Below are positions 1 through 49,080 of a stretch of DNA of 49,080 nucleotides, piece after piece (position 1 is the stretch's first letter; the number at the start of each line of letters is the position of its first letter). Source of the DNA: Anaerovibrio sp. (GTDB lineage Bacteria; Bacillota; Negativicutes; Selenomonadales; Selenomonadaceae); contig JAQUZO010000003.1 in NCBI GenBank assembly GCA_028691285.1, positions 1 through 49,080 on the forward strand, given 5' to 3'. The position numbers and the translations under genes are program-made. A model generated the notes under the pieces. The model had not been told where the DNA came from, searched no databases, and was given only the letters and a program-made list of their open reading frames with translations.

Positions 1-911
1 ATCTGGCAAAGGAACTGAACAAGGATATCAACCTGACTATCGAGGGTGAGGATACAGAGCTGGATCGTACCGTTATTGATGAAATCGGCGATCCGTTGAT
101 GCATCTTTTGAGAAATTCCCTGGACCACGGCGTGGAGCATCCGGATGAGCGTGAGGCAAAGGGCAAGCCGCGTACCGGCGAGGTCGGGCTGATTGCCCGT
201 CATGAGGGCAACAATGTAGTCATCATGGTTACAGATGATGGTGCCGGCATGAATGCGGACAAAATCCGCAGCAAGGCTATTGAAAAGGGCATGATCAGCC
301 GCGAGGAGGCAGAGGCACTGCCTGATTCGGATGCTGTCCGCCTGATTTTCATGGCAGGCTTCTCCACGGCAGAGCAGATTACCGATGTATCAGGCCGCGG
401 CGTGGGCATGGATGTTGTGCGCAGCAAGATTGAATCCCTGGGCGGCCATGTGGATGTAGAGACCAAGATTGATGAAGGCTCTGTCTTCAAGATCAAGCTG
501 CCGCTGACCCTGGCTATTATCCAGGCTATGCTGGTAAAGGTTCAGGACGAGATGTATGCAATCCCTCTTGGCTCCATTGACAGTACAATCAATATTACGC
601 CTGACGACATCAAGACAGTCCAAAATAAGGAAGTCATTGTCCTCCGTGGTCAGATTATTCCGATTGCCCGCCTCAATGAGGTTCTGAGCGTACCAAAGGG
701 CAGCAGCGCTGACGAGGATGACATTTTTGTGGTGGTTGTCCATGTAGGTGACCACAAGATTGGTATTGTGGTGGACAATCTGATTGGACAGCAGGAAATT
801 GTTATCAAAACTTTGGGCAAGCTGTTGTCTGGCCTGAAGATGTTGGCGGGTGCTACTGTTCTGGGTGACGGCCATGTGGCTATGATCCTGGATGTTAGCG
901 CATTGATGTAA
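1..911 (+). CDS. cheA: Chemotaxis histidine kinase CheA, C-terminal part (5' end outside window)
   Basis: CheA phosphorylates itself on an N-terminal histidine under receptor control and passes the phosphate to CheY and CheB. Only the C-terminal part is here; the reading frame is open from base 3. The kinase domain is recognisable by its N box (HLLRNSLDHGVE), the ATP-lid glycine boxes DDGAGM and GRGVGMDVV, and it is followed by the CheW-like P5 coupling domain starting near LPLTLAIIQAML. The histidine phosphotransfer and dimerisation domains lie upstream of the window. It heads the visible cheA-cheW-cheC-cheD-fliA run, 17 bases before cheW, as in the fla/che operon of Bacillus and relatives. 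Confidence 0.97.
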   Translation, partial: LAKELNKDINLTIEGEDTELDRTVIDEIGDPLMHLLRNSLDHGVEHPDEREAKGKPRTGEVGLIARHEGNNVVIMVTDDGAGMNADKIRSKAIEKGMISREEAEALPDSDAVRLIFMAGFSTAEQITDVSGRGVGMDVVRSKIESLGGHVDVETKIDEGSVFKIKLPLTLAIIQAMLVKVQDEMYAIPLGSIDSTINITPDDIKTVQNKEVIVLRGQIIPIARLNEVLSVPKGSSADEDDIFVVVVHVGDHKIGIVVDNLIGQQEIVIKTLGKLLSGLKMLAGATVLGDGHVAMILDVSALM

Positions 912-928
912 GCAAGGGGGTTTGGAAG

Positions 929-1396
929 ATGGCTAAAGAGGATCAGGTAATGACTGAGGACGAGGTTCAGGTAGTTGCCTTCAAGCTGAGGAATGAAGAA
1001 TATGGCTTCAGCATTTTGAATGTGCAGGAAATCAAGGGGCTTACTGATATTACCAGGGTGCCATTTGCTCCTGACTTTATCAAGGGCGTAATCAATCTGC
1101 GGGGCAGCGTCCTGCCGGTCATTGATTTGAAAAAGCGCCTTGGTCTGGAGGATACTCCTTATACTGCCAACACCCGTGTTGTCATTGTACAGTATGATGA
1201 GGTTTCTGTAGGTATGCTGGTTGATGCCGTGACAGAGGTGCGCACGATCAATGCCAATGATATTGATACGAGCAGGGTCGTGACAGCAGGCAATGATGCA
1301 AGCTCCAAGTTTATTTCCGGTATCGGAAAAGTCGATGGACGCTTGATTATTCAGCTTAATATCAGTGAAATAATAGGATTGAGTGGCGAGGAATAG
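929..1396 (+). CDS. cheW: Chemotaxis coupling protein CheW
   Basis: CheW links chemoreceptors to CheA in the polar signalling arrays. The 155-residue product is one CheW/SH3-like domain, with the typical FSILNVQEIKGL segment near the start, the FIKGVINLRGSVLPVIDLKKRL core and a VGMLVDAVTEV strand. The ATG at 929 follows a purine-rich AAGGGGG ribosome site. The length is normal for CheW with a short acidic N-terminal extension. It lies between cheA and cheC and is almost certainly co-transcribed with them. Confidence 0.97.
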   Translation: MAKEDQVMTEDEVQVVAFKLRNEEYGFSILNVQEIKGLTDITRVPFAPDFIKGVINLRGSVLPVIDLKKRLGLEDTPYTANTRVVIVQYDEVSVGMLVDAVTEVRTINANDIDTSRVVTAGNDASSKFISGIGKVDGRLIIQLNISEIIGLSGEE

Positions 1397-1432
1397 TCTC
1401 GATTTATAAAACAGATTGGTGGGGTATAGGAA

Positions 1433-2050
1433 ATGTCAGATGATATAGCAAGTCTTTCTCCAGCACAAAAAGATGTACTAAAGGAGATCGGCAATGTAGG
1501 TGCGGGCAATTCTGCCACGGCCTTATCTCAGATTATCAATCGGCGCATTGATATGGATGTACCGCGTGTGTCCATTGTGCCTCTGTCTGAGGTGCCTGAG
1601 CTGGTGGGCGGCCCGGACAACATGGTCGTTGGAGTGTTTCTGCGGGTATATGGCAAGGCTCCAAGCAATATATTGTTCTTAATGCCGAAGGAAAGTGCCT
1701 TTTATCTGGTTGATATGCTTATGGGTAAGAGGACCGGAGATACCAAAAATCTGGATTTTATGGATGAGTCCGCTTTGATGGAAATAGGCAATATCCTTTC
1801 TGGTGCCTATTTGAATGCACTGTACAGCTTCACGAATATTTCCTTGCTGCCTTCCATCCCTGCTCTGGCGATGGATATGGCCGGAGCTATCCTCAGCGTT
1901 GTGCTGGTGCAGCTTGGGCAGATGGGTGATCATGCATTGGTGATAGAGACAGAATTCAAAACGGATGATGACGGTATTAGAGGGCATTTCTTCCTGGTGC
2001 CTGATTCAGGTTCCTTGGAGATAATATTGAGCGCAGTGGGAGTGGAGTGA
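1433..2050 (+). CDS. cheC: CheY-P phosphatase CheC
   Basis: CheC dephosphorylates CheY-P and, bound to CheD, forms part of the adaptation circuit of Firmicutes and Thermotoga. The 205-residue protein carries both CheC-family active-site helices, LKEIGNVGAGN near residue 20 and ALMEIGNILSG near residue 110, each with the E-x2-N pair needed for catalysis. This separates it from CheX and from FliY. cheD begins one base after its stop, so the two are probably translationally coupled, in keeping with the CheC-CheD complex known in the family. Confidence 0.95.
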   Translation: MSDDIASLSPAQKDVLKEIGNVGAGNSATALSQIINRRIDMDVPRVSIVPLSEVPELVGGPDNMVVGVFLRVYGKAPSNILFLMPKESAFYLVDMLMGKRTGDTKNLDFMDESALMEIGNILSGAYLNALYSFTNISLLPSIPALAMDMAGAILSVVLVQLGQMGDHALVIETEFKTDDDGIRGHFFLVPDSGSLEIILSAVGVE

Positions 2051-2051
2051 C

Positions 2052-2537
2052 ATGCCAGAGTTAATAAAGGTTGGAATGGCGGACTACAAGGTAGGACGCG
2101 CACCTGCTATATTAATAAGCTATGGTCTTGGATCATGCATCGGTATCTCACTGTATGATCCTCAGACAAAGATAGGGGGACTGCTCCATATTATGCTGCC
2201 GGACAGTTCTAAATCCCGTTCCAGTGAAAACCGCAACAAGTTTGCTGATACAGGTGTTGCCGATATGCTGGATGAAATGATCAAGATGGGGGCGGTCAAG
2301 TCAAGGATACTGGCCAAGCTGGCAGGCGGCTCGCAGATGTTTGCTTTTGCAAATGCCACGGAGCTTATGAGGGTGGGTTTTCGCAATGCCGCTGCGGCCA
2401 AGGAGGTCCTGAGCCGCCTGTCTATCCCAGTTGTGGGTGAGGATACTGGCGGCAACTATGGTCGTACCGTGCAGATAGATTTGTCTGATGGTGTCTATAA
2501 AGTAAAAACTATAGATAAGGGCGATAAGGAAATCTAA
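2052..2537 (+). CDS. cheD: Chemoreceptor glutamine deamidase CheD
   Basis: CheD deamidates specific glutamines of chemoreceptors and its activity is tuned by CheC. The 161-residue product has the family signature GLGSCIGISLYDP with the catalytic cysteine, followed by GGLLHIMLP with the catalytic histidine, a Cys-His arrangement typical of CheD. A conserved LAGGSQMF segment follows. The length is typical. The start is one base after the cheC stop, and the next small gene begins one base after this stop, so the three form a tight translational block. Confidence 0.96.
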   Translation: MPELIKVGMADYKVGRAPAILISYGLGSCIGISLYDPQTKIGGLLHIMLPDSSKSRSSENRNKFADTGVADMLDEMIKMGAVKSRILAKLAGGSQMFAFANATELMRVGFRNAAAAKEVLSRLSIPVVGEDTGGNYGRTVQIDLSDGVYKVKTIDKGDKEI

Positions 2538-2538
2538 T

Positions 2539-2916
2539 ATGCTTGATATGTGTAAGCTGACAGCTGCATTGGTTTTTGCGGCTATAGCGGGGTTAACAGC
2601 TATAGCTGCCGGACTGATGAATGATGTCCGCATTTCAGTGATTTTGCTGCGGACAGTCTGTGTCTTTTTGATCACCGGTGTACTTGTCTATATCGGTGTT
2701 TTTCTGTTTGAAAAGTTTGGTTATGAAAAACTGATTAAGGAAACAAGGTCTGCTTTGACTGAGCTGGATGCTCAGGAGCAGTTCAGGGAAGAGAAAGAGG
2801 CAGGTGAAGCAGAGCAGCCTGAGGCTGCCGAGGATGAAGCTTCGGTGAAGGGTGATGGCTTTGCACCGCTGCAGGCGGATTCTCTGCGGCGAGTGACGGG
2901 CAGCGCTGAAAATTAG
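2539..2916 (+). CDS. Small membrane protein between cheD and fliA, function unknown
   Basis: The 125-residue product has two predicted membrane helices (about residues 7-27 and 32-55) and then an acidic Glu/Ala-rich cytoplasmic tail of about 60 residues. I recognise no named family. It starts one base after cheD and ends 26 bases before fliA, so it belongs to the flagellar/chemotaxis transcript. Its charge and low-complexity tail suggest a small scaffold or accessory protein rather than an enzyme. No signal peptide cleavage site is evident. Confidence 0.8.
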   Translation: MLDMCKLTAALVFAAIAGLTAIAAGLMNDVRISVILLRTVCVFLITGVLVYIGVFLFEKFGYEKLIKETRSALTELDAQEQFREEKEAGEAEQPEAAEDEASVKGDGFAPLQADSLRRVTGSAEN

Positions 2917-2942
2917 GAATAATGCAATGGTGGTGAGGTTTT

Positions 2943-3689
2943 GTGCAGCAGGAAGATAAGTCAGCTGATGAAATAAGTGTACTTTGGCAGGCATACAGCA
3001 GCAATCGCAGCCTGGAGGTCCGCAATCAACTGGTAGAGCACTATTTGCCTTTGGTAAATATTATCGCGGGCAGATTGGCTATGAGCCTGCCGCCTCATGT
3101 TGACAGAGATGACTTGATTATAAGCGGATATTTTGGCTTGATGGATGCCATCGACAGGTATGATATCAAACGGGGCAACAAATTTGAAACCTATGCGGGT
3201 GTGCGTATCAGCGGAGCCATGAAGGATGAGCTTCGTTCCAGGGACTGGATTTCTGTTTCACTTCGGCAAAAGATACGCAGGTATGAATCGGCGGTGGTCA
3301 ATTTGGAGGGGCGTCTTGGCAGGGCAGCTTCTGATGAGGAGCTGGCGGCCGAGCTGGAAATGACCCTGGAGCAGGTACGGCATCTGGAGCAGCAGATAAA
3401 TGCTGCCACGATTATCCCACTGGGGGATTACATGAAAGCTGAGGCTGCTGCAGAGGATATGGATCCGCACCGCAGTGCAGAATACATTGAAACCAAGGAA
3501 ACGCTGGCTAAAGCGCTGGACGCATTGACGGAGAAGGAAAAGCTGGTTGTTTCACTTTATTATTATGACGAACTGACGATGAAGGAAATTAGCTTGATAA
3601 TGCACTTGTCAGAGGCGAGGATTTGCCAGCTGCACACAAAGGCGATGTTTAAATTGAGAGGGTTTTTGGCAAATATCGATGGTATCTGA
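2943..3689 (+). CDS. fliA: RNA polymerase sigma-28 factor for flagellar and motility genes
   Basis: FliA (SigD) directs RNA polymerase to late flagellar and chemotaxis promoters. The 248-residue protein starts at GTG 2943. Region 2 is clear (VEHYLPLVNIIAGRLA, DRDDLIISGYFGLMDAIDRYD, KFETYAGVRISGAMKDELR), then region 3 (ASDEELAAELEMTLEQV) and region 4 with the helix-turn-helix LTMKEISLIMHLSEARICQLH. The FETYA and GAMKDELR motifs are characteristic of sigma-28. In this lineage fliA follows cheD, as here, with one extra gene between. No anti-sigma factor gene (flgM) is seen nearby. Confidence 0.97.
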   Translation: MQQEDKSADEISVLWQAYSSNRSLEVRNQLVEHYLPLVNIIAGRLAMSLPPHVDRDDLIISGYFGLMDAIDRYDIKRGNKFETYAGVRISGAMKDELRSRDWISVSLRQKIRRYESAVVNLEGRLGRAASDEELAAELEMTLEQVRHLEQQINAATIIPLGDYMKAEAAAEDMDPHRSAEYIETKETLAKALDALTEKEKLVVSLYYYDELTMKEISLIMHLSEARICQLHTKAMFKLRGFLANIDGI

Positions 3690-3753
3690 TGGGGTTGACA
3701 TATAGTACTGTGAGGATTGTGCAGTCATTTTATAATAACCAGGGGGCCTGAAC

Positions 3754-5418
3754 ATGGATGAACATAAGGTTATTGCAAGGGTAGGGGGGCAGGAAGAGGG
3801 ATATCTGTTTGAGTTTTGTTCGGATGGTGTCTTTCTGACGGTATATCCCAATAAAAATGAGGACTTGGCGTTTGATGTGCCGGAGGTACGCCGCATCTTA
3901 GATGAATTTAAGGTGCATGATTATGATGTGACGCTCTTATCCCAGGCTTTGAAGGAAAATAACGGTGTTCCTGTTTCTGTGGGCAGTGAGTTTACGATAC
4001 CCAAGGAGTTTGACGCAAATTTGCCTGAAGCTGCAGTGGATGAGGATGTGCAGGAGCATATCGAATACGGCAGAGTCATCGTGGAGATCGCTTCTGATAA
4101 GCTGTCTGCTGTGCTGCGCTTTGATGTAGGCAGCAGGCAGTCCGTGCCTACAGTTGAGATGATTTATGATGAACTGAAGGAAAAGCGGGTTACCTTTGGC
4201 ATCGTGGACGAAGCGGTTCAGGAGGCGCGGGAAAGCATGCGTCCGACTGTGGTGGCCAGAGGGGTGGCACCGCAGAATGGGCAGGATGCGGTTATCCGGC
4301 GCAGTTTTAATATTGGCGAAAAGGGCGTGCCTGTAGTAGATGACCATGACCGTGCAGATTATAAAAATCTGAATCTGTTTCTGCGTGTTGCCAAAGGTCA
4401 GGTGTTGGCTGAGAGGGTGCCTCAGACCCAGGGGACTCCTGGCATCAATGTCTTTGGTGACAAGATAAATGCCAAAAATGGCAAACCCAAGCCGCTCCCT
4501 AACGGCAAAAATACGATTGTCAGGGACGAGAATTTTGTGATTGCCGATATGGATGGCCAGATTATTGATCGGGGCAAAAAGATTGATGTGGATCCAAGGC
4601 TGGATATCAGGGGCGATGTAGGCATGGCTACCGGCAATATTGATTTTGACGGGGCTGTTACGATACATGGCAATGTGGAGGCAGGCTTTGTGGTCAAGGC
4701 CACGGGAGACATCGAAATTGACGGCATGATCAGCGGTGCGGATGTTGAGGGACACAATATCTTTGTCAAGGGTGGTGTCTGCGGCATGCATCGGGGCCGT
4801 GTCAAGGCCAAGGCAGATTTTCGGGCGTCCTTTGCAGAAAATGCTGATATAGAGGCCGATGGGGATATCTATATTGAGGATATAGTGATGCACTCCAATG
4901 TCCGGGCAGGGCATCATCTGATCATGGATACGGGCAAGGGGCGTATCACTGGCGGCAATCTGGCTGCCGGCGAGGAAATCCGTGCCAAGTGTGTGGGCAA
5001 TGAGGCCAATGTCGTGACCAGGCTCAGCGTGGGCGTGAATCCAATGCTGCAGCGGGAGCAGCAGATGGTCCTCAAGGAGTACCATGAAGCGAAAAAGCGT
5101 CTGGAGATGCTGAATAAAACTCTGGCTACCATAGAGAAAATAGATATGAAGCAGCTTCCTCCTGCCAGAGTGGAGCAGCTGAATGCCCTGGTGCGTTCAC
5201 AGTTTCCTTTGCTGGGACAGGTGGAGCGCTGCGAAAAGCGGCTCAAGGAAATTGATGCTGAGCTGCAGCAGATGCGGAACGGCAGGATACGCGTATCTGA
5301 TGTCATGTATCCGGGCGTGCGCCTGAGCATCAATTCGATCATCAAGAATGTCCAGGTCAAGGAAAGCAATTGCAGTCAATATGTTAAGGATGATTTTATC
5401 GTTGTAGGTGCTTATTGA
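3754..5418 (+). CDS. fapA: FapA/DUF342-family protein (flagellar assembly protein A-like)
   Basis: A 554-residue protein of the FapA (DUF342) family. It has an N-terminal region of about 200 residues, then a long run of glycine- and aspartate-rich turns typical of a right-handed parallel beta-helix (DIRGDVGMATGNIDFDG, HGNVEAGFVVKATGDIEIDG), and near residues 425-520 a coiled coil rich in Glu, Lys and Leu (EYHEAKKRLEMLNKTL). The family is often located in flagellar operons and has been linked to flagellar assembly and polar organisation. It follows fliA by 64 bases. A TATAAT at 3731 has no good -35, so a separate promoter is not supported. Confidence 0.9.
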   Translation: MDEHKVIARVGGQEEGYLFEFCSDGVFLTVYPNKNEDLAFDVPEVRRILDEFKVHDYDVTLLSQALKENNGVPVSVGSEFTIPKEFDANLPEAAVDEDVQEHIEYGRVIVEIASDKLSAVLRFDVGSRQSVPTVEMIYDELKEKRVTFGIVDEAVQEARESMRPTVVARGVAPQNGQDAVIRRSFNIGEKGVPVVDDHDRADYKNLNLFLRVAKGQVLAERVPQTQGTPGINVFGDKINAKNGKPKPLPNGKNTIVRDENFVIADMDGQIIDRGKKIDVDPRLDIRGDVGMATGNIDFDGAVTIHGNVEAGFVVKATGDIEIDGMISGADVEGHNIFVKGGVCGMHRGRVKAKADFRASFAENADIEADGDIYIEDIVMHSNVRAGHHLIMDTGKGRITGGNLAAGEEIRAKCVGNEANVVTRLSVGVNPMLQREQQMVLKEYHEAKKRLEMLNKTLATIEKIDMKQLPPARVEQLNALVRSQFPLLGQVERCEKRLKEIDAELQQMRNGRIRVSDVMYPGVRLSINSIIKNVQVKESNCSQYVKDDFIVVGAY

Positions 5419-5445
5419 TTTTGTGAGATTTAGGAGCGATGACTT

Positions 5446-5796
5446 ATGGATTTTGCACCAATAAGTTTGAGAATGGTAGTGCCTCAGTCCAATGAGGTAG
5501 GGGAAGTGCAGCATAATATGAACCAGCAGGCTGCGCTGCAGCAGGATTTCAAGGCGCTGCAGCAGAAAAAGCTGATTGAGAGGCAGCAGAGCCAGGTTCG
5601 TACAAAGGATGATGCCGAGGGTGAAAAGATAAAGGACAATCCTGAAGGAAAGCATAACGGGGGCGGAGAGCAGGCACCGCGCAGGCGTAAATCTCCCAAG
5701 GAGATTATGGATGAGCTGGAGGCGGCAGAGGCTCCTGAGGAGCCTCCTTTGGCTGTGGACCAATACAGGGGACACAGCATCGATATTAATTGCTAG
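5446..5796 (+). CDS. Small charged protein of the flagellar operon, function unknown
   Basis: A 116-residue, highly polar protein with no signal peptide or membrane helix. It begins with MDFAPISLRMVVPQ, continues as a Gln/Lys-rich helix likely to form a coiled coil (residues 20-50), has a disordered basic-acidic middle, and ends in YRGHSIDINC. Similar short proteins with an RG-x-x-IDI-like tail are common between the fapA and DUF6115 genes in Firmicutes flagellar clusters; this is my recollection. It sits 27 bases after fapA and 13 bases before the next gene. Confidence 0.75.
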   Translation: MDFAPISLRMVVPQSNEVGEVQHNMNQQAALQQDFKALQQKKLIERQQSQVRTKDDAEGEKIKDNPEGKHNGGGEQAPRRRKSPKEIMDELEAAEAPEEPPLAVDQYRGHSIDINC

Positions 5797-5809
5797 GTTG
5801 TAATCGGAG

Positions 5810-6568
5810 TTGTCGATGACTACAGAAATATTGGGATTTATTATTATTCTGGGTGCAGTGATTGTACTGCTGGCAAGGAAACAGCTCAATAAGGCAGAGG
5901 ACGACCCTGAGGTGCTGGAGGCAGCTACGGGCAGGCTTCGGTATGAGCTGGAACAGTCTGCTGATGAAATCATCAGCCGTATGACAGAGCATGTAGATCG
6001 GCTGGAAAGGATGCTGCGGGAGGCTGACTACAAGGCGGAGCTGCTGCGGCAGCGCATGGAGCAGCTGCAGGCACTGCAGGACAGAGCGGAGCTGCCGTCG
6101 AGAGCAGCAGATACTGAGAGCGAGGGAGCTGAAGCAGAGGCGGTGCAGTGGTCGGCAGAGGCTCCTGTCGGCGAAGTTCCCATAGGGGAGACCAATGATG
6201 CTGTATTGTCAGCTCCGGTGCTGAGTGCTGCTGACGAACAGGCATGGGAATGTATCCGTGAGGCGTCCATGAAGCTGGAGGCTCAGTATGAGGTCAGCGC
6301 AAATACCATGCAGGAGGTTCAGCAGGCTGACGCACTGCAGCAGGCAGTGGATATTCAGGCAGGCAGCCCGAACGGTCTGGTGGTAAGCGCTGTTCCTGAG
6401 AGCTATGCGGCTGATGCCGGGGAAAATGAAAATATCCTGGATACGGAAACTGCTGCAGCTCAGGCTCGTGCCATGCTGGAGCAGGGCTATGAGCTGGAGG
6501 CGATTGCCAGAGCAACAGGTCTTGGCATTGGCGCAGTGCATCTGATTAGGCAGATGCAGGAAAGATAA
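5810..6568 (+). CDS. SwrB/YlxL-like membrane-anchored protein with C-terminal DUF6115-type helix-turn-helix
   Basis: A 252-residue protein with one N-terminal membrane helix (about residues 5-24, ILGFIIILGAVIVLLA), a coiled coil (about residues 35-90, rich in Glu/Leu/Arg), a long Ala/Glu-rich linker, and a C-terminal segment AMLEQGYELEAIARATGLGIGAVHLI that resembles a helix-turn-helix. This layout matches DUF6115 proteins and Bacillus SwrB/YlxL, which sit after the chemotaxis-sigma genes and help flagellar basal-body assembly. It is the last gene of the flagellar run and is followed by a hairpin terminator at 6637. Confidence 0.75.
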   Translation: MSMTTEILGFIIILGAVIVLLARKQLNKAEDDPEVLEAATGRLRYELEQSADEIISRMTEHVDRLERMLREADYKAELLRQRMEQLQALQDRAELPSRAADTESEGAEAEAVQWSAEAPVGEVPIGETNDAVLSAPVLSAADEQAWECIREASMKLEAQYEVSANTMQEVQQADALQQAVDIQAGSPNGLVVSAVPESYAADAGENENILDTETAAAQARAMLEQGYELEAIARATGLGIGAVHLIRQMQER

Positions 6569-6602
6569 ATACCTTTTATAACGTTAGAATGTAAATGCAA
6601 AT

Positions 6603-7253
6603 TTAACTTAGGAAATATAATATAGGAAAAATAAACAAAAGGCACAGAACCATAAAATTTGGTTCTGTGCCTTTTGGCATATATTGGAATATTTTTATAT
6701 TAACTTTTGCAAGTTCGGATATTTTTTCTATGGACAGTTCAGTAATTTGAGCAATTACAGTATAGTCAAATTTAGCTTTTAGCATTTTGCTGGCAGTTTC
6801 AAGCTTGCCTTTATTATAGCCATCACGTTTTTGCTTTTATAATTCCATTGCTAAAGTCATATAATCACGCCTCCATAAGTATAGATATGTCGATTTTGCT
6901 TGAATAAATCAAAGGTACAGATAAAAATTATATAAGTTTGGTTTAGACTGTCATAGCTGTTGCCTTGTTCCAAAACATCCATATCAATCATAGCCTGATA
7001 ATAGCGAGTACGTTTTTTCAAAACAGCATTTTTATATTAAATATAATGCCTTTCTTATCCTTGACATATACATCAAGACGGACACTTTTGCTATCTAGGC
7101 GAATATCAACAGCTTTTTCTTCTTCGGGATAGCTGACATGGCCAATTTCGATATGGAGAATTTTCTCACCAATCCGCTCATTTTTCATAACTTTTTGGAA
7201 TAAAAAATTATCCTGAATAATAAGTTCTTCCCATAACGTTTAATATGTCCCAT
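6603..7253 (-). pseudogene. Broken Rpn-family PD-(D/E)XK nuclease (recombination-promoting nuclease/putative transposase)
   Basis: Reading the minus strand from ATG at 7253, behind a GGAGGTG site, gives a recognisable Rpn protein in pieces. A frameshift falls after about six codons. The body then reads WEELIIQDNFLFQKVM, HVSYPEEEKAVDIRLD and SVRLDVYVKDKKG with the family's acidic active-site segment. A deletion and frameshift follow FNIKM, after which RTRYYQAMIDMDVLEQG and FICTFDLF appear in other frames. An in-frame stop interrupts MTLAMEL-KQKRDGYNKGK. The last 60 codons (6603-6785) remain open. Rpn proteins are DNA endonucleases that stimulate RecA-independent recombination. The multiple lesions show this copy is dead. 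Confidence 0.85.
6637..6675. terminator. Bidirectional rho-independent terminator after the flagellar operon
   Basis: A perfect 16-base inverted repeat (6637-6652 and 6660-6675, arm AAAAGGCACAGAACCA) with a 7-base loop, A-rich on one side and T-rich on the other. It can end both the flagellar transcript from the left and the minus-strand Rpn relic from the right. Confidence 0.8.
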
Positions 7254-7605
7254 GTGACCACCTCCGTTAATTCAATTATAAAGCAAAAATTGCCAAAAAA
7301 TCGCTCTAAAAGCCAACAAAAATTTCGCTGTGTAAAAATATTCGGACAAAAGTCTTGCTGGGGGGGGACAACTTTGATAGAATGAAAGACATAAGAAAAA
7401 AATAGGTACAGTAAATATGGCTCAATCACCAATTCCACAAAGTTTGTGATTGAGCCAATAAAATTCCGGCATTTTGTGGGGTCAAAAATTAAGGTATACT
7501 TTCCAAAAGGTACTATACTTCAGCAAGAGTGCAACTGTGTGTTGAAGCGATAGACTGTTATTGGGATGCAATATACTATTTTTTATAAATTAGGGGGGGA
7601 GTTAT
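7254..7605. other. 352-base intergenic region upstream of the island
   Basis: No gene is seen. The stretch is AT-rich, with a run of eight G at 7360-7367. It holds a possible promoter (7355-7383), a 12-base inverted repeat (7418-7429 and 7446-7457, arm TGGCTCAATCAC) with a 16-base loop and no proper T tract, and two near-repeats AAGGTATACTT and AAGGTACTATACTT around 7491-7515. A third TATACT lies near 7572. This is probably the leader and control region of the gene starting at 7606. Confidence 0.5.
7355..7383 (+). promoter_or_regulatory. Possible promoter for the island operon
   Basis: TTGCTG (7355-7360) and TAGAAT (7378-7383) are separated by 17 bases, a fair sigma-A-type match. If used, it gives a leader of about 215 bases containing the inverted repeat at 7418-7457. 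The -35 is weak, so this is tentative. Confidence 0.35.
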
Positions 7606-8904
7606 TTGAAAAAAATAGTGGGAATAGCAATTTTGTTAGTGATGACATTGGTGGCTGCAGGATGCTTTTTTGACAAGGAGGAAAGTTTAGGGGAACTTCC
7701 ATACTTGCCTTACGCAGCAATGCCTGATACTGAACAGAACAAGTCGGTAGGAGTAGATGTGTATTGGGATGCTACTTGTTCTATGCAGGGATATACCACT
7801 ATTCAGCAACAAAATACCTATCAGAGGTTGCCTGATAATCTGGAAGATATAGGCATATCTATGGGGGAGATTCACTTCTTCAGGTTTGGCGAGGAAATCC
7901 AGCCGTTGGAAGGACGAGAGCATCGTCAGTTTATGACACCAGAATATTACACAGAACTGATTACACCGATTCACAAGGTGGTGGAGCAGGCAGACGGCAA
8001 ACATCTGAGTGTGGTGGTCAGTGACTTGTTTGAAAGCGATGCAGATTGGAGCAATGTAGCCAAGCAAATAAAAAGCAAATACTTTGAGAATCATCAGAGT
8101 GTAGCCGTTATTGGTGTCAAGAATCCATTCAAAGGAGATATCTTTGATGTTGGCTATAGTGCTGGCGGCAAGTTCTTCTATGATAGTGGCACTGATGCAG
8201 CGAAATACCGGCCTTTTTACATGTTGGTGATGGGACCAACCGACGATGTGCGCTCGTTTGTAGCCAAGTGCAAAGAACGCATTGGGACAGGCGCTAATGT
8301 GAAATATCTGTTATTCAGTGAGGAACTGGTGGAGAAAGTACCAGATTTAAATACAATAGATTATAGCAACAGTGAAAATATATTCATGGACAGCAAGTTG
8401 CAAGTTCCCGATAAGCGTATGGTAGAGTTTGGTGTAAATGATAAATCCGCAACAGTGAAGCTGGAAACTGCTATCAATTATAAACCTTTTGCAGATGTAT
8501 GCCAGATTGATACCAACTCGTTGCAACCTGTTATCAAGGTAAGCAAGTTAGAGAATGGTGAATGGGTAGAGGAGACAGATGTTTCTGCGATAAGAACATC
8601 ATTAGAAGAAAAAACAGATAGTGACAATACATTTGTTTATAATATGGAATTTCAGCCTAACGAAGTGTTGAATGCAGATTCTGTGACACTGCTACAGACA
8701 TTTATTGTACCAGGCCGTGATGGCTTGCACTTGCCAGCCTGGGTGCAGGAATGGAATATGGATAATCAGGCTAGTTTTGATGCAGGCCAGTTTGATGGCT
8801 CAAAGACAATCAACCTGGTCAGCCTTATGTCATCATTAAAGGATTCTTCGACAACCATCAAGTATCCATCTATTGCTAATATTTTTATGGTAATAAAAAA
8901 TTAA
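7606..8904 (+). CDS. Lipoprotein with a von Willebrand A-like domain (island gene 1)
   Basis: A 432-residue exported lipoprotein. A TTG start at 7606 follows a strong AGGGGGGGA site. The signal peptide ends in the lipobox LVAAGC, with the lipidated Cys at residue 20. The next domain resembles a von Willebrand A fold: strand VGVDVYWDATCSM gives a MIDAS-like D55-x-T57-x-S59 metal site, and VVVSDLFE around D140 fits the later MIDAS aspartate. The C-terminal part (about 270-432) looks beta-rich and is unassigned. vWA domains bind partners through a metal ion, so this may be the outward-facing sensor or adaptor of the system. It is 16 bases before the next gene. Confidence 0.8.
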   Translation: MKKIVGIAILLVMTLVAAGCFFDKEESLGELPYLPYAAMPDTEQNKSVGVDVYWDATCSMQGYTTIQQQNTYQRLPDNLEDIGISMGEIHFFRFGEEIQPLEGREHRQFMTPEYYTELITPIHKVVEQADGKHLSVVVSDLFESDADWSNVAKQIKSKYFENHQSVAVIGVKNPFKGDIFDVGYSAGGKFFYDSGTDAAKYRPFYMLVMGPTDDVRSFVAKCKERIGTGANVKYLLFSEELVEKVPDLNTIDYSNSENIFMDSKLQVPDKRMVEFGVNDKSATVKLETAINYKPFADVCQIDTNSLQPVIKVSKLENGEWVEETDVSAIRTSLEEKTDSDNTFVYNMEFQPNEVLNADSVTLLQTFIVPGRDGLHLPAWVQEWNMDNQASFDAGQFDGSKTINLVSLMSSLKDSSTTIKYPSIANIFMVIKN

Positions 8905-8920
8905 AGGGAGGGCTCAGAAA

Positions 8921-9406
8921 ATGAATCGCAGTGTGAAAACAGCTATCCAAATAGGCGGTATAATAGGGGTTATTTTTGTGTGTGCCGCTATTATGTATTT
9001 TGGCCTGGCAGACAGTTTGGGAAAAACATATATTACTGGTACAAAAACCAAGATTATTGATTGGACATCACACTACAAAAATATGCTTATAATAGTGATG
9101 CTGATTTCGATGTTTACCAGCTTGTTGTGGTATGTCCTGTCCAGGTTTGTGTTCAAAATTACCAGTTGCTTCGGTGTGGGCAAAAGGGCAATTTGGCTGG
9201 TAATATGTGTTGTTAATGTTATTGGTGTATTGTTGGCAACGGCTTTGTGCAGCAATGATACTACGCTGAAAGTAGGATTCTCATTATATATAATACATGT
9301 TATTTTGTTTAGCGTTGTGGGGTATTATCTGACATCAGTTTTGTTTACACCGGCAGCTTATAAATACACGCCTGTAGGTGCCAATCTGATTAAGCTGAAG
9401 AAATAA
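8921..9406 (+). CDS. Four-helix integral membrane protein (island gene 2)
   Basis: A 161-residue protein with four predicted membrane helices (about residues 8-28, 50-70, 86-108 and 113-136) and a short basic tail ending in KLKK, which should be cytoplasmic by the positive-inside rule. I recognise no family. An AAAGGGAGGG site precedes the ATG. It is tightly packed between the vWA-like lipoprotein and the tubulin-like gene (16-base gaps on both sides), so it may be a membrane anchor linking the outer lipoprotein to the cytoplasmic filament-type proteins. That role is inference. Confidence 0.75.
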   Translation: MNRSVKTAIQIGGIIGVIFVCAAIMYFGLADSLGKTYITGTKTKIIDWTSHYKNMLIIVMLISMFTSLLWYVLSRFVFKITSCFGVGKRAIWLVICVVNVIGVLLATALCSNDTTLKVGFSLYIIHVILFSVVGYYLTSVLFTPAAYKYTPVGANLIKLKK

Positions 9407-9422
9407 GAGAGGGGCGAATTTC

Positions 9423-10919
9423 ATGAGCTATTATTTTGTTGCTATAGGCGGCTCCGGCGCCAAGGTACTGGAATCCTTGACGCATCTGAGTGCAGCAGGT
9501 GCTTTTCCAGATGAGGAAAAATTGTATGTTATGAACATTGATCCGGATGTTGGCAATGGTAATTTGGCACGCAGCACCAAGTCATTGGAATGCTATGAAG
9601 TGTTTCAGAATGCTACTATAGGCTATGCCTCACCTTTATTCCGTACCAAGGTGGTTTTAGCCAGGCCTTTTACCTGGAATCCAACTGAGCATAACAAATG
9701 CCTGGATGATGTAATGAGTTATCAGGCCTATAAAGAAGAACCAGTAGGGCATCTGTATCGTGCGTTATATACAAAAAAAGAGCGCACAACTTTGCTTAAT
9801 GAAGGCTTTCGCGGTCATCCTTCTATCGGTTCTGCTGTTATGGCCAAAAAGATTGATTTGGGTAATGGTGATTATACTGTAGATGGTGAAACTTGGAGTT
9901 GGTTGAAAAATCGTGTTAACGAGGATGTTAAGACTGGCAGTGTGGCGCGCATATTCCTGACCGGTTCTATTTTTGGTGGTACAGGTGCAGCTGGTTTGCC
10001 AACAGTAGCAAAGGTTTTGCGTCGCACATTTGATTCTTTCTGTGAGAGCAAAAAGGTTGTTATTGGTGCTGGTATGGTATTGCCGTATTTCTCATTTTCA
10101 GCGCCAGCAAAAAACGAGGTTAAGGGGCAGGTATATGCAGAAGCAGAGAATTTTTTGACAAATACCAAGGCGGCCTTGAGGTATTATTCGGGAGCAATTA
10201 AAGAAGAACGGCTTTTTGATTCCATGTACTTTACAGGTGATTCTTCCCTGGATCAGATAAATAAGTTCAGTGTAGGTTCTTCCAGCCAGGAGAATGATGC
10301 ACATGTAGTGGATTTTTATGTGGCCTTGGCCGCTATAGATTTTTATCAGACGCCAGTAGACAAATTGAAAAATTGTTCTTATATATCTCACAACAAACCA
10401 GATGCCTTTGAATGGGGAGATTTTCCCGAACTGGCAGATATGACAACGCAGTCCTCACCAAATCTCAAAACGCGTATGGGACAATATATTCGTTTTGTTT
10501 TTTCGTACTTACTGTTGGTAAAGCCAGTGTTAAAAGAACTTAGTGCAGGCAATATACCAGCTTATAAATATCCATGGTTTGCGGATTATCTGGAAAAGGT
10601 GAACGCAGATTCTCCAGAAGTACAGCGTTTTGAGCAGTATGTAGAGGATTTTGTGCGGTGGCTGGCCCAGATGACTAACAATACATCTCGTCGTCAGATG
10701 TCAATTATTAATCATGATATTATCAGGGGCATTAATCCGTCTGTTTTGGATGGAAATATAATGGATCGTCTGATTATTGGTGGTGATGAGGGGAACATTT
10801 CTCTCCACGAGGTATGGATCAGACTGTGTGAAGAACAGAAAGCTGCAGATACTACAAGGGATGCCCAGGGGTTCGGCAAGTTCCTGCGGCTGCTTTATGA
10901 TAGCTGTGAAGCCAGATAA
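9423..10919 (+). CDS. Tubulin/FtsZ-superfamily protein (tubulin-like domain, island gene 3)
   Basis: A 498-residue cytoplasmic protein with the tubulin-fold landmarks. A first nucleotide loop AIGGSGAKVLESL lies near residues 7-19, a ribose-contact-like segment VMNIDPDVGN near residues 37-46, and the phosphate-binding signature GSIFGGTGAAG at residues 181-191, a variant of the GGGTG(S/T)G motif. It is longer than FtsZ (about 350-400 residues) and lacks the FtsZ C-terminal peptide. It most resembles the bacterial tubulin_2/FtsZ-like groups. GTP binding is expected; polymerisation is unproven. It is followed 30 bases later by an actin/Hsp70-fold ATPase. ATG 9423 follows GAGAGGGGCG. Confidence 0.85.
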   Translation: MSYYFVAIGGSGAKVLESLTHLSAAGAFPDEEKLYVMNIDPDVGNGNLARSTKSLECYEVFQNATIGYASPLFRTKVVLARPFTWNPTEHNKCLDDVMSYQAYKEEPVGHLYRALYTKKERTTLLNEGFRGHPSIGSAVMAKKIDLGNGDYTVDGETWSWLKNRVNEDVKTGSVARIFLTGSIFGGTGAAGLPTVAKVLRRTFDSFCESKKVVIGAGMVLPYFSFSAPAKNEVKGQVYAEAENFLTNTKAALRYYSGAIKEERLFDSMYFTGDSSLDQINKFSVGSSSQENDAHVVDFYVALAAIDFYQTPVDKLKNCSYISHNKPDAFEWGDFPELADMTTQSSPNLKTRMGQYIRFVFSYLLLVKPVLKELSAGNIPAYKYPWFADYLEKVNADSPEVQRFEQYVEDFVRWLAQMTNNTSRRQMSIINHDIIRGINPSVLDGNIMDRLIIGGDEGNISLHEVWIRLCEEQKAADTTRDAQGFGKFLRLLYDSCEAR

Positions 10920-10949
10920 AAGGTATGTGTATTGTATAGGAGGATGACC

Positions 10950-13900
10950 ATGGCAGATTTATATCCTTTATTGCCAAAATTAAAAATTGATTCAGCTGTT
11001 ACTCCTTCCAAGGCTAGCAGTTGGACAGATGAAACGTCTGATTTTTTGGTACAACTGATTAAAAGTCTGGCTGTACCTGATGATACGCCGGAGTACGAGT
11101 CTATTGATTCGATTCCTGATGTGTGGGCCAGACCATTGTTGTTTGCAATGGCTCTGTTTGACAAACAGACTGAGACAGAGCAACAGTTTGGCAGCACCTT
11201 ATTTAAGCGTGTGCAAGGCGAGTGGCGTTGCCTTTTGGCCATGTTAGCACTGAATCAGGTAAAAAATCTGAATTTGCGAGCAGAACAGGTGATTTTGCGT
11301 AACGAAGCAACCAGCAGTCTGGAAAGCATTTTGGCAAAAATGGCACCTGGCAAAGATGGCCTGATTAGTGATGATACAGATTGGAAAAACCTGTATATTA
11401 TCTTTTTTCAGGATATTCCTATTGGTATTACTTCGCCAAGCAGCCTTTTGGCAGCATCAGCAGATTATATGAGTGATTTTGATGGTACCTTGCCTTCACC
11501 TTGGAGCACAGATGGTTATTATATGGAGGATCCTATTCCATATTTGACCAATGATGATTTGACATCCCTGCATGGCTGGCTAAAAAGTCTCAGTGAAAAT
11601 CTGAAGCAACGTGTTGCTAATCAGGACGATAACAATGAGTTCCTGATGGTGCGTCAGCGCTTGGAGGAGTACTGTGACGATATCCAGAAACGATTGGGAC
11701 GCCGGGTGGAAATGGCGAAAAATGTAGCCAAACCTGGGACGTTGAAGCTGAATATTGGTATTTTTCATTTGTTAGATACTGTAATACCTGCCAAAGAAGC
11801 AGCTGCAGAGGATTCGCAGGTACGACTGCTTCCTTCTGCTGGTCGTAATCCACAGGGGAATATCCTGTTGGTATCGCCAATGTCTTTGCAGGAGATGGCT
11901 GATGGCTGGGGAATTCCAAAAACACAGTTGGTAATTTGGGCTGGTATTACAGCTAATGATGTATCAGAAACATGGCTTACAGAAGATAAAGGCAAGCTGG
12001 GTGATGTGTTATTGAAGAATGCACAATATCGTCGTCCTGAGGAATTCTTTACAGAGAAGCTGACACTGGTGGAGCCAGCTAATTCTATTCCAGGGGCAAT
12101 GAATATTCGTGGTTCTGAGATGATTGCCAATGATGAGAATTGTAGTGTGTTTATTCCTTTGAAGCAGGAAATTCTAGAATATCTTACAGCAGCAGAAATC
12201 ATGGAACGCATGTGGATTGAGCGCAATAATGATGCTATATGTGTGCATTTTAACTTCCCTGTTTCCGGAGTTGGTGGGCAGAAAGACTATGAGTTCGTCA
12301 AGCAGTACAAAGAATCTGACATCATTTATGTAATGAAGTCCATGCCTGATATTGAAATATGGCCTGATTTCAAGCGTGATGACTGGCATAAATATTATTT
12401 TTATTATGGTAATGCTGATTCTGACAGCAGCACCAAAGAAGCAGGAAAGGACTTTTTCTATGCGACCCCATGGAGCTATGGCATAGAAAATGGCAATGAT
12501 GTGCCAGACTGTGGATTGGCTAATCAATATACAGCCTGCATTAGCGCTTTCCCTGAGGTGCTGATGTGTTATGTAAATTCCTCAGCCAAGGGCAGCACCC
12601 GTAGTATGGTAGAGGATGGCGGCATGATTGTTCTGCAGCCACCACAGACAATAGATGTCAATAATATGTCCAAATGGGATGTCAGCGTGGATTTTGGTAC
12701 ATCAAGTACTATGGTTTATTACAAGGACAAGCAGAGTGAGCCAGCCAAACTGCCATTTACACCGCATTTGTTCCAGGTAACAGACTCTGGTGTATTGAGG
12801 AACAATCTGTATTACAATTTCATGCCAGAGAATATCATGAACCCTGATGGCTCTTTCTTGACGATTTTCCACATTCTTAATACCAAGGTGCAGAATGCGG
12901 ACTTGCGGACATTGCAGGATGGCCATATTTTCCCATTGGAGATGGACGAATCCAAAGTAAATCGTTTTGTGGCCAATGAGGACACTATTGAAGCCAATCT
13001 GAAATGGCAGGGGGATGTTGCTGGTACAGATAGCAGCAGACGCAAGGCAAAATCCTATTTGGAGCAGATTTGCCTTCAGAGTGCAGCAGAGGCGGCTGGC
13101 AAAGGCATTGCAGAAATGAAGTGGCATTTCTCTTATCCATCAGCTTTCTCAGTAGAGGGGCAAGACTCTTTTGAGGCTACCTGCCGTCGAGCTGGCAGTG
13201 ACGCTTGCAAGGGAACCAGCTTTGCTATAGGCAGCAATGCTTTTGATACTCAGTTGGAGAGTGTGGCTACAGCGCTGTACTTTAACAAGTTGGGCAATAG
13301 TGACACGAACTTTGGTGATGGTGCTATCTGTCTGGATATTGGTGCAGGCACTACAGATATTTCTATTATCAGTGGCAGACCAGGACGAATTGTTTTCAAC
13401 ACATCTATTCGTTTTGCAGGCAGATATCTCTTTAAGCCAATTTATGATTATGACTATGAAACTATCAGTGGCAGGCAGTTGGAATTAGGGACATTGAATC
13501 GTGATCAGCGGAATACTGTAATTGATGCCGATATGCGCGCCAATAGTGAAGCCTACCTGAATAATTTGATTAATATTACTGGTGCAGATACGGTTAAAGA
13601 AATTTTGCAGGATTGCCAATTTGCTATGTCAGGTATTATGCACTATGTAGGCATGTTGTTGAAGAAACTACATGACGAGGGTATCTATCAGGAGAATCAT
13701 GTGCCAGATATCTATGTAGGCGGCAATGGATCGCGTATCTTCCAGTGGTTGGTTGGCGGCAGTGGATTTAGTACAGATAGTGTGCGGATGAATGTATTGA
13801 AGAAGGTACTGCAGGCATCTGCCGGTTTTGGCGATGACTATAGTTTCACTATTAGTCTTAGCGACAAGCCCAAAATTGAGGTAGCCAGCGGTATGATTAC

Positions 13901-14303
13901 CGAACGGCCACGACATAATCTGCGAGCTGAGGAGGAGACGAATCTTAAGCTCTTTGGCGATACAGAGGACGAATATCTGTTGAGTTCAGTACTGACAGGT
14001 GAAGGATTTGAGGTTGCTGGTCAGGCCAAGGAAAAAGATGCGTTTATTTCAGCTCGCGATATTGCAGCTGGTGTTGACATAGTTGATTTGCCTGAATTCG
14101 ATGCGTTTGTGGAGCAATTTAATAAGCAAAAACGCAGCATCTGGTTTAATGGTGTCAAGTATACAGAACAGGAGCAGAATGATTTGAAGAAGGCTGTACT
14201 CAGTTACTATGTAGCTGAGAAGGGTAAGGATGTCAAGGAAATCTATGTTGAACCTGTGTATATTACAGCCTTGAAAAAAATGATGGAGATGATGAGAAAA
14301 TGA
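10950..14303 (+). CDS. Large protein with actin/Hsp70-type ATPase domain (island gene 4)
   Basis: A 1117-residue protein. ATG 10950 is chosen because AGGAGG lies at 10938-10943; the frame extends upstream to a TTG at 10932 that has no ribosome site. Residues 1-570 match nothing I recognise. The C-terminal half has the actin/Hsp70/MreB fold motifs in the correct order: phosphate 1 DFGTSST at about residue 581, phosphate 2 DIGAGTTDISI at about 796, and the adenosine motif GGNGSR at about 924. No signal peptide or membrane helix is seen. It could be a filament-forming actin-like protein or a chaperone-like ATPase acting on the neighbouring tubulin-like protein. The large SrfB group is a possible distant relative. 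The stop overlaps the next start (ATGA). Confidence 0.85.
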   Translation: MADLYPLLPKLKIDSAVTPSKASSWTDETSDFLVQLIKSLAVPDDTPEYESIDSIPDVWARPLLFAMALFDKQTETEQQFGSTLFKRVQGEWRCLLAMLALNQVKNLNLRAEQVILRNEATSSLESILAKMAPGKDGLISDDTDWKNLYIIFFQDIPIGITSPSSLLAASADYMSDFDGTLPSPWSTDGYYMEDPIPYLTNDDLTSLHGWLKSLSENLKQRVANQDDNNEFLMVRQRLEEYCDDIQKRLGRRVEMAKNVAKPGTLKLNIGIFHLLDTVIPAKEAAAEDSQVRLLPSAGRNPQGNILLVSPMSLQEMADGWGIPKTQLVIWAGITANDVSETWLTEDKGKLGDVLLKNAQYRRPEEFFTEKLTLVEPANSIPGAMNIRGSEMIANDENCSVFIPLKQEILEYLTAAEIMERMWIERNNDAICVHFNFPVSGVGGQKDYEFVKQYKESDIIYVMKSMPDIEIWPDFKRDDWHKYYFYYGNADSDSSTKEAGKDFFYATPWSYGIENGNDVPDCGLANQYTACISAFPEVLMCYVNSSAKGSTRSMVEDGGMIVLQPPQTIDVNNMSKWDVSVDFGTSSTMVYYKDKQSEPAKLPFTPHLFQVTDSGVLRNNLYYNFMPENIMNPDGSFLTIFHILNTKVQNADLRTLQDGHIFPLEMDESKVNRFVANEDTIEANLKWQGDVAGTDSSRRKAKSYLEQICLQSAAEAAGKGIAEMKWHFSYPSAFSVEGQDSFEATCRRAGSDACKGTSFAIGSNAFDTQLESVATALYFNKLGNSDTNFGDGAICLDIGAGTTDISIISGRPGRIVFNTSIRFAGRYLFKPIYDYDYETISGRQLELGTLNRDQRNTVIDADMRANSEAYLNNLINITGADTVKEILQDCQFAMSGIMHYVGMLLKKLHDEGIYQENHVPDIYVGGNGSRIFQWLVGGSGFSTDSVRMNVLKKVLQASAGFGDDYSFTISLSDKPKIEVASGMITERPRHNLRAEEETNLKLFGDTEDEYLLSSVLTGEGFEVAGQAKEKDAFISARDIAAGVDIVDLPEFDAFVEQFNKQKRSIWFNGVKYTEQEQNDLKKAVLSYYVAEKGKDVKEIYVEPVYITALKKMMEMMRK

Positions 14304-15337
14304 AAAACATAAAATCTCTAAAAGGGTTAGCAGTTGCTTTTGCTCTGGCAGGTATTGTGTTTATCGGGGGACAGCATGTATATGCTGAACCAAGCGGAGA
14401 AGCTCAAGATATAACTTCAGGGCAAAAGTATTCAGACACAGAGTCTGATATTATAAGTTTGACACAAAGGATAGAAAATTTAGAGAAAACGGTACCGAGT
14501 ATTGGAACACAACCGGAGCCTAAAGCAAATGCTGGTGGTTCAGTGCAGACGGACTACCTTGATATGGCTGTCAAGTATGTCGCCTTATTGTCAGGGTTGA
14601 TGGCCTTGTTATTGTCCTTGTTTGCGCTCTACAACTGCGGTAATGTGAATAAAAAATTGATATTAAAAGATAAGCAACTGAAAAAGGAGCTTGACACGTT
14701 GAAGAGCCAGCAGGAGCAACTGCAGGAGCAACTGCAGGAGCAACTTAAGGGGGCTCAAGGAGAGTCCGTGGCTCTGCGGGCAGATTATAATGTATTGCAG
14801 GAACAGCACAATAGGATGCAGTTATCTGCAACAGCTGTCAGAGCTGGGAATATTCCGGTTCGTAAGATGCCGCCAGCACCTCCATCAATAAATGAATTGA
14901 TACAGGCAAGATTTAGAAAACTGTCTGATAGTTACAAAGAACTGATGCATTTGTGGACAACAGATCAAGGGGCATTTCGTAGCAAGCGCAGAGAGTTTAC
15001 GGAGCGGGAGCATCCACAGGAATTTTGTTGCAGCAATGCAAAGGAGCGGGCTGTCAATGGCAACTTGGATCCAGTTTATGTCAATGCTGCAGCTGGTACA
15101 GGCACATTTTGGGCTGTGCCTATAGAAGAAATTCCAGGAAAATACTTTGTATTTCCTAGTCCGACATTGGCTTATGAGAAACAACAGCATTGGACTGGCG
15201 GCATGAAGGAAGCTTTCAAATCAAATTATCAGGATGGTATGTTTTGTAGTAATTTTGAGGTTATTCGTCCAGCTGTTTTCATCAAACAAGGTGATTCTTG
15301 GAATTTAGTAACAGCTGGTGATTTATCACTACATTAA
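14300..15337 (+). CDS. Signal-anchored coiled-coil membrane protein (island gene 5)
   Basis: A 345-residue protein overlapping the previous stop by four bases, so translation is probably coupled. It has a cleavable signal peptide (cleavage near VYA-EP, residue 30), a short exported segment with a small helix (IENLEKTV), a membrane helix at residues 93-112, and then a basic stretch, which places the rest in the cytoplasm. A coiled coil follows (about 115-175) and contains three copies of QEQL encoded by a 12-base tandem repeat. The C-terminal domain (about 205-345) has FWAVP, YFVFPSPTL and PAVFIKQGDSWNLV, looks beta-rich and is unassigned. A hairpin terminator lies just downstream. Confidence 0.75.
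   Translation: MKNIKSLKGLAVAFALAGIVFIGGQHVYAEPSGEAQDITSGQKYSDTESDIISLTQRIENLEKTVPSIGTQPEPKANAGGSVQTDYLDMAVKYVALLSGLMALLLSLFALYNCGNVNKKLILKDKQLKKELDTLKSQQEQLQEQLQEQLKGAQGESVALRADYNVLQEQHNRMQLSATAVRAGNIPVRKMPPAPPSINELIQARFRKLSDSYKELMHLWTTDQGAFRSKRREFTEREHPQEFCCSNAKERAVNGNLDPVYVNAAAGTGTFWAVPIEEIPGKYFVFPSPTLAYEKQQHWTGGMKEAFKSNYQDGMFCSNFEVIRPAVFIKQGDSWNLVTAGDLSLH
14711..14746 (+). repeat. Three tandem 12-base repeats in the coiled coil of island gene 5
   Basis: CAGGAGCAACTG occurs at 14711-14722 and 14723-14734, and CAGGAGCAACTT at 14735-14746. Each unit encodes four residues (QEQL), so unit gain or loss keeps the frame and lengthens or shortens the coiled coil. Confidence 0.9.
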
Positions 15338-15350
15338 TGGATATCTCAAA

Positions 15351-15390
15351 GGAAGGCTTGGCTGTGAATGGCCAGACCTTCCAGCTTTTT
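15351..15390 (+). terminator. Hairpin with T tract between island genes 5 and 6
   Basis: GGAAGGCTTGGC (15351-15362) pairs with GCCAGACCTTCC (15371-15382) with one C-A mismatch and one G-T wobble, followed by AGCTTTTT. It has the form of a rho-independent terminator. No promoter is evident before gene 6, so partial read-through could set a lower level for the downstream genes. Confidence 0.65.
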
Positions 15391-15400
15391 AGGGGGAAAT

Positions 15401-16135
15401 ATGACAGAAGAAAGATTGGCAGTGGCGCAGCTGCTGCAAAAGATTATAGCCGAGGATAAGAATGTTCTGGTGAATTATGAAGAATTGTTAGCCAAGCTGC
15501 AGGAGGGTGGTGTGAGCGGTGGCGACTATCGTGCTATCAATAATGCATTACAATATAAAATTGGGGCAGTATTAAATAGTGTGGAGCCGGATAGCGCAGA
15601 TGCCATTGCCCAAGGTCGTAAGGACTTGCAAAAAGTATTGCAGGCAAATAATATGCTGGCTGCCAGAATAGAGTTTATCGTTGATATTTTTACGTATGCT
15701 GTAGGCTGGCAGGAGGCAGAAGTCGGATTAAACAATGGAACAGCACAGACGGTGCATGAATCCGTATCGGCAGAGGTGAAGGTTACTTCTGAGCGGAAGA
15801 CAGATAGCTTAGTTGCTCCGTCAACTGATATAGAAATATATGCCGAAGATGATAAGACAACAGTTGATTCTAATGTGTGGATTTGTCCAACATGTGGTGA
15901 AGAAAACGATTTGTTTTTTTGTGAGAACTGCGGATGTGCCAAGCCAGAACCTCAGAAAAATAATATTGAAATAGAGTCATGGGCTTGCCTGCAATGCGGC
16001 AGGCAAAATACAGGCAAGTTCTGTATAGCCTGTGGTGCGCCACAGCTGCAGCAAGATGTTAATACATGGGTGTGTACAAATTGTGGCCGCGAAAATACGG
16101 GGAAATTCTGTACAGGTTGTGGCAATCAGAGATAA
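15401..16135 (+). CDS. Protein with a new N-terminal domain and three zinc ribbons (island gene 6)
   Basis: A 244-residue soluble protein. ATG 15401 is chosen because AGGGGG lies at 15391-15396; an in-frame ATG at 15368 falls inside the terminator hairpin. Residues 1-105 form a helical domain (VAQLLQKIIAEDKNVL, KIGAVLNSVEPDSADAI, RIEFIVDIFTYAVGW) shared with the next gene. A linker leads to three tandem zinc ribbons beginning near residues 160, 192 and 222, each of the form W-x-C-x2-C-G-x2-N, then F-C-x2-C-G. This suggests a binding hub recruiting other components; nucleic acid binding is also possible. It ends 22 bases before the next gene. Confidence 0.8.
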   Translation: MTEERLAVAQLLQKIIAEDKNVLVNYEELLAKLQEGGVSGGDYRAINNALQYKIGAVLNSVEPDSADAIAQGRKDLQKVLQANNMLAARIEFIVDIFTYAVGWQEAEVGLNNGTAQTVHESVSAEVKVTSERKTDSLVAPSTDIEIYAEDDKTTVDSNVWICPTCGEENDLFFCENCGCAKPEPQKNNIEIESWACLQCGRQNTGKFCIACGAPQLQQDVNTWVCTNCGRENTGKFCTGCGNQR

Positions 16136-16157
16136 TAAACAGCAGGGGTGGGGAGTA

Positions 16158-17294
16158 ATGGGTAAGGATGATATTCAACAGACAGGGGAAATATTAAGAA
16201 AGCTGCTCCAGGAAGATGAAAATCTATTGCTGGACCAGGCAAGTTTTAGTGACAAATTAGCCAAGGCAGGAATTGTATCTAGAGATAATAGTATTCTGGA
16301 CAAAGCCCTCAGCTTGGGAATTAATGCTATATTGATGTCTGTGGATCAGGAATCATTAGAGTCCGTAAAAGCTGGTCAGGCAAAGTTGAGAGAAATACTC
16401 TTAAATGAAAACATTAATATGAGAAGGGTTGATTTTGTTGTTGATGTGTTTACAGTTGCATTTGACTGGGTAACGCCAGAAAATATAGCTCGCAAGGAAA
16501 AGGAAGCCAAGGAAAAGGCTGCAGCAGAGAAAGCCAGGCAGCAACGAGCAGAAGAACAGGCACAGCAACAGGCACAACGCAAAGAGGCGGAAGCTAGACG
16601 ATTGGCTGTCCAAAAGGAAGAGCTTGACAGACGAGCCGCGCAGCAGGCAGCAGTTCAGCAGGCAACTGTTGAGCCTGTGATACAACAACCTGTTAAGCAG
16701 TCTACGGGGGGAGCAGAAAACCAGCCGCCGACGAAAGTTCTAGCATACGTTATAGGTCTTATTTTGATTGCTGTATGCTGCATTTTCCTAGTAAAACCTG
16801 CTACAGAAAATCAAGGTCAGGTTAATGGCTCAAGTAAAACCAAGGTAACTACAGAGAAAGAGGTATCAGAGAAGAATAATGACAATGGTGGATCCAATAG
16901 GAGGGTAGCTAGTGATAATAAAAGTAATACAGAGGGAATCAAGGCTCCAGTAAAATCATCTGAAGGAGAAATTGCTTCTGCAGCAGGAGCAGTACTAGTG
17001 AACTATCATAAAAATATTACCAAGAGCAACTATCGCACAGCATATAATTGCACCAGTGACGGGTGGCAAGGCAGGGTTGGCTATGAAGGATGGGCAAAGG
17101 GCTTTAAAACTACAATTAGCAGTGAGGTAAGCAATATCCAATATGATTCAGTATCAGATGATAGAGTCGTAGTGCGATATGTGCTGACGGCAGTGGATAA
17201 TCCTGGCGGAACCAGACGATTTAACGGCAAGGCTGTTATTATCAAGACATCTGAAGGCTGGAAGATCGATAACATGGAACATGAGGCGAGATAA
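16158..17294 (+). CDS. Membrane protein with the shared N-terminal domain, coiled coil and NTF2-like end (island gene 7)
   Basis: A 378-residue protein. ATG 16158 follows GGGGTGGGGAG. Residues 1-105 repeat the domain of the previous protein (GEILRKLLQEDENLLL, GINAILMSVDQESLESV, RVDFVVDVFTVAFDW). An Ala/Glu/Gln/Lys-rich coiled coil (about 110-175) leads to a membrane helix (about 194-215). A Ser/Asn/Lys-rich linker is then followed by an outer domain of about 110 residues (VLVNYHKNITKSNYRTAYNC to VIIKTSEGWKIDNM) with an NTF2-like/DUF4878-like pattern. The N terminus is therefore cytoplasmic and the C terminus external. It may join the cytoplasmic hub to the envelope. Confidence 0.8.
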   Translation: MGKDDIQQTGEILRKLLQEDENLLLDQASFSDKLAKAGIVSRDNSILDKALSLGINAILMSVDQESLESVKAGQAKLREILLNENINMRRVDFVVDVFTVAFDWVTPENIARKEKEAKEKAAAEKARQQRAEEQAQQQAQRKEAEARRLAVQKEELDRRAAQQAAVQQATVEPVIQQPVKQSTGGAENQPPTKVLAYVIGLILIAVCCIFLVKPATENQGQVNGSSKTKVTTEKEVSEKNNDNGGSNRRVASDNKSNTEGIKAPVKSSEGEIASAAGAVLVNYHKNITKSNYRTAYNCTSDGWQGRVGYEGWAKGFKTTISSEVSNIQYDSVSDDRVVVRYVLTAVDNPGGTRRFNGKAVIIKTSEGWKIDNMEHEAR

Positions 17295-17308
17295 ACGGAG
17301 GGAAAAAA

Positions 17309-17728
17309 ATGGATGTGAAATTTTGTCCAAATTGCGGCAAACAGCTAGGAGAGAATACTTCTTTTTGTGGAGAATGCGGCCACCAGATTGCAGTCAATGC
17401 AGTGCAGACAATTCCTGAACCTGTGGTAACAGTTCAGGATATTCCAGCACAGAGTACGTCTGCTCCGTATCAGGAAATAGATCATATGGTTAGTGGAGAG
17501 ACTGTGTTGGTGAGTCCTGGCAAGGTTGTTAACAAAACAGTTTATATTTTACTTGCATTGTTTTTAGGCGGTTTTGGAGCACATAAATTTTATACTGGAC
17601 GCATAGGTCTGGGTATCTTGTATTTGGTCTTTTTCTGGACATGGATTCCTGGTATCATTGCCGCTATTGAAGCAATTTATGTAGGTATAAAGAAGAACTC
17701 GGATGCCTACGGCAATATTACTATGTAA
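17309..17728 (+). CDS. Zinc-ribbon TM2-domain protein (island gene 8)
   Basis: A 139-residue protein with an N-terminal zinc ribbon (KFCPNCGKQLGENTSFCGECG, four cysteines in two CxxC pairs), a Pro/Thr/Val-rich linker, and a C-terminal TM2 domain of two membrane helices (from about residue 72). The TM2 hallmarks GGFGAHKFYTGR and LGILYLVFFW are present. TM2 proteins are widespread; their biochemical role is not settled. The repeated use of zinc ribbons in this cluster suggests a shared docking principle. ATG 17309 follows CGGAGGG; the gap to the next gene is 19 bases. Confidence 0.85.
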   Translation: MDVKFCPNCGKQLGENTSFCGECGHQIAVNAVQTIPEPVVTVQDIPAQSTSAPYQEIDHMVSGETVLVSPGKVVNKTVYILLALFLGGFGAHKFYTGRIGLGILYLVFFWTWIPGIIAAIEAIYVGIKKNSDAYGNITM

Positions 17729-17747
17729 GGAATTAGAGGGATAGTAT

Positions 17748-18941
17748 ATGAAGGGGAGTCAAGCTGGGAGTGGCAAAAAAATTAGGCGGCATTTTTGTAA
17801 AGCATTGGTTTTGGCAGTGTGTGTCTGCATGGGGGTTGGCATCAGCTGCATTTCAGGTTGCTCAGGGCAAAATGTAGTTAAACAGGAAACTGCCGCAGAA
17901 ATTGCGACACATGAAGATTTATCTACAGAAGCCAAGGTAGATAAAATTTTGGCGCAGATGTCAACTGCAGAAAAAGTCGGACAGATGGTGATGATTGGGG
18001 TTCATGGAACCAGTATTAATGACGACATGGCATATATGCTAAGTGAATATGATATTGGCGGAGTGATTTTGTTTGATCGTAATCTGGAGACGCAGAATCA
18101 GGTTATTGAGTTAAATCGACAGTTACAGGCACATGCGCATGGAATTTTGCCCCTATTTATTGCTATTGATGAGGAAGGTGGACGAGTATCAAGAATGAAA
18201 GATGTGCTGACACCGCCACCATCACAACAGGCTATAGGTGTTACAGATGAGCCGGAACAGGCACGGCTATGGGCAGTTAAGACAGCCAATGAGTTAAAAA
18301 AATATGGGTTTAATGTGAACTTTGCACCAGTAGCAGATGTAGGCTCTGATTCCGCGCAAAGAATGTATAGCAATTATCCTGATAAGGTGACACGTTTTGT
18401 CAGTGCAGCGGTTAAGGGATATGAGTCAGAAAAAATGTTGTGCAGTTTAAAACATTTTCCAGGAATTGGCAGAGGGGAAACAGACTCACATAATGGTTTT
18501 GTAAATGTTTCCGCTAGTGCAGATGCAATGGAAAAGGTTGATCTGGAACCATTCAGATTTATGATTGCTAATGCCGATCAGGATAATTTCTGGGTAATGG
18601 TAACCCATGTGACTTATTCGGCCTTTGACGACAAGAATCCAGCATCTTTTTCATCGGCAATTATGACAGATTTGCTGAGAAACAAATTAAAGTATCAAGG
18701 AATTGTCATAACTGATGATTTGGATATGGGAGCAATTGCTAATTACTATAATTATAATGAAGTAGGCGTAAAATCTATTATGGCTGGTTCAGATATAGTA
18801 TTGGTGTGTCATGATTATGCTCATGAGACCTCGGTATATAATGGCATATTGAGGGCGGTAGAGGCAGGAACCATTAGCCAGGAACGCTTGGATGCATCTG
18901 TCAGAAGGATTATTAAAGCAAAATTACTGCATATTATGTGA
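17748..18941 (+). CDS. Glycoside hydrolase family 3 lipoprotein, probable beta-N-acetylhexosaminidase (island gene 9)
   Basis: A 397-residue exported lipoprotein with lipobox ISGC (Cys 38) after a long hydrophobic signal. The rest is a GH3 TIM barrel of the NagZ type: MSTAEKVGQM, GGVILFDRN, IAIDEEGGRVSR, FAPVADV, KHFPG at 235-239, then the Asp-His dyad in ETDSH (D246, H248), and ITDDLDMGAI at about 321-330 carrying the catalytic aspartate. The family removes N-acetylglucosamine from muropeptides or related glycans. All key motifs are present, so it should be active. Lipid anchoring puts it at the outer face of a membrane. It lies 14 bases before the next start region and is probably co-transcribed. 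Confidence 0.88.
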   Translation: MKGSQAGSGKKIRRHFCKALVLAVCVCMGVGISCISGCSGQNVVKQETAAEIATHEDLSTEAKVDKILAQMSTAEKVGQMVMIGVHGTSINDDMAYMLSEYDIGGVILFDRNLETQNQVIELNRQLQAHAHGILPLFIAIDEEGGRVSRMKDVLTPPPSQQAIGVTDEPEQARLWAVKTANELKKYGFNVNFAPVADVGSDSAQRMYSNYPDKVTRFVSAAVKGYESEKMLCSLKHFPGIGRGETDSHNGFVNVSASADAMEKVDLEPFRFMIANADQDNFWVMVTHVTYSAFDDKNPASFSSAIMTDLLRNKLKYQGIVITDDLDMGAIANYYNYNEVGVKSIMAGSDIVLVCHDYAHETSVYNGILRAVEAGTISQERLDASVRRIIKAKLLHIM

Positions 18942-18958
18942 AGGGGAAGTGAAATGTG

Positions 18959-20230
18959 ATGAGTTGGGATTGTCCAAATTGTGGGCGTACAGGCAATTTG
19001 AAGAAATTTTGTGGTCAATGTGGTTGTAAGAGACCTGAGGCAGAGGTTATGCCTGAAATAGTGCAACCAGTACTTGAACCGGAAGTTTCTGCAAACGAAT
19101 CATCAATACCAGATATTCCTGCACCTGATACGGCATCAGCAGTGCAGCCGGTATCTACTGCGCCTGTTGCAAATAATAATACAGGCGGCAATAACTGGCA
19201 GGGTAAGTTGCCAGGTGGAGCTATAGAGGGCAAAAAGAAGCCGGTGATTATTGCAGTTTGTGCTTTGTTGGTGGTATGTTTGGGATTTTTTGCCTTCAAA
19301 ATGCTTGGCGGAAACGATTATGCGAGCAAGGGACAGGAATTTATCAGTATTTCTCAAGATGTCAGCAAAACTGCAGCAGAACTGAAAAAATTGCCAGGTA
19401 CACCATCAGAGTCTGAGCGTAAATCAGTTAGTGATGGCCTGCAAAAAAGTATTGATAAATTGGACAAGTTGGATCAGGATTTGAAAAAAATAAAATCAAA
19501 TAAGCAAGATGAAGCTGCAAAATTCCAAGGCCTGCTCGCATTGGTTGAATTTGATAAGGAATATTTGACAGTGGTGCGGGACATTGTAAATTATGCACCT
19601 CAGGAATTGGGTAATATGAATAGATATATTCCAGAGGAATATAAGGCACTGCATAAGAAATATGCCGATCAAGCGCGTGCCTATGAGCAGCTGGAAACTT
19701 TGTCCATTATTATTGATGACAGCAAAGCTAACAAACAAAACGTACAGGCATTATCTTATGTGTTGTGGGATGAAGTTGACGGTGCGCTTAGTGAGTATCT
19801 GCAACGCAAAGTACAGCGTGACAGCCAATATTTGTCAGATATAATCAAGGAAGCAAATAGCAAGCAAGCCGAAAATAATGCTGAATTAAAAAAGAAGGAT
19901 GAAGTTGTATTTTTGGTAAATAAAGTATATCCCATGGGCAAGGCTATTTGTGTGGAAGGCATGTTCTATAATGGCACTAAGGATTTGGTATCACATATCA
20001 AAGAGTATTTATTAGATATAAGCCTTAAGTGTTATGGCAAGGAAGTATTCTCTGTTAAGGATGCGAAAGGGTCAGCCTATCATGAAGTTTTTAATTTACC
20101 ACCAGGCGGCAGTGCTGCATCTACTATCATGTATCATTTAGGAACGAACGATAATATACCATATTACACTACAGCGGAAGTTAATATGCATAAAATCCGC
20201 TGGGTAGTTAGAAGAGAGGTCAAACGCTAA
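18959..20230 (+). CDS. Zinc-ribbon membrane protein with external helical and beta domains (island gene 10)
   Basis: A 423-residue protein starting at ATG 18959 (a GTG three bases upstream is also possible) after AAGGGGAAG. It has an N-terminal zinc ribbon (WDCPNCGRTG then FCGQCG), a Pro/Ser/Ala-rich linker, and a membrane helix at about 95-116. Outside lie a long helical region with coiled-coil character (about 125-310) and a C-terminal beta-rich domain of about 110 residues (VYPMGKAICVEGMFYNGT, VFNLPPGGSAAST), perhaps an FxLYD-like or immunoglobulin-like sandwich. The layout is parallel to island gene 7: a cytoplasmic docking module, one helix and an outer domain. Function unknown. Confidence 0.78.
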   Translation: MSWDCPNCGRTGNLKKFCGQCGCKRPEAEVMPEIVQPVLEPEVSANESSIPDIPAPDTASAVQPVSTAPVANNNTGGNNWQGKLPGGAIEGKKKPVIIAVCALLVVCLGFFAFKMLGGNDYASKGQEFISISQDVSKTAAELKKLPGTPSESERKSVSDGLQKSIDKLDKLDQDLKKIKSNKQDEAAKFQGLLALVEFDKEYLTVVRDIVNYAPQELGNMNRYIPEEYKALHKKYADQARAYEQLETLSIIIDDSKANKQNVQALSYVLWDEVDGALSEYLQRKVQRDSQYLSDIIKEANSKQAENNAELKKKDEVVFLVNKVYPMGKAICVEGMFYNGTKDLVSHIKEYLLDISLKCYGKEVFSVKDAKGSAYHEVFNLPPGGSAASTIMYHLGTNDNIPYYTTAEVNMHKIRWVVRREVKR

Positions 20231-20407
20231 ATTATTATAGTTTTGTTATTTTATGTGAAAACATGCAAGTATGGCAAGTCATTTAAAGTAATGTATAGTG
20301 GGAGTGCTTGTTTTTCATGAAAGATGACAAAGTTTCTAAAATTCAATGTAGCGTAGTTCCATGATTGTTAACGATGATGATTAAGGGGTGGAAAGGATGC
20401 GTATTAG

Positions 20408-21109
20408 ATGACAAAATTTACTCAGCGGATAGCGTGTATCATTACTGTATTATTTGCATTTAGTGTATTTTTCCAAATGGATAACAAGGCAAGTGCTGGA
20501 AATTTTGAAACCTTGGCAGCAACAGGGTTCTTATCCCTTTCAATGGATGAGAAATGGGAACAGTCATATAAGACATCTCTGGGGGATTTTAAAATTAGGT
20601 TTAGAAAATTGGCTTTTTCATCAGAGCAGAAGCGATATCATTTGATTATCTGGTGGAATGGCAAGCGCATTGCTGATGGTTATTCACCAGAAAATGGTGC
20701 TGGTTATGCTTTTCGTGTATTCCATGACAAATCAACAGATAGAATTTTTGTCTCAATTGATTCTATACAGCGTATAGTATTGTTCGGCTATGATCCAAAG
20801 AACAAGAAAATGGAGAAATTTATGGATAGTCGCAACTATTATACATCTGGCAAATATCCATTTATTTCCCTAGATGAGGATAACGATTTAATGCTGACCT
20901 TCAAGGCAAGTGATTGGAAAATAAGCAATAAGTACAAACTCTTTTGGGATGAGTCAGCCAACTGGTTTGGTTATAAGGATGTAACGCCACACTGGCAGGC
21001 TCCGCCAGCTCCACCAGCACCAGAGTATACACCGCCATCATACAGCAGTTACCAGGAGCCAGCCTCAGAAGAGATTTACTATGAGGATGAAGAGATTGTA
21101 GGGTCCTGA
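20408..21109 (+). CDS. Secreted protein with proline-rich acidic tail (island gene 11)
   Basis: A 233-residue protein with a signal peptide (hydrophobic residues 8-22, likely cleavage after ASA near residue 31). The body (about 35-190) looks beta-rich and Trp/Tyr-rich (YHLIIWWNGKRIADGY, RIFVSIDSIQRIVLFGYDP) and could be a beta-propeller fragment or sandwich. The tail holds PPAPPAP and YTPPSYSSYQ, then an acidic stretch EEIYYEDEE. No cysteine pair or catalytic motif is recognised. It is separated by 177 bases from the preceding gene, a gap with no convincing promoter, so membership of the operon is probable but not certain. AAAGGA at 20392-20397 serves ATG 20408. Confidence 0.7.
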   Translation: MTKFTQRIACIITVLFAFSVFFQMDNKASAGNFETLAATGFLSLSMDEKWEQSYKTSLGDFKIRFRKLAFSSEQKRYHLIIWWNGKRIADGYSPENGAGYAFRVFHDKSTDRIFVSIDSIQRIVLFGYDPKNKKMEKFMDSRNYYTSGKYPFISLDEDNDLMLTFKASDWKISNKYKLFWDESANWFGYKDVTPHWQAPPAPPAPEYTPPSYSSYQEPASEEIYYEDEEIVGS

Positions 21110-21200
21110 GTAAATATCCATAAGGGATAATGGATTAGCTGATATGCAACGAATATGGATTGTAGATAGCCGTATACGGTGGCTGTCTTTGCAGAGAATG

Positions 21201-21455
21201 GTAAGCGTCCAAAATAATATGACGGATTCCCCTTTCCGGGGATTAGTGAGATAATAACGCTATAGAAATGAACGCAAACTTTAAAAGTTTGCGTTTGGGA
21301 GGTGTTATTATCACTCGTGAAAACAACAATCATAAGGAACATTATCAAATAGAGAAATGGAAACTGCTTATACAAGAACAGAAGACATCTGGTCTGTCAA
21401 TTAGAGATTTTTGCAGACAAAATGCAGTTTCCAGTCATGCTTACAAAATCCTGCT
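21201..21455 (+). mobile_element. Truncated IS66-family element: left end and start of tnpA
   Basis: GTAAGCGTCC at 21201 has the form of an IS66-family terminal repeat. A GGGAGGTG site near 21297 leads into a frame reading IEKWKLLIQEQKTSGLSIRDFCRQNAVSSHAYK, the recognisable N terminus of IS66 accessory protein TnpA. Homology is lost around 21445, just before the tRNA promoter; tnpB, tnpC and the right end are absent. A palindrome at 21271-21295 (11-base arms, AACGCAAACTT) lies ahead of the frame. This is a dead remnant. Confidence 0.7.
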
Positions 21456-21484
21456 TGACAGACAAATCCATATTTTAGTATAAT
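21455..21484 (+). promoter_or_regulatory. Promoter of tRNA-Ala
   Basis: TTGACA (21455-21460), an 18-base spacer and TATAAT (21479-21484), both perfect consensus hexamers, end 13 bases before the tRNA. The truncated IS66 frame runs right up to it. Confidence 0.85.
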
Positions 21485-21497
21485 ATGACTCGTGCAT

Positions 21498-21573
<76 letters not shown>

Positions 21574-21587
21574 TAAACTTGTAAAAT

Positions 21588-21621
21588 AAAAGGACTTCGG
21601 CTTTGGCTGAAGTCCTTTTTT
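21588..21621. terminator. Terminator after tRNA-Ala, also serving the convergent minus-strand operon
   Basis: AAAAGGACTTC (21588-21598) and GAAGTCCTTTT (21609-21619) form an 11-base stem followed by TT. The minus strand also ends in a T-rich tract, so it probably works in both directions between the tRNA and the gene ending at 21652. Confidence 0.85.
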
Positions 21622-21651
21622 GATGGAAATTATACTTTTTACAGCGTTTTT

Positions 21652-22044
21652 TTAGAAATGAAAATGGTTCATCATCTTCATGGACAGCTTTTTGGCATCA
21701 TCATCCTTGTGCTTCAGGATATAATCCAAAGAGCTGACGAAGAAAAAGGAATTGACAGGCAGATAGCGGCGGCGTTTCTTGAAATTCGCCCAATGAAAGA
21801 GCTTGTCGAAAACCTGCTCATAATCATCACGCGTAGCATGATATTTGCTGATAACGCGTTTGAGACGAAAATCATTGCAGCCGTATTCATACATTTTATC
21901 CAGCAGCGCTTCCTTGGAAAGCTCACCCCGCTCCAGAAAAGCCAAAATCAAATCGTTGATGTAATTGTCCCGGGCCAGATTGCGCTTCATGGCCAGGATG
22001 AAGGTAACGATGAGAAACAGCATGATGCCGATGTAAAAAATCAC
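21652..22044 (-). CDS. Membrane-anchored protein of unknown function, downstream of the deacetylase
   Basis: A 130-residue protein on the minus strand. A GTG start at 22044 follows GAGAGGTG. It has one N-terminal membrane helix (about residues 2-20) and a cytoplasmic helical domain with basic clusters (KKRRRY, KHKDDDAKK). I recognise no family. It begins 18 bases after the stop of the polysaccharide deacetylase gene, so the two form an operon, and transcription ends at the hairpin near 21600. It contains no catalytic motif that I can see. Confidence 0.75.
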   Translation of the reverse strand: MIFYIGIMLFLIVTFILAMKRNLARDNYINDLILAFLERGELSKEALLDKMYEYGCNDFRLKRVISKYHATRDDYEQVFDKLFHWANFKKRRRYLPVNSFFFVSSLDYILKHKDDDAKKLSMKMMNHFHF

Positions 22045-22062
22045 AATATCACCTCTCTGTAT

Positions 22063-22908
22063 TTATGGCAGCCAGATCAGATTGCCTGCAAAGGTATGCC
22101 CGCTGCGGAGCAGTGCTGCCCGCAGTCTTTCCAGCCTGCCCCAAAGGGGCGCGCCGTGCAGCCGGAGCCTGAACTTTAGAAAGCTGTGGTCGTTGTGCCC
22201 AAAAATAGGGACACGGCTCATCCGGTAGGGATCATCTCCGGGATATACCAGATCGTAGTATACGGTAAAGCCTCCCTGATAGCCGCAGTCCTGAACAGCC
22301 TGCAGTACCTCATCGTTGAGGGAGCCGCATGGGTAGGCAATGTATTCGACAAACTGCCTTGTCTTCCATTCGGTGGCCAGCTTGCCGCCCTCAAGCTGCT
22401 GATGCAGCTCGGCAGGAGACAGGGAGGTCAGCTCAAAATGGCTGAGGGTATGGCTTTCCATGGCAAAGCCGGCTTCGCTCATCTCCTGCACCTGCTGCCA
22501 GGTGAGATATTTGTCAAAGCGGTCCATGAAGTCGGATACCAGGAAAACAGCAGCGCTCATACCGTATTTCTGTAAAATAGGAAAGGCATTTTCATAATTG
22601 TCACGATAGCCATCGTCGAAGGTTATCAGGACGGGATTTTCCGGCAGCGGGCTGCCATTCTGCAGATAAGCTGTGAGCTGCTCCGGAGAAATCGTATGAT
22701 AGCCTTTTTCATGGAGATATTTCATTTCTCTGTCAAATTCATCTGTCGGCACTGTCAGGGCGTTGCAGTCGGTGTCATTGATTTGATGATAGCTGAGCAC
22801 CGGAATGCCCTGGGCAGCTTCCCGCATGAAGCAGAGCAGCATGGAGAGTACAGCAGCCAGCAGCAGATAGGACAGAATCAATACCCATTGCTTGGGTGAA
22901 GGATACAT
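22063..22908 (-). CDS. Membrane-anchored polysaccharide deacetylase (NodB domain)
   Basis: A 281-residue protein with one N-terminal membrane helix (about residues 9-28) and an external NodB-homology domain of carbohydrate esterase family 4. The metal and catalytic motifs are present: PVLSYHQI near the start, TFDDGYRDNY (catalytic and metal Asp), SHTLSH (two metal histidines) and YPCG. Such enzymes remove N-acetyl groups from peptidoglycan, exopolysaccharide or related glycans; the exact substrate cannot be told from sequence. It has its own promoter at 22935-22963 on the minus strand and is divergent from the methionine aminopeptidase gene. Confidence 0.9.
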   Translation of the reverse strand: MYPSPKQWVLILSYLLLAAVLSMLLCFMREAAQGIPVLSYHQINDTDCNALTVPTDEFDREMKYLHEKGYHTISPEQLTAYLQNGSPLPENPVLITFDDGYRDNYENAFPILQKYGMSAAVFLVSDFMDRFDKYLTWQQVQEMSEAGFAMESHTLSHFELTSLSPAELHQQLEGGKLATEWKTRQFVEYIAYPCGSLNDEVLQAVQDCGYQGGFTVYYDLVYPGDDPYRMSRVPIFGHNDHSFLKFRLRLHGAPLWGRLERLRAALLRSGHTFAGNLIWLP

Positions 22909-22934
22909 GGTAACACGACCTTTTGTTTTTTCCC

Positions 22935-22963
22935 ATTGTACCTTGTTGTCAGGGGTTAGTCAA
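22935..22963 (-). promoter_or_regulatory. Promoter of the deacetylase operon
   Basis: On the minus strand, TTGACT (22963-22958), a 17-base spacer and TACAAT (22940-22935) make a strong sigma-A-type promoter, about 27 bases before the start codon. Confidence 0.7.
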
Positions 22964-23028
22964 ATATAAATGAGCCGCAGGAGCCAATCTCTTACAGCAG
23001 GATAAAGGTATTTTCTATAAAATAAGGG

Positions 23029-23056
23029 TGGACTATTTTTCATTTTTATTTATAAT
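23029..23056 (+). promoter_or_regulatory. Possible promoter of the map gene
   Basis: TGGACT (23029-23034) and TATAAT (23051-23056) are separated by 16 bases. The -10 is perfect and the -35 is partial. The transcript would begin near 23063. Confidence 0.45.
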
Positions 23057-23116
23057 TGTAAGAGGACTGTTATTTTTTGAACAGCTACAGTGTAATTGAA
23101 AGGAAGCTATTTCTGT

Positions 23117-23989
23117 ATGAATAGAAATGATTTGTGCTGGTGCGGCAGCGGCCTCAAGTATAAGAGATGCCACCTCGCCTATGATGAGAGGCTGGAGGCC
23201 ATGGAATTTGATTTTTTCAAGGGGCAGGTCAGGCCGCCGAGGAATATCATCAAAAATGCGGCAGATATAGAGGGAATCCGCCAGGCGGGCATTATCAATG
23301 ATGCGGCACTGGATCTGGCAGGGAGCATGGTTGAGGCTGGCAGGGATACGGCTTCCATAGATGATGCCGTGCGTCAGTTCATCGAATCCAAGGGAGCTGT
23401 ACCGGCCTGCCTGAATTACGAAGGCTTTCCCAAGAGCACCTGTATTTCTTTGAATGATGTAGTATGTCATGGTATCCCGTCCAAGAAGACCATCATGAAG
23501 GACGGAGATATCCTCAATATAGATATTACCACCATTTTGGCAGGCTATTATGCAGATGCCTCCCGTATGTATATTGTAGGCAAGGCTGCACCGGAGGCGG
23601 AGAGGCTGGTAGAGATAGCCAGGGAATGCATGCTCCTGGGCATTGAGGCGGTTAAGCCCTGGGGCTATGTCGGGGATATAGGCGCGGCGGTAAATGCTCA
23701 TGCCAAGGCCAATGGCTGTTCAGTGGTAACAGAGCTGGGCGGCCACGGTGTCGGCAAGGATTTCCATGAGGAGCCATTCATCCCCCATGTGGGAGAAAAG
23801 GGCACAGGCATGCTGCTGGTGCCGGGAATGGTGTTCACTGTAGAGCCGATGATCAATGCAGGGCGGTATAAGGTCACGGTGGACAAGCAGGACGGCTGGA
23901 CTGTCCGTACCAAGGACAAGTCCCTGTCTGCGCAGTGGGAAAAGACTATTCTTGTTACGGAGAACGGTATAGAGGTGCTTTCAAGCTGA
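23117..23989 (+). CDS. map: Type I methionine aminopeptidase with N-terminal SEC-C motif
   Basis: Removes the initiator methionine from new proteins. The 290-residue protein starts at ATG 23117, so that the SEC-C zinc motif (MNRNDLCWCGSGLKYKRCH) lies at the very N terminus as in its relatives; an upstream TTG at 23096 is less likely. The pita-bread catalytic domain follows, with metal ligands in ILNIDITTILAGYYADASR, GGHGVGKDFHEEP, FTVEPMI and QWEKTILVT. The SEC-C motif may dock the enzyme to the ribosome (inference). This gene sits apart from the ribosomal cluster, where map is often found between adk and infA. Confidence 0.93.
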   Translation: MNRNDLCWCGSGLKYKRCHLAYDERLEAMEFDFFKGQVRPPRNIIKNAADIEGIRQAGIINDAALDLAGSMVEAGRDTASIDDAVRQFIESKGAVPACLNYEGFPKSTCISLNDVVCHGIPSKKTIMKDGDILNIDITTILAGYYADASRMYIVGKAAPEAERLVEIARECMLLGIEAVKPWGYVGDIGAAVNAHAKANGCSVVTELGGHGVGKDFHEEPFIPHVGEKGTGMLLVPGMVFTVEPMINAGRYKVTVDKQDGWTVRTKDKSLSAQWEKTILVTENGIEVLSS

Positions 23990-24045
23990 GCTTTGTCAGC
24001 AGAGCTGACAGACTTGGATGAGGCTTGCAGGGAGGTGTCGGCAGC

Positions 24046-25665
24046 GTGCTGAAGGAGCTTTGGGGCCAGTCAGAGGGCAGTATGGATATATCCTCTGCCA
24101 GGCGTTTGAAGGAAATAATTGCCGTATTGCGGAAGAGGGAGCTTCTGCAGGGCGTGACGCCGGTCAAGGTGCGTCAGGTGCTGGAGGATTTGGGACCTAC
24201 CTTTGTCAAGCTGGGGCAGATTGTCAGCATGAGGCCGGATTTCCTCTCCAAGGAGTACAGAGAGGAGCTGACGAGGCTCCAGTCTGATGTTGCGCCCATG
24301 TCCTTTGAGACAGTGGAGGAAATCATCCAGCGTGAATACAATCAGAGCTGGAAGGAGATTTTTTCCTATATAGACCGGGAAGCCATGGGGTCTGCCTCCA
24401 TAGCGCAGGTACACAGAGCGGTGCTGAAAAATGGTGACAGGGTGGTCATCAAGGTACAGCGGCCGGGTATCTATGATGTGATGTCCAAGGATATTGCCCT
24501 CCTGAAGCAGGCGATTTCCCTTTTGAATATCGTCCATGATTCGGACGGCGTGGTGGATTTGGGCAGCATCATAGATGAAATATGGGAGGTTGCCAAGCAG
24601 GAGATAGATTTTCTGCTGGAGGCTGACCATATTGAGGAATTTGCCCATCTCAACAAGGATGATGAAAATATTGAGTATCCCCAGGTCAACAGGATGCTCA
24701 GCACGCCGCGGATACTGGTCATGGAGTGCATGGAGGGAATTCCGCTGGATGACAGTGAGGCACTGGCAGCCGAAGGCGTGGATATGGAACGCATCGGCAG
24801 GATACTTGCCATCAATTATGTCAAGCAGATCATAGAGGACGGTTTTTTTCATGCAGATCCTCATCCTGGCAATATCTGGGTCAGGGACGGCAAAATCCTC
24901 TGGCTGGATCTGGGCATGATGGGCAGACTGTCGGTCAAGGACAGGAACAGCTTCCGGCGGGTCATCATCGCGCTGGTTACCCGGGATGTTTATGAGATGA
25001 AGGAGGCCGTGCTGGCATTGGGGCTGCCCCGCGGCAAGGTCGACCATCTTCGCCTGTATGACGATGTGAGCATGCTGATGAACCAGTACGGGGATATGGA
25101 TTTTGAGCACTTGAAGACAGGTGAGCTGACCAGACAGATCCTGCATGTGCTGAAATCCAACAATATCGCCGTCCCTACCGGGTTCAGCATGTTTGGCAGA
25201 GGTGTGCTGATCATGGAAGGGGTCATGAAGCGCTGCTGTCCGCAGGTAAATCTGGCAGAGGTGTTTGCCCAGGGGCTGCGCATCAGCATGAAAAAGAATT
25301 TCAACTGGCTGTCAGAGCTGAACAAAATGAAGCGTGACGGCTATATGCTGATGAAAAAATCCGTGCAGCTGCCGGAGCAGATTTCTGATATATTGAAGAT
25401 GACCCTGAGCGGCCAGACCAAGGTGAATCTGGATTTGACCGGTTCCCAGGAGCCGCTCCAAAAGCTGGACAGGATGATCAACAAGATGATCATGGCGATT
25501 ATCAGCGCAGCGCTGCTGCTGGGGTCAAGTACCATCTGCACCACTCAGATGACCCCGAAGATTATGGAGATTCCGCTGCTGGGCGTTTTGGGCTATTTAG
25601 CGGCCATGGTGCTGTGCAGCAAGCTCTTATGGAGCATTATCAAGACTGACAGGAGGAAGAAGTGA
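24046..25665 (+). CDS. UbiB/ABC1/ADCK-family atypical kinase-like ATPase
   Basis: A 539-residue protein of the UbiB family, ATP-binding kinase-like proteins linked to ubiquinone and isoprenoid lipid metabolism. GTG 24046 is chosen because GGAGGTG lies at 24031. Family hallmarks are visible: FVKLGQ (KxGQ motif), GSASIAQVHRA (alanine-rich loop in place of the P loop), VVIKVQRPG (lysine), EIDFLLEADH (ExD motif), FFHADPHPGN and WLDLGMMG. Two C-terminal membrane helices span about 480-530. It is probably co-transcribed with map and aroH. No ubiquinone genes are nearby, so its lipid substrate is unknown. Confidence 0.92.
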   Translation: MLKELWGQSEGSMDISSARRLKEIIAVLRKRELLQGVTPVKVRQVLEDLGPTFVKLGQIVSMRPDFLSKEYREELTRLQSDVAPMSFETVEEIIQREYNQSWKEIFSYIDREAMGSASIAQVHRAVLKNGDRVVIKVQRPGIYDVMSKDIALLKQAISLLNIVHDSDGVVDLGSIIDEIWEVAKQEIDFLLEADHIEEFAHLNKDDENIEYPQVNRMLSTPRILVMECMEGIPLDDSEALAAEGVDMERIGRILAINYVKQIIEDGFFHADPHPGNIWVRDGKILWLDLGMMGRLSVKDRNSFRRVIIALVTRDVYEMKEAVLALGLPRGKVDHLRLYDDVSMLMNQYGDMDFEHLKTGELTRQILHVLKSNNIAVPTGFSMFGRGVLIMEGVMKRCCPQVNLAEVFAQGLRISMKKNFNWLSELNKMKRDGYMLMKKSVQLPEQISDILKMTLSGQTKVNLDLTGSQEPLQKLDRMINKMIMAIISAALLLGSSTICTTQMTPKIMEIPLLGVLGYLAAMVLCSKLLWSIIKTDRRKK

Positions 25666-25666
25666 C

Positions 25667-26026
25667 TTGCGAGGAATCAGAGGAGCCATTACAGTTGAAG
25701 AAAATACGAAAGAAGCAGTAGCCCATGCCACCCAGGAGGTAGTGACCGCCATGCTGGAAGCGAATGATGTCCGTACCGAGGATATTGGAGCGGCTATTTT
25801 TTCTGCTACTGACGATATTACGGCAGCTTTTCCTGCCAAGGGTGCCAGAGCACTGCCGGGCTTTGAGCTGGTGCCGCTTTTTGATGCACGCCAGATGGAT
25901 GTGGAGGGTGCACTGCCATATTGTATCCGCGTGCTTTTGTTGGTGGATACGGACAAAAGGCAGCATGAAATCAATCATATATTTTTAGGCAAGGCAAAAA
26001 ATCTGCGCCCCGATCTGGCAAAATGA
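25667..26026 (+). CDS. aroH: Monofunctional chorismate mutase, AroH type
   Basis: Converts chorismate to prephenate for phenylalanine and tyrosine synthesis. The 119-residue product starts at TTG 25667, 10 bases after AGGAGG, directly after the ubiB-like stop. It has the AroH-class landmarks RGIRGAITV (active-site Arg 5, equivalent to Arg 7 of the Bacillus enzyme), SATDDITAAFPAKGAR, and YCIRVLLLV (the second active-site Arg). By eye, the residue equivalent to catalytic Glu 78 of Bacillus AroH is Gln here (RQMDVEG). The usual tail LRPDLAK is present. Confidence 0.92.
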   Translation: MRGIRGAITVEENTKEAVAHATQEVVTAMLEANDVRTEDIGAAIFSATDDITAAFPAKGARALPGFELVPLFDARQMDVEGALPYCIRVLLLVDTDKRQHEINHIFLGKAKNLRPDLAK

Positions 26027-26035
26027 GAGCGCGGC

Positions 26036-26064
26036 TTGACAGGCTGTGAGCGCGCGGGTATGCT
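26036..26064 (+). promoter_or_regulatory. Promoter of ridA
   Basis: TTGACA (26036-26041), a 17-base spacer and TATGCT (26059-26064). The -35 is perfect and the -10 partial. It lies between two copies of GAGCGCG (26027-26033 and 26048-26054), the second inside the spacer. Confidence 0.6.
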
Positions 26065-26093
26065 GAATAGGAGAGTTCTTACAGGAGGTTTTT

Positions 26094-26474
26094 ATGAATA
26101 AGATTATTTCTACTGACAAGGGACCTGGAGCAATTGGCCCTTATTCACAGGCTGTGCAGACTGCTGGAGGAATGCTGTTTGTTTCCGGACAGATTCCGTT
26201 GGTTCCGGCAACCGGTGCCATGGTGGAGGGCGGCATTGAGGAGCAGGCTGTCCAGGTGCTGGACAATCTGCAGGGGATTGTTGAAGCTGCAGGCTATCAG
26301 CTGTCCGATGTGGTCAGGACTACTGTCTATTTGGCAGACATCAATGATTTTGGCACGGTGAATGAAATCTATGCCCGCTATTTTGTGGAAAACTGTCCTG
26401 CACGGGTATGTGTTGAGGTAAGCAAGCTGCCGAAGGGCGCTTTGGTCGAGATTGATGTTATTGCATCCAGGTGA
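26094..26474 (+). CDS. ridA: RidA-family enamine/imine deaminase
   Basis: RidA hydrolyses reactive 2-aminoacrylate and related enamines produced by PLP enzymes. The 126-residue protein has all the family marks: GPGAIGPYSQAV near the start, GGMLFVSGQIP, DVVRTTVYLADINDF, and CPARVCVEVSKLPKGALVEIDVIA, which contains the substrate-binding Arg and the terminal Glu. The length is typical. ATG 26094 follows CAGGAGG. It has its own promoter and sits 49 bases ahead of transketolase. Confidence 0.95.
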   Translation: MNKIISTDKGPGAIGPYSQAVQTAGGMLFVSGQIPLVPATGAMVEGGIEEQAVQVLDNLQGIVEAAGYQLSDVVRTTVYLADINDFGTVNEIYARYFVENCPARVCVEVSKLPKGALVEIDVIASR

Positions 26475-26503
26475 TTGATTCACCGCCGATGTCTTTCTAT
26501 ACG
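26475..26503 (+). promoter_or_regulatory. Possible promoter of transketolase
   Basis: TTGATT (26475-26480), a 17-base spacer and TATACG (26498-26503) lie just after the ridA stop and about 20 bases before the TTG start. It is a fair match. Confidence 0.4.
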
Positions 26504-26523
26504 ATAAAAGGAGTGTGTTAGTT

Positions 26524-28509
26524 TTGAGTAATGTTGAAAACACCAGCGTCAATGCTATCCGTATCTTGGCTGCTGAGATGATTCAGAAGGCAAAGTCCGG
26601 ACATCCGGGTCTGCCGATGGGCTGCGCGCCGATCGCCTACGAGCTGTGGGGCAGGCATCTGAGCCATAATCCTAAAAACCCAAAGTGGCTGAATCGTGAT
26701 CGCTTCATCCTGTCCGGCGGACATGGATCCGCTATGCTGTATTCCCTGCTGCACCTGTTCGGCTACGGGCTGACCATGGAGGACCTGATGGATTTCCGCC
26801 AGCTTGGCTCACTGACTCCTGGCCATCCTGAGTACGGCCACACGGTAGGCGTTGAGGCGACTACCGGCCCTCTGGGCGCAGGTATGGGTATGGCTGTGGG
26901 TATGGCTGTGGCAGAGGCGCATCTGGCGGAGAAGTTCAACAAGCCTGGATATCCTGTATATGACCATTATACCTTCGCTCTGGGCGGCGATGGCTGCATG
27001 ATGGAGGGCATTTCCTCCGAGGCATTTTCTCTGGCTGGCACCCTTGGCCTGTCCAAGCTGATTGTGATTTATGACAGCAACCGTATATCCATTGAAGGCA
27101 GCACTGATATAGCCTTTACAGAAAATGTCCAAAAGCGTATGGAGGCATTCGGCTTCCAGACGATTGATGTTGCTGACGGTACCAATCTGGCAGCTATTGG
27201 CAGGGCTATTGAGGAAGCAAAGGCAGATACTGTCCGTCCGTCCTTTATCACTGTCCATACGGAGATTGGTTATGGCTGTCCGGCAAAGCAGGGCAAGGCA
27301 AGTGCTCATGGTGAGCCGCTGGGCGAGGAGAATCTTCAGGCTGCCAAGAAAAATCTGGGCTGGACTGCCGAGCCGTTCACAGTACCTGAGGAGGTCTATG
27401 CTGATTATGCAGCCAAGGCTGCCCGGGGAGAAGAGGCTGAGGCAAAGTGGAATGCAATGTTTGCTGAGTGGCAGGCAAAATTCCCGGAAGCAGCAGCTCT
27501 GCATGATAAATTTTATGATAAAAAGGCGATTCAGGCGGTTATGGAGGACGAGAGCTTCTGGGCTGCCGGTGAAAAGCCGAATGCCAGCCGTGCTCTTTCC
27601 GGCAATATCATCAATAAAATCAAGGATATTGTGCCGAGCCTGATGGGCGGCAGCGCAGATCTGGCACCATCCAACAAGACCGAGATGAAGGGCGAGGGCT
27701 TCTTCAGCCGGGAGGACCGCAGCGGCCGCAATATGCACTTTGGTGTGCGTGAGCTGGCAATGGCTGCCATCGCCAACGGCATGGCACTGCATGGCGGTGT
27801 CACTCCTTATGTGGCTACCTTCTTCGTTTTCTCGGATTATGTAAAGCCTATGATGCGTCTGGCTGCTCTGATGGGGCTGCCTGTTACCTATGTGCTCACT
27901 CATGATTCCATCGGTGTAGGCGAGGACGGCCCTACCCATGAGCCAATCGAGCAGCTTGCAATGCTGCGTTCTCTGCCGAATCTGCAGGTCTTCCGTCCGG
28001 CTGATGCTGTGGAGACTGCTGCGGCATGGTACACTGCGCTGGCTGATACTACCTGCCCTACCGCCATGGCTCTGACCCGTCAGAACCTCGCCCTGATTCC
28101 TAGCAGCAGGGAGGGAGCACTGAAGGGCGGTTATGTAATCGCTGATTCCGTGAAGGAAATTCCGGACGGCATCATCATGGCTACCGGCTCAGAGGTGGGA
28201 ATTTCTCTGGAGGCCAAGGCAATCCTGGCTGAAGAGGGCAAGGATGTACGCGTTGTTTCCATGCCGTGCATGGAGCTTTTCGATCAGCAGCCTGCTGAGT
28301 ACAGAGAGGCAGTCCTGCCGAAGGCAGTGCGTGCCCGCGTGGCTGTTGAGGCAGCTTCAGATTTTGGCTGGGGCAAATACATCGGCCTTGATGGTGCTGC
28401 TGTATGCATGGAGGGCTTCGGCGCTTCTGCTCCTGCCGGCCTCCTATTTGAGAAGTTTGGCTTCACCAGGGAGAATGTGGCTGAGACGATGCGCAGACTG
28501 CTGAAGTAA
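26524..28509 (+). CDS. tkt: Transketolase
   Basis: Thiamine-diphosphate enzyme transferring two-carbon ketol units in the pentose phosphate pathway. The 661-residue protein starts at TTG 26524, 10 bases after AAAGGAG; the GTG at 26515 is too close to that site. Domains in order are the PP domain with GHPGLPMGCAP, GGHGSAM and the ThDP/metal motif GGDGCMMEG-to-DSN, the Pyr domain with HFGVRELAMAAIANG and catalytic Glu, HDSIGVGEDGPTHEP, and the C-terminal domain with ATGSEVG. Length and all signatures are normal. A hairpin terminator follows at 28547. Confidence 0.97.
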   Translation: MSNVENTSVNAIRILAAEMIQKAKSGHPGLPMGCAPIAYELWGRHLSHNPKNPKWLNRDRFILSGGHGSAMLYSLLHLFGYGLTMEDLMDFRQLGSLTPGHPEYGHTVGVEATTGPLGAGMGMAVGMAVAEAHLAEKFNKPGYPVYDHYTFALGGDGCMMEGISSEAFSLAGTLGLSKLIVIYDSNRISIEGSTDIAFTENVQKRMEAFGFQTIDVADGTNLAAIGRAIEEAKADTVRPSFITVHTEIGYGCPAKQGKASAHGEPLGEENLQAAKKNLGWTAEPFTVPEEVYADYAAKAARGEEAEAKWNAMFAEWQAKFPEAAALHDKFYDKKAIQAVMEDESFWAAGEKPNASRALSGNIINKIKDIVPSLMGGSADLAPSNKTEMKGEGFFSREDRSGRNMHFGVRELAMAAIANGMALHGGVTPYVATFFVFSDYVKPMMRLAALMGLPVTYVLTHDSIGVGEDGPTHEPIEQLAMLRSLPNLQVFRPADAVETAAAWYTALADTTCPTAMALTRQNLALIPSSREGALKGGYVIADSVKEIPDGIIMATGSEVGISLEAKAILAEEGKDVRVVSMPCMELFDQQPAEYREAVLPKAVRARVAVEAASDFGWGKYIGLDGAAVCMEGFGASAPAGLLFEKFGFTRENVAETMRRLLK

Positions 28510-28546
28510 GGCATTGCCTGCGGATTGTTTTTTCGCCTAGAGACTG

Positions 28547-28586
28547 CAAGGGCTTTCCGGTATATTTTGTACTGGAAGGCCTTTTC
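28547..28586 (+). terminator. Terminator after transketolase
   Basis: AAGGGCTTTCCGG and CTGGAAGGCCTT form a stem with one bulged G and two wobble pairs, followed by TTTCTTGT. It lies about 40 bases after the tkt stop. Confidence 0.6.
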
Positions 28587-28705
28587 TTGTGGGAAATATA
28601 AAAATGAGCATGTGTTGGGCATGTTTAGCTTTTATCGGCATAAAATTTTGATGACATTAGAAAAAAATATGATTTTTTTGGTGCGGAAAAAGGTTTACAT
28701 TTTTA

Positions 28706-28738
28706 GAGAAAATTTGCATTTTCTCAGGATTTTTTTTT
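28706..28738 (+). terminator. Second hairpin with long T tract before the str operon
   Basis: GAGAAAAT (28706-28713), loop TTGC and ATTTTCTC (28718-28725) are followed by AGGA and eight T. The stem is AT-rich and so of moderate strength; it may back up the first terminator. Confidence 0.45.
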
Positions 28739-28850
28739 ATTTGTAACAAAATATGCACAGGAGAAGAAAAGATGTGCACTGTGTGGGCACGGACAAGGTA
28801 CTGTGATACACCGGGAGGCGTGTGCAATACAAAACCTTGCGGTATATGGC

Positions 28851-28879
28851 TTGACAAAGGTTCTGAGGGGTGTTATTAT
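28851..28879 (+). promoter_or_regulatory. Promoter of the str operon
   Basis: TTGACA (28851-28856), a 17-base spacer and TATTAT (28874-28879) give a strong sigma-A promoter about 50 bases before the L7Ae-like start codon. It is the first promoter of the translation gene cluster. Confidence 0.8.
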
Positions 28880-28927
28880 ACTAATGCGCCTAAGATATGA
28901 GAATTTCCAGGCGAAGGAGTGAAATGT

Positions 28928-29173
28928 ATGACGCTGGAAAATTTAAAGAAGGCCCAGAGGGTTATCGGGATAAAACAGGTAACCAAGGCCATCAGCAAAG
29001 ACCAGGTGTCATGTGTTTTCCTGGGAGCGGATGCAGACGGAAGGGTCACAGAGCCCTTGAAGGATATCTGCATCGGCAGAGGAATACCGGTTGAAGCTGT
29101 TTACACCATGGGGGAGCTGGGCAAGACCTGCTCCATAGAGGTGGGAGCTGCTGCGGTAGCGGTTCTCAAATAA
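28928..29173 (+). CDS. L7Ae/YbxF-family ribosomal-associated RNA-binding protein
   Basis: An 81-residue protein of the bacterial L7Ae/L30e-like family (YbxF/RplGB), which binds kink-turn RNA. ATG 28928 is chosen for its 8-base spacing from GAAGGAG. Family marks include LKKAQRVIGIKQVTKAI, VSCVFLGADAD, ICIGRGIPVEAVYTMGELGKTCSIEVGAAAVAV. In Firmicutes it typically lies between rpoC and rpsL; here rpoB and rpoC are not upstream, and transketolase and the operon's own promoter are there instead. Confidence 0.92.
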   Translation: MTLENLKKAQRVIGIKQVTKAISKDQVSCVFLGADADGRVTEPLKDICIGRGIPVEAVYTMGELGKTCSIEVGAAAVAVLK

Positions 29174-29184
29174 GGCACCCGTTA

Positions 29185-29213
29185 AAAACCTGCCGGCACT
29201 GCCGGTGAGTTTT
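29185..29213 (+). promoter_or_regulatory. Hairpin between the L7Ae-like gene and rpsL
   Basis: Arms AAAAC-CTG-CCGGC and GCCGG-TGA-GTTTT enclose loop ACT, with a small internal loop, followed by AATAAAT. It could act as an attenuator, RNA-processing site or protein-binding site ahead of rpsL; the T tract is short. Confidence 0.4.
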
Positions 29214-29255
29214 AATAAATACTAAATACTCATTTTGAAGGAAGGAGGTGCATGT

Positions 29256-29636
29256 ATGCCTACAATCAACCAGTTAGTTCGCAAGAGCAGAGAGAGCATG
29301 CAGGAGAAATCCACAGCACCGGCATTAAAGAATTGCCCACAGAAACGCGGCGTTTGCACAAGAGTTTATACCACAACTCCTAAGAAGCCAAACTCCGCAC
29401 TCCGTAAGGTTGCCCGTGTTCGTTTGACTAATAGCATTGAAGTAACCGCATATATCCCTGGCATTGGCCATAATCTTCAGGAGCATAGCGTTGTTCTGAT
29501 CAGAGGCGGGCGTGTAAAGGATTTACCAGGTGTTCGTTATCACATCGTTCGTGGCTCTTTGGATACCGCAGGTGTTCAGGACCGCAAGCAGGGTAGATCC
29601 AAATACGGTGCTAAGCGCGCTAAGCAGAAAAAATAA
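29256..29636 (+). CDS. rpsL: Small ribosomal subunit protein uS12
   Basis: S12 lines the decoding centre of the 30S subunit. The 126-residue protein starts at ATG 29256 behind [20 protein letters not shown] and [13 protein letters not shown] are present with Lys 43 and Lys 88 intact, the positions at which streptomycin-resistance changes occur, so the allele is of the sensitive type. The lengthened C-terminal basic tail (GAKRAKQKK) is normal. First ribosomal protein gene of the str operon. Confidence 0.98.
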
Positions 29637-29679
29637 TTTCTGACTAAAGACTGAAAGATTATGGAAGGAGGCAAAATAG

Positions 29680-30150
<471 letters not shown>

Positions 30151-30181
30151 TATAGTTTGTGTAATTAAGGAGCGATAAATA

Positions 30182-32260
30182 GTGGCTAGAGAGTATTCTC
30201 TTGAAAAGACTCGTAACATCGGTATCATGGCGCACATTGATGCCGGTAAAACTACTACTACTGAGCGTATCCTCTTCTACACCGGTATCACTCACAAAAT
30301 TGGTGAGGTTCATGAGGGTGCTGCAACCATGGACTGGATGGCTCAGGAGCAGGAGCGTGGTATTACCATCACCTCCGCTGCAACCACCTGTCACTGGAAG
30401 GATCACCGCATCAACATTATTGATACCCCGGGTCACGTTGACTTTACTGTAGAGGTTGAGCGTTCTCTGAGAGTATTGGACGGTGCTGTGGCAGTTCTGA
30501 CTGCCCGCGGCGGCGTTGAGCCTCAGACTGAGACCGTATGGCGTCAGGCTGAGAAATATAGTGTACCGCGTATGGCTTATGTAAATAAGATGGATATTAC
30601 CGGTGCAGATTTCTATAATGTAATCAAGATGATGAAGGAGCGTCTGAACGCCAATGCAGTTGCAATCCAGCTGCCAATCGGTGCAGAGGATGATTTCCAG
30701 GGCATCATCGACCTCATCAAGATGGAAGCCATCGTGTATGAGGATGACCTCGGCAAGGTTGCTGATGAAGTAGCCATTCCTAAGGATATGAAGGATTTGG
30801 CTGAGGAATACCATGAGAAGATGCTGGAAGCAGTTGCTGAAACTGATGATGCACTTATGGAGAAATACCTGGGCGGCGAGGAGATCACTGAGGCAGAGCT
30901 GAAGGCTGCAATCCGCAAGGCTACTATTGCCTGCACCATGACTCCTGTTACCTGCGGTACTTCCTACAGGAACAAGGGCGTACAGCCTATGCTGGACGCT
31001 ATCGTAGACTTCATGCCTGCTCCTGTTGATATTCCGCCAATCAAGGGCACCAATCCTGACAGCGGTGAGGAAGACCATCGTCCATCCAGTGATGATGAGC
31101 CGTTCGCAGCACTGGCCTTCAAGATCATGGCTGACCCATTTGTTGGTAAGCTGGCGTTCTTCCGTGTGTACTCCGGTGTTCTTTCCTCCGGCTCTTATGT
31201 ATATAATTCTACAAAGGGCAAGAAGGAGCGCATTGGCCGTATTCTCCAGATGCATGCCAACAACCGTAAGGAGCTGGATGTTGTTTACAGCGGTGATATT
31301 GCTGCTGCTGTTGGTCTCAAGGATACCACCACAGGTGATACCCTCTGTGACGAGGCACATCCAATCATCCTGGAGTCCATGGAGTTTCCGGATCCGGTTA
31401 TTTCCGTAGCCGTAGAGCCAAAGACCAAGAATGACCAGGAAAAGATGGGCGTTGCCCTTCAGAAGCTGGCAGAAGAGGATCCAACTTTCCGCGTACGCAC
31501 TGACGAGGAGACTGGTCAGACCATCATCTCCGGTATGGGTGAGCTTCACCTGGAGATCATCGTTGACCGTATGCTCCGCGAGTTCAAGGTTGACTGTGCT
31601 GTAGGCAACCCTCAGGTTGCTTACCGTGAGACTATCCGCAAGGAAGTTGAGTGCGAAGGCAAGTTTGTCCGCCAGTCCGGTGGTCATGGTCAGTATGGCC
31701 ATTGTAAGCTGAGACTCATTCCGCAGGAGCCTGGTGAAGGCTTCAGCTTTGAGAACAAGGTTGTGGGCGGTGCAATTCCTAAGGAATTCATCAACCCTAT
31801 CGAAGCAGGTATCAAGCAGGCTATGGAAGGCGGTATTCTCGCCGGCTACCCTGTTGTTGATGTCAAGGCTGTCGTATTCGATGGTTCCTACCATGATGTT
31901 GACTCCTCTGAGGCTGCGTTCAAGGTTGCCGGTTCCATGGCATTCAAGAGCGGCGCACTCAAGGCTAACCCTGTTATCCTGGAGCCAATCGTAAAGGTAG
32001 AGGTTATCGTGCCTGAGGACTACATGGGCGATGTAATTGGCGATTTGAACTCCCGTCGCGGCCGTATCGAAGGTATGGAAGCCCGCAACGGCGCTCAGGT
32101 CATCAATGCGTTTGTTCCTCTCTCTGGAATGTTTGGTTATTCTACTGACCTGCGTTCCAAGACTCAGGGCCGCGGTAATTATTCCATGGAAGTTTCTCAT
32201 TATGAGGAAGTTCCAAAGAATATTGCAGATGGCATCATTTCTAAAAACAAAGGTGAATAA
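30182..32260 (+). CDS. fusA: Translation elongation factor G
   Basis: EF-G is the GTPase that drives ribosomal translocation. The 692-residue protein starts at GTG 30182. GTPase motifs are intact: AHIDAGKTT (P loop), [10 protein letters not shown] (switch I), DTPGHVDF (G3) and NKMD (G4). Domain II-V landmarks include [10 protein letters not shown] and [11 protein letters not shown]. Full length and unbroken. It lies between rpsG and tuf, 16 bases ahead of tuf. Confidence 0.98.
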
Positions 32261-32276
32261 GGAGGAAATATTCTAA

Positions 32277-33464
32277 ATGGCAAAGCAGACATTTGAAAGA
32301 ACAAAACCACATGTAAACATTGGTACCATCGGTCACGTTGACCATGGTAAGACTACTCTGACTGCAGCAATCACCAAGGTTCTGTCCGAGAAGGGCATGG
32401 CTCAGTTCGAGGATTATGCAAACATCGATAAGGCTCCAGAGGAAAGAGAGCGCGGTATTACCATCAACACTGCTCATGTAGAGTATGAGACTGAGAACCG
32501 TCATTATGCTCATGTTGACTGCCCGGGCCATGCTGACTATGTAAAGAACATGATCACTGGTGCTGCACAGATGGATGGCGGTATCCTGGTAGTTTCCGCA
32601 GCTGATGGCCCTATGCCTCAGACTCGTGAGCACATCCTGCTGGCTCGTCAGGTAGGCGTTCCTGCTATGGTTGTATTCCTGAACAAGGTTGACCAGGTTG
32701 ATGATCCTGAGCTGCTTGAGCTGGTAGAGATGGAAGTTCGTGAGCTCCTCAGCTCCTATGACTTCCCAGGCGATGACATTCCTGTAATCGCTGGTTCCGC
32801 ACTGGGCGCTCTGAATGACGACCCTGAGCAGAAGGAGAACATCCTGAAGCTGATGGCTGCTGTTGACGAGTACATCCCAACTCCTACCCGTGATACTGAT
32901 CTCCCATTCCTGATGCCTGTAGAGGATGTATTCACCATTACCGGTCGTGGTACTGTTGCTACCGGACGTGTAGAGCGTGGTCAGCTGAACCTGAACGATA
33001 CTGTTGAGATCGTTGGTATTGCTGAGGAGACCAAGAGCACCGTTATCACCGGCATCGAGATGTTCCGCAAGCTGCTCCCTAGCGCGCAGGCAGGCGACAA
33101 CATCGGCGCATTGCTCCGTGGTATCGACCGCAAGGAGATTCAGCGTGGTCAGGTTCTGGCAAAGCCAGGTTCCATCAACCCGCACACCAAGTTCAAGGGT
33201 CAGGTTTATGTACTGACCAAGGAAGAAGGCGGCCGTCATACCCCATTCTTCAACAACTACCGTCCACAGTTCTACTTCCGTACTACTGATGTTACCGGTG
33301 TTGTTACCCTGCCAGAGGGCACTGAGATGGTTATGCCTGGCGATAATGTAGAGATGGCTGTAGAGCTCATCACTCCAATCGCTATCGAGGCTGGTCTGCG
33401 CTTCGCTATCCGCGAGGGTGGCCATACCGTTGGTGCTGGCCGTGTAACTGAGATTGATGGCTGA
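32277..33464 (+). CDS. tuf: Translation elongation factor Tu
   Basis: EF-Tu delivers aminoacyl-tRNA to the ribosome. The 395-residue protein carries [35 protein letters not shown] and NKVD in the GTPase domain, then the two beta-barrel domains with [13 protein letters not shown] and the C-terminal [16 protein letters not shown]. The sequence is intact and strongly conserved. AAGGAGGAAA precedes the ATG. A hairpin after the stop separates it from the S10 cluster. No second copy lies in the window. Confidence 0.98.
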
Positions 33465-33506
33465 TACCTGATTTCAGGACACTAAAGTAAAATTATTTCC
33501 TTAATG

Positions 33507-33540
33507 TAAGGGCGGCTAAGTTAGTCGCCCTTATAATTAA
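33507..33540 (+). terminator. Hairpin terminator after tuf
   Basis: TAAGGGCGGCTA (33507-33518) and TAGTCGCCCTTA (33522-33533) form a 12-base stem with one G-T wobble and a 3-base loop, followed by TAATTAA. The stem is strong but the T tract is poor. Confidence 0.65.
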
Positions 33541-33559
33541 GGTTTAGGTACTATTTATA

Positions 33560-33589
33560 TTGACAAAAACATTATAGAAACGATATAAT
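33560..33589 (+). promoter_or_regulatory. Promoter of the S10-spc-alpha cluster
   Basis: TTGACA (33560-33565), an 18-base spacer and TATAAT (33584-33589), both perfect consensus. Transcription would begin near 33596 and give a leader of about 137 bases before rpsJ. Confidence 0.85.
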
Positions 33590-33595
33590 GAGAAG

Positions 33596-33732
33596 CGGTG
33601 TGCTTCTAAGTATAAGTACCCCTGATGCGATGACGTGGTAGATGGCTTGACACGATATACAAGGCGTGATTAAGGGAACTACTACGGAGAAATGTTTGGG
33701 CCTGGAGCCCGGACGAGAAGGAGGAAAATTAA
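33596..33732 (+). other. Leader of the S10 operon, unexplained
   Basis: About 137 bases between the promoter and rpsJ with no gene. It ends with a short hairpin (GGGC 33698-33701, GCCC 33707-33710) just before the ribosome site GAAGGAGG. This could be a site for feedback by a ribosomal protein, but I recognise no known leader motif. Confidence 0.4.
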
Positions 33733-34044
33733 TTGTCTAAGCAGCAGAAAATCAGAATCCGTTTGAAGGCTTATGATCACAAAGCATTGGACCAGAGCGC
33801 AGTCAAGATTGTTGAGACTGCCAAGAGGACCGGCGCTAGTGTATCTGGCCCTATTCCGCTCCCTACAGAGAAGCAGATATATACTATTCTGCGTTCCCCA
33901 CATGTAAATAAGGACTCTCGTGAGCAGTTTGAAATGAGAACTCACAAGCGCCTTATCGATGTGCTGGATCCAACTTCCAAGACTGTAGATGCACTCACTC
34001 GTCTTGAGTTGCCAGCAGGTGTGGATATTGAACTTAAATTGTAA
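33733..34044 (+). CDS. rpsJ: Small ribosomal subunit protein uS10
   Basis: S10 is a 30S head protein and, with NusB, part of the antitermination complex. The 103-residue protein starts at TTG 33733 after AAGGAGG. Signature segments are [52 protein letters not shown]. First gene of the S10 cluster, 14 bases before rplC. Confidence 0.98.
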
Positions 34045-34058
34045 TAGGAGGTGGAATA

Positions 34059-34703
34059 ATGGCTAAAGCAATTTTAGGTAGAAAGCTGGGCATGACTCAG
34101 ATCTTTACTGAAGAAGGTCAGGTCGTTCCAGTAACAGTTGTTGAATCTGGCAGCAATGTTGTTGTTCAGAACAAGACTGTTGAGAATGATGGTTATAATG
34201 CAATTCAGATTGGCTTCGGCGCAATCAAGGACTCCAAGGTAACTAAGCCTATGAAGGGCCATTTCGCAAAGGCTGGCGTTGCTCCAGTCAAGTATATCCG
34301 CGAGATGCGTTTGGAGAATGCTTCTGAATATAATGTTGGTGATTCCATCAGCGTTGACATATTTTCCGCCGGAGAATTAGTTGATGTGACCGGTACCTCC
34401 AAGGGCAAGGGTTTTGCCGGTGGTATCAAGCGTCATAACTTTGCTCGTGGACCAATGGGACATGGTTCCAAGTCTCATCGTGAGCCTGGTTCTACAGGCG
34501 CGATGATCAGTGGTCACGGTGGCCGCGTATTGAAGGGCAAGAAGCTGCCAGGTCATATGGGCAGCGAGAAGGTTACTGTACAGCGTCTTACTGTTGTAAG
34601 AGTTGATGCTGACCGCAGCCTGCTCCTCATTAAGGGCGCGATTCCTGGTCCTAAGAAGGGCCTCGTAATTGTCAAGAGCACCGTTAAGCCGGGCAAAAAC
34701 TAA
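34059..34703 (+). CDS. rplC: Large ribosomal subunit protein uL3
   Basis: L3 binds near the 3' end of 23S rRNA and helps start 50S assembly. The 214-residue protein has [13 protein letters not shown] at the N terminus, the signature [30 protein letters not shown], and [14 protein letters not shown], whose loop reaches the peptidyl transferase centre. Length is typical. Preceded by AGGAGGTG. Confidence 0.98.
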
Positions 34704-34726
34704 TTCGGAAGGAGGATTAAGTAATA

Positions 34727-35350
34727 ATGCCTACAGTAGCAGTTTATGACATCGCAAACCAGCAGGTTGGCGATATCGAATTAAATGAAAATATTTTTGG
34801 CGTAGAAGTGAATGCAGGCCTCCTGCACCAGGTTGTAGTAATGCAGCTTGCATCCCAGCGTCTTGGCAATCATGCAACCAAGACCCGTGGCCTGGTAAGA
34901 GGCGGCGGCCGTAAGCCTTGGAAACAGAAGGGCACTGGCCGTGCACGCAGTGGTTCCACTCGTTCCCCAATCTGGGTGGGTGGCGGTACCGTATTTGGTC
35001 CATCTCCACGCTCCTACTCCTTCAGCATGCCTCGTAAGCAGCGTCGCCTTGCTCTCAAGTGCGCACTGTCTGACAAGGTTGCCAACGGTGAGTTGGTAGT
35101 ATTGGACAGCATTGATTTTGCAGCTCCTAAGACCAAGGCAGTTGTTGAAATGCTGAACAAGTTTGAGATTGAGAAGAAGGCTCTCATCATTACTGCAGAT
35201 TATGCTGAGAATGTTGACAAGTCTTCCCGCAATATCCCTGGTGTTAAGACCATTAACACTATTGGCCTGAATGTATTTGACATCCTGAATGCTGACAAGC
35301 TGTTTGTTACTAAGGATGCTATTGCTCGTATTGAGGAGGTATATGCATAA
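34727..35350 (+). CDS. rplD: Large ribosomal subunit protein uL4
   Basis: L4 lines the peptide exit tunnel and in some bacteria represses the S10 operon. The 207-residue protein contains the extended tunnel loop ([25 protein letters not shown]) and the core [15 protein letters not shown]. Its stop codon TAA shares its last base with the ATG of rplW, indicating coupled translation. Confidence 0.97.
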
Positions 35351-35631
35351 TGGAAGCACGCGACATCATTATCCGTCCTCTGATTACTGAAAAGAGCACT
35401 ACTCTCATGGCTGAGGGCAAATATGTATTCGAGGTAGCCAAGGCTGCCAATAAAATTGAGATTGCCAAGGCAGTCTCCGAAATCTTCAAGGTTAAGGTGG
35501 CAAGTGTCAATACCATTAATGTTGAAGGTAAAGTAAAGCGCATGGGCCGCTCCGTCGGCAAGCGCTCTGACTACAAGAAAGCAATCGTGAAGCTCGCTGC
35601 TGGTGAGACTATCGAATTCTTTGAAGCTTGA
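35350..35631 (+). CDS. rplW: Large ribosomal subunit protein uL23
   Basis: L23 sits at the tunnel exit and docks trigger factor and the signal recognition particle. The 93-residue product shows [13 protein letters not shown] near the start, the conserved [17 protein letters not shown] helix and [20 protein letters not shown]. It overlaps rplD by one base (TAATG). Confidence 0.97.
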
Positions 35632-35653
35632 TAGGGAAAAGGAGGTTAATTAA

Positions 35654-36481
35654 GTGGCAATAAAGAGTTTTAAACCATATTCCGCAGGTAGGCGTTTCAT
35701 GACCGTAGCGTCTTTTGATGAGATAACTACTGATAAGCCTGAAAAATCCCTCGTTGAGCGCATCAAGAAGAATGGTGGCCGCAATCAGCAGGGTAGATTG
35801 ACCGTTCGTCATCAGGGCGGCGGCCATAAGCGTTTGTATCGTATCATTGACTTCAAGCGCAACAAGGATGGTATTCCAGCCAAGGTTGCTACCATTGAAT
35901 ATGATCCAAACCGCAGTGCACGCATTGCACTTTTGAACTATGCAGACGGTGAGAAGCGTTATATCATCGCTCCTAACGGTCTGAAGGTTGGCGACCAGGT
36001 TATGTCCGGCCCAGAGGCTGACATCAAGCCAGGCAACGCTCTTCCACTGAAGAACATCCCAGTTGGTACCATGATCCACAATGTTGAGTTGAAGATCGGT
36101 GCTGGTGCTCAGCTGGTTCGCTCCGCTGGTGCTTATGCACAGCTTATGGCTATCGAGGGTGACTATGCTACTCTCCGTATGCCGTCCGGTGAAATGCGCA
36201 AGGTACATGTAAACTGCCGTGCAACTATTGGTGTAGTTGGCAATGCCGAGCACATGAACATCACTATTGGTAAAGCAGGCCGTTCCCGTTGGCTGGGCAA
36301 GCGTCCAGAGAACCGCGGCGTTGCGATGAACCCTAATGACCATCCGCATGGCGGTGGTGAGGGTCGTTCCCCAGTTGGCCGCAAGCATCCTGTTACTAAA
36401 TGGGGCAAGTGCGCTATGGGTGCTAAGACCCGTCGTAAGAAGGCTTCTGATAAGTTGATTATCAAAGGCCGTACCAAATAA
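35654..36481 (+). CDS. rplB: Large ribosomal subunit protein uL2
   Basis: L2 is needed for subunit association and peptidyl transfer. The 275-residue protein starts at GTG 35654. Landmarks are [30 protein letters not shown], and the C-terminal [19 protein letters not shown] with its conserved histidine. Length is standard. Confidence 0.98.
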
Positions 36482-36509
36482 GTGATAATCACCGGAAGGA
36501 GGATATAAA

Positions 36510-36791
36510 TTGTCAAGATCTGTTAAAAAGGGACCTTATGTTCATGAAAGCTTAACTAAGAAGATTGATGCCCTGAATGAAGCCAGCGATAAGAAGGTCA
36601 TCAAGACCTGGTCCAGAAGCTCCACTATTCTGCCTGATTTTGTCGGCCACACTATTGCAGTGCACGATGGTCGCAAGCATGTTCCTGTTTATGTGACTGA
36701 GGACATGGTAGGGCACAAGCTTGGTGAGTTTGCACCAACCCGTACTTTTAAGGGTCATGCCGGTGAAGAGAGAAAGACCGGTCTTAGATAA
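36510..36791 (+). CDS. rpsS: Small ribosomal subunit protein uS19
   Basis: S19 is a head protein near the A site. The 93-residue product starts at TTG 36510 after [46 protein letters not shown] and [15 protein letters not shown] are all present. It lies 24 bases before rplV. Confidence 0.97.
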
Positions 36792-36815
36792 GTCATTTGA
36801 AAGGAGGATTCCTCT

Positions 36816-37148
36816 GTGGAAACAAAAGCAGTAGCTAAAAATGTTCGCATTGCACCTCGCAAGGTTCGTGTAGTCATGAATTTGATTCGCGGCAAGAAAG
36901 TTGCAGATGCATTTGCGATTTTAAAGTTCACTCCGAAAGTTGGCAGTGAAGCTATATATAAGGTTCTCAAGTCTGCAGTAGCAAACGCTGAGAACAATTT
37001 CGACATGAATGTTGATAACCTCTGTGTATCTTCTTGTTTTGTAGATGAGGGACCAACCATGAAGCGTATTCATCCGCGCTCCCGTGGCCAGGCGTTCAAG
37101 ATTTTGAAGCGTACTTCCCACATCACTGTAGTAGTAGAAGAAAACTAA
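36816..37148 (+). CDS. rplV: Large ribosomal subunit protein uL22
   Basis: L22 contributes a beta-hairpin to the peptide exit tunnel, the site of some macrolide-resistance changes. The 110-residue protein starts at GTG 36816. [35 protein letters not shown] and the hairpin region [20 protein letters not shown] are intact. Confidence 0.97.
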
Positions 37149-37166
37149 TAAAGGAGGGTATTAACT

Positions 37167-37835
37167 TTGGGTCAGAAAGTAAATCCGCATGGTATAAGAC
37201 TTGGTATCGTAAAGACTTGGGATGCCAAGTGGTTTGCCGATAAAGATTTTGCAGCAAATCTGCATGAAGATATTAAAATTCGTGAGCATTTGCAGAATAC
37301 TCTGCAGAGTGCCGGTGTTTCCAGGATTGAGACTGAGCGTTCCAAGAATCGTCTGAAGCTGACTATCCATACTGCAAAGCCAGGCATGGTAATCGGCCGC
37401 GGTGGTTCCGGAATCGAGCAGGTCAAGGCTGGACTGAAGAAGCTCACAACCTGCAATGTTGACATCAATATTGCAGAGATTAAGCAGCCGGATATGGATG
37501 CAACCCTGGTGGCTAAGAACATTGCTGAATCTCTGGAGCGTCGTATCGCTTTCCGCCGTGCTATGAAGCAGGCTGTTGGCCGTACTATGCGTCTGGGCGC
37601 TAAGGGTATCAAGGTTATGGTAAGCGGTCGTCTCGGCGGCGCAGAAATCGCCCGCAGCGAGTCTTATCGTGAAGGTTCCATTCCTCTGCATACTTTGAGA
37701 GCAGACATTGACTATGGTACTTACGAGGCAGCTACTACCTATGGTCGTATTGGCGTTAAAGTTTGGATCTTCAAGGGTGAGGTCCTTCCTGAGAAGAAGC
37801 AGCGTACTGCTGCTGTTGAAGGGAGCGAAGCTTAA
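37167..37835 (+). CDS. rpsC: Small ribosomal subunit protein uS3
   Basis: S3 forms part of the mRNA entry channel. The 222-residue protein starts at TTG 37167. It has [13 protein letters not shown], the KH RNA-binding motif [15 protein letters not shown], and [22 protein letters not shown]. Its last base is the first of the rplP ATG, so translation is coupled. Confidence 0.98.
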
Positions 37836-38281
37836 TGTTATTACCAAAGAGAGTTAAATATCGCAAGCAGTTCCGTGGTCGCATGAAGGGTAAGGCACAG
37901 CGCGGCAACAAGGTTTCCCACGGCGATTTCGGCCTGGTAGCCCTGGAGCCGGCATGGATTACCAACCGTCAGATTGAGGCAGCCCGTATTGCAATGACCC
38001 GTTACATCAAGCGCGGTGGTCAGGTTTGGATCAAGATCTTCCCTGATAAGCCTGTAACTGCCAAGCCTGCTGAGACCCGCATGGGTTCCGGTAAAGGCTC
38101 ACCTGAGTATTGGGTAGCAGTAGTAAAGCCTGGTCGCGTTCTCTTCGAGATGGATGGCGTGACCAAGGAAGTTGCAGCTGAGGCAATGCGCCTGGCAGCT
38201 CACAAGCTTCCAATCAAGTGCAAGTTTGTAACTCGCGAAGAGACTGAAAAGGCAGAGGGCGGTGAAGTAAATGAAGGTTAA
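37835..38281 (+). CDS. rplP: Large ribosomal subunit protein uL16
   Basis: L16 helps place tRNA at the A site. The 148-residue protein shows [59 protein letters not shown] and the conserved KLPIKCKFV. It is slightly longer than the usual 137-145 residues through an acidic tail that overlaps the start of rpmC by 11 bases. Confidence 0.97.
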
Positions 38282-38462
38282 TGAGATTAGGGATTTGAGC
38301 GCTGAGGAACTTAACCAGAAACTTGCTTCTCTTAAAGAGGAGTTATTCAACCTCCGTTTTCAGCTGGCTACCGGTCAGCTTGATAACCCAATGCGTATCA
38401 AGGAAGTAAAAAAGACTATTGCCCGCATTAAGACTATACAGACTGAGCAGGCTGAGGCTTGA
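38271..38462 (+). CDS. rpmC: Large ribosomal subunit protein uL29
   Basis: L29 lies at the tunnel exit next to L23. The 63-residue helical protein reads [34 protein letters not shown] and [13 protein letters not shown], the three family helices. It overlaps the end of rplP by 11 bases, an unusually large overlap for this cluster. Confidence 0.96.
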
Positions 38463-38502
38463 TTTTGAAATTTATTGATATGCATAGGAAGGAGGCTCCT
38501 TT

Positions 38503-38760
38503 ATGAGCGAGAGAAATGAACGCAAGACTAAAGTTGGTAAGGTAGTAAGCGACAAGATGGACAAGACTGTTGTTGTAGCAGTTGAGGATATCGAGCAGCA
38601 CGCACTTTACAAGAAGGCCGTTAAGAAGACTGTAAAGTTCAAGGCCCATGATGAGAATAACGAGGCTCATGTTGGCGATATTGTTTCCCTGATGGAAACC
38701 CGCCCACTGTCCAAGGATAAGCGTTGGAGAGTTGTAGAGATCGTTGAGAAAGCAAGATAA
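38503..38760 (+). CDS. rpsQ: Small ribosomal subunit protein uS17
   Basis: S17 is an early-binding 30S assembly protein with an OB fold. The 85-residue product has [41 protein letters not shown] and the end [19 protein letters not shown]. Preceded by GAAGGAGG. Confidence 0.97.
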
Positions 38761-38796
38761 TTTCCCGTTGGAAATTGTGGTTGAGGAGGTTAACTG

Positions 38797-39165
38797 ATGA
38801 TTCAGCAACAGACTTTACTCAATGTTGGCGACAACACCGGTGCTAAGGAAATCATGTGCATCCGTGTATTGGGCGGCTCTTATCGCAAGTATGCCAACAT
38901 TGGTGATATAATTGTGGCTGCAGTAAAATCTGCATCCCCTGGCGGTGTCGTAAAGAAGGGTGACGTAGTCAAGGCCGTTGTAGTTCGCAGCAAGAAGGGC
39001 CTGCGTCGTAATGACGGTTCCTACATTCGCTTTGATGAGAATGCAGCCGTTATTATCAAAGAGGATAAGAATCCTAGAGGAACCCGTATTTTTGGACCAG
39101 TAGCAAGAGAGCTTCGTGAGAAAGACTTCATGAAGATCGTGTCTCTGGCTCCAGAAGTTCTTTAA
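38797..39165 (+). CDS. rplN: Large ribosomal subunit protein uL14
   Basis: L14 sits at the subunit interface, where assembly factor RsfS also binds. The 122-residue protein has [47 protein letters not shown] and [15 protein letters not shown]. Length is exactly typical. Confidence 0.98.
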
Positions 39166-39182
39166 TGTTAGGAGGTGCGACT

Positions 39183-39515
39183 TTGTCACTTACAAAACTG
39201 CATGTAAAGAAGGGCGATACTGTAAAAGTGTTGTCCGGTAAAGATAAAGGCCAGCAGGGCAAGGTAATCCAGGCTCTGCCTAAGAAGGGTAAGGTTGTAG
39301 TAGAGGGCGTCAATAAGATTAAGCGTCACACTAAACCAAACCAGAACGCTCCTCAGGGCGGCATTCTGGTAAAGGAAGCTCCGATGTTTGCATCCAAGGT
39401 TATGCTGGTTTGCCCGGCTTGCGGCAAAGCTACCCGTGTTGCACACAAGGAAGTAAATGGTAAGAATGTCCGTGCCTGCAAGAAGTGCGGCGAAGTTATC
39501 GACCAGACCAAATAA
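39183..39515 (+). CDS. rplX: Large ribosomal subunit protein uL24
   Basis: L24 starts 50S assembly. The start is TTG 39183, placed 5 bases after GGAGGTG; the in-frame ATG at 39165 lies before that site and overlaps the rplN stop. The 110-residue protein has [20 protein letters not shown] (KOW motif) and a C-terminal four-cysteine metal site (CPACGK and CKKCGE). Confidence 0.96.
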
Positions 39516-39537
39516 GAGAAGAAAGGAGGATATCTAG

Positions 39538-40077
39538 TTGGATAGATTACAGGAAAAGTACATCAATGAGGTTGTTCCTGCTATGACTGAGAAGTTCGGT
39601 TATAAGAATGTTATGGAGCTCCCTAAGATTTCAAAGATTATCATTAACATGGGTGTTGGTGAGGCCGTAGGCAATCCTAAGGCTTTGGACGCTGCTGTTA
39701 GCGACTTGATCATTATTACCGGTCAGAAGCCAATCCTTACCAGAGCAAAGAAGTCTCTGGCAGCCTGGAAGCTTCGTCAGGGCATGCCGATCGGCACCAA
39801 GGTTACCCTTCGTGGCGTTCGCATGTATCAGTTCCTGGATAAGTTCATGAATGTTGCGCTGCCGCGTGTTCGTGACTTCCGTGGTATCAGTGCCAATTCC
39901 TTTGACGGCCGCGGCAATTATGCAATCGGCTTGAAGGAACAGCTCATTTTCCCTGAAATTGAGTATGATAAGATTGATAAGCTTCGCGGTATGAACATTG
40001 TTGTTGTTACTACTGCCAAGACCGATGAGGAAGCCAGAGAGCTCTTGAAGCTCATGGGCATGCCTTTCAAAGCATAA
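39538..40077 (+). CDS. rplE: Large ribosomal subunit protein uL5
   Basis: L5 binds 5S rRNA and contacts the P-site tRNA. The 179-residue protein starts at TTG 39538 after AAAGGAGG. Core motifs are [41 protein letters not shown] and DFRGIS[20 protein letters not shown]. Confidence 0.98.
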
Positions 40078-40095
40078 GGATAGGGGGTACTGACT

Positions 40096-40281
40096 GTGGC
40101 CAAGAAGGCAATGATTGAAAAATGGAGCAAGGAGCCAAAATTCCCTGTTCGCAGCTATAACAGATGTAAGATTTGCGGTCGTCCGCACGGCTATATCAGA
40201 AAGTTCGATATGTGCCGTATTTGTTTCAGAGAGCAGAGCTACAAGGGTGCCATTCCTGGCGTAACCAAGGCTAGCTGGTAA
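40096..40281 (+). CDS. rpsZ: Small ribosomal subunit protein uS14, zinc form
   Basis: The short zinc-binding form of S14. The 61-residue protein starts at GTG 40096 and holds the zinc ligands [23 protein letters not shown], two CxxC pairs. The longer zinc-free form used in zinc starvation is not in the window. Confidence 0.97.
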
Positions 40282-40320
40282 GCATTTTAAGGCGAAAATG
40301 AAAGGAGGATATCGGTTTAC

Positions 40321-40719
40321 ATGGTAATGACTGATCCTATTGCAGATATGTTGACTCGTTTGCGCAACGCAAACTCAGTTTATCACGAAAAAGTTGAAAT
40401 TCCTGGTTCTAAGATTAAGAAGGCTATCGCTTCCGTATTGAAGGAAGAGGGCTTCATCAAAGACTTCACTGTCACTGAGGACGGCAAGCAGGGTGTAATC
40501 ACTGTTTCCCTGAAGTATGGTCCTAATCGTGAGAAGGTAATTACTGGTATTAAGCGTATTTCCAAGCCTGGTCTGCGTCAGTACGCAAAGGCAACTGAGG
40601 TACCTAAGGTTCTCGGTGGCTTGGGTGTCGCCATCATTTCCACTTCCCATGGAATCATGAGCGACAAGAATGCTCGCAAGGCTGGTCTCGGCGGCGAGGT
40701 TGTAGCATACGTTTGGTAA
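40321..40719 (+). CDS. rpsH: Small ribosomal subunit protein uS8
   Basis: S8 binds the central domain of 16S rRNA and in E. coli also represses the spc operon. The 132-residue protein starts [18 protein letters not shown], the common Firmicutes form, and ends with [34 protein letters not shown] lies 13 bases before ATG 40321; a second in-frame ATG is at 40327. Confidence 0.98.
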
Positions 40720-40744
40720 TTATTAGAAGTCAGGAGGTGTACTA

Positions 40745-41296
40745 ATGTCAAGAATTGGTAGAGCACCTATCACTGTCCCAGCCGGCGTTACCGTCAAGGT
40801 TGAGGATGGCAATAAGGTGACTGTAAAAGGTCCTAAGGGCGAATTAGTTCGCACTATTCACCAGGATATGAAGATTAATGTGGAGGACAGCACTATTACT
40901 GTAGAGCGTCCTTCTGATAATAAAGATCACAGAGCCCTGCACGGTCTGAGCCGCACCCTGATCAACAATATGGTCGTTGGTGTAAGCGAAGGCTATACAA
41001 AGACTCTTGAGATCAACGGTGTTGGTTACAGAGCTGCTGTAAAGGGCAAAAACCTTGAGCTGTCTTTGGGCTTTTCTCACCCGGTTGTCGTTGAGCCGCC
41101 TGCAGGCATCAAGTTTGAGTGCCCTGCTGCTACCAAGATTGTAGTAAGCGGTATTGACAAGGAAGCTGTTGGCGCTATCTCCGCAAAGATTCGCGACTAC
41201 AGGAAGCCTGAGCCGTACAAGGGCAAGGGTATTAAGTACGAAGGTGAGTTTGTTCGTCGCAAGGTTGGTAAAGCCGGTGCGAAGGGCAAGAAATAA
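40745..41296 (+). CDS. rplF: Large ribosomal subunit protein uL6
   Basis: L6 is near the factor-binding site of the 50S subunit. The 183-residue protein starts [14 protein letters not shown], contains [19 protein letters not shown] and ends [21 protein letters not shown] plus a short basic tail slightly longer than usual. Preceded by AGGAGGTG. Confidence 0.98.
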
Positions 41297-41319
41297 TCAG
41301 CAGAAAGGAGTAACCGACA

Positions 41320-41679
41320 GTGTTTGTTAAGGAAGATAAAAATAAGGCTCGTCAGAAGCGTCACCTGCGTGTACGCAACCATATTTCCGGCACTGCTGAG
41401 AGACCACGCCTTAATGTATTCCGTAGCTTGAGCAACATTTATGCACAGGTTATTGATGATGTTAACGGTGTTACTCTCGTATCTGCCAGCACAAAGGATA
41501 AGGATTTCCAGAACTATGGCGGTAATGTAGAGGCTGCAAAGGCAGTTGGCGAAGCAATTGCTAAGCGCACCCTGGAAAAGGGCATTACTGAGGTAGTATT
41601 CGACCGTGGTGGTTATGTATATCATGGCCGTGTTGCAGCACTTGCTGAGGCAGCTCGTGAAGCAGGCCTGAAATTCTAA
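41320..41679 (+). CDS. rplR: Large ribosomal subunit protein uL18
   Basis: L18 binds 5S rRNA. The 119-residue protein starts at GTG 41320 after AAAGGAG. It shows [35 protein letters not shown] and the C-terminal [26 protein letters not shown]. Confidence 0.97.
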
Positions 41680-41702
41680 AATTTGTAAAAGGAGGTACAT
41701 TA

Positions 41703-42203
41703 ATGGCTAGAATTGACAACGAGACTCCTGAATTCCAGGAAAAAGTTGTGTATATCAATAGAGTTGCTAAGGTTGTTAAGGGCGGCCGCCGCTTCTCCTT
41801 CAGCGCATTGGTTGTTGTAGGTAACGAGAAGGGTCAGGTTGGTGCAGGTCTGGGTAAGGCTGCAGAAGTGCCTGAGGCAATTCGCAAGGGCGTCGAGGAT
41901 GCCAAGAAGAATTTAATTGATGTTTCCCTGAAGGGTACTACCATTCCTCATGAAATGGTTGGTATCTTCGGTGCAGGCCGTGTGCTCATGAAGCCAGCTG
42001 CAAAAGGTACCGGTGTTATCGCTGGTGGCCCAGCTCGTGCGGTTCTTGAGCTTGCAGGTATTAAGGATATCCTGACTAAGTCTTTGGGTTCCTCTAATCC
42101 TAACAACATGGTTCGTGCAACCTTAAAGGGTCTTCAGCAGCTCAAGCAGGCTGAGAAGGTTGCTGAGCTTCGCGGTAAGACTGTACAGGAACTTTTGGGT
42201 TAA
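41703..42203 (+). CDS. rpsE: Small ribosomal subunit protein uS5
   Basis: S5 is at the mRNA entry and important for fidelity. The 166-residue protein has the N-terminal loop [23 protein letters not shown], the glycine-rich [19 protein letters not shown] and the end [14 protein letters not shown]. Preceded by AAAGGAGG. Confidence 0.98.
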
Positions 42204-42216
42204 GGAGGATTTGAAA

Positions 42217-42399
42217 ATGGCTAAATTGAAGATTACTCTGACCAGAAGCCTGATTGGCAGATCCGCTACGCAGCGTGCTACTATTAAAGCATTGGGTCTT
42301 AGAAAGTTGAATTCCTCAGTTGAGCTTCCAGATAATGAGTCCGTTCGCGGACAGCTCCACAAAGTAGAGCATCTCATTACTGTTGAAGAGCAGGCTTGA
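42217..42399 (+). CDS. rpmD: Large ribosomal subunit protein uL30
   Basis: A 60-residue protein with [29 protein letters not shown], the entire L30 core. ATG 42217 follows AAGGAGG at 42202; the open frame extends upstream into rpsE but has no ribosome site there. Confidence 0.97.
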
Positions 42400-42422
42400 G
42401 TTCAGGGAGGTGCAATAGACAG

Positions 42423-42863
42423 ATGAAATTAAATGAATTATCTCCGGCTCCTGGTTCCCGCAAGGTTCGTTTCCGTGTAGGACGCGGCTTGGGTTCCGGC
42501 AATGGCAAGACCTCCGGTAAGGGTCAGAAGGGTCAGAAGTCTCGTGCTGGCGGCGGCGTTCGTACCGGTTTTGAAGGCGGTCAGATGCCTTTATACCGCA
42601 GACTGCCAAAACGCGGTTTCAAGAATGTTTTTGCTGATGTGTATGCAGAGGTGAATGTTGAGACCCTGAATCGTTTCGAGGATGGCACTACCGTTGATGC
42701 AGTAGCATTGATCGAGGCTGGTGTTCTGAAGAACATTCGTGATGGTATCCGTATTCTCGGCAACGGCGAGCTCACCAAGAAGCTGACCGTTGTTGCAAAT
42801 GGCTTTACCAAATCTGCTGAGGCGAAGATTACTGCAGCAGGCGGCAAAATTGAGGTGATCTGA
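42423..42863 (+). CDS. rplO: Large ribosomal subunit protein uL15
   Basis: L15 is a late 50S assembly protein with a long extension. The 146-residue product starts at ATG 42423 (GGGAGGTG upstream), with [14 protein letters not shown], the glycine/lysine-rich [22 protein letters not shown] and the globular end [15 protein letters not shown]. secY begins one base after its stop. Confidence 0.98.
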
Positions 42864-42864
42864 T

Positions 42865-44773
<1,909 letters not shown>

Positions 44774-44784
44774 AAGGAGTCATT

Positions 44785-45003
44785 ATGTCTAAGCAAGATG
44801 TAATTGAAGTTGAAGGTAAGGTTCTGGAGGCATTGCCGAATGCGATGTTCCAGGTAGAGTTGGAAAATGGCCATGTAGTTCTGGCCCATGTTTCCGGTAA
44901 GATTCGCATGAATTTCATCCGCATCCTGCCGGGGGACAAGGTAACCATTGAACTTACGCCGTATGATCTGACTCGTGGCCGCATCACCTATCGTTTTAAA
45001 TAG
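44785..45003 (+). CDS. infA: Translation initiation factor IF-1
   Basis: IF-1 binds the 30S A site during initiation. The 72-residue OB-fold protein shows [56 protein letters not shown] and RGRITYRFK, the canonical sequence. It follows adk by 11 bases. Confidence 0.98.
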
Positions 45004-45047
45004 TCAAAACAAGGCTTTTGGCAGTATCATGAAAGGGGCATAACGCA

Positions 45048-45161
45048 ATGAAAGTTAAACCGTCGGTTAAACCTATTTGTGAAAAGTGCAAGGTTATTAA
45101 GCGTAAGGGTCGCGTAATGGTTATTTGCGAAAACCCAAAACATAAACAGAGACAAGGATAA
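45048..45161 (+). CDS. rpmJ: Large ribosomal subunit protein bL36, zinc form
   Basis: A 37-residue protein from ATG 45048: [17 protein letters not shown], then [20 protein letters not shown]. Cys 11, Cys 14, Cys 27 and His 32 are the zinc ligands of the normal form. GAAAGGGG precedes the start. It lies between infA and rpsM, its standard position. Confidence 0.97.
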
Positions 45162-45184
45162 TTTTAGAAGGAGGTGCTTGATGT

Positions 45185-45553
45185 ATGGCACGTATTGCCG
45201 GTGTAGATTTGCCACGTGATAAGAGAATTGAGATTGCATTGACATATATCTATGGTATTGGTCTGACAACATCTCAGAAATTGCTGAAGGAGACTGGTGT
45301 AAACCCAGATACTCGTACTCGTGATTTGACTGAGGATGAGGTTGTAAGGCTTCGTGATATCATTGATAAGCAGGTTATCGTAGAAGGTGACCTTCGTCGT
45401 GAGCAGTCCCTTAATATTAAGCGACTCGTTGAGATCGGCTGCTATCGTGGTCGCCGTCATCGTATGGGTCTGCCAGTTCGTGGACAGAATACTAAGAATA
45501 ACGCTCGTACTCGCAAGGGTCCTAAAAAGGCTGTTGCCGGTAAGAAAAAGTAA
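45185..45553 (+). CDS. rpsM: Small ribosomal subunit protein uS13
   Basis: S13 bridges the subunits from the 30S head. The 122-residue protein starts [26 protein letters not shown] and ends [27 protein letters not shown] 45185 is right; an ATG four bases upstream is out of frame. Preceded by AGAAGGAGGTG. Confidence 0.98.
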
Positions 45554-45567
45554 GGGAGGGCTAAAGA

Positions 45568-45960
45568 GTGGCAGTTAAGAGGTCTGTTCGTCCTAAGAAA
45601 AAGGACCGTAAAAATATTGAATTCGGTGTTGCTCATATCAGCTCCACCTTTAATAATACTATCGTTACTTTGACTGATAAGAACGGTAATGCACTTTCCT
45701 GGGCAAGCGCAGGCGGACTTGGTTTCCGTGGCTCCAGAAAGAGCACTCCATTTGCAGCTCAGATGGCAGCAGAGGTTGCTGCAAAGGCTGCTATGGAGCA
45801 TGGCTTGAAGCAGGTTGATGTCTACGTTAAGGGTCCTGGTGCCGGCCGTGAGGCAGCAATCCGTTCCCTGCAGGCAACTGGTCTTGAGGTTAGCATGATT
45901 AAGGATGTTACCCCAATTCCTCATAATGGTTGCCGTCCGCCAAAGCGTAGAAGAGTTTAA
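45568..45960 (+). CDS. rpsK: Small ribosomal subunit protein uS11
   Basis: S11 lines the mRNA exit. The 130-residue protein starts at GTG 45568. [39 protein letters not shown] fragments and the end [16 protein letters not shown] identify it. It follows rpsM by 14 bases. Confidence 0.98.
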
Positions 45961-45975
45961 TGGAGGTGCAAATAA

Positions 45976-46569
45976 ATGGCAATTGATAGAGTACCAGCAC
46001 TGAAGAGATGCCGTTCTCTCGGTATTGAGCCAGGCGTTGTAGGTCTTGGCAAGAGTTCCAAGCGTCAGCCTCGCCGCACCCGTGGCAAGGTAAGCGAGTA
46101 TGGAATTCAGTTGAAGGAAAAGCAGAAGGCAAAGTTCATCTACGGTGTGCTGGAGAAGCAGTTCCGCGCTTACTATGCCAAGGCAAAGAAAATGCCGGGC
46201 ATCACCGGTGAGAACCTGATCAGCCTTTTGGAAAGAAGACTGGACAATGTAGTGTTCCGTCTTGGTATTGCTGCAACCCGCAAGCAGGCACGCCAGATTG
46301 TCCGTCATGGTCATATTACCGTGAACGGCAAGCGCATGGACATTCCGTCTGCACTTGTTAATGTAAATGATGTTATTGCAGTAGCTGAGAAGAGCCGTTC
46401 CAACGACTTCTTCAAGGCGCAGGCTGAGTCCAACAATGCACTCAGCACTCCAGCTTGGATTACCGCTGGCACTGACAGCTTCAGCGGTACTGTAACTCGT
46501 TTCCCTGTCAGTGAGGATTTTGATATTCCTGTTGACAGCCAGGCTATTGTCGAGTTGTACTCCAAATAA
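45976..46569 (+). CDS. rpsD: Small ribosomal subunit protein uS4, zinc-free form
   Basis: S4 initiates 30S assembly. The 197-residue protein has VSEYGIQLKEKQKAKFIYGVLEKQFR, LERRLDNVVFRLG and the S4 RNA-binding domain RQIVRHGHITVNGKRMDIPS. The N terminus (MAIDRVPALKRCRSLGIEPG) has one cysteine and lacks the four-cysteine zinc site of the common form, as in some Clostridia and relatives. Confidence 0.97.
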   Translation: MAIDRVPALKRCRSLGIEPGVVGLGKSSKRQPRRTRGKVSEYGIQLKEKQKAKFIYGVLEKQFRAYYAKAKKMPGITGENLISLLERRLDNVVFRLGIAATRKQARQIVRHGHITVNGKRMDIPSALVNVNDVIAVAEKSRSNDFFKAQAESNNALSTPAWITAGTDSFSGTVTRFPVSEDFDIPVDSQAIVELYSK

Positions 46570-46646
46570 TAAATTCTGTGTATTTTTTGCATTCGTTATC
46601 GGATATGTACATAGATGCATTGATTTATTGAGGAGGGCAATTCCAC

Positions 46647-47660
46647 ATGATCGAAATCGCAACACCTAAGATTGAGATACAGGAAAATGATGAGGATCTT
46701 TGCTATGGGAAGTTCGTCTGCGAGCCTATGACCCGCGGCTACGGCATTACCATTGGCAACAGTATGCGCCGCATACTGTTGTCCTCTATTCAAGGTGCAG
46801 CTATCACCTCCGTAAAAATTGATGGTGTACTGCATGAGTTCTCCACAGTTCCTGGAGTTCGGGATGATGTGACCAACATCATCCTGCACTTAAAGGAGCT
46901 CTGCCTCAAGATGTATTGTGATGAGCCGAAAGTCATTCGCATTGAAGCAGAAGGTGAGCAGGAAGTAACAGCAGCGGATATTATTCATGATGCTGATATT
47001 GAAATCCTCAATCCTGAGCTGCATATTGCGACAATCAATGAGGCGGGTTCCTTGAAGATAGAAATGGTTGTTGAGCATGGCCTTGGCTATGTTCCTGCCG
47101 AAAAGAAAAAAGCTCAGGATGATACCATCGGTGTTGTTCTGGTTGATTCTATCTTCTCACCGATTCGTCGAGTAAATTACAAGGTTGAGGATATTCGTGT
47201 CGGTGATGCTACTGACTACGACAGGCTGACTTTGGAGGTCTGGACTGATGGGTCCATTCAGCCGGAAGAGGCTGTCAGCAAAGCAGCCGCAATTCTGATT
47301 GGCCGTTTGAAGCTGTTCCAGAACCTGACAGTAGTTCCTGAAATCGAACTGACTGTAGAGGTCGCAGCGGAGGCAAGCAGTGATACTGTTGTCAGCAATC
47401 CGGAATTGGATTCTGTTTTGGCAACCAAGGTAGAGGATATGGATTTGACGGTTCGTTCCTACAATTGCTTGATGCGGGCAGAGATTAAGACTGTTGGTGA
47501 CCTGGTAAGCAAGACTGAGGAGGAGATTATGAAGGTTCGTAATCTTGGCACCAAGTCTTTGGATGAGGTTAAAGACAAGCTGAAGTCTATGGGATTATCC
47601 TTAAAGGAAAGTGATGCTTCTGCATTGGGAGCTTTTCCTGAAGACGATTCGGAAGCTTGA
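46647..47660 (+). CDS. rpoA: RNA polymerase alpha subunit
   Basis: Alpha scaffolds RNA polymerase and contacts UP elements and activators. The 337-residue protein has the N-terminal dimerisation domain ([31 protein letters not shown]) and the C-terminal domain ([38 protein letters not shown]). It is about 20 residues longer than usual, through a longer linker between the domains and an acidic tail. ATG 46647 follows GGAGGG. A 77-base gap separates it from rpsD. Confidence 0.98.
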
Positions 47661-47699
47661 GTAACATTATTTTTTTGATACAAGGAAAGAGGGAAATAA

Positions 47700-48047
47700 A
47701 TGGCTTATAGAAAGTTAGGTCGTGATTCTAGTGCTCGTAAGGCACTGTTCAAGAGCATTCTGACTTCCTTCTTCAAGCATGAGCGTATTGAGACTACCGA
47801 GGCTAAGGCTAAGGAGCTTAGCGGCCTTGCAGAGCAGTTGATCACTCTCGCTAAGCGCGGTGATTTGGCAGCCCGTCGTCAGGCTATTGCTCAGCTTGCT
47901 GATGAGGATGTAGTTAGAAAGCTGTTTTCTGAGATTGTTGAGTACGACTCTGTGAAGAACCGTCAGGGCGGCTATACTCGTATCATGAAGCTGGGCGTTC
48001 GCCGCGGCGATGCAGCTCCAATGGTTATCGTTGAGCTGGTAAAATAA
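47700..48047 (+). CDS. rplQ: Large ribosomal subunit protein bL17
   Basis: L17 lies near the tunnel exit. The 115-residue protein has [21 protein letters not shown], the helical region [13 protein letters not shown] and the end [25 protein letters not shown]. It is the last ribosomal gene and is followed by a terminator hairpin at 48097. Confidence 0.98.
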
Positions 48048-48067
48048 GCGCACGAGACCATTTCTGA

Positions 48068-48096
48068 TTGAGTTAGCTTAATAATCATAGTATAAT
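48068..48096 (+). promoter_or_regulatory. Promoter of the ecfA genes
   Basis: TTGAGT (48068-48073), a 17-base spacer and TATAAT (48091-48096). It directly abuts the terminator hairpin that starts at 48097, so a transcript starting near 48103 would begin inside the hairpin's left arm. Confidence 0.6.
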
Positions 48097-48136
48097 AAAG
48101 CTGTTGCTTCTTTGTGAGGCAGCAGCTTTTATTTTT
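48097..48136 (+). terminator. Terminator after rplQ
   Basis: AAAGCTGTTGC (48097-48107) pairs with GCAGCAGCTTT (48119-48129) with one G-T wobble, followed by TATTTTT. It closes the long ribosomal transcript. Confidence 0.75.
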
Positions 48137-48156
48137 GTATTTATAAGGAGTGTTCA

Positions 48157-48993
48157 ATGGCTTTTATAGAATGTAGAAATTTATCCCATACCTACAATGC
48201 GGGCATGGAAAACCCCTATAAGGCATTGGATGATATCAATATAAAGATTGAGCAGGGAGAATTTGTTGCAATTCTGGGGACAAACGGTTCCGGTAAATCA
48301 ACGCTGGCCAAGCATTTCAATTCGTTGCTCCAGCCTACAGAGGGCATCTGCCTGGTGGATGGCATGGATACGGCCAGAGAGGAAAACCTCTGGGATATCC
48401 GCAGGCGTGTGGGTATGGTATTCCAGAATCCGGACAATCAGATCATTGCTGCCATAGTGGAGGATGATATAGGCTTCGGGCCGGAAAACATCGGCATGGA
48501 TCCGCATGAAATCAGGCGGCGGGTGACAGCAGCTCTCAAGGCAGTCAATATGGAGGAATTCAGGCATTTTGCGCCTCATCTCCTCAGCGGCGGCCAGAAG
48601 CAGCGGGTGGCAATTGCCGGAGCACTGGCGATGGATACGGAGTGCCTGGTCCTGGATGAGCCGACGGCGATGCTGGACCCCGTGGGAAGACAGGAAGTAA
48701 TGGATACAGTCAGCAAGCTGAACCGTGAGAAACAGATTACTGTTATCAATATTACCCATTTTATGGAGGAGGCGGCTCTTTCGGACAGGGTGCTTGTCAT
48801 GAAGCAGGGCAGGATTCTCAGGGAAGGCACGCCGGAGGAAATCTTTCAGGATATCAGGGGCATGAAGGAGCTGGGGCTGGATGTGCCGGTGGCCGCCGAG
48901 CTGGCATATCGTCTGGAGCAAAGAGGTATAAAGCTGGGAAAAGCCATTATAAACAGGGAGGCATTGGTGAAGGAATTATGTCAATTGAAATAA
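48157..48993 (+). CDS. ecfA1: ECF transporter ATPase EcfA1
   Basis: One of the two ATPases of the shared energy-coupling (ECF) module that powers vitamin and cobalt or nickel uptake. The 278-residue protein has Walker A GTNGSGKST, the Q loop FQNPDNQI, ABC signature LSGGQKQR, Walker B CLVLDEPTAMLDP and the H loop ITHFMEEA. FQNPDNQI and the DDIGFGPEN segment mark EcfA1. It follows the ribosomal cluster, its usual location in Firmicutes, and overlaps ecfA2 by 16 bases. Confidence 0.95.
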   Translation: MAFIECRNLSHTYNAGMENPYKALDDINIKIEQGEFVAILGTNGSGKSTLAKHFNSLLQPTEGICLVDGMDTAREENLWDIRRRVGMVFQNPDNQIIAAIVEDDIGFGPENIGMDPHEIRRRVTAALKAVNMEEFRHFAPHLLSGGQKQRVAIAGALAMDTECLVLDEPTAMLDPVGRQEVMDTVSKLNREKQITVINITHFMEEAALSDRVLVMKQGRILREGTPEEIFQDIRGMKELGLDVPVAAELAYRLEQRGIKLGKAIINREALVKELCQLK

Positions 48994-49080
48994 AGAATAT
49001 CTCATATATTTATATGCCCAAAACTCCCTATGAAAGAGTGGCCTTGCAGGATGTAAGCATAGATATTCCTGAGGGAAAAA
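48978..49080 (+). CDS. ecfA2: ECF transporter ATPase EcfA2, 5' end only
   Basis: The first 34 codons from ATG 48978 run off the window: MSIEIKNISYIYMPKTPYE, then RVALQDVSIDIPEGK. This is the N-terminal segment of an EcfA2-type ABC ATPase leading toward the Walker A loop. It overlaps the end of ecfA1 by 16 bases. ecfT probably follows outside the window. Confidence 0.85.
   Translation, partial: MSIEIKNISYIYMPKTPYERVALQDVSIDIPEGK

Follow-up and report, generated by a model that had tools for sequence, protein, structure and literature searches.

The window, a 49,080-nucleotide stretch of contig JAQUZO010000003.1 from Anaerovibrio sp. (family Selenomonadaceae), encodes a tubulin-fold protein and an actin/Hsp70-fold protein, here called TUB and ACT, side by side within a cluster of plus-strand genes:

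7606–8904, plus strand: vWA-like lipoprotein, 432 amino acids, with a signal peptide, the lipobox LVAAGC, a MIDAS-like DATCSM motif (residues 55–60) and an SDL/TDL motif (139–141)
8921–9406, plus strand: small membrane protein (TM protein), 161 amino acids, with four predicted TM helices and a conserved C-terminal KYxPxGA tail
9423–10919, plus strand: TUB, tubulin/FtsZ-fold protein of the Tubulin_2 (FtsZl1) superfamily, 498 amino acids
10950–14303, plus strand: ACT, actin/Hsp70-fold protein, 1117 amino acids, with an N-terminal region of ~570 residues and a C-terminal domain from residue 574 to about 1100
14300–15337, plus strand: CC, membrane-anchored coiled-coil protein, its start codon overlapping the ACT stop codon
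15368–16135, plus strand: accessory zinc-ribbon protein, with homologues downstream of ACT in related genera
16158–17294, plus strand: accessory single-TM protein, its N-terminal region resembling the preceding zinc-ribbon protein
17309–17728, plus strand: accessory zinc-ribbon and TM2-domain membrane protein (Pfam TM2, 5e-16), with relatives in the clusters of other genera
17748–18941, plus strand: GH3 beta-N-acetylhexosaminidase (NagZ-like) lipoprotein (Pfam GH3, 4.8e-78; NCBIfam PRK05337, above cut-off)
18956–20230, plus strand: accessory zinc-ribbon single-TM protein

The ACT open reading frame spans 10932–14303 on the plus strand, with the ATG at 10950, which has AGGAGG ahead of it, as the preferred start. 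Both reading frames of the pair are real, and the 30-base spacing given in the first-pass annotation is exact (10920–10949). For the single-TM accessory gene, the ATG at 16158 is preferred; with the GTG listed at 16032 as its start, it would overlap the gene before it.

The motif-based vWA assignment of the lipoprotein rests on the MIDAS-like DxTxS and TDL motifs, conserved in a 24-member alignment (A6), whereas the Pfam VWA model is matched by only one of the 24 members. Its gene lies upstream of TUB in most loci across seven phyla. The NagZ-like lipoprotein probably acts on cell-wall sugars; its gene is kept in the clusters of G140, G007 and G138 and also adjoins the unlinked ACT gene of G040. 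The cluster is flanked on one side by a chemotaxis/flagellar set (CheW, CheC, a sigma factor and FapA) and on the other by housekeeping genes leading to translation genes. Between FapA and the module, at 6760–7560, inspection by eye revealed degraded minus-strand fragments resembling remnants of PD-(D/E)XK/Rpn-type transposases, which possibly mark an insertion site.

Folds and nucleotide-binding motifs of TUB and ACT

The first-pass annotation had pointed to GSIFGGTGAAG in the first protein and to DFGTSST, DIGAGTTD and GGNGSR in the second. We located these motifs at TUB residues 181–191 and at ACT residues 581–587, 796–803 and 924–929, respectively. Family profiles and structure predictions of each protein agree with its assignment of two different folds, tubulin-like and actin/Hsp70-like, and the refuting outcome it had named for the models, absence of the tubulin or the actin fold, did not occur.

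TUB of the window matches Tubulin_2 (PF13809) with an E-value of 5e-4 at 19.8 bits, below the curated cut-off of 27 bits, and Tubulin (PF00091) with an E-value of 1e-3, also under the curated cut-off. PF13809 is matched by all 36 TUB relatives at E≤0.01, and its cut-off is exceeded by TUB orthologues in 17 of 300 genomes. No solved structure was found to match TUB by sequence. Its AlphaFold model (pLDDT 84.5, pTM 0.90) superposes on FtsZ (6ll6; Z 17.3, rmsd 2.9, 188 residues), CetZ1 (4b46; Z 16.8) and tubulin (8t42_B; Z 16.4), and all three matches span residues 1 to about 350. The GTP-binding motifs T1 (GGxG) and T4 (SxFGGTGA) are kept in 36 of 36 sequences, and T187 in 35 of them. The T7 loop of FtsZ, NxDxxD, has no recognisable conserved copy in the same sequence alignment, so GTP hydrolysis and polymerisation by TUB are uncertain. 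A conserved WxDxP at residues 331–335 is a candidate counterpart; hhalign gave no alignment between TUB and the FtsZ of relatives, and T7 is therefore not mappable by profile.

The long coiled coil and helical C-terminal domain of FtsZl1-type proteins (about 1000 residues) are absent from TUB, at 498 residues, and from its relatives, at about 466–600. We asked whether the TUB C-terminus, GFGxFLRxLYDxC, mimics the FtsA-binding peptide at the C-terminus of FtsZ. The FLR part is limited to Selenomonadaceae, whereas a G...LY helix is more general, which leaves this C-terminus as no more than a candidate docking element. The FtsZ model TIGR00065 has no match on the window contig (C69), and its matches in the same genome lie on contigs C91 and C129, in agreement with the earlier placement of the pair outside the division cluster. 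Besides the contig-end FtsZ on C91, there is a second, divergent FtsZ in the host genome (C129:23354–24304), a feature shared by most genomes of its genus.

ACT of the window matches MreB_Mbl at 3.8e-7, above the family cut-off, and 27 of 33 ACT relatives match the same family. Pfam HSP70 has no match in ACT; of the FtsA models, TIGR01174 has no match on the window contig and PF14450 reaches only E 0.08 (13.7 against 31.8 bits). The AlphaFold model of ACT (pLDDT 85.2, pTM 0.75) is matched from about residue 574 on by DnaK (7kru_B; Z 19.8, rmsd 4.1, 329 residues), MreB (4cze; Z 19.6, 3.9, 287) and FtsA (7q6i; Z 19.1, 3.2, 259). These three are ties, and BiP is also among the best matches; a chaperone role is therefore equally compatible with the fold. 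The ATPase motifs of actin and Hsp70, namely phosphate-1 (D581-F-G), phosphate-2 (D796xG798 with D803) and adenosine (G924-G925), are kept in 33 of 33 sequences, with D581, E770, D796, D803, G924 and G925 invariant. The C-terminal domain of ACT shares its ATPase fold and motif order with DnaK/Hsp70 and MreB, but identity is only about 12–20% and the N-terminal region differs by sequence.

At two loci, L132 (9869–13352) and L136 (9914–13178), ACT is split into two open reading frames, corresponding roughly to the N-terminal part and the actin-fold part, through either natural fission or an assembly frameshift. A second ACT-like gene accompanies the module at L159 (2283–6341, a Rhodospirillales MAG) and at L187 (19981–21231, a viral-collection contig).

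Conservation, co-occurrence and fusions of the gene pair

A scan of genome contigs with the ACT alignment identified 75 named loci, in Selenomonadaceae, Phascolarctobacterium, Acidobacteriota, Cyanobacteriota, KSB1, Ignavibacteriota, Bacteroidota and Alphaproteobacteria, whereas the same scan with a single ACT sequence found nothing. The gene set occurs in at least seven phyla (Bacillota, Cyanobacteriota, Acidobacteriota, Bacteroidota, Ignavibacteriota, KSB1 and Alphaproteobacteria), and outside a Quinella-like clade its order is vWA-like lipoprotein, four-TM protein, TUB and ACT, with local variations. The first-pass annotation had called such a pairing uncommon. It was right that the pair stands outside the division cluster, but the description was too modest, as the unit is conserved across seven or more phyla and is no rare accident.

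TUB is present in 30 of 151 genomes of the host family, and none of the 30 lacks ACT, including those that have the pair on separate contigs. Of 300 genomes of the class, taken in a single draw, 21 had TUB and 22 had ACT, with both in 21. One family predominates in the genome set and the family counts are not independent, so the gene order shared across phyla is the stronger argument. In the Quinella-like genus (g13) TUB and ACT usually lie on different contigs and still co-occur; tight co-transcription is therefore not required. Among the other listed genomes of the host genus only G119 has the module, which makes it an accessory trait.

To avoid the circularity of anchoring on ACT, we added TUB-anchored scans of plasmid and viral collections. 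ACT adjoins TUB in all five loci of the viral collection and is present in six of six TUB records of the plasmid collection, adjacent in the three inspected (Gloeothece, Picosynechococcus and Prevotella). The viral-collection modules (L185–L189) lie on IMG/VR contigs classed as viral and could be either genuine viral cargo or the flanks of proviruses; phage records contained no ACT homologue. The cyanobacterial modules L195 and L196 are plasmid-borne, in Gloeothece PCC 7822 and in Picosynechococcus strains, a location that suggests mobility. In Picosynechococcus PCC 73109 the lipoprotein, TM, TUB and ACT genes run from AWQ23_RS15335 to RS15320.

The distance matrices of TUB and ACT correlate with r = 0.945 across 32 loci (0.941 without Selenomonadaceae), the best of the pairs tested; correlations with the other partners are lower, at 0.87 for the vWA protein and 0.67–0.72 for the TM protein. 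The main clades of the TUB and ACT trees agree. Judged by these sequence comparisons, the TUB–ACT pair is an ancient conserved unit and no local accident.

In one genome, G306, the TM protein is joined to ACT: residues 1–155 match the TM family (A7 model, E 8e-36) and residues 169–942 match ACT (A5 model) from position 340, the N-terminal 340 residues being gone. The fusion would place the actin-fold protein at the membrane, and it is from this one genome that we infer membrane attachment of ACT. In the Quinella-like clade, the C-terminal domain of CC is joined to the end of ACT. G306 has no TUB of the family; an FtsZ-like gene (PF00091, 3e-9; L075:10558–11727, minus strand) adjoins the module, and the canonical FtsZ of this genome lies elsewhere. 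We considered this gene as part of the operon and as a replacement tubulin. The 41-base gap, however, holds a terminator-like hairpin, leaving the gene adjacent and not clearly co-transcribed, and the replacement role is weak, with a single case separated by a hairpin. Because of this hairpin, the joint absence of the family TUB and of the first 340 residues of ACT offers only a hint that this N-terminal part belongs with TUB.

Further genes accompany ACT at some loci. MotA/ZorA-like and OmpA/ZorB-like genes lie downstream of it in five (Bacillota, Acidobacteriota and KSB1). In Paludibacter (Bacteroidota) a canonical Hsp70 (PF00012, 4e-78; L157:13513–15048) directly follows ACT, and a homologue of this gene lies near ACT in Ignavibacteria (L160_7).

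Relation to described systems and a proposed envelope machine

A link between Tubulin_2/FtsZl1 proteins and vWA proteins was already drawn by Makarova and Koonin (2010, PMC2875224). According to the main text of that study, their neighbours comprise a vWA protein, membrane proteins and sometimes OmpA-type proteins, and a role in membrane remodelling apart from cell division was proposed; most FtsZl1 proteins are long, combine a coiled coil with a helical C-terminal domain, and often have kinases and a P-loop GTPase nearby. TUB belongs to the same Pfam superfamily and has a vWA-like gene next door (with weak Pfam support). It differs in being about 500 residues long without the coiled coil, in an operon without a P-loop GTPase, and in its partner, an actin/Hsp70-fold protein that appears to be obligate. 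No actin-like or Hsp70 neighbour is named in the main text of the 2010 study, whose anonymous neighbour families A1–A2/B1–B9 could include ACT.

As described by Kaur et al. 2020 (PMC7159879), the GAP1-N2 DO-GTPase conflict systems have tubulin or HSP70 components. They share with the present module tubulin-domain proteins, an extracellular vWA, HSP70s and membrane proximity, but there the HSP70 is canonical and the tubulin and HSP70 themes do not overlap. A search for a TRAFAC double GTPase found no Walker A motif in the cluster proteins of the window, nor, a few isolated pattern hits aside, in the proteins of the core operon at 25 loci. The five loci with ZorA-like (MotA) and ZorB-like (OmpA) genes downstream of ACT recall Zorya; ZorAB is, however, not in the window, TUB and ACT are no Zorya parts, and no other Zorya gene (ZorC/D or ZorE) was identified at the five loci. 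No description of the TUB–ACT pair was found in the literature searched, largely openly readable main texts.

Like FtsA and FtsZ of the divisome, ACT and TUB are an actin-fold and tubulin-fold pair encoded by adjacent genes, and would act at the membrane. Unlike them, neither is a member of the respective family by model, the host genome has its own FtsZ elsewhere, and ACT carries 570 residues of N-terminal region and, in place of an FtsA-type amphipathic tail, apparently uses a TM partner. The analogy drawn by the first-pass annotation, in which the actin-fold protein anchors or regulates the tubulin-fold protein, gains from the TM::ACT fusion, known from one genome, and loses from the family results and from an ACT fold equally close to Hsp70 and FtsA. 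Overall, that interpretation is partly supported.

TUB and ACT are encoded next to each other, together with a membrane protein and a surface lipoprotein, across seven or more phyla, and the four probably form one unrecognised cell-envelope machine, which works beside ordinary division and not in it. We propose, with a probability of about 0.5, that 7606–14303 is the core of an envelope module in which membrane-tethered ACT organises or regulates TUB in an FtsA-like manner for envelope remodelling. The surface lipoprotein, with its vWA-like motifs, would sense or bind something outside the membrane, and the four-TM protein would carry the signal and anchor ACT. ACT, a putative ATPase, could then recruit or regulate TUB, a putative tubulin-fold GTPase at the inner membrane face, through its N-terminal region and ATP state. 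Such an arrangement would resemble FtsA with FtsZ, having evolved separately, and it would probably serve to remodel membrane and cell wall locally, with the NagZ-like lipoprotein (here) and a ZorAB/MotAB-like motor pair (in some relatives) as possible accessory parts. We infer direct TUB–ACT contact, filaments, ATP and GTP turnover, the direction of signalling and the remodelling output. A bolder version, which we regard as possible but tentative, is a widespread, division-independent two-filament machine of the envelope, with TUB as GTPase and ACT as ATPase being obligate partners, driven or gated by the lipoprotein and in some lineages coupled to a ZorAB-like proton-driven motor.

ACT might instead be an Hsp70-like chaperone or regulator in an envelope-stress or anti-invader (conflict) system, in which the lipoprotein senses, ACT sets a threshold with ATP and TUB assembles as the response, compare the proposal in PMC7159879. 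DnaK and BiP are among the best fold matches of ACT, and a true Hsp70 or its homologue accompanies ACT in Paludibacter and Ignavibacteria; yet in PMC7159879 tubulin and HSP70 remain non-overlapping themes, with tubulins fused to coiled coils. ZorA/ZorB-like genes at some loci resemble Zorya defence parts, but PADLOC gave no match for the lipoprotein, TUB, ACT or CC of the window. The patchy distribution (21 of 300 class genomes; G119 alone among other host-genus genomes) and the presence on plasmids and five viral-collection contigs would suit a conflict system, whose P-loop GTPase/GAP1-type gene is nevertheless absent from the core of 25 loci and in which no variable effector domain was recognised. 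We regard this as the main rival and as less likely than the FtsA-like model.

Less probable still, TUB and ACT could belong to one envelope complex without touching and serve separate steps, for example positioning by TUB and anchoring of CC and the TM protein by ACT. Such a division of labour would fit the fusion partners that ACT has of its own, the TM protein and CC, and the fact that TUB can be encoded far from ACT. It accords poorly with the almost constant co-occurrence of the two, with a distance correlation that is the best of the tested pairs, and with G306, which has no TUB, an adjoining FtsZ-like gene and an ACT without its N-terminal 340 residues. That the two are chance or operon-hitchhiking neighbours in this genome, for which nothing speaks beyond the single window, is refuted by the comparative data, in which the gene order is shared by seven phyla and co-occurrence is almost perfect.

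Since 2010, what the Tubulin_2/FtsZl1 branch does has been an open question. The present analysis contributes a short Tubulin_2 subfamily that has a constant actin-fold partner and, as a natural fusion indicates, a membrane tether, and cultured hosts (e.g. Picosynechococcus PCC 73109, Arthrospira PCC 9108 and Gloeothece PCC 7822) make the question testable. A two-filament apparatus, if true, would be of a kind not described before. If TUB and ACT work together, the pairing of tubulin and actin folds at a bacterial membrane would occur at least once outside division.
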